From Microcaldota archaeon (GTDB lineage: Archaea; Micrarchaeota; Micrarchaeia; Micrarchaeales; CABMGC01), in assembly GCA_021797995.1 (NCBI GenBank), contig JAJZYR010000006.1, forward strand, positions 1 to 49,469: 49,469 bases of DNA, in the 5' to 3' direction. Below are positions 1 through 49,469 of this stretch, piece after piece (position 1 is the first letter of the stretch; the number at the start of each line of letters is the position of its first letter). A program made the position numbers and the translations under genes. The notes beneath the pieces were generated by a model. The model saw only the letters and a program-made list of their open reading frames with translations, was not told where the DNA came from and searched no databases.

Positions 1-1
1 G

Positions 2-52
2 GGGAAGATGCTGGCGAAGCTCGGACTGGAGGCCCTCGGCACCCTTGAATGA
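2..52 (+). CDS. C-terminal end of a truncated CDS (…GKMLAKLGLEALGTLE*)
   Basis: Open frame from the window edge to TGA at 50-52; too short to identify. Confidence 0.35.
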   Translation, partial: GKMLAKLGLEALGTLE

Positions 53-120
53 AGCCATATGAAGTTGGGTTCCTGGGACGCAGCCTAGAGTCGCATCCCG
101 TCATTTCCGACTTGGCGATT

Positions 121-267
121 CGTTCCGCAGCAGAATAGAGGCCGGCATTACGTTCCGTCGGTGATTGGAGGCACTATTTCTCAAAATAACAAAAAAGGGT
201 ACAGATAATGAGATAATACACAAACTTTAAATATGAAGAGATATAGAGCTATCAGTGATTATCATGG
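121..267 (+). repeat. Copy 1 of a ~147-bp duplicated promoter/5' module
   Basis: About 93% identical by eye to 29933-30080, including TTTAAATA box and GTGATTATCATGG start context. Confidence 0.9.
226..233 (+). promoter_or_regulatory. Putative archaeal TATA box (TTTAAATA)
   Basis: About 26 nt upstream of GTG(255)/ATG(264), consistent with a leaderless or short-leader transcript. Confidence 0.6.
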
Positions 268-1043
268 AGAAACAACAGCGAGGAAAGGAGGGAGGGGCAA
301 GCGCCCTTCGTGGAGTACAGCGCATAGAGGTGGTAAGCATTAATGATCTCAGAGCTGCGCTCGAAAGGTCCAAGGAAGCAAGCGTTACCATTGAATTTGC
401 CGGCAAAGACATAACCTTTACCAGGCACACCAACCCAGATAAGAGCCTAGGCGGCTGGAAGGCCGATACTGCAACTGTAGATCCAACAGCTATAGTCAGA
501 GAGGGTACTATAGTCATGCCTGGCGCCACCATCGGCCCCGGCGCCACCATCGGCCCCCGCGCCACCATCGGCCCCGACGTCACCATCGGCGAACGCGTCC
601 AGATCCGCTTCGTCGCCCAGATCGGCGACGGCGCCACCATCCGCGACGGCGCCATCATCGGCCCCGGCGCCTCCATCGGCGACCGCGTCGACATCGGCGC
701 CTACGCCCGCATCCACTCCGACGCCCAGATCGGCGACAGCGCCACCATCGGTCCCGGCGCCACCATCCGCTCCAACGCCCAGATCGGCGACCTCGCCACC
801 ATCGGCTACCGCGCCACCATCGGCGAACGCGTCCAGATCGGCGCCTACGCCATCATCGGCCCCGACGCCACCATCGGCCCCGGCACCCAGATCGGCGACC
901 TCGCCACCATCGGCTACCGCGCCACCATCGGCGACCTCGCCACCATCGGCGACCTCGCCACCATCGGCGACCTCGCCACCATCGGCCCCGGCACCCAGAT
1001 CGGCGACAGCGTCCACATCGCCCCAGAAGCTACAGTACCCTGA
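255..1043 (+). CDS. Hexapeptide-repeat (left-handed beta-helix-like) protein with a short unique N-terminal region
   Basis: About 29 uninterrupted hexads of type [AVT]-x-I-[GRH]-x-x (ATIGPG, AQIGDG, ATIGDL); GTG 255 or ATG 264 start. Confidence 0.75.
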   Translation: MIIMEKQQRGKEGGASALRGVQRIEVVSINDLRAALERSKEASVTIEFAGKDITFTRHTNPDKSLGGWKADTATVDPTAIVREGTIVMPGATIGPGATIGPRATIGPDVTIGERVQIRFVAQIGDGATIRDGAIIGPGASIGDRVDIGAYARIHSDAQIGDSATIGPGATIRSNAQIGDLATIGYRATIGERVQIGAYAIIGPDATIGPGTQIGDLATIGYRATIGDLATIGDLATIGDLATIGPGTQIGDSVHIAPEATVP

Positions 1044-1148
1044 TGGTAGCCGTGTCACTTAAGATATGCCAAGGTGAAAAGGCAGGATAATTCGTACCCG
1101 TCAGGGCACTCATCCATAAACTATGCAAGGCAGTTTTCGGAGCTTGGG

Positions 1149-1706
1149 CTAGGAAATACTCTTCAGGTATCCCTTCAGTTTCATTACGGCCCTCCCTCTG
1201 TGCGAAATCATATCCTTCTCTTCAGGGTCCATCTCCGCAAACGTCCTTGTACTTCCATTGGGGATGAAGATATGGTCCCATCCGAATCCCCCTCCGCCTG
1301 ACGGGCTCTTGGCTATGCTTCCTTCAATCCTGCCGCAGAAGGACCTAACTCTCCTTCCGTCGTAGAGCGAGATGCAGGTCTCTGCGTAGGCGCTCCTGTC
1401 CCTGTGGCTGCGCATGATCCTGCACATGCCCCTGTTTCCGACGCCCTTCAGGAGCCACTTGACAAGGGCTCCTGGAAAGCCGTTGAGCGCCCTGATGTAA
1501 AGCCCCGTATCTTCAACCATCACCGGCTTTCTCAATGCGTAATAGGCCCGCATCGCCTTGTCCCTCGCCACTCTCCTGACATCGGTGTCCTGCAGCTCGC
1601 CAAGCTCAAGGCCCTTGCTCTTTATCCTCATCTTTAACATTCTTTCCATCTCCCTGAGCTTGCCCCTGTTTGTCGTGATGAAGTAAAAGTCCATAAGCAT
1701 CCTCAA
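1149..1706 (-). CDS. RdgB/HAM1-family non-canonical purine NTP pyrophosphatase
   Basis: FITTNRGKLREME, VEDTGLYIRALNGFPG, GFGWDHIFIPNG and C-terminal SHR motif. Confidence 0.85.
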   Translation of the reverse strand: MRMLMDFYFITTNRGKLREMERMLKMRIKSKGLELGELQDTDVRRVARDKAMRAYYALRKPVMVEDTGLYIRALNGFPGALVKWLLKGVGNRGMCRIMRSHRDRSAYAETCISLYDGRRVRSFCGRIEGSIAKSPSGGGGFGWDHIFIPNGSTRTFAEMDPEEKDMISHRGRAVMKLKGYLKSIS

Positions 1707-3022
1707 TTGTCAGGCACCAGGCTGTTTATTATCAGCCCGGGGCTGTACGCGGTTATGTCGTGGTATCCCTCGCCGGTAGTGAAGAAAAGGACAGGCACCT
1801 CCGTCTCGCTGAGTATGGAGAGGGTATTGCCTCCCTTCGCATCAGTATCTAGCTTTGTGAGTATTATGCCGTCAAGCCTGACGGCCTGGTTGAACTCCTT
1901 GACCTGGCCGAGCAGCGCATTGCCTGCTATGCTCTCCCCTACAAAGAGCTTCACGTCAGGCTTCGCAATCCTTGCCATCTTCTTTATCTCTTCCATCAGG
2001 CTCCTATTGGTTTCCTGCCTTCCCGCACTGTCTATCAGGACGGCGTCTATGCCATGGGCTTTCGCATATGCAATGGCGTCGAATGCCACGCTTGCCGGAT
2101 CTGCCCCGTAAACCCCCTTTATCACATGCACACCGAGCTTGCCTGCATGGTAAACCGTCTGCTCTATGGCCGCCGCCCTGAACGTGTCGCTTGCGGAGAG
2201 CACGCACGTCATGCCGTTATCCATGAACATCCTTGCTATCTTTGCCATCGTCGTCGTCTTTCCAGCGCCGTTAGGGCCAAGAAAGAGAATCTTGAACGGT
2301 TCTCCGGAAGTGGCTCTCCTTGACCTGGCCATCTCGATGAGGTTGATGCTGCTGCCGGACTGCAGCACGCTGAGCACAGACTCCCTGATTATGGCTGTTA
2401 TGCCACCTGACAGGTCCTTCGCGCTTATCGGCCTGCCGGTCAGGTCGGCCCTGAGTTTATCTGCAATCTTCTCCGCAACTTCATAGTTGACGTCAGATTG
2501 GAGGAGTGCAAGCTTCAGCTGCTCCAGAAACGGGTTTATATCGTCTTGGCTTACCCTGACCTCCTTGAATACCATCCCCTTCAGCCTTGTGCCGAGGGTG
2601 GCCTTCTGGTCGTGCAGATGCGGCTCCGTCCCTGCCGCGGCCCTATCCCGTGACGCATGCAATCTGCCGGCAGTCCCGCTGCTGCTTTCTCCTCTGCTTG
2701 CCGCGCCGGAATCCCTGCTTTTCTGGCCTTCCGGAACAGTGTCGTGTGCACCTTCATCCCTTTCCGTTCCGTGTTTGCTGGTTTCTCCTGCTCCCCGTCG
2801 TTCCACACGGTCACTGCGTTCCTCCATCAGTTCCCTGGATCCACCGCCGGCCTGCCCCCTGTCTTCATGGGATGAAGCATAAATAGGCGGCACTCTCCCC
2901 TCTGCCGCAGCTGCGCCGGCATCCGGCAGTTTACCCCCGGCGCTGTCCCTTCTCCCCTTTTCCTCCTTCTTGCTGAGTGCGTCTATAAAACCAGAGAACT
3001 TCTTCTTAAGCCCCTCAAACAT
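1703..3022 (-). CDS. ftsY: Signal recognition particle receptor FtsY
   Basis: LGPNGAGKTTTMAKIA, DTFRAAAIEQ, DSAGRQETNRSLMEEI, TKLDTDAKGG; charged low-complexity N-terminus. Confidence 0.95.
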   Translation of the reverse strand: MFEGLKKKFSGFIDALSKKEEKGRRDSAGGKLPDAGAAAAEGRVPPIYASSHEDRGQAGGGSRELMEERSDRVERRGAGETSKHGTERDEGAHDTVPEGQKSRDSGAASRGESSSGTAGRLHASRDRAAAGTEPHLHDQKATLGTRLKGMVFKEVRVSQDDINPFLEQLKLALLQSDVNYEVAEKIADKLRADLTGRPISAKDLSGGITAIIRESVLSVLQSGSSINLIEMARSRRATSGEPFKILFLGPNGAGKTTTMAKIARMFMDNGMTCVLSASDTFRAAAIEQTVYHAGKLGVHVIKGVYGADPASVAFDAIAYAKAHGIDAVLIDSAGRQETNRSLMEEIKKMARIAKPDVKLFVGESIAGNALLGQVKEFNQAVRLDGIILTKLDTDAKGGNTLSILSETEVPVLFFTTGEGYHDITAYSPGLIINSLVPDN

Positions 3023-3031
3023 CCAATGACC

Positions 3032-3466
3032 TTAGGCCTGCCCAAATGCTGCTAGCCTGTACGAGATATCAAAGAGCTCCTTCTCCGCCTTCTGCCTTTC
3101 ATTCAGGAGTTTCGTTATGCTCGCCTCGCCGTTCTTTATCGCGTTCTGAAGGAACTCCTTGGCCTCGGCAAGGGGCTTCTCTGCCATATATCCTGCGCCG
3201 ACATACGTTATTACCTTATCTATCCTGCCCGCGCGCGCCTCTATGTACGTCCCACCGCCGGCATTTACAAGCATGCCGGAGTTTCCGATCGTTTCTGCCT
3301 TTTCAACCACGTCCATGCCCTGCCTGAGCGCGTCCTTTGTGATGCTATAAGCGGTGATCTGCTCATTAAGCATCTCGTATCTCTGCGTGTACACCCCCTG
3401 CAGGTACTGGAGCTGGGCAAGAGCATCCTGCTCTTCGTTTCCTGATGCCTGTTCTTCATATGCCAT
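3032..3466 (-). CDS. pfdA: Prefoldin subunit alpha
   Basis: MAYEEQ…; coiled coils flanking a VNAGGGTYIEARAGRIDKVITYVGAGYMAEK beta-hairpin region; next to ftsY. Confidence 0.8.
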   Translation of the reverse strand: MAYEEQASGNEEQDALAQLQYLQGVYTQRYEMLNEQITAYSITKDALRQGMDVVEKAETIGNSGMLVNAGGGTYIEARAGRIDKVITYVGAGYMAEKPLAEAKEFLQNAIKNGEASITKLLNERQKAEKELFDISYRLAAFGQA

Positions 3467-3723
3467 AGATAAACACCTTCCTGCCAATCCATGCGCCGGC
3501 AAGAGTTATAATACTTAGCCGGACCGCGCCTTGCCGTGCCGACTCGATTAGGCGCTTGCATGCGCCTGCAGCAGATTGAGGAGTTCATTCTGACCCGCAA
3601 AATCCATTCCTCAAGAGATGCGAGACAATTCGGTCTGAAGCCTGCAATTGCAGAGAAACCCTGCAGAATTTATTCGTGGTAGGATGTCAGAAGCGTTAAA
3701 TACCTGCAGTCAATTAGATCATC

Positions 3724-4119
3724 ATGGACGAGCTCGATGCCCGCATGCTTGCAATGCTGAAGAAGGACGGTAGGATGACATTTGTAAAGATTGCGGCAAT
3801 GACCGGACTCACGGAAGGCGCAGTGCGCGCCAGGATAAAAAAGCTTATGCGCGAAGGCGTAATAAAGCGCTTTACCATTGATGTTAGGGACGAGATAAGA
3901 GCTGTCGTTTTTGTTGCAATCTCAAGGTCCTTTCCTACAACCGAAATTGCCGATAGAATAAGGAAGCTGGGGATTGAAAAGGTGTATGAGGTCTCTGGAA
4001 ACTATGACATAATATGCTTTGTCAGCGAGGAGCAGGTTAATAACGTAAACGGCCTTGTCGAGAAGATAAGGGGCATCGACGGCGTAACGGACACGTATAC
4101 GAACATGGTGCTCAAGTAA
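3724..4119 (+). CDS. Lrp/AsnC-family transcriptional regulator
   Basis: N-terminal HTH (LDARMLAMLKKDGRMTFVKIAAMTGLTEGAVRARIKKL) plus RAM domain. Confidence 0.85.
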   Translation: MDELDARMLAMLKKDGRMTFVKIAAMTGLTEGAVRARIKKLMREGVIKRFTIDVRDEIRAVVFVAISRSFPTTEIADRIRKLGIEKVYEVSGNYDIICFVSEEQVNNVNGLVEKIRGIDGVTDTYTNMVLK

Positions 4120-4134
4120 GCCAAATCAAGCATT

Positions 4135-4155
4135 GCGCCAGTCACTTACTGGCGC
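4135..4155. terminator. Stem-loop between convergent genes
   Basis: GCGCCAGT-cactt-ACTGGCGC perfect 8-bp stem. Confidence 0.4.
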
Positions 4156-4202
4156 GCATTGGTAAGGCCGGTCGTCCTTGCCTCAGGAAGCTGCGAGCTG
4201 CC

Positions 4203-4949
4203 TTAGCTACGTGAAAGGTGCATCTCAAAGACCTTCCTATATGTCTCTAGCGTCCCTACATCGAACCATGTTCCAGTGTAGGTAACGGCGTCCAGCTCCG
4301 TCTTTGATATCAACCACTGAATGAAGTATCCGGGGGCATCGGGGTTGTTCTTATCGTAAAGATACTCCTTGAATCTCTTAAGGGTCTCCCTTGGAAATAT
4401 ATATATCCCTGTGCTTATCAGTGTTGACTGCGGGCTTTCCGGCTTCTCTTGAAATCCCACAACCCTGCTCCCCCTTACAGTCACAACACCGAATCTCTTA
4501 GCCTGCTCAAGCGATCCGACATCGTATACTGCGATTGTGGGCCTTCTTGTTGCGTTGAAATGCCTTATAAGCGCTGAAAGGTCGAAGTCATAAAAGTTGT
4601 CCCCTGCTATTATCAGCAGGTCATTGCCGAAGTGCGCTTTCTCTATTGCATGGTTTATGCCCCTGATGGCGCCATACTTCTCGCCGTTGTGCATCGTCGG
4701 CTCAATGACCATCTCTATCCTGTTATGCAGTCCATTCACTGCTTCTCTATGGGTCTTCCAGTACATGAACTGGTCAGCAAATTTCTTATTTGTCGAGATG
4801 ACTATCCGTTCCACTCCGTTCCTGGAAACGTTCTCGAGTATGTAATCCACTATCGGCTTCCCGCGTATCGGGAGCAAGGGCTTCGGCACAAAGAGCGTTA
4901 TCGGCTCTAGTCTTGTCGCGAATCCTCCACACAATATTAATGAGTCCAT
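4203..4949 (-). CDS. Sugar nucleotidyltransferase (glucose-1-phosphate thymidylyltransferase-like)
   Basis: LILCGGFATRLEPITLFVPKPLLPIRGKPIVDYIL; IIAGDNFYDFDLS. Confidence 0.9.
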   Translation of the reverse strand: MDSLILCGGFATRLEPITLFVPKPLLPIRGKPIVDYILENVSRNGVERIVISTNKKFADQFMYWKTHREAVNGLHNRIEMVIEPTMHNGEKYGAIRGINHAIEKAHFGNDLLIIAGDNFYDFDLSALIRHFNATRRPTIAVYDVGSLEQAKRFGVVTVRGSRVVGFQEKPESPQSTLISTGIYIFPRETLKRFKEYLYDKNNPDAPGYFIQWLISKTELDAVTYTGTWFDVGTLETYRKVFEMHLSRS

Positions 4950-5089
4950 CTCTTGCTCCCCTGCTGCTGCAAAAGACCCACCGTGCCGGTGGGTAAGCGA
5001 GTATAAACCATAAACTGTTGGTAATAAAACCTATAACTATTTAAACGCGCTTTGAGGTAATCTGCCACGGAAGGTGATAAATATTTAAC

Positions 5090-5130
5090 AAGCCCGCAAA
5101 CTCCTATCTCTTGGATGGGAGTAAGGGCTT
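5090..5130 (+). repeat. Left-end imperfect hairpin of the IS605-like element
   Basis: AAGCCC…ACTCC…GGGAGT…GGGCTT. Confidence 0.55.
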
Positions 5131-5193
5131 GCGTCGACAAAAGAACATAGAAAGGCATATAAAGAAGAAAATGCAAATATAAAAGGGAAGTCA

Positions 5194-6290
5194 ATGCACC
5201 TCACACAAACAATAGAAATCCATCCAAATCCAAAGACAGAGGAGGTAATGTCCAATCTCGCCAAGATAACCAACGGTCTCTACAACACATCAATATACGA
5301 AAACCACAAAAGATACGAAGAGGAAAAGAAGTTCTGTTTCTATCAGGAACTCTTTAACAGGCTCAAGGACAACGAACTCTATAAACTCCTTCCAGTCCAT
5401 TCTGCACAGGCGGTTCTCCAGAAGGCAGACGGAAGCGTAAAATCTTTCATCTCTCTTTACAAAAAAGGTCTAAAGCCAGAGTTCCCTCATTACCACAAGA
5501 AAGATGTTGACTGGTTAGTGCCATACAAATATGACCAGATAAAGTTGAAGAAGAACAAGATAACGCTTCCAATGTCAATGGAATACAGAAGGCAGACGGG
5601 AATCTCATACATAAGTTTCAAAATACCAGAGATAAGATACAAGGGAGAGATAAAGTATCTCGAACTATTCAAAGTGGAAGGCAAGTGGAAAGCATCGCTC
5701 ATCTTCGAGGTTCAGGAAAAGGAAAAACAGGAAACGCCGAAGAAGGACAACCTCTACATAGACTTGGGAATAGTTCGCAAGGAAGACAAGAGTAAGAAAT
5801 AGACAGGCAATCAACGCAATGACAACAAAGATAGTAGAAACCGCAAAGAAAGAAAGGAATAGTCATAGGTAACCTCTCGACAATCAGGGATGTAACAAAA
5901 TTCAGCAGATATGCAAACCAGAAGATAGGGCAGTGGGAATTCGGTGAGATAGCAAGGCAACTCGAATACAAGGCAAAGATAGAAGGAATAATGTTCAAGA
6001 AGGTAAGTGAAAGGAATACGTCAAAGACCTGCTCTCTCTGTGGGCAGGAAGAGAAAGGAAGGATTCACAGGGGCTTATACAGATGTAAACTGCATAAGCG
6101 ACAGTTTAATGCGGATGCAAATGGTGCATTGAACATTAGCAAAATGTATCTCCGAATTCCGCTGTCAAAGGGGAGCGGGATAGGGGTAGTGGATGCTCTG
6201 GCAAATCCAGCGGTATTTCATTGGAATGAACATGAATGGCTCGGTGAGAATCCTTTGGTTCGAGAGACCAGGAGTGTGGTGAATTCGTGA
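5194..6290 (+). pseudogene. tnpB: TnpB/OrfB transposon-encoded nuclease, frameshifted and internally deleted
   Basis: N-terminal part to YIDLGI (RuvC-I Asp); other frame QAINAMTTKIVETAKKERN; then IVIGNLSTIRD and CSLCGQ…RCKLHKRQFNADANGALNI; middle of the protein missing. Confidence 0.85.
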
Positions 6291-6336
6291 AAGAAACAAA
6301 CCTCAAAACACCCATACAGCAGGAATGCAGGGGAAT

Positions 6337-6357
6337 CTCCCAACCTTCAGTTGGGAG
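6337..6357 (+). repeat. Right-end hairpin of the IS605-like element (possible omegaRNA 3' region)
   Basis: CTCCCAAC-cttca-GTTGGGAG, followed by GAGGATGTCAAT. Confidence 0.6.
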
Positions 6358-6482
6358 AGGATGTCAATAATTAAGTCGTAAGATATCCATGGCTAAAAGC
6401 TCCTCGAAGCGGATAAGGGCGCTTTGGATAAAAATAGCATGGGAATATTGGAGCAATTATTAATCTTGCGGGTATAAAAGAC

Positions 6483-7571
6483 ATGAGTGGTGTTCTTCTG
6501 GAAAAAGCTGTCTTTGATGGGGATATCGAGTATCTTCAGGTAATGGACGAAGCTGGAAATATGGACCAGTCCCTCCTTCCGAGAGAGCTTGATGACAATA
6601 AGATCGTGGAGATGTACAAGTACATGCTCTTTGCCAGGGCTAACGATGCAAAGATGCTGAGCTTGCAGAGGCAGGGACGCGCGGTCACATATGCGCCGCT
6701 GGTCGGCGAGGAGGCCACACAGATAGGAAGTGCGTTAGCAATGAGGAAAGACGACATATTTGTGCCGACATTCAGGCAGCATGGCGTCTACCTTGTGAGA
6801 GGCATGCCGCTTGAGTGGATGTATGCCTATTGGAGGGGCTACGAAGAGCCCATACCAAAGAGTGTCAATGGAACGGCAATAATCATTCCCGTTGCCACAC
6901 AGATGCCGCATGCTGCCGGACTTGCATATGCGCAGAAGTACAAAAAAAAGGACTCGGTGGTCGTCGTATACGTCGGTGACGGTGGTACATCCGAAGGCGA
7001 TTTCTACGAGGCGCTGAACTTCGCGGGTGTCTGGAAGTTGCCGCTTGTCGTGATAATAGAGAATAATCAATGGGCGATCTCGGTTCCTAGGGAGAAGCAG
7101 ACAGCTGCAAAGACCCTTGCACAGAAGGCGTTTGCCGCCGGCATCGGCGGGATACAGGTCGATGGAAATGATGTCATAGCCGTATACAAAGCGACTAAGG
7201 AGGCAATAGAGAAAGCGAAGGACGGGCCTATGGTGATAGAGTGCGTAACCTACAGGCTTGGGTTGCACACGACAGCAGACGACCCGACAAAGTACAGAAC
7301 CGACGCGGAAGTGGAGTCATGGAAGGGAAAGGACCCGATTGCAAGGGTGCGCGCTTACCTTACGGGAAAGGGGCTGTGGAATGAGGAAATGGAGCAGAAG
7401 ACGGTGCAGGAGCAGGGAAAGGAGATAGATGCAGCCGTTGAGAAGACAGAGCATCCCAAGGAAGACCCGAAAAGCATATTTACAAATGTATACAGTTTTG
7501 TCCCGCAGAATCTGCAGGAGGAGCTTGACGACGCAGAGAGGAATAACTTCTGGCAGGATGGTAGTCAATGA
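6483..7571 (+). CDS. pdhA: Pyruvate/2-oxoacid dehydrogenase E1 alpha
   Basis: ThDP motif GDGGTSEGDFYEALNFAGVWKLPLVVIIENNQWAIS; operon context. Confidence 0.92.
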   Translation: MSGVLLEKAVFDGDIEYLQVMDEAGNMDQSLLPRELDDNKIVEMYKYMLFARANDAKMLSLQRQGRAVTYAPLVGEEATQIGSALAMRKDDIFVPTFRQHGVYLVRGMPLEWMYAYWRGYEEPIPKSVNGTAIIIPVATQMPHAAGLAYAQKYKKKDSVVVVYVGDGGTSEGDFYEALNFAGVWKLPLVVIIENNQWAISVPREKQTAAKTLAQKAFAAGIGGIQVDGNDVIAVYKATKEAIEKAKDGPMVIECVTYRLGLHTTADDPTKYRTDAEVESWKGKDPIARVRAYLTGKGLWNEEMEQKTVQEQGKEIDAAVEKTEHPKEDPKSIFTNVYSFVPQNLQEELDDAERNNFWQDGSQ

Positions 7572-8533
7572 CCCAGTCAAACATGGTAACGGCGATAAAC
7601 AGTGCACTCCAGCAGGCAATGACAGAGAACGAGGACATTGTTGTGCTCGGGGAGGATGTCGGGAGAGACGGCGGCGTCTTTAGGGTAACAGAGGGGCTTC
7701 TTGACAAGTTTGGCGAGGCCCGGGTAATGGATACGCCGCTTTCCGAGTCCGGAATTATCGGGACCTCCATCGGAATGGCCATGGCCGGCCTTCATCCCAT
7801 ATCTGAAATACAGTTTGCGGGCTTCATGTTCCTCGGCTTCAGCCAGTTGGTGAACCATGCGGCAAGATACAGGAGCAGGACAAGGGGCTCATTTACCGTG
7901 CCGATGGTCGTGCGGACGCCTGTCAGCGGCGGAGTGAGGACGCTGGAGCACCATTCCGAGAGCCCTGAGGTATATTACTCCCACATGGGTGGCCTCATAG
8001 TCGTAGAGCCCTCAACGCCATACGATGCAAAGGGGCTTATGATCAAGGCTGCGAGAATGGACGACCCTGTGGTCTTCCTAGAGCCTACAAAGCTTTACAG
8101 GCTCTTCAAGCAGGAGGTTCCTGACGAGGCTTACGAAGTGGAGATAGGAAAGGCGAGCACGATCAGGGAAGGTAGCGCCCTCAGCATAATAACGTACGGG
8201 ACCATGGTGTCGGTAGTTAGGGATGTTGTCGAGAGGAAGAAGGTAGACGCAGAAATTATAGACCTGAGGACGATAAACCCGCTTGACGAGAAAGCGGTTC
8301 TTGACAGCGCAAAGAAGACGGGAAGGGTGGTTATCGTCCACGAGGCGTCGCTCAGCTTCGGAGCAGGGGCTGAGATTGCTGCGAGGATTGCCGAGAAGGC
8401 GATCTTCGAGCTCGACGCGCCTGTCATACGGGTTGCATCTCCGAGCCTGCCTTATCCATTTCCAGGATATGAGCGATATTACCTGCCGAATGCGGCAAAG
8501 ATCTCGCAGGCGATAGACAAGGTATTAAGGTGA
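7568..8533 (+). CDS. pdhB: Pyruvate/2-oxoacid dehydrogenase E1 beta
   Basis: VVLGEDVGRDGGVFRVTEGL; IDLRTINPLDEKAVLDS; 4-nt overlap with pdhA. Confidence 0.92.
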   Translation: MTQSNMVTAINSALQQAMTENEDIVVLGEDVGRDGGVFRVTEGLLDKFGEARVMDTPLSESGIIGTSIGMAMAGLHPISEIQFAGFMFLGFSQLVNHAARYRSRTRGSFTVPMVVRTPVSGGVRTLEHHSESPEVYYSHMGGLIVVEPSTPYDAKGLMIKAARMDDPVVFLEPTKLYRLFKQEVPDEAYEVEIGKASTIREGSALSIITYGTMVSVVRDVVERKKVDAEIIDLRTINPLDEKAVLDSAKKTGRVVIVHEASLSFGAGAEIAARIAEKAIFELDAPVIRVASPSLPYPFPGYERYYLPNAAKISQAIDKVLR

Positions 8534-8537
8534 ACGT

Positions 8538-9773
8538 ATGCAGATACTTAAATTTGTTGACATCGGGGAGGGGATAACGGAAGGGCACGTGCAGAAATGG
8601 CTCGTCAGTGACGGCGATGCCGTGAAGGAAGACCAGCCGATCGTTCAGATAGAGACCGACAAGGCGGTTGTAAACCTGCCTTCCCCGGCAGGCGGGACGG
8701 TAAGAATAGCAGCAAAGGAAAACACTACCGTGAATATAGGGGACGTCATTGCATGGATTGGGGATCCATCCGAACTCTCAAGTATGCATGTGCAGCAGGC
8801 GCCGCCGCAGTTACAGGAGAAAAAGGAGGTTGAGGCAGTGCAATCGCAGCAGGAGCAGAAAGAGGCTGTTCAGGAGGGGCGCAATGGAGCTATTGCGACT
8901 CCGGCAATCAGGCGGCTGGCAAGGGAGCTGGGGATCGACATCGCGCGGGTCCGTGGAACAGGCCCGGAAGGGAGGGTCCTGGAAAATGACATACGGGCTG
9001 CTGCGGTCAGGCTGCGGCAGCAGGCTAATGCTGCGCCAAAGTTCTCCGAGACCCTCGAGGAGCAGCATACTGGCGAGGTAGAAAGGATTCCGCTCTCGCA
9101 GACAAGAAAGGCCATCGCAAGAAACATGGAACTCTCGCTGCTGATACCCAGCGCCGCGCACATGGACCTGATAAATGCGACTTACTTATACCGCATAGTA
9201 AAGAAGGAAAAGCCCAATGCGGAGAAGCTCGGGGTAAAGCTATCATTCCTTCCATTCATAATAAAGGCGGTTGTGGAGGCGCTCAGGGAGAACCAGAGGT
9301 TCAACGCAAGCTATGACCACGAGACCCAGGAGATCATACTGAAGAAATATTACAATATAGGGTTGGCTGCCGAGGGGCCTGATGGGCTCAAGGTGGTCGT
9401 CATAAAGCAGGCAGACAAGAAGAGCATACTGCAGATCGCAAAGGAGATACAGGAGCTGCACGAGAAGGTCATCAGCCGGACGATAGCGCTTGATGAGATG
9501 CGCGACAGCACGTTTACCATAACCAACATCGGCAGCCTCGGTGGTGGATACCTGTCCGTTCCTATAATAAATCCACCAGAAGTTGCAATACTCGGGATAC
9601 ATCTAATAAGGGACAGCGCAGTGATTGAGGATGGACAAATCAAGATAGGCAAGGTGCTCCCGTTCTCGTTGGTCTTCGACCACAGGGCTGTCGACGGAGC
9701 GGATGCCGTACTGTTCGGAAACGCGCTGATAAAATACCTCGAGGACCCCGAGTTCCTGGAGATGCTTGGCTGA
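8538..9773 (+). CDS. pdhC: Dihydrolipoamide acyltransferase E2 (one lipoyl domain)
   Basis: Lipoyl motif QIETDKAVVNLPSPAGG; peripheral-subunit-binding domain; FDHRAVDGADA catalytic motif. Confidence 0.92.
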   Translation: MQILKFVDIGEGITEGHVQKWLVSDGDAVKEDQPIVQIETDKAVVNLPSPAGGTVRIAAKENTTVNIGDVIAWIGDPSELSSMHVQQAPPQLQEKKEVEAVQSQQEQKEAVQEGRNGAIATPAIRRLARELGIDIARVRGTGPEGRVLENDIRAAAVRLRQQANAAPKFSETLEEQHTGEVERIPLSQTRKAIARNMELSLLIPSAAHMDLINATYLYRIVKKEKPNAEKLGVKLSFLPFIIKAVVEALRENQRFNASYDHETQEIILKKYYNIGLAAEGPDGLKVVVIKQADKKSILQIAKEIQELHEKVISRTIALDEMRDSTFTITNIGSLGGGYLSVPIINPPEVAILGIHLIRDSAVIEDGQIKIGKVLPFSLVFDHRAVDGADAVLFGNALIKYLEDPEFLEMLG

Positions 9774-9777
9774 GTTC

Positions 9778-11148
9778 ATGGTAATGGGATCACTTCCTGA
9801 GAATGTCGACCTTGCTGTCATAGGCGGAGGCGTGGGTGGATACGTGGCCGCGATAAGGGCAGCGGAACTTGGGCTCAGCGTGACGCTTGTGGAGAAGGAA
9901 AAGCTCGGGGGCCACTGCCTCAACTATGCATGCATACCTTCTAAGACGCTTATACACATTGCCGATCTGTTCTATGAGATGCAGCACGCTGGGAAGTTTG
10001 GCATTATTACAAATGGAGCCAGAATAGACGCGAAGGCGATGTACGACTGGAGGATAGGGGTGTCAAAGAGGCTTGAGGACGGCGTGTCGTTCCTGTGCAA
10101 GTCCAATGGAGTCGAGGTCGTCAAGGGCGCAGCCACTTTCCTCTCCTCCAGCGAACTGCAGATAACCGATGGCATATCGCTGAGCTTTAAAAAGGCAATA
10201 ATCGCCACAGGTTCAATGCCCATGGCCCTAAAGGGATTCGAGTTCGGAGGCAATATAATCGACTATAAGGGGGCGCTGATGCTTGACAGGATACCTGAAA
10301 GCATGGCCATAATTGGGGCTTCTTACGTCGCTGTTGAGATAGGGATGCTGTACGCGAAGCTTGGGTCTGAAGTGCATATAATAGCGCGGTCTGACGTCCT
10401 CTCGCGCTTTGATCCAGAGGCAGCTGCTCTTGTAAAGAGGAGGATGTCGGAACTTGGGGTAAAGGTGCACTCGGGTGCCGAGGCCACATCGCACTCCGGA
10501 ACATCAGTAAAGCTAAGTACGGGTGAGGAGATAAAAGTAGAGGTAATAGTGGTTGCAGTAGGGCTCGCGCCGTACACTGAGGGTCTTGGGCTCGAAAATA
10601 CGCAGGTCAGGCTTGACGATAAGGGGTTTGTACAGGTCGACTCATCGCTGTTGACTTCGGACAGGAACATATTCGCGATAGGTGACGTCGCCGGCGAGCC
10701 GATGCTCGCCCACAAGGCGATAAGGCAGGGCGTCGTGGCAGGCGAGGCCGCTGCCGGGCTGAAGTCAGGATATGACAACGTGGTTGTTCCTGCTGTAATC
10801 TTCTCTGACCCCGAGATCGCGATTGCCGGAACCCTAAAAGGGGACGGCATACAGGTTGTAAAGTTCCCAATGACAGGGATAGGAAGGGCGATAGCGCTTG
10901 GAAAGGAATCCGGTTTCGTCAAAATAGCATACGACGGCAAGAAGTTCGTAAGGGGCGTGGAAATAGTCGGACAGGATGCAAATGCGATGATAGCTGAGGC
11001 TGCCCTAGCGATAGAGATGGGGGCGACGCTCGAGGACGTTGCAGACACGATACATCCGCATCCGACCTTCTCCGAGTCGGTGCAGGAGGCCGCAGAGGCC
11101 GCGCTAGGCAGGCCGATACATTACTTTTACGGGAAGATGGCGAGGTAA
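9778..11148 (+). CDS. lpdA: Dihydrolipoyl dehydrogenase E3
   Basis: GGGVGGYVAAIRAAELG; GGHCLNYACIPSKTLI redox Cys pair; C-terminal HPHPTFSE. Confidence 0.93.
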   Translation: MVMGSLPENVDLAVIGGGVGGYVAAIRAAELGLSVTLVEKEKLGGHCLNYACIPSKTLIHIADLFYEMQHAGKFGIITNGARIDAKAMYDWRIGVSKRLEDGVSFLCKSNGVEVVKGAATFLSSSELQITDGISLSFKKAIIATGSMPMALKGFEFGGNIIDYKGALMLDRIPESMAIIGASYVAVEIGMLYAKLGSEVHIIARSDVLSRFDPEAAALVKRRMSELGVKVHSGAEATSHSGTSVKLSTGEEIKVEVIVVAVGLAPYTEGLGLENTQVRLDDKGFVQVDSSLLTSDRNIFAIGDVAGEPMLAHKAIRQGVVAGEAAAGLKSGYDNVVVPAVIFSDPEIAIAGTLKGDGIQVVKFPMTGIGRAIALGKESGFVKIAYDGKKFVRGVEIVGQDANAMIAEAALAIEMGATLEDVADTIHPHPTFSESVQEAAEAALGRPIHYFYGKMAR

Positions 11149-11150
11149 CC

Positions 11151-11921
11151 GTGATGAAAATAAAGCTGGTAGCAATTGAGGAATTTCCGCAGCTGAAGGA
11201 GCTGCGCAAGGCCTTTGAGATATCCGATAGCGGGGAGATATGCATTGCTGTCGGTGGGGATGGGACCTTTGTCAGGGCCGCCGCGGAGTTCAGCGGGCCA
11301 ATCCTGCCGATAAGGAGCGGCATCAGCGGAAGCAGCGGATATTATGCTGATTTATGCATCGATGACATCCCTTTTGTGATAAAGAATCTGAAGAGGAAGC
11401 GATATACTGTGGAGAGGTTGGAGAATAAGATAAGGATAGTGCACAAAGGCAGGCACTATTATGCCGTGAACGAGGCCTCGCTAAGGAACATGCACCAGGA
11501 GGTAAGCTTCAAGATATACGAGGTGGCAAACGGGAAACGCTCCGAGATCTACCCGTATGTCATGGGCGGCGATGGCCTGCTGATAACAGGGGCTACCGGA
11601 TCCACGGCGTACAATAAGTCTGCCGGAGGCCCAATAATCCTTAGTCCTAGCGTTTTCTGCCTTACCTTCCTTAATGTTGACGGGCCTTACAGGAATCCCA
11701 TAGTTGTAGATGCAAACAGGAAGATTGAGGTGGAGATTGTAAAGTACAGCGGCATCCTGGATTACGACGGGAAGCGGATAGCTGCGATAAAGCCAGGTGG
11801 GAAGTTCGAGGTAGAGCTTTCTGACAGGGAGCTTGATATAGTAAGGTTTCCGGGCAGAAAGGAAAGCATCGCACGCAAACTTGACAGGATAATAACAAGC
11901 AGGATGGTAAAGGAGCTCTGA
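11151..11921 (+). CDS. nadK: NAD kinase
   Basis: AVGGDGTFVRAA and GGDGLLITGATGSTAYNKSAGGPI. Confidence 0.85.
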   Translation: MMKIKLVAIEEFPQLKELRKAFEISDSGEICIAVGGDGTFVRAAAEFSGPILPIRSGISGSSGYYADLCIDDIPFVIKNLKRKRYTVERLENKIRIVHKGRHYYAVNEASLRNMHQEVSFKIYEVANGKRSEIYPYVMGGDGLLITGATGSTAYNKSAGGPIILSPSVFCLTFLNVDGPYRNPIVVDANRKIEVEIVKYSGILDYDGKRIAAIKPGGKFEVELSDRELDIVRFPGRKESIARKLDRIITSRMVKEL

Positions 11922-11973
11922 CTGACGTTTCGGCATCGTTCCGGAAGGCTCTGCGGCAAGCACTGCCAGGAGT

Positions 11974-12843
11974 TCAGAGCAGGCCTTCCGTGCGCAGTGC
12001 GTTGACAAAGGTGCAGACCTCATCGAGGTTCGCTTCTGATATCGCCTCTACGTTCAGGCCTATCGGCACCTTTATGCCGCTGCTTCTTGCATAGTCCTCC
12101 ACATCCGAGAGGACTCCTGAGCATATCCTGTTTGACTCCAAGCCTATGTTCCTGCTCCTACGAAGCGCAGCCTCTGTCCCAGCCGACATATCTGCACCAA
12201 GCCATTTCAGGAAGTCTATGTCGAAGGAGTTCTTCGGGGCTGGAAGGCTTATGAAGAAAGCTGCCGGTCTTATGCCAAGCCTCTCGCACTCGGTTCCGTA
12301 TCCGCCGATGAGCCTTATCACAGGCGCAGATTCAAACATAACCTGTGTCGTGAAGAACGAGGCGCCGCTCTCCGTCTTGGACAGCACTCGGCTTAGCTCG
12401 CCATCGCGTGACGGTATGCAGACATTTCCGACTGCTACTCCGCCAACCCTGGCTGCAGCGCGGTTCGCTTCTGCCACCGACGGTCCGGGGTAGATGCTGC
12501 CCCCCTTGCTGCCGCCGACAAATATTAACCTGTCCATTCCGTACCTTGAAATGCTCTCATATATCCATGATTCGAGGTCATGTGCCGATGAAAGATATAC
12601 GACAACCTTGTTCGGTATGCTTGCTATTCCGGTCCCTCTCCTCAGCAGTGCGCAGAATTCCCTCGCATCGTAGTGCTTGTAGAGCGGTGCCCCAAGGTAA
12701 TTCTCCTCGATGATCTCGGGTACGTTCAGGTAGTCTACCCTGCCCATGCCCTTGACGGCCAAGCACACCCTATCAGCAGAAGCCCTTGCCTTCGAGTCTG
12801 ACGCCCTCCTCGATGGCGGGGTTACCTCAAGCATCAGCTGCAT
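11974..12843 (-). CDS. Methylenetetrahydrofolate reductase-like protein
   Basis: TIM-barrel MTHFR-like pattern (FFTTQVMFES; LLEVTPPSR N-terminus); operon with metE-like genes. Confidence 0.6.
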   Translation of the reverse strand: MQLMLEVTPPSRRASDSKARASADRVCLAVKGMGRVDYLNVPEIIEENYLGAPLYKHYDAREFCALLRRGTGIASIPNKVVVYLSSAHDLESWIYESISRYGMDRLIFVGGSKGGSIYPGPSVAEANRAAARVGGVAVGNVCIPSRDGELSRVLSKTESGASFFTTQVMFESAPVIRLIGGYGTECERLGIRPAAFFISLPAPKNSFDIDFLKWLGADMSAGTEAALRRSRNIGLESNRICSGVLSDVEDYARSSGIKVPIGLNVEAISEANLDEVCTFVNALRTEGLL

Positions 12844-12847
12844 GCCA

Positions 12848-14035
12848 TCATCCCTCGCCGAATTCAGCCCTTGCCAGCGCCGCGCCCTCTGCCATGCTGC
12901 ACAGCTTTGCGAAGGCCACGTTCCAGCGCCGTGTGCGCAGTCCGCAGTCAGGATTGACCTGCACCCTGCCTGGATCGCCAAGCACCTTTGCAGCATACAG
13001 TATCCTATCCCTTACCACCTGCGGCGTCTCTATCAGATCTGAATGTATGTCTATAACGCCGACACCTATCTTTGCCTTCATCTTATACTCCCTGAACAGC
13101 TGCAATGCCTTGAATGTGCCCCTGTCCACCTCTTCCGGCTTGAAGTTTTCCGGCGATGCATGGTTCGTAAACTCAATAAGGTAAGAGTCGGCAATGCAGT
13201 CCGCAAGTGCCGGAAAGAGTGATGCATAATTGCTGTAGCAGAGGTGCACCGCCTTCTCGATTCCTGCCGGAATGGACTTGAACGATGCGTTTATCGCCTC
13301 TACGAACAGCAATGATTCGTTCTCGTTCGTGGCAGCCGCCGGCTCGTCTATCTGTATGACCTGCGCGCCTGCCTTTGCAAGGGCGGTTACCGCGGGATTA
13401 AGCACGTTCGCGGCGAAATCCAGGACCGCGTCTCTCCTGGCCCCGCTTATTGCCGCGCCTCCCTTTTCGCCGCCTGCCTCCCTGGCGGTGCGGTAATACT
13501 CAAGGTACGACCAGTCCGCCATGGTATACGGGCCGGTAAGGCATGGCTTCGGTACCCTCCTCGTATGTTTTCTTACAAAGTCGAACTCGTCCACGAAGAA
13601 GGCCTTTCCGGCAGCAGTTATTGAAACCCCTGACCTTACTGTCCCCTTCCTAAAGTAGTTGGCATCGAACGCATTCAGCGTCCCTGCCGGCTCTATTCCG
13701 TCAACAAATCTGGCCATGAAGTCGTACATCTCCGTCCTGGGCTGTTCGCCGTTGAAGACCCTGTCCAGGCCTGCAAGCTCCTGCATCCTTATGGCATATA
13801 ACGTCGAGATATCTATGATCCTGCCCTTCTCAGCCTGTGTGAGCTCCCCTCCTTTCTGCAAGAGCCCGCTTCCCATCCCGTTGGCAAGCTCGGCCCTCTC
13901 GTCCACTCCTAGCCGCTCTCCCCATAGGAGCGCAGATGCCACAGATGCCCTGTCATGCGGGCCGGACAGCTTCTGCCTCCATATGGGCCTTTGCAGGCTT
14001 CCTATCTCCTGCGTGGTAAATAAATCATGCATCAT
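12848..14035 (-). CDS. metE: Cobalamin-independent methionine synthase, C-terminal/core type
   Basis: TGPYTMADWSY; VIQIDEPA; HLCYSNY; VNPDCGLRTR zinc-ligand region. Confidence 0.85.
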   Translation of the reverse strand: MMHDLFTTQEIGSLQRPIWRQKLSGPHDRASVASALLWGERLGVDERAELANGMGSGLLQKGGELTQAEKGRIIDISTLYAIRMQELAGLDRVFNGEQPRTEMYDFMARFVDGIEPAGTLNAFDANYFRKGTVRSGVSITAAGKAFFVDEFDFVRKHTRRVPKPCLTGPYTMADWSYLEYYRTAREAGGEKGGAAISGARRDAVLDFAANVLNPAVTALAKAGAQVIQIDEPAAATNENESLLFVEAINASFKSIPAGIEKAVHLCYSNYASLFPALADCIADSYLIEFTNHASPENFKPEEVDRGTFKALQLFREYKMKAKIGVGVIDIHSDLIETPQVVRDRILYAAKVLGDPGRVQVNPDCGLRTRRWNVAFAKLCSMAEGAALARAEFGEG

Positions 14036-15009
14036 AAAGCGCCTTTAAAAGCTGCAAGGCCCTCGATCTTCCGTAGCGCAGTCTCGAACGGCACGTCGTA
14101 AAGCCTGTCATTAGGGCCTATATAATACCTTCCTGGAAAGTCGGAGCCTGACAGGAACTCCCTTACGGTAGAACCGATCGTGCCTATGGATTCGATTCCC
14201 GTGCTGGCTCCGTCGACCACGCCAAGCATCACGTCCTTCTTCGTTTCTACTGCCACAGAGTTGCTGAATATTGCATCTACCCCGACAAAATCCGCCCTCG
14301 ACTGCTCAACCAGCGGAAGAACTGCAGCGGCCTCTGCCAGGGGAAAACTTACTCCTAAGACCATGCCGTCGTGCTTTACGGCGGATATTGATTCTGCATA
14401 CCACTCCGGCGCGTCGAAGCAGCCCCTGGACCTCTCGTAGCCCACTGTATGATCAACCAACAAAACACACCTGTATCCCTTTTCATAAAGTCTCGGGGCG
14501 CTCTTTGCTATCGCACCTGCATAGTCTTTTGCCAGCTCCCTGCCATCGTTGTAGAATCTGTCCTCGACAAGCCTTGAGAATGAATATGGCGATGGAAGAA
14601 ATATAACGGAATTGCTGCCAAGCGCCGGAACAACGTCGGACAGTTCGCCGCCTTCGCAGTCTATCCTCCCATTGACCAGCGGCTTCCTGTAAAAGGTATT
14701 TGTCCTGAACCACCTGGTAACAGGGCCAACCGAATCCTCACCGGCGGAGCGCCTTGAGGCAAATCCCCTGAAAGATCTTGCTATCGGCCTAAGTATATCA
14801 AGCCAGTCTAGCTGCCCGGCAGAGAGGTACGCGAAACCGTCCTGCCTTGCAACTATCTCCTTCTCATCGTCGCCTATGGCAGACTTGAAGTCAGACTCCG
14901 TTGCATAGCCATCCCTGAAGGCCCTGTGCACCCGCGCCGTAGCATTTGATCTGGAAGCCAGCCCTGAAAGCATGGCGCCGAGGAATTTATGGTCCGACAA
15001 TGTTACCAC
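14032..15009 (-). CDS. MetE N-terminal-like paralog
   Basis: LPSPYSFSRLVEDRFYN; YIGPNDRLYDVPFETALRKI; 4-nt overlap with the metE core gene. Confidence 0.6.
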   Translation of the reverse strand: MVTLSDHKFLGAMLSGLASRSNATARVHRAFRDGYATESDFKSAIGDDEKEIVARQDGFAYLSAGQLDWLDILRPIARSFRGFASRRSAGEDSVGPVTRWFRTNTFYRKPLVNGRIDCEGGELSDVVPALGSNSVIFLPSPYSFSRLVEDRFYNDGRELAKDYAGAIAKSAPRLYEKGYRCVLLVDHTVGYERSRGCFDAPEWYAESISAVKHDGMVLGVSFPLAEAAAVLPLVEQSRADFVGVDAIFSNSVAVETKKDVMLGVVDGASTGIESIGTIGSTVREFLSGSDFPGRYYIGPNDRLYDVPFETALRKIEGLAAFKGAL

Positions 15010-15053
15010 GTCTGTCGATTATTATTTGAGATGCCCGCCTGATAAACCTTGCG

Positions 15054-16124
15054 TTAGTCCGGCATATTACTACTGGTATTCAAAGCGGCGGGCTGCTGCT
15101 GCGTTATGCAGTGGAGTGCACCAAAGCCGTAAACAAGCTCCCTGCAGCCTATGCCGACAACCGCCCTGCCCGGGAAAAGCTCCCTGAGTATCTCCAGGGC
15201 GCGCAGGTCATTGCTGCCACCGAATGTTGGTACGAGAACCTTCCTATTCGCTATATAGAAGTTGGCATAGCTCGCAGGAAGCCTCTGTCCATTATATGCA
15301 ACGGCCTCGGGCATAGGCAGCGGCACGACATTCAGTCTGTTCCCATCCTGATCCCTTGCCATTCTCAGCAGTTCGTAGTTCTGCCTTAATATGGCGAAGT
15401 TTTCGTCTTCCTGGTCCTCCTCCAGTGCACATACCACAGTGTCATCGTTGACGAATCTTGCTATGTCGTCGACGTGGCCGTCCGTGTCGTCTCCGGCTAT
15501 TCCTCCTTTCAGCCAGATGATATTGGTTGCACCGAGATAGTCGTGCAGGTTCTTTTCTATGACCTCCCTGCTCATCTGCGGATTGCGGTTCCTGTTCAGC
15601 AGGCACTGCTCGGTGGTAAGGAAGGTACCTTTGCCGTTTGTGTCTATCGAACCTCCTTCAAGGACCATCGGCACGTCAAACCCCCTCATGCTTCCGATGG
15701 GGATTTTTTCAGGAATGTGCGTGTCATTAAGGAGTTCATAGTACTTGTTTCCCCATGCATTAAACCTCCAGTGCGTGTATGCCACTTCGCCGCCTTCTTT
15801 CGTTAGGAATATGGGTCCATAGTCCCTGAACCAGACATCTCCTGTCCCGATCACGTGTAGTGCCACGTTTTCCATGCCGATACCGTCCGCCTGCAGAAGC
15901 CCAGTGATCCGTGCGGCGTATCCATCACTGTCGACAAGCAGGTTTACTCTCTCTCCGGAATGCAGATTCCTGATGATCTCTATATACGCCTTCTCTGCCC
16001 CGGGCAGGAGCTCTGGGGGAAAGGTCGAGGGATCCTTCGGCCATGCCATCCATGTGCATTCATGCTCTGCCCACTCGGCCGGCATCCTATATCCGAGCTC
16101 AAACGGCAGTTCCTGCTTTTCCAT
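15054..16124 (-). CDS. aguA: Agmatine deiminase
   Basis: MPAEWAEHECTWMAWP; VWFRDYGPIFL; LEGGSIDTNGKGTFLTTEQCLLN; GGIAGDDTDGHVDDIARF; GIGCREL. Confidence 0.92.
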   Translation of the reverse strand: MEKQELPFELGYRMPAEWAEHECTWMAWPKDPSTFPPELLPGAEKAYIEIIRNLHSGERVNLLVDSDGYAARITGLLQADGIGMENVALHVIGTGDVWFRDYGPIFLTKEGGEVAYTHWRFNAWGNKYYELLNDTHIPEKIPIGSMRGFDVPMVLEGGSIDTNGKGTFLTTEQCLLNRNRNPQMSREVIEKNLHDYLGATNIIWLKGGIAGDDTDGHVDDIARFVNDDTVVCALEEDQEDENFAILRQNYELLRMARDQDGNRLNVVPLPMPEAVAYNGQRLPASYANFYIANRKVLVPTFGGSNDLRALEILRELFPGRAVVGIGCRELVYGFGALHCITQQQPAALNTSSNMPD

Positions 16125-16142
16125 AGTGAAAACCCTGGTGGT

Positions 16143-17021
16143 TCAGTCAAGGAACCTGGATGCAATGCCCTTGTATGCGTCTATTCTCCTGTCCCTGAGG
16201 AATGGCCAGCTATGCCTTGTATCGTCAATCAGGCTCAAGTCGCATTTTGCCATAAGCGTTTCCTCCTTGTCCTGGCTCGCCTCAGCGATGATCTCGCCGA
16301 AGGGGCCCGAGACGAACGACGATCCCCAGAAGTTTATTTTACCCTCAATTCCGACGCGGTTTACTGCTGCAACAAACACCCCATTTGCTATCCCATGCGA
16401 TCTCTGGATCGTCTTCCATGCGTCCCGCATTCCCTTTACAGCCCCCTTCTCCTCAGGGAACCATCCGATTGCAGTAGGATAGAAGAGGATTTGCGCTCCC
16501 ATGAGCGACGTTATCCTCGCAGCCTCGGGGTACCATTGATCCCAGCATATAAGCACTCCCAGGTTGCCTTTTGCAGTTGAAAAGGACCTGAAGCCCAGGT
16601 CTCCAGGGGCGAAGTAGAACTTTTCATAGTAATGAGGGTCGTCTGGTATGTGCATCTTCCTGTATGTCCCGGCAAGCGATCCCGTAGAGTCTATTACAAC
16701 CGCTGAGTTGTGATAAAGGCCACGTGCCCTCTTCTCAAATATCCCTGCTATCACCACCGCGCCGGCCTTCCTTGCAGCCCTTGATAACTCGGCCGTAGTA
16801 TCCCCGGGTATCGCCTCGGCAAGCCCGAAGTTCGTACTATCCTCTTCCTGGCAGAAGTATCTCGACCTGAAGAGCTCCGGCAGGCAGATTATGTCCGCAC
16901 CCTTCCTGGCAGCGCCCTCTATCCTCTTTACGGCCTTTTCGAGGTTCGCATGCGGATCGTCGCCCGCGCTCATCTGGATCAAGGCGATCGTCACTTCATC
17001 AGTCCTTGAGTTCTTGCCCAT
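16143..17021 (-). CDS. aguB: N-carbamoylputrescine amidase (nitrilase superfamily)
   Basis: CLPELF; YRKMHIPDDPHYYEKFYFAPGD; GVLICWDQWYPEAAR; pairs with aguA. Confidence 0.9.
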   Translation of the reverse strand: MGKNSRTDEVTIALIQMSAGDDPHANLEKAVKRIEGAARKGADIICLPELFRSRYFCQEEDSTNFGLAEAIPGDTTAELSRAARKAGAVVIAGIFEKRARGLYHNSAVVIDSTGSLAGTYRKMHIPDDPHYYEKFYFAPGDLGFRSFSTAKGNLGVLICWDQWYPEAARITSLMGAQILFYPTAIGWFPEEKGAVKGMRDAWKTIQRSHGIANGVFVAAVNRVGIEGKINFWGSSFVSGPFGEIIAEASQDKEETLMAKCDLSLIDDTRHSWPFLRDRRIDAYKGIASRFLD

Positions 17022-17062
17022 AAAATCACCTTTATTATGCCTTAGCTAGTATAAAAATATTT

Positions 17063-17614
17063 TTACATCCTGCCCCTCGATTCGCCGCGTGCCAGCCCGC
17101 TCGCGATTATATGCGAGAGCCTGAGCAGGTCCGCGCACCGGAGTATGACGCCCTCCCGCAGCCCCTCTGCCGTGTTTAGGTACTGGACATAGTAGCCTCT
17201 GGTTCTGCTTATCTTTGCGTCCTTCTCAAGGTACTTCATTATGCGTGACTTATTCCTGCTCCTGGCCCATTTATTTACCACATTGATTAGCAGATTGAGG
17301 TGCGGCTTCTTTCTGGTTATTGCAATCACCTTGACTCGCAGCTCCCTTTCCACTCTTTTCACGTCGACCAGATTCAGGCCTGCAAGCGTTATCCCGTTTA
17401 GCGCAACGAGCCTTATCTGGTCAGCAAACCGCGATCTGGCCACGGCCCTAATTATCTTAGCCGTGGAGTCTTCCCCATCCACCCTGACCATGAAGGAAAG
17501 GATCCCTTCCACGGCCCCGCGCCTGCCTATTGTTCCTATGACCAGCGCTTCTTCGTCGCCCTTCCTGAACGGCGCCCCTTCCAGCGCAAGGATGCGCACC
17601 CCCTCCTTTATCAT
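17063..17614 (-). CDS. DUF99 (endonuclease V-like fold) family protein
   Basis: LVALNGITLAGLNLVDVKRVERELRVKVIAITRKKP. Confidence 0.7.
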   Translation of the reverse strand: MIKEGVRILALEGAPFRKGDEEALVIGTIGRRGAVEGILSFMVRVDGEDSTAKIIRAVARSRFADQIRLVALNGITLAGLNLVDVKRVERELRVKVIAITRKKPHLNLLINVVNKWARSRNKSRIMKYLEKDAKISRTRGYYVQYLNTAEGLREGVILRCADLLRLSHIIASGLARGESRGRM

Positions 17615-17886
17615 CGTGATTGCTTGTCAGGAACCTGCGAGGAGAGCTTCTTCAGGTCGTCCTCGAGCCCCTCTATCGCCTTCAGGACCAGTGCCTTTGC
17701 GTTCTTGCTGGACTTTACCACAAGCCTCGGCTTGCCTACCTCGAAGTGCTCCTTTACCACGCTTACAAACTCAACGTCCTTGCTCTCGGTAAGCCTCCCC
17801 TTTATGATGTCGGCTATGCCCCTGTCGGCTCCGTCAAATTCTATGATCAGGCTCTTTGGCTCATCCTCTATAATACTGATCTTCAT
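17611..17886 (-). CDS. rpoL: DNA-directed RNA polymerase subunit L (Rpo11)
   Basis: Small Rpb11-like protein; HEFxx-like VKEHFEVGKPRLVVKS pattern; overlaps the DUF99 gene. Confidence 0.7.
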   Translation of the reverse strand: MKISIIEDEPKSLIIEFDGADRGIADIIKGRLTESKDVEFVSVVKEHFEVGKPRLVVKSSKNAKALVLKAIEGLEDDLKKLSSQVPDKQSR

Positions 17887-18039
17887 TATGTCTCACCGCA
17901 AGGCTGCATCCGGAAAGGATATGCACTAACCTTTGGCACAGTAACAAATATATACCTAATGTTGCCCATATACATGCTACAGCGCTATTACTTCGCTAAT
18001 TGTCCTAGTTAGGCAATTGCACGATGCGGTGCTCATAAC

Positions 18040-18456
18040 ATGGCAAATGTATTGGAGGTTGACGGGAACGCGTTTATCAGGCTTACTGCGGCAAGGCTGA
18101 AGGCCGCAGAGGTCAGAAAGCCCGGGTATGTGGATTACGTGAAAGCCGGAGCAGGGAGGGAGAGGGTACCGGCAGACCCTGACTTCTACTTCATCAGGTG
18201 CGCTTCTATTCTCAGGCAGGTGTACCTTAACGGGCCGATAGGCATATCGACGCTCAGGACGAGATACGGGAACAGGAAGAGGCATGTCGTCCACAGGCAC
18301 CACCACCTGAAGGCCGGCGGAAGCGTCATAAAGGATTCGTTCGACTCGCTTGAAAAGCTCGGATACATAAAGAAGACGGAGCATGGCCGGATTATTACCC
18401 CGGCCGGCAAGTCTTTCGTTGACAAGATCTCAAACGAGATGGCAAAGGGTGCTTGA
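18040..18456 (+). CDS. rps19e: Ribosomal protein S19e
   Basis: DPDFYFIRCASILRQVYLNGPIGISTLRTRYG; HHHLKAGGSVIKDSFDSLEKLGYI. Confidence 0.95.
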   Translation: MANVLEVDGNAFIRLTAARLKAAEVRKPGYVDYVKAGAGRERVPADPDFYFIRCASILRQVYLNGPIGISTLRTRYGNRKRHVVHRHHHLKAGGSVIKDSFDSLEKLGYIKKTEHGRIITPAGKSFVDKISNEMAKGA

Positions 18457-18457
18457 G

Positions 18458-18769
18458 GTGTCTGCCGAGGAGCAGCAGGAAAGCGATGACAAGAAGCTCA
18501 GGGAAGCATACGCCAAGAGGGTGCGGGAAATGCGGCTTGAGCAGCAGAGGCGCGAGCTCGTGAGGACTTACATGACTTCCGCAGCATACGAGAGGCTTAT
18601 GAACGTTAAGATGGCAAACAACGAGCTCTACCAGCAGCTTCTCGGGCTCATAATCAGGCTGGCGCAGAGCGGCAGGGCGACTTCGCGGCTGACGGAGGAG
18701 CAGCTCAAGAGCATCCTGGCAAAGCTGACGTACAGGCCGGAAGGCAGCATAGAATTCAGGCACAAATAG
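18458..18769 (+). CDS. PDCD5-family DNA-binding protein
   Basis: LTSAAYERLxNV-like core; LTEEQLKSILAKLTYRPEGSIEFRHK; between S19e and L39e; start GTG 18449 or 18458. Confidence 0.85.
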   Translation: MSAEEQQESDDKKLREAYAKRVREMRLEQQRRELVRTYMTSAAYERLMNVKMANNELYQQLLGLIIRLAQSGRATSRLTEEQLKSILAKLTYRPEGSIEFRHK

Positions 18770-18775
18770 CGTGAT

Positions 18776-18937
18776 ATGATGGGAAAGAAGAGCATGCAGA
18801 AGAAGATGCGTCTCGGGAAGATGAGGAAGAGGAACAGGAGGATCCCTGTGCTTGCGATGGTAAGGACGCACAGGAGGGTGCAGTACAACAAGCATCAGCG
18901 GGACTGGAGGAGGAGGAAGCTCAGGATTAAGGGATGA
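18776..18937 (+). CDS. rpl39e: Ribosomal protein L39e
   Basis: MMGKKSMQKKMRLGKMRKRNRRIPVLAMVRTHRRVQYNKHQRDWRRRKLRIKG* translated by hand; below the ORF-track length cutoff. Confidence 0.93.
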   Translation: MMGKKSMQKKMRLGKMRKRNRRIPVLAMVRTHRRVQYNKHQRDWRRRKLRIKG

Positions 18938-19440
18938 CCATGGCAGCAACGACGATCAGGGTAAAGCTCAGGCATAAGCTTGTCAGGATACACACGAGCA
19001 GGAGGCACGGCAAGACCGTATCATATCTAAGGGAGCATATTGCGAGGCACTTTCATTCAACTCCGGAGGCAGTGAGGATAAGCAGGGCGCTCAATGAGCA
19101 CCTCGAGGCAAACAGCACAAACAGGTACAGGCCAGTTGACGTCTCGATAAACAAGATCGGCGCAATCATAGAAGCTTCCCTGCCTGGCGAGGCAAAGAAG
19201 GCCGACGCAAAGGGGGCCAAGGATGCCGTGCAGGCAAAGCCCGCAGAGGTGGGCCCTGAAGAGAGGGCCGCAATGGAGGCGAAGGCAAGGTCTCCTACTT
19301 CTATCCAGAAGCAGGCCGCAGGTGCGGCAGGGAGCACTGCTGCATCAATGGCCAGTGCTACGAAACCAGCCGCGGAGAAGAAGACTGCTGAAGGGAAGCC
19401 GGCAAAACCAGGTGCTGCTCAGGCAGAGCCGCCAAAGTAG
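18934..19440 (+). CDS. rpl31e: Ribosomal protein L31e with long Ala/Lys/Pro-rich C-terminal tail
   Basis: L31e core in the first ~90 residues, then a low-complexity AK-rich tail. Confidence 0.88.
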   Translation: MTMAATTIRVKLRHKLVRIHTSRRHGKTVSYLREHIARHFHSTPEAVRISRALNEHLEANSTNRYRPVDVSINKIGAIIEASLPGEAKKADAKGAKDAVQAKPAEVGPEERAAMEAKARSPTSIQKQAAGAAGSTAASMASATKPAAEKKTAEGKPAKPGAAQAEPPK

Positions 19441-19458
19441 GAATACCGGGTCTGGTCG

Positions 19459-20124
19459 ATGGGAATAGGAAAGGCGGCTGTAAACGGCAACTCCTTCATA
19501 GGCGCGTTCGGCATAGCCACCGACTCCTTTTCGCTGATAGGGGGCAGCGTTTCCATGCGGGTGTCGGGAATGATAAAGGAGCTCCTCGAGGTGGAGCCTG
19601 CCATGGTCTCGATAGACGGGTCAGACCTCATAGGGATATACGCCGTGGCAAACTCCAGGGCGGTGCTGGTTCCTGAGATAACCACCGATGCGGAACTGGG
19701 TAACATAAGGAGAAGCCTGCCTGGCATAAGCGTTGAGAGGCTCAGGACCGACCTCAACGCCCTCGGGAACAACATCCTTGCAAACGACAGGATCGCAATA
19801 ATCAACCCTGCGTATACGCAGGCAGAGGCGGGCTCAATAGGGGCCCTGCTCGGCGTCGAGACGGTAAGGCTCGCTCTGGGAGGATTCCCGACGGTCGGCG
19901 CGAGCAACATACTTACAAACAGGGGCATGGTGCTGAATAACGAAAGCTCTGAGGAGGACATCGGGGCCATAAAGAGGCAGATCAGCAGTTACTCCCAGTC
20001 CACAGCAAACCTCGGCTCACCCAGCCTGAGGCTCTGCACCATGGCCAACTCGAAGGGCTTGCTGGTGGGGAACGATACAACCGGGTTCGAGATGGCAAGG
20101 ATTGCCGAAGGGCTCGGACTCTGA
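19459..20124 (+). CDS. eif6: Translation initiation factor aIF6
   Basis: GSDLIGIYAVANSRAVLVPEITTDAEL; LGNNILANDRIAIINPAY; VGASNILTNRGMVLNNESSEEDI. Confidence 0.95.
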   Translation: MGIGKAAVNGNSFIGAFGIATDSFSLIGGSVSMRVSGMIKELLEVEPAMVSIDGSDLIGIYAVANSRAVLVPEITTDAELGNIRRSLPGISVERLRTDLNALGNNILANDRIAIINPAYTQAEAGSIGALLGVETVRLALGGFPTVGASNILTNRGMVLNNESSEEDIGAIKRQISSYSQSTANLGSPSLRLCTMANSKGLLVGNDTTGFEMARIAEGLGL

Positions 20125-20262
20125 CGCGCCTCGTCTCTAACCTTCTTCCCTAAATCGATTCGCCATTTCGGCTTTTACCAGGCGCAGATTGGGGTTCTTA
20201 TCCCCGTATCTGAGTGGAAGAGCATCAAAACTGACCGAATCGGAATGGTCGGATAGACTCGG

Positions 20263-20538
20263 TCATGCGCTTGCCTTGACGTACTGGCAGTGGCACACTG
20301 CCGCTGTCGACTTTCCCTTAGCGGCCTTGCTTATCCGTGCGAGGATTTCTGGTTCATCTTCGTGTACCTCGTTGGCTTTCACGATGAATCCATACTCTCC
20401 CTCAGTGATGGATACCTCCCTGACAGACTCGATGGCCATCAGCCTTGCCGCCGCCTTGTGCACGTCTCTGTTGCAGCCCGGCTTCACAAAGAAGTAGTGA
20501 TAGCCACGGCTAACTCTTCGTATCCCTTTTCCACCCAA
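20263..20538 (-). CDS. Stand-alone Lrp/AsnC ligand-binding (RAM)-like domain protein
   Basis: FVKPGC…AARLMAIESVREVSITEGEYGFIVKANEV resembles a RAM fold without HTH. Confidence 0.5.
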   Translation of the reverse strand: MGGKGIRRVSRGYHYFFVKPGCNRDVHKAAARLMAIESVREVSITEGEYGFIVKANEVHEDEPEILARISKAAKGKSTAAVCHCQYVKASA

Positions 20539-20554
20539 TCACTCACCTATATCC

Positions 20555-20686
20555 TTACTGCTCTTCGTCAGCGTATACGACTCTCCACGAATCTTCTCCG
20601 TCAGGCACCAGCTTCACAGGCCTCTTGTCGTTAGGCGTGCTGTAAAGCTCTGTGCGCCGCTTCTTCCCAAATCCCAATATATTCAT
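20555..20686 (-). CDS. Small 43-aa basic protein
   Basis: MNILGFGKKRRTELYSTPNDKRPVKLVPDGEDSWRVVYADEEQ* translated by hand; directly upstream of and collinear with 20263-20538. Confidence 0.5.
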   Translation of the reverse strand: MNILGFGKKRRTELYSTPNDKRPVKLVPDGEDSWRVVYADEEQ

Positions 20687-20934
20687 TGTTCCACCAGGTT
20701 AGTATAAAGCCAGGGTGCTGGTTCGGGAGGACGGAAGCAGCATGCATCCTCGGTGGGGTCGATGGTATGCGTGCAAAAAGAAGCCTCTTCTGTGTTTTGC
20801 CCATTCCCATCCAGCCCGAACCAATGGTATACATTATGGAAGGCCTTCTATTTAAGATTCACCTATGCGATAGCAGTTTTCGAGTGTGTAGCTGGTATTC
20901 TATTACGAGTATTTTCATAGAAAGACCTATATCA

Positions 20935-20964
20935 TTACGTTGCATAGTGTAGATTGCAACGTAA
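20935..20964. promoter_or_regulatory. Perfect inverted repeat, putative operator
   Basis: TTACGTTGCA-tagtgtagat-TGCAACGTAA, about 40 bp upstream of the 21004 start. Confidence 0.7.
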
Positions 20965-21003
20965 GTATGTATTAATATACAATACGGTAAATATATTATT
21001 TAT

Positions 21004-22392
21004 ATGCAGGAAGTTCCTAAGAGAGTAGCAACCACGTTCAGCAAGCTTAAAGCGGAGTCTAAGGAATATTTGGTGCTGAAAACAATACACAGCAAATATT
21101 ACGTATACAAAGAGCGCGGAGTATGGCTCAGGGACATGCATAGAACAAAGACGATCTCAGAGTATATTGGCAAAATAAGTGCAAACGGCTTATATATCAA
21201 AAAGAAACTGTCGGCAAAAGACGATTTGGAGAATGCTGTCAATCTCATCTCCATCCATGGCGGGAAGATCATATGGCACGAAAGCAGAGAAATGTGCGAG
21301 GAGATTCAAGCAAAGCAGCCCCCAATCTCAAAAGGTGCAGACCTAAAACTGCTCATGGCATTAAGCATGAATTCGCGCTTAAGTTCTTCGGAATTGGCAT
21401 CGTTGACGGGCCTTAGCGAGAAGGCTGCATACTCGAGAATGAAAGTTTTGGAGAGGGATCTTGGAATAGATTACATTCTGGAAATTGATATAGAGAGACT
21501 GGGGTATGCTCCTTATCTCCTTCTTGTCAAGTTTGAGGACAATGCTCCAGCTGCAAACGATGTAAAGAATGCTTTCGTAAACGAGCCTAAGATTCAGTTT
21601 ACCGCTACCACAAAAGGGGAGTACGACCTGGTGGCATACCTGCTGGACGTAAACTACGTGAGTGCCATTGACAACTTCAGGGCGCTGATACTCAAAACAA
21701 GCCTCGCCAAATACCGGGCAAAATGGAATCTGATACCATTTGCGCAGACTTACTCGTTCATGCCACTAAGAAAAGAGTTCATAGAGAATGTGCTCAAAAC
21801 AAAGAGGTGGAGAAGGGATAGGGAAAGCACAAGCCCAAAGCAAGACGAACTCCTAAACAGGGAGTTTATCGTCCTCAAGGAACTGAATACAAACAGCATA
21901 GAGAGCTTCTCAAGGATAGATGAGAAGTACGGGCTGAATAAGGGCACATCCAGATATGCCTACAGCAAATTAAAGGCTCAGGGCATAATAGTAAGGCCCA
22001 CGATCTCGATTGCCAATCTGCACATGAAATACATAGGCATAATCCAGATAATGGACATCGGCGAGAAGGCGGTTGAGGAGAACAGGTATAAATCGCTGTT
22101 CGACCTGATGGAGTACGGGAAACTGACGAACAAGTACTGCCTCTCTGGGAACATAGGCATGCCCGATGGAGCAATGCGGTTCCTTCCGGTATTCAATGAT
22201 GGTGACATAGACAAGGTCACGAAGACCATAGAGAAAGAGCTTACCGGAAGCAGCGTGCGCAACTTCATAGTGACTGATATTCTGGTAGGCTCACTGTGCT
22301 ATAGGAGATTCGATAATGATTATTCACGGCAGCACAGGCTGTTAACAGAATTAGGAAAAGTCGAGGCGAAAAAGCCCGCAAGCTACAGATAA
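21004..22392 (+). CDS. Large tandem Lrp-like regulator (two HTH/RAM-like halves)
   Basis: HTH1 LLMALSMNSRLSSSELASLTGLSEKAAYSRMKVLER; HTH2 VLKELNTNSIESFSRIDEKYGLNKGTSRYAYSKLKAQGII. Confidence 0.6.
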   Translation: MQEVPKRVATTFSKLKAESKEYLVLKTIHSKYYVYKERGVWLRDMHRTKTISEYIGKISANGLYIKKKLSAKDDLENAVNLISIHGGKIIWHESREMCEEIQAKQPPISKGADLKLLMALSMNSRLSSSELASLTGLSEKAAYSRMKVLERDLGIDYILEIDIERLGYAPYLLLVKFEDNAPAANDVKNAFVNEPKIQFTATTKGEYDLVAYLLDVNYVSAIDNFRALILKTSLAKYRAKWNLIPFAQTYSFMPLRKEFIENVLKTKRWRRDRESTSPKQDELLNREFIVLKELNTNSIESFSRIDEKYGLNKGTSRYAYSKLKAQGIIVRPTISIANLHMKYIGIIQIMDIGEKAVEENRYKSLFDLMEYGKLTNKYCLSGNIGMPDGAMRFLPVFNDGDIDKVTKTIEKELTGSSVRNFIVTDILVGSLCYRRFDNDYSRQHRLLTELGKVEAKKPASYR

Positions 22393-22512
22393 TTGAAGCT
22401 GATAGTACCTAGTAGCAATCTGACATGATATCACCTCTGCTGATCCTTCAATATATCCTCTCAACTTCCATTTAAAAACATTATGTATACAATTAGGCAG
22501 TAGTGGTACTGC

Positions 22513-23259
22513 ATGTCGGACAAGAATGATGCTTATGGACAAGAGATATGGTGCCGCTACAAAGGGGAACGAAGCTTCGAGGTCGTAGAGCGGGAAGACG
22601 GCTACGTAAACGTCTCGTGCAGTGCTGACTCATACCTTTCCGATTACGACAGCTGGGGGAGGCACGAGAAAGAAGGCATAAGATACGCGAAGGGCAGATG
22701 CTTGGACATAGGCTGTGGTGCAGGTAGGGTACTGCTGTACCTACAGAAAAAGCGCCTTTACTGCCTAGGAATAGACACCTCGCCATTGGCTATTAGGGTA
22801 TGCAAGCTGAGAGGGGTAAAACATGCTAAGGTCATGGCGATAGAGAATATAGGAAAGTTCAGGTCCAACTCCTTCGACACGATAATACTGTTCGGGAACA
22901 ACTTCGGCCTCTTTGCCAACAAGAGAAAGGCTAAACGCCTGCTTAAGATCATGTACAAGATAACATCTCCTAGGGGCACCATAATAGCAGCCGATAGAGA
23001 TCCATACCTGACCGACAATCCAGTGCACTTCAAGTACCATGCATGGAACAGGAGGCGGGGCAGGATGCCAGGGCAGCTGCGCATGAGGATAAGGTTTATG
23101 CAGTACGCAACCCCATGGTATGATTATCTGTATGTATCCAAACCGGAGATGAAGGGATTGCTATCGGAAACAGGATGGAGAGTCAAGAGATTCATCGACG
23201 CGGAAGGCCATAGGGAGAACGGGCTCTATATTGCGATAATAGCAAAAACGGCAAGGTAA
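22513..23259 (+). CDS. SAM-dependent class I methyltransferase
   Basis: CLDIGCGAGRVLLYLQKKRLYCLGIDTSPLAI. Confidence 0.85.
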   Translation: MSDKNDAYGQEIWCRYKGERSFEVVEREDGYVNVSCSADSYLSDYDSWGRHEKEGIRYAKGRCLDIGCGAGRVLLYLQKKRLYCLGIDTSPLAIRVCKLRGVKHAKVMAIENIGKFRSNSFDTIILFGNNFGLFANKRKAKRLLKIMYKITSPRGTIIAADRDPYLTDNPVHFKYHAWNRRRGRMPGQLRMRIRFMQYATPWYDYLYVSKPEMKGLLSETGWRVKRFIDAEGHRENGLYIAIIAKTAR

Positions 23260-23407
23260 CGCTCGCACGCCGGTCCCGGCACATTCGCCCTGGAGGTCGT
23301 GGCTGTACAGATTTCATACCGTTATTGAGCACTATGAAACGGTAGTAAACACACTCCCTACTGCCTGTTTTCACAACTGACGCCGTAACTAACGATGACA
23401 GATGACG

Positions 23408-23490
23408 GGTCTGGCGGAGGGGAGATTTGAACACCCGACCTCTAGATCTCTTAGTCATCGCAAGAAGCTCATCACTCATCAAGCCGTGCG
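23408..23490 (-). repeat. tRNA(CAU) 3'-half fragment (intron + 3' exon); 83-bp direct repeat copy A
   Basis: 81/83 identical to 24643-24725; lacks the 5' exon. Confidence 0.9.
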
Positions 23491-23499
23491 GCCTTGCCA

Positions 23500-23688
23500 T
23501 CATATTATCATCGGTGCTATCGCATAAATGACTATGAATGTTATGGGAACGGACAAGAGGAATGAGAGAAGCACCTGTCTTGGCGTGTGCTTTTCGAGCT
23601 TAATTCTGGCCGCGCCCACAGCTCCTGCAAGAAAGAGCATGAAGAGCAGTCCGACAGGCCCATAGTCATAGAAGACGTTTTCGGTCAT
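23500..23688 (-). CDS. Small membrane protein
   Basis: MTENVFYDYGPVGLLFMLFLAGAVGAARIKLEKHTPRQVLLSFLLSVPITFIVIYAIAPMII; two hydrophobic segments. Confidence 0.55.
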   Translation of the reverse strand: MTENVFYDYGPVGLLFMLFLAGAVGAARIKLEKHTPRQVLLSFLLSVPITFIVIYAIAPMII

Positions 23689-23959
23689 GTTCGGGAAGGG
23701 CAAGACCGTGAAGATACAGCTGGCTTTCATAACGCTGGCTTATGCATTTCTCGTCGCGACGGTGCTGGAGGGCCTGTTAAATCCGCTCTTCCTGATACTG
23801 CTTGTGTCGTACGCGTTCGCCACTTACATTGCGATAATGGTGCACATAACAGAGGACAAGGACGTCCATGAGAGGATACACTTCAACTCGCAGCGCAACG
23901 GGCTTCTCGTGAGGCTCATCATAATAGTAATTCTCCTTGCGGTCTACTTCAACCTCTAG
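23687..23959 (+). CDS. Small membrane protein
   Basis: Three hydrophobic segments; the start may be further in (e.g. GTG at ~23708). Confidence 0.55.
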   Translation: MFGKGKTVKIQLAFITLAYAFLVATVLEGLLNPLFLILLVSYAFATYIAIMVHITEDKDVHERIHFNSQRNGLLVRLIIIVILLAVYFNL

Positions 23960-23970
23960 CACTGCGGTAG

Positions 23971-24585
23971 TCAAGGCGGGCTGAGCAGGTGGGCTGGTAT
24001 CGCCATAGCGCCGATGGCTACGGCGGAGAGGCTTGCTAAGAAGAGGGCGAGCCAGAAGATGGCAAGTGCCGTATCCCAGAGCCTTGAGTGGTTCTTATCG
24101 AACCCGGGAAGCCTGTCGATTATCATAGAGACAGGATAGGCGAATATTCCGGTGATCCCGTAGAGGAAGTACATTCCGAGAAGAGCGACAGGCAGCGCGG
24201 TGAGGCCTATATTGTAGCCCTCGAAGCCGTAGATTATGAGCATTATCCCGAAGAGCAGCGCGAGGAATCCCGCGTACTCGAGCTTTACGTTGTACTTTAT
24301 GGCAAGAGAGAAGGAAAGAAGGATTATGCCGAACGATACCAGCGGGTCGTAGAATAGTATGTTGTAACTTCCCGGAAGCGGCCATGTGAACTGGCCAAAG
24401 AGCCCGCTGATGAGCATGTACGCGCCTATTAGCGCGAGAGGGACGCTTGCGCCCTTTAGGTACTCCACGAAGTTCTTCTGCTTCCTCTTGTAGATGAAGT
24501 ATATCGAGGTGACGGTGTAGAGCAGAAGGAGTCCTCCGAAGCCTATCGAGAAGAGCGAGTAGGCGAGGTTGTCTATGAAGACCAT
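23971..24585 (-). CDS. Multi-pass membrane protein, DUF981-like
   Basis: MVFIDNLAYSLFSIGFGGLLLLY…; seven or so TM segments; TATA box TTATAAAT upstream. Confidence 0.6.
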   Translation of the reverse strand: MVFIDNLAYSLFSIGFGGLLLLYTVTSIYFIYKRKQKNFVEYLKGASVPLALIGAYMLISGLFGQFTWPLPGSYNILFYDPLVSFGIILLSFSLAIKYNVKLEYAGFLALLFGIMLIIYGFEGYNIGLTALPVALLGMYFLYGITGIFAYPVSMIIDRLPGFDKNHSRLWDTALAIFWLALFLASLSAVAIGAMAIPAHLLSPP

Positions 24586-24647
24586 GCTTGGCATGCCCAA
24601 CCAAGATTTATAAGCCTTGTGATGCTGCAAGATAGCATGGAGGGGTC

Positions 24648-24765
24648 TGGCGGAGGGGAGATTTGAACACCCGACCTCTAGATTTCTTAGTCATTGCAAG
24701 AAGCTCATCACTCATCAAGCCGTGCTTATGAGTCTAGCGCTCTAACCAGGCTGAGCTACTCCGCC
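24648..24765 (-). tRNA. tRNA with CAU anticodon (elongator Met or Ile2), about 43-nt anticodon-loop intron
   Basis: Acceptor GGCGGAG/CTCCGCC; D-arm GCTCAGCCTGGTTAGAGC; CTAGA-CTCATAA-[intron]-TCTAG; T-loop TTCAAAT; mature length 75 nt. Confidence 0.9.
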
Positions 24766-24828
24766 ACAGTTACCTTTTGCCGTAACGCCTATTTATTTGT
24801 ATCTGACGCAGCAGGCACTATCTGCCTT

Positions 24829-25707
24829 TTACAATACCGTTACTGCGAGCGCCCCGGACACCATGATCAGCAGTCCGACGATCTCTATGCGCCTGAGCCT
24901 CTCTCTGTAGAAGAGGAAGCCGAAGAACGAGGTTATCATGGGCGAGAGTGCCACGAGAGCGCCACCTATGGCAAGGACCGTGCTGCTTATCGTAATCCCG
25001 AAGACCGTATCTCCGGAGGCATCCGCAAATGCCGCTATTATCGTGAGGACAACAAGCGCAGCGATGGTCCTGCTGCCCTTTATCTTTGTGCCAAGACCCT
25101 TCAGGCTTGCGAGCGCCCTCCTGTTTGTGAGAAGATAGATTACAACTATTACCATGCCCGCCACTCTGGATATCAGGAGCGGAAAGGCATACGTTCCTGC
25201 CGAGATAACTGAGAAGGTCATGAGGATCCAGTAAAACGACCAGCAGATATTTGAGAGAAAGGCCGGAAGCAGGCCCCTGTTTATCTTGAACTTCTCTGTT
25301 GTTATCACCAAGGTGGCTCCTATGAAGATCACTATTATGCCAACGATCTCGACAGGCGTGATGTGCTCGCCAAAGACAAGAAGGCCTAGAATCACCAACG
25401 CGGCTGGCTGTATCTCCCCGAAGGCCGAGGTAGTGGCGAGTTTCTGGGTCTCCAGCGCCTTGTATGCCAGTATGAACCCGAGGCTCAGGAAGATCCCTGC
25501 AACAGATGCGACTACCACGCTCTCAAGAGTTAGCTGGTACTGGCCGACGAGCACCGTGGCGATCAGCATTGGGGCCAGGCCAAGCGTGACTATTATGAAA
25601 GGGACTATATAGATGCCCAGGCCGCGGGCTATCCGTTTTGATATGGTACCGGAGATGATCCAGAGCATCACCGAGATTATGGCAGCAGTAGTTGCTAGTA
25701 AGACCAT
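24829..25707 (-). CDS. EamA/DMT-family transporter
   Basis: Ten TM pattern, two EamA repeats (ILGLLVFGEHITPVEIVGIIVIFIGATLV; FFGFLFYRERLRRIEIVGLLIMVSGAL). Confidence 0.85.
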   Translation of the reverse strand: MVLLATTAAIISVMLWIISGTISKRIARGLGIYIVPFIIVTLGLAPMLIATVLVGQYQLTLESVVVASVAGIFLSLGFILAYKALETQKLATTSAFGEIQPAALVILGLLVFGEHITPVEIVGIIVIFIGATLVITTEKFKINRGLLPAFLSNICWSFYWILMTFSVISAGTYAFPLLISRVAGMVIVVIYLLTNRRALASLKGLGTKIKGSRTIAALVVLTIIAAFADASGDTVFGITISSTVLAIGGALVALSPMITSFFGFLFYRERLRRIEIVGLLIMVSGALAVTVL

Positions 25708-25808
25708 CGGACCACGGAAGGATAATCAATATATATGATGACTACTATAAAGATAAATGCGGGTTATCGGTCACAGCTCATAGCCCGGCGCGATGTAAGT
25801 CTAAATGT

Positions 25809-25881
25809 GGCCTTAGTGGTGTAACGGCTTGCATAGGGGACTGTGGATCCCTTGGATCGGGTTCGACTCCCGGCTTAGGCC
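25809..25881 (+). tRNA. tRNA-His (GTG)
   Basis: G-1; acceptor GCCTTAG/CTTAGGC; anticodon arm GGGGA-CTGTGGA-TCCCT; TCGGG-TTCGACT-CCCGG. Confidence 0.92.
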
Positions 25882-25882
25882 C

Positions 25883-26464
25883 TCATCTTTCAAAGACTTT
25901 TGCAATGGCGAGTTTTACTCTGTTGTTGGAGCGCCTTGCATATCTTGCAAGCTTCTTCTTATCGCATGCAAGCATTAAGCTCCGCAAGTCCTCGTCATTC
26001 AATCCAATTCTGTAATAGAAAAAGTCAACGAGGGTCTTCTCTGGATCTGAAACTGGAACAAACACGCCATTGTAATTCACCCACTCAATGCCAAAGAACA
26101 TCCTCTTTGATATGCGTCTTATGATTATCCTGCTGCCCATGGAGCTTCTGATTCCTGGGACTGCCTTTGTGGTTGTCACTATCACCAGGTTTGACATCTG
26201 GGTCCACAACTTTCGAATTGTAAGTGCACACTCTAACCCGTAATAGAAAGGGCTGAACGCGAAACCTATTATCGCATCGTTGCTAGAGAAGGTATACTTG
26301 CCCTTACCAACTTTCCTGAGCCCGTGTCTCTTAATCTGGTTGTGGACAAACACCTTTATGTATGCGTCAGAAGCGCCCATTCTAGTGAGAAAGCGTTTCG
26401 CATCATTGAATGAGAAGATCTGCACCTTCGAGAAATACTTCCTGAAGTCATTGTCATATATCAT
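25883..26464 (-). CDS. abiEi: AbiEi-like antitoxin (type IV TA)
   Basis: N-terminal wHTH-like SFNDAKRFLTRMGASDAYIKVFVHNQIKRHGLRKVGKGKYTF; VPVSDPEKTLVDFFYY. Confidence 0.75.
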   Translation of the reverse strand: MIYDNDFRKYFSKVQIFSFNDAKRFLTRMGASDAYIKVFVHNQIKRHGLRKVGKGKYTFSSNDAIIGFAFSPFYYGLECALTIRKLWTQMSNLVIVTTTKAVPGIRSSMGSRIIIRRISKRMFFGIEWVNYNGVFVPVSDPEKTLVDFFYYRIGLNDEDLRSLMLACDKKKLARYARRSNNRVKLAIAKVFER

Positions 26465-27098
26465 CCGACCATCTCTTAAGGTAGTCCAGCATCTTCTCGA
26501 AAGAAGTATCTTTCTGGCCTTTGTAAACCAGTGAACGCAGGACCTTCTCGTCTACAGGTTTCCTTATCTTTGCGAGAAACGGCTTGAGTTTTGATATTAC
26601 ATAGTAATCGTTCCCGCTTATGTAATTCGTAAGGTGGACGAGGTCATACATGTCCCTGATGTATCTCCTGCCCTCATAAGCCTCCATCTTCCTTACGAAA
26701 AGCTCAGATGGCTGAAGCGTTGAGAGGGTAATTGAGGAACCGTCTACCTTGGTGTACTGTGAGATTGCGCTCTCAAACTTGCCGATACCTGCCTCAAGAA
26801 GTACCTCTGTTCTGCCATCCGATATTCTAATGTGCAAGGGCAGTTCCTTATCCCTCCATGTCACTTTCATGCCATTCTTCTGAAGGTATTGGCCCAGTTT
26901 CTTTTCGAATGCTCTGTTTACATAGATATCTATGTCTTCAGAGAACCTGCCTCCTCCATAGCACCTCCATACAGCAGTGCCTCCATACAGGATCGCGTCT
27001 GGCTGTATGTAGTCGTATATCAACTCTATCAACACATCCTGCATCCTGGCAACATCGAGTCTCTTGCCAGTAAGGATTCCTTCTATAGGAATATCCAT
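26454..27098 (-). CDS. abiEii: AbiEii-like nucleotidyltransferase toxin
   Basis: YGGTAVWRCYGGGRFSEDIDIYV nucleotidyltransferase motif; overlaps the antitoxin. Confidence 0.85.
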   Translation of the reverse strand: MDIPIEGILTGKRLDVARMQDVLIELIYDYIQPDAILYGGTAVWRCYGGGRFSEDIDIYVNRAFEKKLGQYLQKNGMKVTWRDKELPLHIRISDGRTEVLLEAGIGKFESAISQYTKVDGSSITLSTLQPSELFVRKMEAYEGRRYIRDMYDLVHLTNYISGNDYYVISKLKPFLAKIRKPVDEKVLRSLVYKGQKDTSFEKMLDYLKRWSDDI

Positions 27099-27114
27099 AT
27101 TTGTTTAATGAACT

Positions 27115-27138
27115 AAAGTTATATAAATGTATAACTTT
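27115..27138. promoter_or_regulatory. Inverted repeat upstream of the abiE operon (putative operator overlapping the promoter)
   Basis: AAAGTTATA-taaatg-TATAACTTT, perfect 9-bp arms. Confidence 0.65.
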
Positions 27139-27166
27139 AAATGATCTTATATTCTCGGTACAGGCG

Positions 27167-27201
27167 CCTTGGATCGGGTTCGACTCCCGGCTTAGGCCCT
27201 C
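27167..27201 (+). repeat. tRNA-His 3'-end fragment (distal att-like repeat)
   Basis: CCTTGGATCGGGTTCGACTCCCGGCTTAGGCCCTC identical to 25850-25884. Confidence 0.95.
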
Positions 27202-27252
27202 GAGTAGAAAGTCCCATACTGAATCGACTATGCTCAGCATATACTCTCAGAA

Positions 27253-29847
27253 TCAGAACAGATAAATTGCCATCTTTCTTATTATCTTCTTGATTACCAG
27301 ATACCACTTTGCCGAGTTCTTCTTTACGTCCTTAATCAGCGGCTTGTACCTTGCTTTCTCTTCGGGGGAGAGCTTCCCCTCCTTGACTATCTCCTGCTTC
27401 TTTCCGTCTACTATCTGGGTCTCGCGCTTGCTAACCACGTCCTTTCTTACCATTGCATACCATTCGTCCAGCGTGCCTCCGTGCTTCTTGATCATCCTGA
27501 TAAAGTCCTTCATCAGAATCTTTCTCTTCTTACCCGTCCTGTCCTCCTCGGCTGCGGGAATCAGCGCCGTCTTGTCGCTTATCTCAGCTATGTCGGCCTG
27601 GGAGAAGCCCATCGTCGCCCGCGCGAGCCTCCCGAAGTTTATGTGCCCGAGCGGCATCTTCCGCGTATTGTATATGAAAGCAGCCTTCCTCGTCTTGTAG
27701 TCTGGCGGTGGCAGGTATATCGACTCGCCGAACCTCCCGCTCCTCTTGAGCGCAGGATCCATGTCCCACGGCTGGTTAGTGGCTCCTATTATGAACAGCC
27801 CTTCGGGATTCTTCTCCACCCCGTCCATTTCCTGGAGGAACTGGTTTACAGCCATGCGCATGTAGCTCTGCCCTCCGTCTCCGCCTCCGTCGCCGCCGCC
27901 TCCTCCCCTCTTTACCCCGAGTGCATCCACCTCGTCGAAGAAGACCACGCACGGCGTCGCCTTCCTTGCCTGCTCAAAAATAGCATGCATGTTCTTCTCA
28001 GTATTCCCGGCATACATATCTACGATCTCATTGATTCTGGCTATCAGCACATTCGAGTTTGTCTCCCCTCCTATGGCGTTTACGAAATACGTATTATGCA
28101 CGAAGAAATCGTTTGCCACGAAGTTGTGTGTTTCATCGACCGTAAGGTCGTATACATACTCGGGCGCAGGCAGGGGTTCGATATTAACGATGCGCTCATG
28201 CGTAACCACATGCATACCTCCTTCGGTCCCGATGTCCATGATATACTTTTTCTTAAGACTTCCCGCCTTCCTGCCAAATATGCCTATCTTATCCGTAAAA
28301 GCAGCTATGTTCCGCTTATTTCTGACGGTGATATGCCATCCGTCTCTGATGTTGCCTGAGATGCATGAAAGCACGCCAAACCTGAGGAGCAGGTGCTGAA
28401 GGTCCTTTGCAAGCGATTCGGAAGGGGTAAAATAGGATATCTTCTTTGTTGTGCCCTTTCTGTTATATACCCTGCACCTGTCTCCTGTAAAGAGGCGGTT
28501 CAGGAAGAGCGACAGCAGGCGCTCTGGCAGCATATATATTTCCTTAGGCATGGCCATCCAATGGGGGTCTGCAAGCTCCAGTCCGTGCGCCTTTATAAAT
28601 GGCCGTATAGCGCTCTCCATGCCTTCCTGCGTTGATCCTGGGCCTGAGTGCTGTATCATTACAGTACCATCATCCGCATGTGAGCTTACCTGCATCGGCC
28701 TTCCAAAATGAAGCATTGCGGATTCAAAATCCTCCATGACGGCAGGATCGATGCTCTCAGAGGGCGGCAGCGTGTGCGCAGGCACGACATCCCCGATGAG
28801 ATATGCAAGGAGCTTAACCTCCCACTCCTCCATTTTAAGGCTGCCGAATACTGGAAGCGCATGCGGTACTCCTATCTCTTCGCCTTCACTAAGTTCCGAT
28901 GCGCTAACCCACCTGTCCATTACAAGCAGCGGATGTTCCGGAGTGCAATGGAGGATCCTGCCACTGCTTGTGGTTATGCGCAGGAGGGGCTTGCCATTAA
29001 GCTTCCAGTGGCCCGTAACCTTGCTTACTGCAAGGCTGTGATCCTGCGTCAGTGTCAGGATTGCGGGTTCCTTCTTCTCTACGACCTCTTTAATGGTCTC
29101 ATATCTTCCGTCTGGAAGGAGCACCCTTGTATCGGCTGAAACGCACTTTCCGCAGCCTGGCGGGCCGTAGAATAGGACGCCAAGGCCTAGTTTCTTGCCG
29201 TATGCCTTGAGGAGCTCAGGCTTTTTGATTGCCAGTATGATGTTCTCATACATGATCTGCTTCTCCTTTACCATGCCCACGATGTCCTTGAACGTGATGT
29301 TTGACTTGTGCCACTTGACCTGCTTTATCTGGCCTTCGACCATCTGCGTCTCGGTCGGTGAAGCCCCAGCAAGCGCCTCAGCCCCTCCTCCCCCTGCCGT
29401 ACCAGGCTTGTTCATCTTGCTCTTGAGCTGCTCGAGCCTTGCCTTTGCCTGCTCGTACTTCGGATTCTTCGCCAGCGACCTCTCGTACCACTCCTTAGCC
29501 CCCTGGAAGTCCTGCTGGTATTCGGCGACTATGCCCATCACATAAGGCGCGTCGTAGCTGTCCGGTTCTATGTCCATGACCGTCTCCGCGTCGCGCTCAG
29601 CCTCCTCATACTTGTTGACTATCGCATACGATAGCGCGCGGTTGAAGTAGGCGCTGGAATAGTTCGGGTCGATCTCTATGGCCTTCGAGTAGCAGTCTAT
29701 CGACTCATCGAACTTGTTCTCCTCGAAGGCTGCCCCGGCCTTCGTGTACCACTCCTTTGCCTTCGGGTCCGGCACATATGCGCTCTTCTTCTGGTCCTGG
29801 CCTCCGCTAGCATGCTTGGTACTTTCCTGGGCGTTCTTGTCGGCCAT
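27253..29847 (-). CDS. TPR-AAA+ ATPase containing an intein
   Basis: N-terminal TPRs; GPPGCGK//TYFVNAIGG; FFDEVDALG Walker B; GATNQPWDMDPALKRSGRF. Confidence 0.92.
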   Translation of the reverse strand: MADKNAQESTKHASGGQDQKKSAYVPDPKAKEWYTKAGAAFEENKFDESIDCYSKAIEIDPNYSSAYFNRALSYAIVNKYEEAERDAETVMDIEPDSYDAPYVMGIVAEYQQDFQGAKEWYERSLAKNPKYEQAKARLEQLKSKMNKPGTAGGGGAEALAGASPTETQMVEGQIKQVKWHKSNITFKDIVGMVKEKQIMYENIILAIKKPELLKAYGKKLGLGVLFYGPPGCGKCVSADTRVLLPDGRYETIKEVVEKKEPAILTLTQDHSLAVSKVTGHWKLNGKPLLRITTSSGRILHCTPEHPLLVMDRWVSASELSEGEEIGVPHALPVFGSLKMEEWEVKLLAYLIGDVVPAHTLPPSESIDPAVMEDFESAMLHFGRPMQVSSHADDGTVMIQHSGPGSTQEGMESAIRPFIKAHGLELADPHWMAMPKEIYMLPERLLSLFLNRLFTGDRCRVYNRKGTTKKISYFTPSESLAKDLQHLLLRFGVLSCISGNIRDGWHITVRNKRNIAAFTDKIGIFGRKAGSLKKKYIMDIGTEGGMHVVTHERIVNIEPLPAPEYVYDLTVDETHNFVANDFFVHNTYFVNAIGGETNSNVLIARINEIVDMYAGNTEKNMHAIFEQARKATPCVVFFDEVDALGVKRGGGGGDGGGDGGQSYMRMAVNQFLQEMDGVEKNPEGLFIIGATNQPWDMDPALKRSGRFGESIYLPPPDYKTRKAAFIYNTRKMPLGHINFGRLARATMGFSQADIAEISDKTALIPAAEEDRTGKKRKILMKDFIRMIKKHGGTLDEWYAMVRKDVVSKRETQIVDGKKQEIVKEGKLSPEEKARYKPLIKDVKKNSAKWYLVIKKIIRKMAIYLF
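28093..29145 (-). other. Intein (351 aa) inserted in the Walker A motif, with DOD-type endonuclease-like region
   Basis: C1 (CVSADTRVLLPDG), block B TPEHPLLV, LLAYLIGDV and LFTGDR, C-terminal VYDLTVDETHNFVANDFFVHN followed by Thr+1. Confidence 0.93.
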
Positions 29848-29932
29848 AATCTTCGCCTAAGGGCACAACCGATACAAGATTGTCTTACCACATTTATATA
29901 CTTTATCCAGCCGAAGCAACTTGTGGCAGACC

Positions 29933-30080
29933 CGCTCCGCAGCAGAACAGAGGCCGGCATTCCGGTTCCGTCGGTGATTGGAGGCACTACTTCTCAAAAT
30001 AACAGAAAGAGGTACAGATAATGAGATAATACACAAACTTTAAATATGAAGAAATATAGAGTTATCAGTGATTATCATGG
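29933..30080 (+). repeat. Copy 2 of the ~147-bp duplicated promoter/5' module
   Basis: See 121-267. Confidence 0.9.
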
Positions 30081-30871
30081 CAGCATTTAGATCTGTAAAC
30101 GCAGGAGATCGCAGAGTTGCAGCTGTAACAGAGATAAAATCTTCAGTAATAGCCGACGGAGTAGGAGGGTTGGAATTCCGCGTCTATGACCAAGGCAATG
30201 CCGGCAAATTTTTCGCTAAGAGCCCTGAGGCTGCAGAACAAAGGCGTGGAGTAGGTATAACATATTTAACATATGAAGGGCACCCCCTATGGAACTATGA
30301 GGAGGGGGAGATTGGAGTGAACTGGGCCCTTCAGGTTGCAAGATACACATTAGAGAATGGCGGACAAATTACTGTAGCACGCGATCCGGCATCACGGCTC
30401 ATATGCGGCGCATCATTTGATGTGCCTTACGCAGCTGTAGCAGGAAGCCACACGCCCGAAGCTGACAAGATAGTAGCGGAGACTTTAGAGTATGCCGCTA
30501 AAATTGGGATACCCATAGAAAACCTAAGATATGGTATCGACAGGGTAGTCACTACCGAGCTTCAGGGCCTAGGCAGATCACGTCCAGACCTTGTAGGGAT
30601 AGGAACCGCTATTTCACTGGTTAGGGACTATATTAACTACTCGAATGGCGCACAGGCACATAATCACTGGACCAGCGAGCGTGCATACGGGCTCCAGGCG
30701 GCCCTCACATCAGGGGGTAGTGTGAAATATGCATATGCCCGTGGAATAGAGCTGATGCTTGAAAAGAAGGCATTCGGATTCGAGAAGGAGGAAAAAAGGC
30801 CTTACTTCATACACGTACTCAACGGTTCCGAAGCGGAGAAAGCTAAAGCCTTCAATATTGTAAGGCCGTAA
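30068..30871 (+). CDS. Hypothetical protein
   Basis: 267-aa ORF with strong promoter-like upstream (TTTAAATA); no family recognised; ATG 30077 is an alternative start. Confidence 0.7.
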   Translation: MIIMAAFRSVNAGDRRVAAVTEIKSSVIADGVGGLEFRVYDQGNAGKFFAKSPEAAEQRRGVGITYLTYEGHPLWNYEEGEIGVNWALQVARYTLENGGQITVARDPASRLICGASFDVPYAAVAGSHTPEADKIVAETLEYAAKIGIPIENLRYGIDRVVTTELQGLGRSRPDLVGIGTAISLVRDYINYSNGAQAHNHWTSERAYGLQAALTSGGSVKYAYARGIELMLEKKAFGFEKEEKRPYFIHVLNGSEAEKAKAFNIVRP

Positions 30872-30876
30872 GCGCG

Positions 30877-31287
30877 CTATTTCGTGTCAAGGAGCTCATT
30901 GAGGCTGGCATCCACACTCGATATATGCTCGTTCTCCCGCGGAACATGTGTGAGCTTGGCAGACCTGAATCTCTTTAGGAGCTCCTTTGCATCTTTATTC
31001 AATATCCCGAGCTCCTTGTCCTTTATCTTCCACTCCCCTCTTAGCTGATACACCACGATCTGGCTGTCAGAGTAAAGCTCAACTTCGTTGTCTGTTCCGA
31101 AGTCCTTTGCAACCCTCTTAAGCGCCTCGACCACAGCGATGTACTCCGCCTGGTTATTCGTTTTTATCCCGTTGTATATGCTCTGCTTTGCCAGGAGCCT
31201 GTGCGAAGAGTCAAAGACTTCGTATCCAGACGCGCTCTTGCCTGGATTGTTCCTAGAAGCCCCGTCGGTGTAAACATAAATCAGCAT
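30877..31287 (-). CDS. rnhA: Ribonuclease HI
   Basis: YTDGASRNNPG; TNNQAEYIAVVEAL; LYSDSQIVVYQLRGEW; HVPRENEHISSVDA. Confidence 0.9.
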   Translation of the reverse strand: MLIYVYTDGASRNNPGKSASGYEVFDSSHRLLAKQSIYNGIKTNNQAEYIAVVEALKRVAKDFGTDNEVELYSDSQIVVYQLRGEWKIKDKELGILNKDAKELLKRFRSAKLTHVPRENEHISSVDASLNELLDTK

Positions 31288-31309
31288 TTCATTACGCACC
31301 TACTTGAAC

Positions 31310-32062
31310 CTATAACGATATATCCCTTAGCCCCTTTATCCTTCCGAAGTTCAGGGTCTCCCCTTCCCCGATGCATAGCGCCTCCATGCTGTCCACATCA
31401 AGCATATCCCTGAAGACCGGCGCCAGCCTTCCTATCCCTCTCTCGGCGTTCACGCTGAAGCCCGCTGCAAAGAAGTTCATGGCCGGCAGGACCAGTATCT
31501 CGCGCTTATCCTTCATCCTTCCGTGGAGGAAGCATTTCAGCTTCTCCTTCGCGCCAAGCCTGTTGTAGATCGCAATTGACGGGTGGACATGGCCCATGAT
31601 CAGGAGCTTTCCTCCCTTCTCGTGTGGCGCCTCCTCTCCATGGAAGAAGAGGTATCCGCCGATCAATGCCTCCTGCGTGTAGAGCTCCATCCCGAACGGT
31701 TCCTTCAGCCTGTCTATGAAATTGTCGTGGTTTCCCTTGATCAGCGTTATTGCCTTCAGTCCGAGACTGTACCTCAGGAAGTCCACAAACTCGCGTGTCT
31801 CGTTGAACTCCTCCACATGGACATGCGAGAACTCGTTCTTTATATCGCCGTCGACTATAATCCTCTCTGCACCTGTCCTGCTGATGGCGTCCTTGAGTTC
31901 CTCCTTTATGTGCCTGAGATTGGCCTTCGGAAGGAATACCCCTCTGTCCGCAGAGACGCCCTCGTACCCGAGGTGAAGGTCCGTGCAGACTATCGCGGAG
32001 AGGTCTCTTATGTAAAGGACAGGAAGCCCCTCGAGTATCTCGACTCCCCTTGCTATCTCCAT
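31310..32062 (-). CDS. Calcineurin-like metallophosphoesterase (Lhr-associated)
   Basis: CTDLHLGYE; VDGDIKNEF; KGNHDNF; GHVHPS. Confidence 0.88.
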   Translation of the reverse strand: MEIARGVEILEGLPVLYIRDLSAIVCTDLHLGYEGVSADRGVFLPKANLRHIKEELKDAISRTGAERIIVDGDIKNEFSHVHVEEFNETREFVDFLRYSLGLKAITLIKGNHDNFIDRLKEPFGMELYTQEALIGGYLFFHGEEAPHEKGGKLLIMGHVHPSIAIYNRLGAKEKLKCFLHGRMKDKREILVLPAMNFFAAGFSVNAERGIGRLAPVFRDMLDVDSMEALCIGEGETLNFGRIKGLRDISL

Positions 32063-32063
32063 G

Positions 32064-34733
32064 CTATCCCTTCCTTATCCTTGCTATTACCTGCTTGTGC
32101 AGTTCCCTGACGTGCCTCCTCCTGTCCTTCATCATTATCACGTCGGCCTCGCCGAAGGTTATCATCATGTGTGCGAAGGGCGAGGGTACATCCGTCTCTA
32201 TTATACTGTGGCGTATCTCCCCGGAAACCAGCCTTTTCAGTATTTGCGCCGCCCTGGGCAGGTCCATCACGTCGTCTAATATCTCCCTGTATGTTTCCTT
32301 GATTATGGGGAAGTCCCTGCTTATCTCCTCCGCCGCCTTGAGTATCAGCTGCGAGTTTATCTGCTGCCTCCTTACGCTTATCCTTACTCCCTTGTAGTTC
32401 CTGAGGATCATGAAGCTTCTAGCGGCATTGTACCTGAACCTTCTCTTCATCATCTCCGTCTTTCTTATGTTTTCCGTCAGTATGACGCGCACGTCATCCC
32501 CTCCTGCTGCCCCTATCAGCGCTTCTACATCTTTCCTATTCACTTTTACAGAGGAGTCGGTAATGAGCACAAAGCCGTTGTCGGTGATGTTTACAGCCAC
32601 GTCGGTTTCGGCCGCTTCGCCGAGCTTTACCGCAAAGACTCTCGACAGCGCGTCGTTTATCCTCCTCCCATAGAGGCTGTGGAATATCACGAGGGTCCTT
32701 CCGCCCTCCTTGTCGACCGTTCTCTCTATGAGCAGCATGCGGTCGTTAGGCACCTGCCCGACATAGAGAAGCTGCTGCACGAAATAATTGAAGATCGCTG
32801 CCTTGGCGTTTGCGTCAATGGGCATTGCATCTAGTATCTTCAGCGCTTCTCCGCTAGGCGCGAGCATGCTCCTGTCAAGGAGGCCAAGGGCTTTCACGCC
32901 CTTTCCCTTCACGCTGCCTATTGCATCGGCCATCCGCTCCCTGAACCTGCCTATCTCGATTGCAAGTTCGTAGGTGAGTGGCAGCTGCTCGGAGTACCAT
33001 GGGGGTATCGTTGGCACCTGGCCTGGCGCAGGGGTAACGTAGGCCTTCATGATCCTTGAGTAATCGAAGCTGTACTGCTTGCCCCCAAGCACGAAGACGT
33101 CGCCAGGCTTGAGCCGCGAGAGGAACTCCTCCTCAATGCTCCCTATCCACTTGTTGTCATGGGTGAGCACGTCGACAGCAACCTCGTCAGGTATGGTCCC
33201 TATGTTCATGAAGTAGATAAGCTTGGTGAGTTTCCCCTTCCTCCCGAACGCGCCCTCCCTCTCATCGTACCAGATCTTCGCGTAGACCCTCCTGCTCTCC
33301 AGCCCGACATACTTCCCGGCAAGGTACTCAACGACCGACAGAAAGTCGGCCTTCGTTAGCGTATGGTACGGGTATGCATTCCTTACAAGCGCGTACGCCT
33401 CGTCTATCGTCCATTTCTTTGTCTGCGACATGCCTACTATATGCTGCGAGAGGACGTCAAGCGCATTCTTCGGGGTCACGAATGTGTCCATGTGCCTCTT
33501 CATTGCCGCGTCGAGCATCACCGAGCACTCGACAAGGTCATCGCGGTTCGTCACTATGACCTCGCCCTTTGCCGTGTCGCTGAAGCTGTGCCCGCTTCTT
33601 CCAATCCTCTGAACTGCCCTCGCCACGCTCTTCGGCGAGCCTATCTGCACGACATTGTCTATGGTGCCTATGTCTATCCCGAGCTCAAGGCTCGTTGACG
33701 ACACCGCTGCCTTCAGCTTCCCCTTCTTGAGCAGCTCCTCGACCCCGAGCCTCGTCTCCCTTGACAGTGAGCCGTGGTGCGCGGCAATGTGCTCCTCGCC
33801 GTACTTGAACCTCTTTATGAGGTTGTATACCACCCTCTCCGTCCCGCTCCTCGTATTCGTAAACACCAGCGTAGTCCTGTTCTTCCTTATTACCGCGTCT
33901 ATGGTCCTGTATATGGAATTGTCTATCACGGCGTCGCTGGCGTTTACTATATCCCTTACCGGCGACATGGCGACGAAGTCAAGCTTCTTGTCCCACGTGG
34001 CGTCGACGACGGAGCAGTCCCTCTCCTCCTCTCCGCTGTACCCTACCAGAAATCTTGCGGCTTCGTCAAGCGGCGCAAGCGTGGCTCCCATCCCTATCCT
34101 TGTAAAGTCGTGCCCGATGATCCCGGCGAGCCTTTCCACGGAAAGGGAGAGGTGCACGCCCCTCTTGTTGTTCGCAAGCTCATGGAGCTCATCGACCACG
34201 AAGTACCGCACCCCCTTCAGGTGCTCGACGAATCTCTCGGAGTTGATCAGGATTGCAAGGCTCTCCGGTGTCGTCACAAGGATGTTCGGCGGTTTCTTCA
34301 GCATCCTCTGCCTCTCGGATTGCGGCGTGTCCCCTGTTCTTATCCCGACGCTTATCCTCTTGATGGGCAGTACAATGTCGGAATAAAGCTCCGCGAGCGG
34401 CCCGGTAAGGTTCCTATAAATGTCGTTATTCAGGGCCCTGAGTGGAGAGACATAGATGCAGTACACCTTGTCCTCGAGCTTGTTTGCCAGCGAGAGGTTC
34501 ATCAGGTCGCTGAGTATGGACATGAATGCGGAGAAGGTCTTCCCGCTCCCCGTCGGCGCGGTTATCAGCACATTCCTCTTCTCGGATATCAGCTTGAAGG
34601 AGTATCTCTGCGGCGGCGTAGGCTCCTTGTACCTCTTTTCGAACCACCTCCTTATGAAGAGATTGAGGCTGTCCAGGCTCTCCTCTATGCTAAATGGCTT
34701 TTCTGGATGCTGTATCATCGGATCATCATGCAA
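32064..34733 (-). CDS. lhr: Lhr-type ATP-dependent helicase
   Basis: TAPTGSGKTFSAFM; DELHEL; TLAPLDE; SSTSLELGIDIG; QRIGRSGH. Confidence 0.93.
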   Translation of the reverse strand: MHDDPMIQHPEKPFSIEESLDSLNLFIRRWFEKRYKEPTPPQRYSFKLISEKRNVLITAPTGSGKTFSAFMSILSDLMNLSLANKLEDKVYCIYVSPLRALNNDIYRNLTGPLAELYSDIVLPIKRISVGIRTGDTPQSERQRMLKKPPNILVTTPESLAILINSERFVEHLKGVRYFVVDELHELANNKRGVHLSLSVERLAGIIGHDFTRIGMGATLAPLDEAARFLVGYSGEEERDCSVVDATWDKKLDFVAMSPVRDIVNASDAVIDNSIYRTIDAVIRKNRTTLVFTNTRSGTERVVYNLIKRFKYGEEHIAAHHGSLSRETRLGVEELLKKGKLKAAVSSTSLELGIDIGTIDNVVQIGSPKSVARAVQRIGRSGHSFSDTAKGEVIVTNRDDLVECSVMLDAAMKRHMDTFVTPKNALDVLSQHIVGMSQTKKWTIDEAYALVRNAYPYHTLTKADFLSVVEYLAGKYVGLESRRVYAKIWYDEREGAFGRKGKLTKLIYFMNIGTIPDEVAVDVLTHDNKWIGSIEEEFLSRLKPGDVFVLGGKQYSFDYSRIMKAYVTPAPGQVPTIPPWYSEQLPLTYELAIEIGRFRERMADAIGSVKGKGVKALGLLDRSMLAPSGEALKILDAMPIDANAKAAIFNYFVQQLLYVGQVPNDRMLLIERTVDKEGGRTLVIFHSLYGRRINDALSRVFAVKLGEAAETDVAVNITDNGFVLITDSSVKVNRKDVEALIGAAGGDDVRVILTENIRKTEMMKRRFRYNAARSFMILRNYKGVRISVRRQQINSQLILKAAEEISRDFPIIKETYREILDDVMDLPRAAQILKRLVSGEIRHSIIETDVPSPFAHMMITFGEADVIMMKDRRRHVRELHKQVIARIRKG

Positions 34734-34868
34734 ACTGAAAAGTAGGTGCAGTATATCCTATTCATGGCGAATATTAAAATGTACGCCCTTTCTGACCCAC
34801 GATTGCCGAAGCGGATACACACATTTAATAAGTGTTTTGCATTGATAAGCTAAGGATGTTGTGGTAAG

Positions 34869-35168
34869 ATGGCAAAGATGTCGAGGTCGAGCAAGGCGAG
34901 AAGGATAGAAGCGATAGAAAGGTCCCAGAGGCTTACCCAATTCTTTGAGGATAGCACCAACGAGAGCGACGCCCTTCTGGGCAGTGCAGGCGAATCCAGG
35001 CCGTCGAGCGAGTCCCACATCCTCGATCTCCTCGAAAGCAGCAAGGCAGAGAGAAGCCTCGAGTCGCTTGGTAGTCATGCTAAGAAGGCGCACGCCCAAA
35101 GGCCAACAAGGGCATTGAAGGGGCATGGCAGGAAGGGGCCAAGGCCGGCAAGACGGAAGGCAAGATAA
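34869..35168 (+). CDS. Small basic hypothetical protein
   Basis: 99-aa ORF, Arg/Lys/Ser-rich; upstream TTTAATAA. Confidence 0.5.
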   Translation: MAKMSRSSKARRIEAIERSQRLTQFFEDSTNESDALLGSAGESRPSSESHILDLLESSKAERSLESLGSHAKKAHAQRPTRALKGHGRKGPRPARRKAR

Positions 35169-35240
35169 GCGCTGCGCTGTTCCGGTGCACCTGCTTTATC
35201 ATAGAATGGTATCAAGAAGCATCTGGAATCCTATGCATAC

Positions 35241-36440
35241 TCAGTTATCATCGTCCCTCTTGCCTTTGCCAACGGATAGCCTGACCCCGTTGCCCGGGTC
35301 CCTGGTTATCGTTATATCGAGCTGCTCGCTGCCCAGCATGTGACGCAACTCCTCGTACGTGTACGAGCCTATGTCATCATTCATCTTGTTCTTGAGCACC
35401 TCCGCCCTCCTCTCGATCAGCGTGCCCCTCTCAATTGTGGTGTACCTTAGCGAGAGCGCGGGTTTCTCAGCACCGTAGATGTCCTCTATGCCAAGCTCCA
35501 TTGGCTTGTACCCCTCGCTCTGATATATGAACGGCAGGACCGCGGCGAACTCGGCAGTTATCGTGCCTACAACGGCATCAACTGCCGACTTGTCCCCAGC
35601 CACGACGAAGTCATCGCCGTTGAGGAAGCCCACGAAGACGCTGTCCTTGCTCTCCCTTACCCTGTCCTGCAAGAGCTGCGAGACGAGCCTGAGTATCGTT
35701 ATCCCGGACATGTTGCCGAACTCCTTTGCGAACTCCGCAAGGCCGTCCACCATCAGCCGCCCTATCTCCAACTTGCTGTCGGCGTCCTTGAGCGCCTTCT
35801 CCACTGCATCTGAGATCCTGTCCTCGTTCGGAAGGTCAATGAGCGGGTCGAACTTCTTGCCCTTCTTCTTGAGGAAGATCGTGACAAGGCTCCTGAGCTC
35901 CGCGGGATCAAAAGGCTTCTTGATATAGTAGTCGGCGCCGTACTTTATGCCCTTGAACCTGTTCGATGTGGCATCCATGGCGCTTACGATTATGACTACG
36001 AGGTCCTTAAGGCTCTTGTCGGTCTTTATGCTCTGGCAGATGTCAAGCCCGTCCATTCCAGGCAGCATCAGGTCAAGTATGACGAGGTCCGGCTTCTCGA
36101 ACTTTATCTTCTCGAGCGCTTCCTTGCCGTCATAAACCTGCTTCACGTCAAAGCCCTTTCCGACTGAGAGCATCATGAGCTTGTTTATGTTCCTGTCGTC
36201 CTCGACGATCATTATCCTCCTGAACGGAGGCTCGTCCTGGAGTATGTAATATGTAAGTATCCCGCCACTGTTCCTTGATGCTATGGCATTGGCAATCTCA
36301 AGCTCATGAAGACCCCTCTTCAGTGCCTCCTCGTCGATTCCGGAGTGTGAGGCAAACTCCCTGAGTTCGTTGTATGTGACCTGCTGCTTGTCATTGATAA
36401 CAGAGATGATGTCTGACTTTATGCCCTCTATAGCTTCCAT
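35241..36440 (-). CDS. Response regulator: N-terminal wHTH-like, REC, C-terminal degenerate GGDEF-like domain
   Basis: REC MIVEDDRNIN…LVILDLMLPGMDG…YIKKPFDPAEL; FDPLIDLPNEDRI…VGFLNGDDFVVAGD. Confidence 0.75.
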   Translation of the reverse strand: MEAIEGIKSDIISVINDKQQVTYNELREFASHSGIDEEALKRGLHELEIANAIASRNSGGILTYYILQDEPPFRRIMIVEDDRNINKLMMLSVGKGFDVKQVYDGKEALEKIKFEKPDLVILDLMLPGMDGLDICQSIKTDKSLKDLVVIIVSAMDATSNRFKGIKYGADYYIKKPFDPAELRSLVTIFLKKKGKKFDPLIDLPNEDRISDAVEKALKDADSKLEIGRLMVDGLAEFAKEFGNMSGITILRLVSQLLQDRVRESKDSVFVGFLNGDDFVVAGDKSAVDAVVGTITAEFAAVLPFIYQSEGYKPMELGIEDIYGAEKPALSLRYTTIERGTLIERRAEVLKNKMNDDIGSYTYEELRHMLGSEQLDITITRDPGNGVRLSVGKGKRDDDN

Positions 36441-36564
36441 GGCGTGTGTATCGCAGCACAGATTTATACGCCTTGCTGCGGTCTGCTCCCATCCTCACTA
36501 TAAATGAGCATGGATCTCCCATCTCATAAGGTTTTAATAACTGTGCCATGTCATAATTGAAAGT

Positions 36565-37656
36565 ATGGTATTCGGTGCAAAGCAGGGCCGCCTGTCAGGG
36601 ACCAGCCTGCCAGGCCATAAACACAAGCCAGGCGCAGCTGGCGGGCGGCGCGCCATCCCTAAGATAGCTCTGCTGGCCATAGCCATAGTGGTAGTTGCCG
36701 CAGCGGTGGCGTTTCTTCTGCTTTCATCAGGCACTCCAGGCACGTACGACCTGAGTTCCAATGTGACTCTCCAGCTTGCAGTGAACAAGAGCGTGCTCCT
36801 TCAGATAAGCTCCTCTCCGGTGCCGTTTGCGCTTCAGTTTACCGGCAGCAAGCCTGGCGGCTACTATGCCTTCTACCTTAGCAGGACGCCTGTGCTCTCG
36901 AATCCGATATACTCATTCGCCCTCTCCAAGGGCCAGGCAGTGAATATAAGCACTGCAGGCACACAGGCCGCAAACCTGAAGATAGAGCTGGTATCGGCCA
37001 CAAACTCCTCTGTTATGGTTCTGCTCACCCCTGTCCCGCTCGCATTCGGGATAAAGGCAAGCGGAGTTACGGTGCTGAATCCGCAGTCAGGCAGGAGCCC
37101 CCCTTCAACAGTCCCGTCGTCCACGACCTCCATAGCGCCATCCAAGAACACATCCCAGCAGCCTAATACAACAACCAATCCTGTGACCACAGTCACTGCA
37201 GTCAAGTCGTCCATCGGCGGAAATTACACTGAGGCCCAGGTCATGCTCGCAGCAAACGAGACTGAGTACGGAAAGCTGATGAATGATTACAACAGTCTCT
37301 ATGTCACGGACCAGGGCTGCACAGAGAGCAGCTATGATTCCGCATACACGTCGAAATTCAATTCTGCCCCTTCGGGCCCTAATTCCTACGCAAATGTTTC
37401 GCAGCTAACCCCATATGCCATAACGCACAACGTCTCATATGTTGCAGGCAACATGTACAAGGTGACTTATAGCACGGTATCCCACTCTAAGTCTACAACA
37501 GGAGCCGTGCTCAGCCTGACAGTCGATGCAAACAGCGGCTCAGTGGCTAACTACACGTTCGAGGGGCCGTTTGCCGGGCAAAGCTACGCCGGCCTGAATG
37601 GTGCATACGCTACGGCAAGCGGCGTCTCGGGCTCATGCGGTGCATACCTGCCGTGA
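36565..37656 (+). CDS. Membrane-anchored/secreted Ser/Thr-rich protein
   Basis: Single N-terminal TM IALLAIAIVVVAAAVAFLLLSSG; Ser/Thr/Asn-rich ectodomain. Confidence 0.7.
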   Translation: MVFGAKQGRLSGTSLPGHKHKPGAAGGRRAIPKIALLAIAIVVVAAAVAFLLLSSGTPGTYDLSSNVTLQLAVNKSVLLQISSSPVPFALQFTGSKPGGYYAFYLSRTPVLSNPIYSFALSKGQAVNISTAGTQAANLKIELVSATNSSVMVLLTPVPLAFGIKASGVTVLNPQSGRSPPSTVPSSTTSIAPSKNTSQQPNTTTNPVTTVTAVKSSIGGNYTEAQVMLAANETEYGKLMNDYNSLYVTDQGCTESSYDSAYTSKFNSAPSGPNSYANVSQLTPYAITHNVSYVAGNMYKVTYSTVSHSKSTTGAVLSLTVDANSGSVANYTFEGPFAGQSYAGLNGAYATASGVSGSCGAYLP

Positions 37657-37818
37657 CCATATCCTTGCGCTACATGCGGCAGACCCAATGCACGAAGGTG
37701 TGCCAGCCGTGAAATCCGGATGCCATTGACGACATAATAAATACGGTCCATGTCTTCCCGGCTCTCAGCGAGGGGTCCAAGTTCGCTGGCTCGCATCTGT
37801 CTTGCGGCACGGATAAAC

Positions 37819-40101
37819 TTAGCCTTCCGGCTTCTCCTGCTGCGGCTCTGCCGGCTGTGCCTGCTTCCTCTTCTTCTTCTCGAGCGGAATGGTAAACCAG
37901 AAGGTGCTTCCCTTTCCCATCTCAGACTTGACACCGACCTTGCCTCCATGCAGGTTTACGATCTCCTTGACTATCGAGAGACCGAGCCCGGTGCCTGCCT
38001 TCGGCTGCATCGTAAGGTCTTTTCTGGAGACCTGGTAAAACTTCCTGAAGAGCTTTGCCCTATCCTCCTCCCTTATCCCTACGCCAGTGTCTGCTACCTC
38101 AACCCTTGCATACCTTCCCTTCCTGGTGACCGAGATCTTTATGCCGCCTTTCTCGGTGAACTTCAGCGCGTTGTCTATAAGGTTCACAAAAACCTGTATG
38201 ATCCTGTTCGGATCCGCCGGGACTGCAGGAACGTTGTAGTCTATGTTTATCGAGAAGTAGAGGCCCTGCCCCTTCGCCCTCTCCGCAAGCGCCCTGACGC
38301 TTGGGTTCTCCCCGACGTCTTTGAAGTCAACCTGCTGTATATCCAGTTTTATCTTTCCTGATGCGAGCTTTGCAACATCAAGGATCTGGAGTATGAGCGC
38401 CATGAGCCTGTCTACCTCCCCGAGCACGGTGTCCAGGGCGCCCTTCTGCTCATCCGTTATGGCCCCGAACTGTCCCTCCATCATGAGCTTAGAGTATCCC
38501 TTTATGCTTGTCAGCGGCGTCTTGAGGTCGTGGGAAATGTTATATATGAATTGCGTCTTGAGGTCGCTTTCAGCCTTCAGCTTCTCCTCGTGCCTCTCCG
38601 CATCAGCGAGCCTGTCCATCGATTCCTCATATTCCCGCTTCGTAAGCAGCTCCTGCCCTATGCTAAGGTATCCAGCCTGCCTTCCAGATTCGTCTGCAAG
38701 CCCGAGAAGGTTCATGTTTACCGGTATCACGTCGGTTCTGCTCCTTCCGGCAATGTTGAGGAACATTCCTGTCACGGAGCTATTCTTCTTCAGCAGCGCG
38801 AACGCCTCTGTAATCCGCGCCAGGCTCTCCGCATCCGCGCATAGCGTCGAGATCGGCACCTTCTCCAGCTCCTGGCTCCTGTATCCGAGGAGCCTCTCCG
38901 CCGCCTTGTTTATCCCAGAGATGTATCCAAGGGAATCGATCTTTATGACAAGATCTGTCGAGAGCTGCGCGAAGTCGTCTGCAAACTTCTGCGCCGCGCC
39001 TATCCTCTTTCCATAGTCATTCATTATAATGCAGGAGAAGCCAAGGTCATTCTTCAGGAGCGTAAGCCTCACCTCTGCAAAGAGGTCGTTTCCAAGGTTG
39101 AGCCTTGCAGGCACCGAAAGCGCCTTGCCGTCCGATTCTTCAAGCTTCCTTATCAACTCCCCGGAGTCGACGACGAGGTCCGTGAGGCGCAGTCCCTCTA
39201 TCGCCGTCTTGAGAATCCTATCCGTATTGGCGCTTGACCATACGAATCGCATCCCGCCGTCAAGCAGCGCGTAGATCTCCTCCCCGTATTCGAAGAGGAG
39301 CTCTTTCTCCCTGAGCCTGATCTCCTCGGTTTCATCCTGTATAAGGACGTGCATGAGTCTCTCGCTTATCCTGCTCGACGTCATAAGGAAGGTTCGGTCG
39401 GGGTAGAGCCCGCTTCTGACTTCGATAGGCTTCCCAAGGCACAGCTTGGCAAGCTCACCGCCGTCAATGAGAAAGAACTCCTTCATGTTCCTTCCCGGCA
39501 TGTCCTTGGCCGGCTTGTCGACCAGGTTAAGGAAGCCCTTATTGGCCTTCATTAAGCCTCCTGATGTGTCCATAAGCGCCTGTGGGAGTATGCTGTTGAA
39601 TGCCGCGTCAAAGTACCTGGCCATGCTTAGGCTCCTCTCCCTCTCGAGCTTCACGTAAGCTGCGCTTCCTATAATGCCGGATATCACAGCCAGCGCCCCG
39701 GATGCGTTCTGGTCAAAGGCATCCTCGGACCTTGAGAGCAGGGTTATCATGCCCAAGCCCTTTCCTTCAGCAACTACAGGCAGCACCGCGCAGCTCCTGA
39801 ACCCAGCTTTGTAGCTGCTTATGAGCTCCGGGAAGGCCGAGTAGTCGCTCAGCCTGTTGTCCAGATACGGCTTTCCGCCGCTGAGCAGCGCCTCATCCGT
39901 CTGCGTTCTTGATGCGCCCCTGGCAGTCAGATCCTTCGAAGTCACCTCATCGGCCATGAACGCCGACTTAATCCTCTGCCCTGACTTGGAGAGAAGGTCG
40001 GATACGCTCCCCGCTTCCCTCCCGAGGCCCAGCACCTCGGTCATAAGTCTGTCGATGGGTACTGAAAGCGGCATCACTGCACCATATCTATGTATGCACA
40101 T
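37819..40101 (-). CDS. Sensor histidine kinase (GAF-like, PAS, HisKA, HATPase)
   Basis: FIYNISHDLKTPLTSIKGYSKLM; NLIDNALKFTEKGGI; VADTGVGI; GTGLGLSIVKEI. Confidence 0.92.
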   Translation of the reverse strand: MCIHRYGAVMPLSVPIDRLMTEVLGLGREAGSVSDLLSKSGQRIKSAFMADEVTSKDLTARGASRTQTDEALLSGGKPYLDNRLSDYSAFPELISSYKAGFRSCAVLPVVAEGKGLGMITLLSRSEDAFDQNASGALAVISGIIGSAAYVKLERERSLSMARYFDAAFNSILPQALMDTSGGLMKANKGFLNLVDKPAKDMPGRNMKEFFLIDGGELAKLCLGKPIEVRSGLYPDRTFLMTSSRISERLMHVLIQDETEEIRLREKELLFEYGEEIYALLDGGMRFVWSSANTDRILKTAIEGLRLTDLVVDSGELIRKLEESDGKALSVPARLNLGNDLFAEVRLTLLKNDLGFSCIIMNDYGKRIGAAQKFADDFAQLSTDLVIKIDSLGYISGINKAAERLLGYRSQELEKVPISTLCADAESLARITEAFALLKKNSSVTGMFLNIAGRSRTDVIPVNMNLLGLADESGRQAGYLSIGQELLTKREYEESMDRLADAERHEEKLKAESDLKTQFIYNISHDLKTPLTSIKGYSKLMMEGQFGAITDEQKGALDTVLGEVDRLMALILQILDVAKLASGKIKLDIQQVDFKDVGENPSVRALAERAKGQGLYFSINIDYNVPAVPADPNRIIQVFVNLIDNALKFTEKGGIKISVTRKGRYARVEVADTGVGIREEDRAKLFRKFYQVSRKDLTMQPKAGTGLGLSIVKEIVNLHGGKVGVKSEMGKGSTFWFTIPLEKKKRKQAQPAEPQQEKPEG

Positions 40102-40199
40102 TCAATATTAATCCTTGCATGCAGAAAATCCGTATGTGCCGGCAATGCAGGTGCATGGAACAGGCACATAACCTTCCGGGCGGATAAGCGGGCATTACG

Positions 40200-40859
40200 A
40201 TGAAAATAGAGAAGCTCTTCGACGGCGTCTTCAGGCTTGACGGAAAGCTTGCAACCCCAAACCTCTCCAGAGGCAAGAGGGTCTATGACGAAGCCCTCGT
40301 TACAGTGGACGGGATAGAATACCGCACATGGAACCCATACAGGAGCAAGCTTGCCGCAGCGATAGTAAAGGGCATGAGCCGCCTTTCAATAAAAAGCGGC
40401 TCTTCGGTGCTGTACCTTGGCGCAGCCACAGGCACCACGGTAAGCCACGTCAGCGACATAGCGGGCCCGTCAGGACGCGTCTATGCCGTGGAGATCTCGG
40501 AGAGGAGCATGCGCGATTTCATCAAGGTCTGCGAGGCAAGGCAGAATGTCCTTCCCATACTCCAGGATGCAAGGAAGGTGGAGGCATATGCAGGAGAGGT
40601 AGGTACTGTCGATGCGATCTATGAGGACATAGCCGCTCCTGATCAGGCGGAGATCCTCATTAGAAATTCCGAGTTGTTGAAGAAGAGCGGCTTTGCATAC
40701 GTGGCGATAAAGTCGCAGAGCATAAACGTCTCAAGGAATCCAAAGGAGGTATACTCCGATTTCATCGCCAGGGTGTCGGAAAGATTCAGGCTCGTCGAAT
40801 CAGTCGATATAGAGCCATTCGACAAGATGCACCTCTTCGTGGTGCTTCAGAAGAGGTAA
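40200..40859 (+). CDS. flpA: Fibrillarin-like rRNA/tRNA 2'-O-methyltransferase
   Basis: RTWNPYRSKLAAAI; VLYLGAATGTTVSHVSDI; AIKSQSINVSRNPKEVY. Confidence 0.93.
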   Translation: MKIEKLFDGVFRLDGKLATPNLSRGKRVYDEALVTVDGIEYRTWNPYRSKLAAAIVKGMSRLSIKSGSSVLYLGAATGTTVSHVSDIAGPSGRVYAVEISERSMRDFIKVCEARQNVLPILQDARKVEAYAGEVGTVDAIYEDIAAPDQAEILIRNSELLKKSGFAYVAIKSQSINVSRNPKEVYSDFIARVSERFRLVESVDIEPFDKMHLFVVLQKR

Positions 40860-40917
40860 CCATCCAATCAAAAACCAGAGGGCATAAGCTTATAGATTAT
40901 TCCGGAATACCTGTATC

Positions 40918-41757
40918 ATGGACCACGGGCGCCAGAAGAGTACAGGGAATACAGGATTCACTTTGCATGCCTGCCCATCCTGCGGTTCGGATGTCCTTGT
41001 CCCGCAGCAGTCGCCAGGGTCATTCTGCCACTTGTGCGAATCCTTCACGCATGCCGCCGGAGTGAAGCCGAGTGCGGGTGGTGCTGTGCCTGATGCCCTG
41101 TCCGGAGCGGCCCATGCCATAGCTGCAAAGGATTATGCTGCAGCCCTGGCAAAGGCCGAGGCGCTGGCAGGGCTCTCCGATCCTCTTGCGCTTTACGGCC
41201 TCGGAAGCATATACATGGTGCTGTCCGACTATACGTATAATGACGTAAACTACGCCCTTCCGGGATTTATGGACGCAAATGCGGGCAAGAAGAGCAATGA
41301 ACCTGGTATAAACAAGTACAACTCCATGGCGCTGATGGCAAAGTCAAAGGAGCTCCTTTTCACGTCTCTTTACATCCTAAGGTCAAAAGCCGGAGGAAGC
41401 GGGCGGGAATTCCAGTTTCCCGAATTCCTGGTGCAGATGAAGCTCCGCAGAATGCCCCAGGCAGCCAAGGCCCTTGCGCGGATTGCAGGCGGCGATGATT
41501 CCGGAGCGGCTTCGGAATATGCAAAAATGGCATACGCTGCGAAGACAGGGGACAGGCATGCTGCGGAGCGCATAAGCCCGGTGTTGAAGGCAGGCCATCT
41601 CAACGCGCTCTACTACAACGCCCTGCACCTCATAAATCACAACAGGCGGAGGGAGGCAAAGGCTTCCCTTTCGCTCATGCTGGACAGGGTCGCATCGCCC
41701 ATGGCGCTTGACCTGATGGCAAAGCTCGCTGAAGCTGAGGAGGTGGAGAGGCTATGA
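40918..41757 (+). CDS. Zinc-ribbon plus alpha-helical repeat hypothetical protein
   Basis: CPSCGSDVLVPQQSPGSFCHLC followed by helical repeats; ATGA overlap with the next gene. Confidence 0.55.
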   Translation: MDHGRQKSTGNTGFTLHACPSCGSDVLVPQQSPGSFCHLCESFTHAAGVKPSAGGAVPDALSGAAHAIAAKDYAAALAKAEALAGLSDPLALYGLGSIYMVLSDYTYNDVNYALPGFMDANAGKKSNEPGINKYNSMALMAKSKELLFTSLYILRSKAGGSGREFQFPEFLVQMKLRRMPQAAKALARIAGGDDSGAASEYAKMAYAAKTGDRHAAERISPVLKAGHLNALYYNALHLINHNRRREAKASLSLMLDRVASPMALDLMAKLAEAEEVERL

Positions 41758-43538
41758 ATGCCACAACGGACGTCAGGAAGGCACAGGTATCATACAGAAA
41801 GCTTGCATTCCTGTCAAACGGGCTTACGGCCGCAATGGAGCTTGAAGGAAGCATAGACTGGTTTCCCTGCCCGAGATTCGACTCGCCGTCAATCTTTTCA
41901 AGGATACTAGACAAGGAAAAGGGGGGATATTTTTCGTTAAGGCCGGCAGGGCGGTACAGGCTCAACTCGTCGTACGTGAAGGACACGCTCGTATTGAGGA
42001 ATGTCTTCACCACCACTGGCGGCGTGCTCGAGACAAAGGACTTCATGCCGCTAAGCCTCTCAGGGATAATGCGGGTATACAGGTCGTCAGTCCCGTTTGT
42101 ACTTGACATAAAGCCCATGTTCAAGTACGGCCTTGCAGCCCCGGAGCCCAGGGAGCGCGAAAGCGGCATTATCTTCAAGAACAGGGAATCGATGGAGGCG
42201 CTTGAGGTGGTAATAAGAGGGAGGTATAGCCTGATCAGCGGCCACAGGATAAGGATGGAGAGGGGCAGCGGTTCCGTCTTTGCCCTGTATTCAAAGGATA
42301 TCAGGTACGGCCTCTTCAGCAACGCCGGCTTTGTATATCCAGAACCAGGCGAAGCCCTGTCAAATACGGTCAATTACTGGCGCACGCAGCTCTCCCTTGC
42401 GCAGAAGGTGCCGGTGCATATGGGCGCTTACAGCAGGTCGATTGCAGTTGTGCTCGGGATGATCTATGCGCCGTCAGGGGCGATAATAGCTGCGCCGACA
42501 ACCTCCCTTCCCGAGATCACGGGAAAAGGCAGGAACTGGGACTACAGGTATCTCTGGATAAGAGACGCCTCGTATGCCGCCGAGGCGCTTGCCTGTGCCG
42601 GATACCTCTCAAAAGCGAGGAGGATAATAGACTTTATGCTCTCCGTCCTCGATCCTGCATCAAAGAGCTTCGACCATCCGCTCTACTCGATTGACGGCAC
42701 CCCTCCATCACCAGAGCGGACGCTTTACTGGCTCGCCGGGAGCAGGGGGTCGGGGCCCGTGAGAACCGGCAATTCCGCATACATGCAGGTGCAGATGGAC
42801 ATAGAGGGAGAGTTCATGAACGCCCTCTACGCGTACCTTAAGCTCTCGAACGACCTCTCTTACGCCATCGAGAGCTGGTGGGCTGTCGAGGCAATAACGA
42901 AATGGGTTGGGAAGGCATGGAGGCTCAAAAGCACGAGCCTCTGGGAGGAGCGCGAGGAGCGCAGGCACTACGTCCATACAAACGTCATGCAATGGGTTGC
43001 CGTAGACAGGGCGCGCCTGATTGCGACGATGATAGGATATGCGGAAAAGGCGAGGGAGCTCGGGAAGGTTGGCGACGAGATAAGGAGCGACGTACTCAGT
43101 AAAGGGTTCTCGAAAAAGGCAAACAGCTTTGTCAAGTACTACGGGTCAACGGAGGTTGACGCATCACTGCTGACCCTGCCGCTCTATGGGTTCATAAAAG
43201 CAGACGATCCTAGGTTCCTCTCGACGCTCGAAAGGATAGAGAGGGAGCTGCTCGCCGCTCCTGGGCTCCTCCTGAGGTACAGGTCGGACTTCCTCGGCGA
43301 GGTGCTCCATCCGTTTACCCTTCTCAGCACGTGGCTTGCAAGGGTCTATCTGAGGACAGGCGAGCGGAAGAAAGCGGAGGACACGATCAGCGCCCTCCTG
43401 GAGCGCTCGACGGAACTGCAGCTGCTCGGAGAGCACGTCGATGTAAGGACCAGCGAACCGATGGGCAACTTACCGCAGCTCTTCCCGCACGCCGGACTCG
43501 TGCAGGCACTTTCCGAATTCAGGCGCATCGAACTCTAG
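41754..43538 (+). CDS. Glycoside hydrolase family 15 (glucoamylase/trehalase-like)
   Basis: AFLSNGLTAAMELEGSIDWFPCPRFDSPSIFSRILD; NWDYRYLWIRDASYA. Confidence 0.92.
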   Translation: MNATTDVRKAQVSYRKLAFLSNGLTAAMELEGSIDWFPCPRFDSPSIFSRILDKEKGGYFSLRPAGRYRLNSSYVKDTLVLRNVFTTTGGVLETKDFMPLSLSGIMRVYRSSVPFVLDIKPMFKYGLAAPEPRERESGIIFKNRESMEALEVVIRGRYSLISGHRIRMERGSGSVFALYSKDIRYGLFSNAGFVYPEPGEALSNTVNYWRTQLSLAQKVPVHMGAYSRSIAVVLGMIYAPSGAIIAAPTTSLPEITGKGRNWDYRYLWIRDASYAAEALACAGYLSKARRIIDFMLSVLDPASKSFDHPLYSIDGTPPSPERTLYWLAGSRGSGPVRTGNSAYMQVQMDIEGEFMNALYAYLKLSNDLSYAIESWWAVEAITKWVGKAWRLKSTSLWEEREERRHYVHTNVMQWVAVDRARLIATMIGYAEKARELGKVGDEIRSDVLSKGFSKKANSFVKYYGSTEVDASLLTLPLYGFIKADDPRFLSTLERIERELLAAPGLLLRYRSDFLGEVLHPFTLLSTWLARVYLRTGERKKAEDTISALLERSTELQLLGEHVDVRTSEPMGNLPQLFPHAGLVQALSEFRRIEL

Positions 43539-43605
43539 CCGGATAGGTTCAACTTCCAGTGCAGCAGGGCGGGAACGCAGGGGCAGCGCCTGACAATGCC
43601 TCCCT

Positions 43606-45039
43606 CTACCCCTTTATCACTGCAATCGGTACATTCCTCGATACTGGCACGGCGAGGTCCGCTTTCTCGACGACCCCCACAACCTCGTCTATGTCTTTGT
43701 ACGTCCACTCCGCCTCCTCGCTTACGAGCTTCCTTGTCCTTATCCGTATCTCGATATTCTTGCTCTTCAGCGATTCGAATGTCTTCGATGCAGGGATATC
43801 CCTAAGCGCCTGGTGCCTTGACATGACCCTCCCTGCGCCATGGCATGCAGAGCCGAATGTCTCCCTCATCGAGCCCTCCCTGCCGCAAAGGACGTAGCTT
43901 GCTGTGCCCATGCTCCCGGGAATGAGCACCGGCTGCCCTATATCCCTGTATATCTGCGGTATCTCGGGCCTTCCTTTTGCAAATGCCCTTGTTGCCCCCT
44001 TCCTATGCACCAGCAGTTTCCTCCTATGGCCATCTACTTCGTGCTCTTCCACTTTCAGTATATTGTGCGACAAGTCGTAAAGCATTTCCATGCCAAGAGA
44101 ATCCCAGCTCCTTTCAAATACCTTTTCAAAACTCCTCCTTATCGAATCGGTTATTATGTGGCGGTTAGTAAACGCAAAGTTGACCCCACACTTCATCGCG
44201 CTAAGATAATCCTGTGCTTCCCTATCCTGTATCTTCGCATAGCACAATTCCCTGTCGACGAGCGCTATGCTGTTTCTCCTCTGGTATTCCTCCAGTGTCC
44301 TCAGATAGTCGCTGCATATCTGGTGGCCAAAGCCGCGCGATCCGGTGTGCACCATCACTACTACCTGCCCCTCGTGCAATCCGTATGCCTTTGCCACTTT
44401 CAAGTCAAGTATCTTTTCGACCCTCTGGACCTCGAGGAAATGGTTTCCCGCTCCCAGTGTGCCCAGTTCCGTAAGCCCTCTCGACTTTGCCATCTTGCTT
44501 ACTTTTGAGAAATCGGCTCCGATCATGCGGCCATTCTCCTCAGTATGCGCCACATCCTCCGGAACCCCGAAGCCTTTTTTTATCAGATATTCTATCCCCT
44601 CCTGCGTTACCCTCTCCAGATCGCCCTCCCCGAATCCCAGATTGAGCCTGCTTCCTACGCCGCTAGGTATGTTCTTGAAGAGCTCATCCGAGAGTTGTAT
44701 TATCTTAGGCCGTATATCGCCTTCAGTAAGATTGGTCTTGATCAGCCTCACGCCACAATTGATGTCAAACCCGATCGCTCCTGGCGAGACTATTCCATTC
44801 TCCGAGTCGAATGCCATCACGCCGCCAATTGGAAAACCATAGCCTTCATGTGCGTCTGGCATAAGCAGTATGTTGCCGGCCGGATCCGGAAGCGTCGCTG
44901 CATTGGCCGCCTGCTGCAGCGTGTGGTCTTTTTTTATCTTCTCCAGCAGCGCATCGGACGCATATCCGACCACGTCGGCGCCCATTCCCTGCTGCCTTTC
45001 TATCCTGAACCTTATCTCATCAATTCTCTTTACGTTCAT
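43606..45039 (-). CDS. rtcB: tRNA-splicing ligase RtcB
   Basis: MPDAHEGYGFPIGGVMAFD; GAIGFDINCGVRL; GAGNHFLEVQ; HTGSRGFGHQ; GSMGTASYVL. Confidence 0.95.
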   Translation of the reverse strand: MNVKRIDEIRFRIERQQGMGADVVGYASDALLEKIKKDHTLQQAANAATLPDPAGNILLMPDAHEGYGFPIGGVMAFDSENGIVSPGAIGFDINCGVRLIKTNLTEGDIRPKIIQLSDELFKNIPSGVGSRLNLGFGEGDLERVTQEGIEYLIKKGFGVPEDVAHTEENGRMIGADFSKVSKMAKSRGLTELGTLGAGNHFLEVQRVEKILDLKVAKAYGLHEGQVVVMVHTGSRGFGHQICSDYLRTLEEYQRRNSIALVDRELCYAKIQDREAQDYLSAMKCGVNFAFTNRHIITDSIRRSFEKVFERSWDSLGMEMLYDLSHNILKVEEHEVDGHRRKLLVHRKGATRAFAKGRPEIPQIYRDIGQPVLIPGSMGTASYVLCGREGSMRETFGSACHGAGRVMSRHQALRDIPASKTFESLKSKNIEIRIRTRKLVSEEAEWTYKDIDEVVGVVEKADLAVPVSRNVPIAVIKG

Positions 45040-45213
45040 TGCAAGCACGCGAACAAAACCGCAGAGCGGTTTATAAACACCCCCGGCATATACTTCCGGA
45101 TGCGCCAAACTGATAAGCCAAAAACAAACACAACCTATAAATATGAGCCAAACTAATAAATACAATTGAGGGGTTTAAGGCTTTTAATCATATGCTTTAT
45201 AATTATAGATGTT

Positions 45214-45311
45214 GCAGGGGTGGCGGAGCCTGGTCAAACGCGGCGGACTCAAGATCCGCTGGCTTAGGCCTGCGGGAGTTCAAAGTAACTGAACAAATCT
45301 CCTCCCCTGCA
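45214..45311 (+). tRNA. tRNA-Leu (CAA) with a 13-nt insert/intron in the T-loop
   Basis: Acceptor GCAGGGG/CCCCTGC; anticodon GCGGA-CTCAAGA-TCCGC; long variable arm; T-arm GGGAG-TTCAA[13 nt]AT-CTCCT. Confidence 0.88.
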
Positions 45312-45330
45312 CATCTTAGTGGGAGATAGC

Positions 45331-46131
45331 ATGGCGAAGAAATCAGGAAACACGATCAGGAATGGCAGAAGGGAAATGAGGAGGACGACGAGAGCTGAGC
45401 GCAATGCTGCCCGCGTGCTGTCGAGCAGGCCGGCGGTTCCTGCCTCAAAGAAGCCTGGCCGCGCAAAGAACAAGATAGCGCAGAAGTTCAGGAAGGCGAG
45501 GATCAGGGAGAAGGTGATGTTTGAGATACCGCACTATCCGCAGACTGAGGACTTTACGAGCTCGGCTGCATGCGCGATGATGGTGCTGAGGTACCTGAAC
45601 AAGAACTTCCAGTTCAAAAAGGAGCAGGAGTATGATATATGGCAGGAAGCCGTGAACGGAAGCGTATGGCACGGCTCAAAGTACGGGCTTGCGTATGCGC
45701 TTGCCAAGCGCGGTGCCGAGGTATGCATAGTAAGCAATACAAAGGACGAGGGGTACGACAAGAAGCTTGCAGTATACGAGAACATCAACCTTGACACGCT
45801 TACGGCCTCGTACAACGAAATCAAGGGCAAGGCCGAGGCCCAGAATGTAGACGAGGACCACAGCATCGTCACGATAAACGGGATAAAGAAGGCGCTTTCG
45901 AGCGGCAATATCCCTATCGTTTTGATAGACGCAAACACGATAAATCCGTACATGGAGTCGTCGCCGCACTGGGTTGTTGTGAAGGGGTATGACAAGGACG
46001 CGTTCTATATAAACGATCCGTATTCAGACAACACCATAACGCTTGATCCGGGAATCTTCAGGTCCTCGCTGGGATTCGATGCAAATCTGCACATGATCCT
46101 GATAAATTCAAGGCATTACGGGAACAGATAA
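45331..46131 (+). CDS. C39-like/papain-fold peptidase-like protein
   Basis: IPHYPQTEDFTSSAACAMMVLRYLNKNF; HWVVVKGYDKDAFYINDPY. Confidence 0.65.
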   Translation: MAKKSGNTIRNGRREMRRTTRAERNAARVLSSRPAVPASKKPGRAKNKIAQKFRKARIREKVMFEIPHYPQTEDFTSSAACAMMVLRYLNKNFQFKKEQEYDIWQEAVNGSVWHGSKYGLAYALAKRGAEVCIVSNTKDEGYDKKLAVYENINLDTLTASYNEIKGKAEAQNVDEDHSIVTINGIKKALSSGNIPIVLIDANTINPYMESSPHWVVVKGYDKDAFYINDPYSDNTITLDPGIFRSSLGFDANLHMILINSRHYGNR

Positions 46132-46313
46132 GTCCAGGATGCCAGATGGACCAGCAAGTGGCGGCGAACCTATGTGCCCGCGGCGCTGGGGCGTTCGGCA
46201 TAAATAGAAAGGCAAGTACTGGCACGCCATGTGGTGGCGGACCAAGTTTCGTGCCTGTCCAAAGCGAACGAAGGCGGCCGGGAGATAACAACAGGAATGT
46301 AAAAAGCGAGTGC

Positions 46314-46634
46314 ATGCATGACGAGAAAATAATAAGAAGGATGGCAGAAGAGAGGATAGAGAGGCTTCTCGCCCTGGCATATAAAAGGTCGGTTGAGGGG
46401 AAGGGCACAGGCGATGGGCTTGCGAAGAGATACATAAAGCTGGCACAGGAGATAAGCTCGCATTACAAGGTAAGCATGAAGAAGCCCCAGAAGAACTCGT
46501 TCTGTAAGAGATGCAATGCGGTGCTGATACCGGGGAGGACGTGCACGGTGAGGATTGAGAGCAGCAACGGATATATTGCATACATATGCGGTTGCGGCTC
46601 CGCGAGGAAGGCATTCTACAGGGAGACTGCATGA
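46314..46634 (+). CDS. rnp4: RNase P protein component 4 (Rpp21-like)
   Basis: ERIERLLALA…AKRYIKLAQEISSHYKVSM…FCKRCNAVLIPGRTCTVRI…CGCGSARK. Confidence 0.8.
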   Translation: MHDEKIIRRMAEERIERLLALAYKRSVEGKGTGDGLAKRYIKLAQEISSHYKVSMKKPQKNSFCKRCNAVLIPGRTCTVRIESSNGYIAYICGCGSARKAFYRETA

Positions 46635-46969
46635 GGGTAAGGCTGGTCAGGGACAGGTACAGCAGGATCAGGGGAGGCAAGTCCAAGCTAGTCCGCATCT
46701 CATGCAGGAAATGCAAGGCTGTTGTAATGCTCTACCAGAAGGACGGTCCGGGATGGCTCAAGCGCTGCTATCTAAACAGGATATTCGGCCCGGAAAGGCT
46801 TGCCAGGCTGCAAAATGACAAAACGGTCGTCGAGCCGGAAGACATGCCTGTACTCAGGTGCGGTTCATGCAGGGCGGTCATAGGGATCCCATCCCGGCAC
46901 AAGGATAACAGGTTGGCATTCAGGATTATCCGTGGTTCATTTATCAGGAGAGGCGTAGAACAAGCATAG
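46631..46969 (+). CDS. Small protein with two CxxC pairs
   Basis: SCRKCKAVVMLY…LRCGSCRAVIG; ATGA overlap with rnp4. Confidence 0.6.
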   Translation: MRVRLVRDRYSRIRGGKSKLVRISCRKCKAVVMLYQKDGPGWLKRCYLNRIFGPERLARLQNDKTVVEPEDMPVLRCGSCRAVIGIPSRHKDNRLAFRIIRGSFIRRGVEQA

Positions 46970-47044
46970 GTTCCCGAACGCCCTGCTCCCCACAAGCTGA
47001 TCCTCATCGGTTCCACCACGGCAGGCGCTTTCTGACACGTGGCA

Positions 47045-47623
47045 TCAGCACATTCCCTTCCAAGCCAGCCATCTTCCGAGCTTTGCATAGTGCGATGCGA
47101 CTTTGAAATGGCCCCAGAACCTCTTCCACTCAGAATTGTCCAGCTGGGCAATTGTCTTGTTGTATCCTGCAGGCACGAAAATCCGCTGCACTGCCCATCC
47201 GACATCCCTGGTCCCTCTTGGGGAGCCTGCAAGCCGTCCTTCTATGGCCATAGAAAAGGCCACAGATTTTATGTATCCTGGCCTTGAGAAGACCAGCACG
47301 CTCGCGAAAGCCGCCTTTAGCGGCCTGCCACGGCACATTGCCAATATGCCCCTGTCTCCTATCGAGGCATGTGTCATCTTGAGCAGGGCGCCTGGGAAAC
47401 CGTTCATTGCCTTTATGTAGAATCCTGAGTCATCCACTATGAATGCTCCACCGATATCCCTCCCTGCCCGTATGGCCTTGTCAAGCGCCACCTCCTTCAC
47501 GTCTAACGACTGGATCTCCTGCAGGTCAGCTTCCTTTCTGGCAAGCCTTATGCCATAACCCCCTAGTATCTCCCTTGCCCCCCTGAACTTCGCCCTGTTT
47601 GAGGTTACAAACGTTATCTTCAT
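47045..47623 (-). CDS. Divergent HAM1/RdgB-like paralog
   Basis: FVTSNRAKFRGAREIL; VDDSGFYIKAMNGFPGALLK; lacks the SHR and GxxxD motifs. Confidence 0.75.
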   Translation of the reverse strand: MKITFVTSNRAKFRGAREILGGYGIRLARKEADLQEIQSLDVKEVALDKAIRAGRDIGGAFIVDDSGFYIKAMNGFPGALLKMTHASIGDRGILAMCRGRPLKAAFASVLVFSRPGYIKSVAFSMAIEGRLAGSPRGTRDVGWAVQRIFVPAGYNKTIAQLDNSEWKRFWGHFKVASHYAKLGRWLAWKGMC

Positions 47624-47665
47624 CAGATCACGTACTGCATAATCGCAGGTTGCAGGAACCAGAAG

Positions 47666-48187
47666 TCATTCGACACCAAGCTCCTTAAGCAGCATGATCG
47701 AAAAACGCCCGGCCTGCTGCGGGTCGCCGGTTGTCAGGACGTTCCTGTCAAACTCGAGGCTGGCATCCGTCAGGATCGCTCTGAAGAGCACCGCTAGCCT
47801 CTTTGTCTCATCGTCCCTCGGGGCTGCAATTCTTGTATTTGCGACTATGTTCGCCCGTGCGATTATCTTTACGGCATTGCCTATCGCTCCTACTATCTTG
47901 CCGTTCGAGTTGAATAGCTTCACCGTGTCAAGGAGGGTGCGGAAGTCGAAGAGCTTGTACTGATCTATTCCGGGTCCGTCTATGAGCAGCAGCGCGTCGA
48001 AGTCGGAGTACTTCACCAGGGCCGCATTCTGGTCCGGCTTTATCACTGCCCCATGATATCCGACGCAGTCCCCGGAAAAATAGCTGGCGACCACAGGTTC
48101 AACGTGCCACTTGTCAAGCATCTCCTTTACGATAGAGAGCGACTCGTCCTTGAATCCGCGCTGCGGTATGACTATTGCGACCCGCAT
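47666..48187 (-). CDS. DJ-1/PfpI-like protein
   Basis: MRVAIVIPQRGFKDESL…DALLLIDGPGIDQY…VGAIGNAVKIIA; nucleophile elbow lacks Cys. Confidence 0.6.
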   Translation of the reverse strand: MRVAIVIPQRGFKDESLSIVKEMLDKWHVEPVVASYFSGDCVGYHGAVIKPDQNAALVKYSDFDALLLIDGPGIDQYKLFDFRTLLDTVKLFNSNGKIVGAIGNAVKIIARANIVANTRIAAPRDDETKRLAVLFRAILTDASLEFDRNVLTTGDPQQAGRFSIMLLKELGVE

Positions 48188-48380
48188 TCCCATCAATATC
48201 CTAACGAGTAAAAGGAATAAAAGGGCGTATGTTGGGCTGAGCAGGCGGAATGACGTTTTTATCGGCCTGGCGGTGCCGAAGAGAGCCAGTGCCCTATATG
48301 CATTTTCGGGCTTCCGTAAAGCACCGTGGCGCGGATGGAGCACGGCGGCGAACAGAGCAGACCCCAGATAAGTCGTGCAG

Positions 48381-48413
48381 GACTATCCTACTTGTCCTAC
48401 TAGTAGGATAGTC
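48381..48413. promoter_or_regulatory. Palindromic operator next to a TATA box (TTAAATA 48414-48420)
   Basis: GACTATCCTAC-ttgtcctacta-GTAGGATAGTC, perfect 11-bp arms. Confidence 0.75.
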
Positions 48414-48466
48414 TTAAATACCTATCAGCTGTTTATTACTGCCTATGTGCTGACGAAACAAAAGGT

Positions 48467-48994
48467 GTGTTGACGAAACAAAAGATAAGCATAACGCTGG
48501 ATAGCGGGCTGGTAACGTTCCTAAACAAAGAAAGGGGAGATGTGCCTCTCAGCAAGTTTATCGAGAACTATGTAAGGGCGAAGGTGCACCTGCACGAGGC
48601 ATTATGGATATTCAAAGACGAGATGGACAAGATAACAGCGACCGAATGGCTGTCTGCGCACACCACGCAGCCCATCGGAAAGCCGCTGCACAAGCATAAG
48701 GGCTTTATAGCAGTGGATAAAGGGAATCTAATCTTCTACGACGAAGAGATGGACAGGCAGTTCAGCGTAAGGCAGAGGGATATCAGGGGCCTCTCTGTAA
48801 GCTATGACGCTACCTTTAGGAGGTTCCGCGATTCCAGAGGCCTGATACCGCCTCTTCACTTCAGGTTCAATAATAATGGGATATACCTGTTCACCAGGCC
48901 TGCAAATAAGGTTATGTATACGGGATATGACAAGGCATTCTTGGGCGAGCTTGGGATTGCGCCTGAAAAAGCAGGGCTATCCCTGACGATATGA
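48467..48994 (+). CDS. Ribbon-helix-helix-like N-terminus with uncharacterised C-terminal domain
   Basis: KISITLDSGLVTFLNKERGDVPLSKFIENYVRAKV. Confidence 0.6.
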   Translation: MLTKQKISITLDSGLVTFLNKERGDVPLSKFIENYVRAKVHLHEALWIFKDEMDKITATEWLSAHTTQPIGKPLHKHKGFIAVDKGNLIFYDEEMDRQFSVRQRDIRGLSVSYDATFRRFRDSRGLIPPLHFRFNNNGIYLFTRPANKVMYTGYDKAFLGELGIAPEKAGLSLTI

Positions 48995-49247
48995 GGGGCA
49001 GAACCAGGTCCGACAGAATAAACCCATGGCAACGCCGGCTATCTTAAAGGCTTGCGAGCGGGAGATCCCCGCTCGTTCGTGGCGGGGATGGGAGCGAACC
49101 GCAGATAAATAGAAGAATCCCACTTTTCCATCAGGGAGTCGTTGACTCCATATCGTTGTTTGTTTCGGGAAGCCCCCGCCGCTTGCGGGCGGGAGGATGG
49201 CACCTGCCTGCCCTTGCCAGAATGCCTTCGGCATCCGAGCCGGGATG

Positions 49248-49469
49248 TCAGATGCGCTCGTACTCCACTCCAAAGCCATTAAGCGCGGACACCACTCCCG
49301 CCCTCGTTTCGCCGTTAAGCCCCTTCCAGTCTATCACGGCAACATCAAGGTTCTTGGTCCTTTCCACCGCCTGGCCTACCATGTCGAGGTTGCCTGTGCC
49401 GTCGCTGTTGTGCATCGCGTACTTCGGCATTATGTATGAGAAGGCATATCCCCTCTCCAGGGCAAGGTG
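49248..49469 (-). CDS. C-terminal part of a CDS continuing beyond the window (possibly D-aminoacyl-tRNA deacylase DtdA-like)
   Basis: …HLALERGYAFSYIMPKYAMHNSDGTG…VAVIDWKGLNGETRAGVVSALNGFGVEYERI*; open to the window end; family assignment is weak. Confidence 0.5.
   Translation of the reverse strand, partial: HLALERGYAFSYIMPKYAMHNSDGTGNLDMVGQAVERTKNLDVAVIDWKGLNGETRAGVVSALNGFGVEYERI

Follow-up and report, generated by a model that had tools for sequence, protein, structure and literature searches.

The AbiE operon at tRNA-His

The window (the whole 49,469-nucleotide stretch of DNA analysed) comes from a Candidatus Micrarchaeota MAG of 945 kb, 94.6% complete, of a tiny acid-loving archaeon. This source genome is designated G000, other G numbers denote relatives, and L and C numbers denote loci and contigs, respectively. 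The feature under study begins at an intact tRNA-His (GTG) gene (25810-25882, plus strand), identified with ARAGORN, whose last 33 nt together with the 2 bp beyond it make up a 35-nt sequence (25850-25884, plus strand) that recurs at 27167-27201 on the same strand with zero mismatches. The sequence-only reading, which had described this perfect flanking repeat as 32 nt of tRNA plus 3 bp, was right about the identity of the copies and is corrected here in their composition, as the tRNA-His ends at 25882. The proximal copy is attL-like and the distal copy, an orphan tRNA-His 3' end, is attR-like.

Between the repeats lie only two genes, both on the minus strand and overlapping by 11 bp: an AbiEii-like nucleotidyltransferase toxin gene (214 aa, 26454-27098), which is the upstream gene of the operon, and an AbiEi-like antitoxin gene (193 aa, 25883-26464). 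The ORFs of the 1.3-kb unit include no integrase gene, so that ORF, Pfam and PADLOC analysis bears out the single integrase-less pair originally proposed. The antitoxin stop codon (TGA, 25883-25885) does overlap the end of the proximal repeat as had been noticed, and in the sister species G003 the antitoxin frame enters the tRNA, with its stop, a TAA, inside the tRNA 3' end. An operator had also been placed between the repeats. A near-palindrome with an A/T core, AAAGTTATATAAATGTATAACTTT, is indeed present upstream of the operon (27115-27138), with one change in G003 and similar sequences in L044-L046; it probably serves as the promoter/AbiEi operator. The presence of an AbiE operon flanked by repeats at this locus is thus confirmed.

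The alternative that the distal copy is part of a second functional tRNA, raised together with the original observation, was ruled out as ARAGORN detects the tRNA-His only. A transposon or casposon was likewise ruled out by the absence of terminal inverted repeats, the repeat search having detected no sequence at one end of the unit that recurs inverted at the other. To the left lies an EamA transporter gene (24829-25707, minus strand; Pfam) that is syntenic in relatives, and to the right a TPR/AAA ATPase gene containing an intein (27253-29847, minus strand; Pfam), which adjoins tRNA-His at the empty sites of relatives. The intein carries a LAGLIDADG domain, and the versions of the ATPase in relatives are either ~850 aa or ~500 aa long, two length classes that suggest presence or absence of the intein.

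The toxin and its partner

The toxin passes the curated cut-off of Pfam PF08843 (3.3e-12) and matches PADLOC AbiEii (8.9e-17), while its partner, the overlapping antitoxin gene, matches PADLOC AbiEi (1.1e-17) and has no match in Pfam. Candidatus Micrarchaeota MAGs are the closest named records carrying the toxin. Its structure model (pLDDT 93.9) resembles DUF1814-type nucleotidyltransferases, and JHP933, TglT/MenT3 and MenT1 are among 13 structural matches with E<0.001. The four catalytic positions reported for MenT toxins, T39, D41, K137 and D152 in MenT1 (PMC10435456), are kept in the homologues of the toxin: S53, K137 and D152 are invariant and D55 is present in at least 90% of 20 homologues, the correspondence with MenT1 being assigned by motif rather than by structural superposition. 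The toxin is a nucleotidyltransferase of the MenT/AbiEii type, whose probable activity is the blocking of tRNA 3' ends.

Comparison of the toxin between G000 and G003 gives a dN of 0.10-0.12 with a saturated dS (>1), indicating that it has been kept by selection; by this measure the operon is under purifying selection. Since MenT toxins modify tRNA ends we considered whether the tRNA target of the toxin is linked specifically to its host tRNA, a link that we reject because AbiE pairs lie at many tRNAs and at protein genes, and ATPases use the same sites.

The tRNA-His site in relatives

A search for empty tRNA-His sites had been suggested, and it was productive. In G009, G005 and G006 the EamA and TPR/AAA genes directly flank tRNA-His with no cargo between them, and in a fourth relative, G032, the TPR/AAA side is conserved and the opposite side is different. 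G003 carries the same operon at tRNA-His (81/75% aa identity, comparable to that of core genes) and has a second repeat of its own there (32 nt, 97%). Relatives with the same AbiE genes at this site and no second repeat had been named as counter-evidence: G003 has kept its repeat, and the AbiE pair that follows tRNA-His in G091 in the opposite orientation, with no second repeat visible within the 1.5 kb examined, is of another subfamily (40% aa).

Other cargo occupies the junction elsewhere. A NUDIX gene was found in G004, a glycosyl-hydrolase-like gene in G001, a GNAT gene in G011 and, by sequence, also in G067:C37, and an ORF with a perfect 22-bp repeat in G067:C10. In addition there is a 200-aa nucleotidyltransferase-like gene in G065 and G067:C44 and a P-type-ATPase-like gene in G068, both named from translation only. 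The single MAG G067 has three contigs (L211, L212 and L213) in which tRNA-His is followed by a different cargo each time, possibly representing strain variants of one locus.

That the site is vacant in some relatives and holds other cargo in others implies turnover at the tRNA-His locus. The two G000 repeat copies share a T (GGATCGGG, compared with GGACCGGG in relatives) that occurs in no relative examined, which indicates that the copies were formed or homogenised recently. Their identity despite a dS >1 in the toxin likewise indicates recent homogenisation or re-formation.

Repeat-bounded units at other tRNAs

Repeats within 10 kb of 60 tRNAs were surveyed in the whole of G000 joined to the initial 400 kb of G065. 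This census returned 14 downstream direct repeats, of which around 4 are weak (14-17 nt, or short of the tRNA 3' end), with 0 upstream and 0 inverted. A chance origin of the repeats is excluded, both because the three mirror controls gave none and because comparable flanking repeats occur in only 5/600 random 1.25-kb segments. Integrase-less units of 1.2-1.7 kb were found in G000 at His (AbiE), Met (DUF981), Leu-TAA (AbiE of another subfamily) and Asn (AAA_14/DUF4143 ATPase), along with a second Ala unit (AAA_14-like), and in G065 at Val (AAA_14-like), Leu (AbiE) and Arg (AbiE); a larger integrase-less unit of 4.8 kb lies at Ala-CGC. For eight of the 15 AbiE or AAA_14 genes of the two genomes, the distance to a preceding tRNA 3' end is 106 bp or less; of random 1.3-kb segments drawn for comparison, 1.2-1.8% have such an end within 300 bp.

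The Met unit (23407-24766) is the second integrase-less unit in the window. Its target is an intron-bearing tRNA-Met (CAT) gene (24647-24766, minus strand; ARAGORN with introns), and its proximal repeat (24643-24725, minus strand; 83 nt, 97.6%) is matched by a distal copy found by repeat search (23407-23489, minus strand), 1.15 kb from the tRNA. The cargo is a DUF981 membrane protein gene (23971-24630, minus strand; Pfam 1.5e-48) with small membrane ORFs beside it.

Besides AbiE pairs, a second cargo recurs in such tRNA-bounded mini-units, namely AAA_14/DUF4143 ATPases (L101:15573-16892; L224:8706-9959), and in one case the stop codon abuts tRNA-Val. A tandem array was also seen at tRNA-Ala(CGC) (L069:2825-11857; G000 C21:115824-124857), where AAA_14, MFS and AbiE genes are followed by an 83-nt copy, an AAA_14 gene, a weaker 36-nt copy and a further AAA_14 gene.

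AbiE pairs across the order

We extended the analysis to 71 distinct AbiE pairs of the order, 69 with both flanks. At a threshold of E<1e-3, direct repeats flank 24 of the 69, the rate in random segments being the 5/600 given above. A tRNA 3' end faces 20 pairs, and 12 have both the facing tRNA 3' end and the repeat, so the suggested search for further AbiE pairs between tRNA 3' repeats found them at many tRNAs. The sites include His, Leu, Ser, Ala, Arg and Cys, with repeats of 67 bp (100%) at Leu-TAG, 65 bp (97%) at Ser-GCT, 40-59 bp (~90%) at Ala-CGC and Ala-TGC and 44 bp (93%) at an intron-bearing Cys.

Protein-gene ends are used as well. One unit lies at the 3' end of asd (identified by Pfam) with a repeat of 105 bp (90%), two units stand in tandem at the end of an SDR-like gene, and others lie at the ends of an ERCC4-type nuclease-like gene and of a gene with a terminal TRASH/YHS-like motif, the last three genes being named from their translations. 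Some AbiE repeats occur in other contexts, namely gene 5' ends, a LamG repeat and beside an IS110-like gene, and therefore a flanking repeat is not always an att scar. In G029:C65 an AbiE pair (L047:605-2273) lies between 90-bp direct repeats and adjoins an IS110-like transposase gene rather than a tRNA.

Integrases of the order

Of 30 tyrosine integrase loci in the order, 23 contain a tRNA. At tRNA-His itself integrases are present in G082, G113 and G116, their ORFs starting 19-65 nt after the tRNA in two cross-matched searches, and those of G082 and G116 were checked against Pfam. Integrase-bearing elements bounded by tRNA repeats of this kind include one of 1.7 kb at tRNA-Glu. In an array of G015 (L192:8686-11811), tRNA-Leu is followed first by a VapBC-like pair and a partial att copy, then by an AbiE pair and a further att copy, and last by an integrase gene. 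An AbiE unit together with a tRNA-His integrase was not found among the loci of the order that were examined. Neither the tRNA-His att core nor the toxin led to a carrier element in scans of IMG/VR viral contigs. A 3.9-kb integrase element at tRNA-Asn in G065 (L235:60-4054) encodes an apparent PCNA-like sliding clamp, named from translation only.

The integrase searches gave a single match in G000, a truncated ORF at another tRNA (C10; L070:190-896) that begins inside tRNA-Leu(CAG), and no intact integrase. Split or suicidal integrases have been described for archaea (PMC8371274), and the truncated ORF within tRNA-Leu resembles the int fragment of such a split integrase. A 3.9-kb element at tRNA-Leu(TAG) on C30 of G000 (L138:3055-7075) carries a mercuric-reductase-like flavoprotein gene and a thioredoxin-like gene, with an integrase-like N-terminal remnant after the tRNA.

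Origin of the unit

That the unit was inserted by recombination at the 3' end of the tRNA is close to certain. The tRNA is left intact, empty sites exist in relatives, similar units lie at many sites and the order encodes integrases at tRNA-His. The reading that we favour, at a probability of roughly 55%, is that the AbiE operon is a mobile cargo cassette inserted at tRNA-His by an integrase acting in trans. A small circle of DNA would have carried the operon and a single attP copy of the 3' end of tRNA-His, and a tRNA-His-specific tyrosine integrase supplied in trans by another mobile element would have recombined this attP with the tRNA gene. The tRNA would be rebuilt in the process and the displaced original end would remain as the distal repeat. 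As the toxin would make loss of the unit costly, the unit could persist without an integrase of its own. The sequence-only reading had left the choice between a minimal toxin-antitoxin (TA) unit moved in trans and a remnant stabilised by its TA pair. Its core, site-specific insertion at tRNA-His, is strongly supported by the empty sites, the G003 repeat and the tRNA-His integrases. Movement in trans is what we infer from how tightly and repeatedly such units are packaged, from their tandem arrays and from the integrases at the same tRNA. We prefer it to the remnant reading because units just as tight, holding unrelated AbiE subfamilies or an ATPase, recur at many sites and also in tandem beside an integrase.

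Decay of the kind seen in bacterial CIMEs is the strongest competitor, although we consider it unlikely: of a larger integrase-bearing element at tRNA-His, only the TA pair would have survived between the att sites. G000 does contain decaying integrases (the truncated ORF on C10 and the N-terminal piece at Leu-TAG on C30), larger integrase-less units exist, such as that of 4.8 kb at Ala-CGC, and CIMEs of 1.2-13 kb have been described as decay products (PMC7563491). However, the independent units share tight boundaries, several stop codons lying 1-6 nt from the tRNA, and integrase remnants were not seen in the tight units. Two cargo families packaged exactly at many sites and in tandem would rarely be expected from random deletion.

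Alternatively, host recombination with no integrase at all could have integrated small circles or fragments, each bringing a TA pair and the 3' end of a tRNA or gene, at the homologous end in the chromosome. Such a route is improbable, although it would suit a source genome lacking an intact integrase, repeats of uneven identity and length (15-105 bp) that are also present at protein-gene ends (asd, SDR, ERCC4-type nuclease), and the T shared by both G000 copies, which fits gene conversion between them. Against this, every repeat of the census is direct and lies 3' of its tRNA, the integrase-bearing elements of the clade have the same repeat anatomy, and archaeal att sites may reach the D-loop and occur in protein genes (PMC8371274). 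A single entry into the ancestor of G000 and G003, followed by retention of a now immobile operon for a function of its own such as defence, seems very improbable to us: the core-like AbiE identity of the two genomes could reflect an old, sedentary operon, and purifying selection agrees with this, but the repeat copies of G000 are identical despite a dS >1 and the empty or differently filled sites of relatives speak for turnover.

Relation to known systems and implications

Neither islands flanked by att sites and lacking an integrase nor integrase-mediated insertion at archaeal tRNAs is new (PMC7563491; PMC8371274, PMC6563490). CIMEs are bounded by attL and attR, have no recombination or transfer genes, span 1.2-13 kb and often stand in tandem with integrase elements (PMC7563491). 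The tRNA-His unit resembles them and other att-flanked, integrase-less tRNA islands in having att sites on both sides and no recombination, integrase or transfer genes of its own. It differs in that such units are filled by one TA pair or one ATPase and lie at many different tRNAs, in archaea, and that no ICE/IME remnants were seen in the unit, nor any ICE/IME relatives or conjugation genes in the loci examined. Archaeal elements with tyrosine integrases (thaumarchaeal cryptic, pT26-2 and SSV types) also enter tRNA 3' ends, including those of intron-bearing tRNAs, and restore the tRNA (PMC6563490, PMC8371274), as the units here do. Those elements, however, carry an integrase and measure at least 2.6 kb in the thaumarchaeal survey, whereas the present units are 1.2-1.7 kb long, and the tRNA-His unit, having no integrase of its own, falls outside that class. 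Integron cassettes, including those of archaeal integrons (PMC9668308), share with these units a single-gene or TA cargo, arrays at one site and, on the favoured reading, an integrase encoded by a separate gene, but the repeat here is a tRNA or gene 3' end rather than attC, and no intI was identified. The cargo itself belongs with AbiE and MenAT systems in its AbiEii nucleotidyltransferase, which has the catalytic residues and the fold of MenT toxins, and its AbiEi-like partner. Classical AbiE loci have the order abiEi-abiEii; here the toxin gene precedes the antitoxin gene and the host is an archaeon. We found no description of minimal TA or ATPase units in Micrarchaeota in the one literature collection searched, and this absence is not proof of novelty.

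More broadly, and tentatively, the 3' ends of tRNAs and of some genes in Micrarchaeota may act as insertion platforms at which units of a single TA pair or AAA_14/DUF4143 ATPase, each with one tRNA-end att site, are captured and stacked in integron-like fashion by tRNA-specific integrases working in trans; this is a possibility that we hold well short of even odds. If the proposed movement is correct, it would account for the way in which tiny archaea with genomes of 0.8-1 Mb acquire and exchange TA and ATPase genes without an intact integrase of their own, and for the position of many AbiE pairs next to tRNA genes. It would warn annotators that an orphan tRNA end in such a genome is the sign of an insert. 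It would also provide an archaeal model of TA genes moving as single cassettes at predictable sites.
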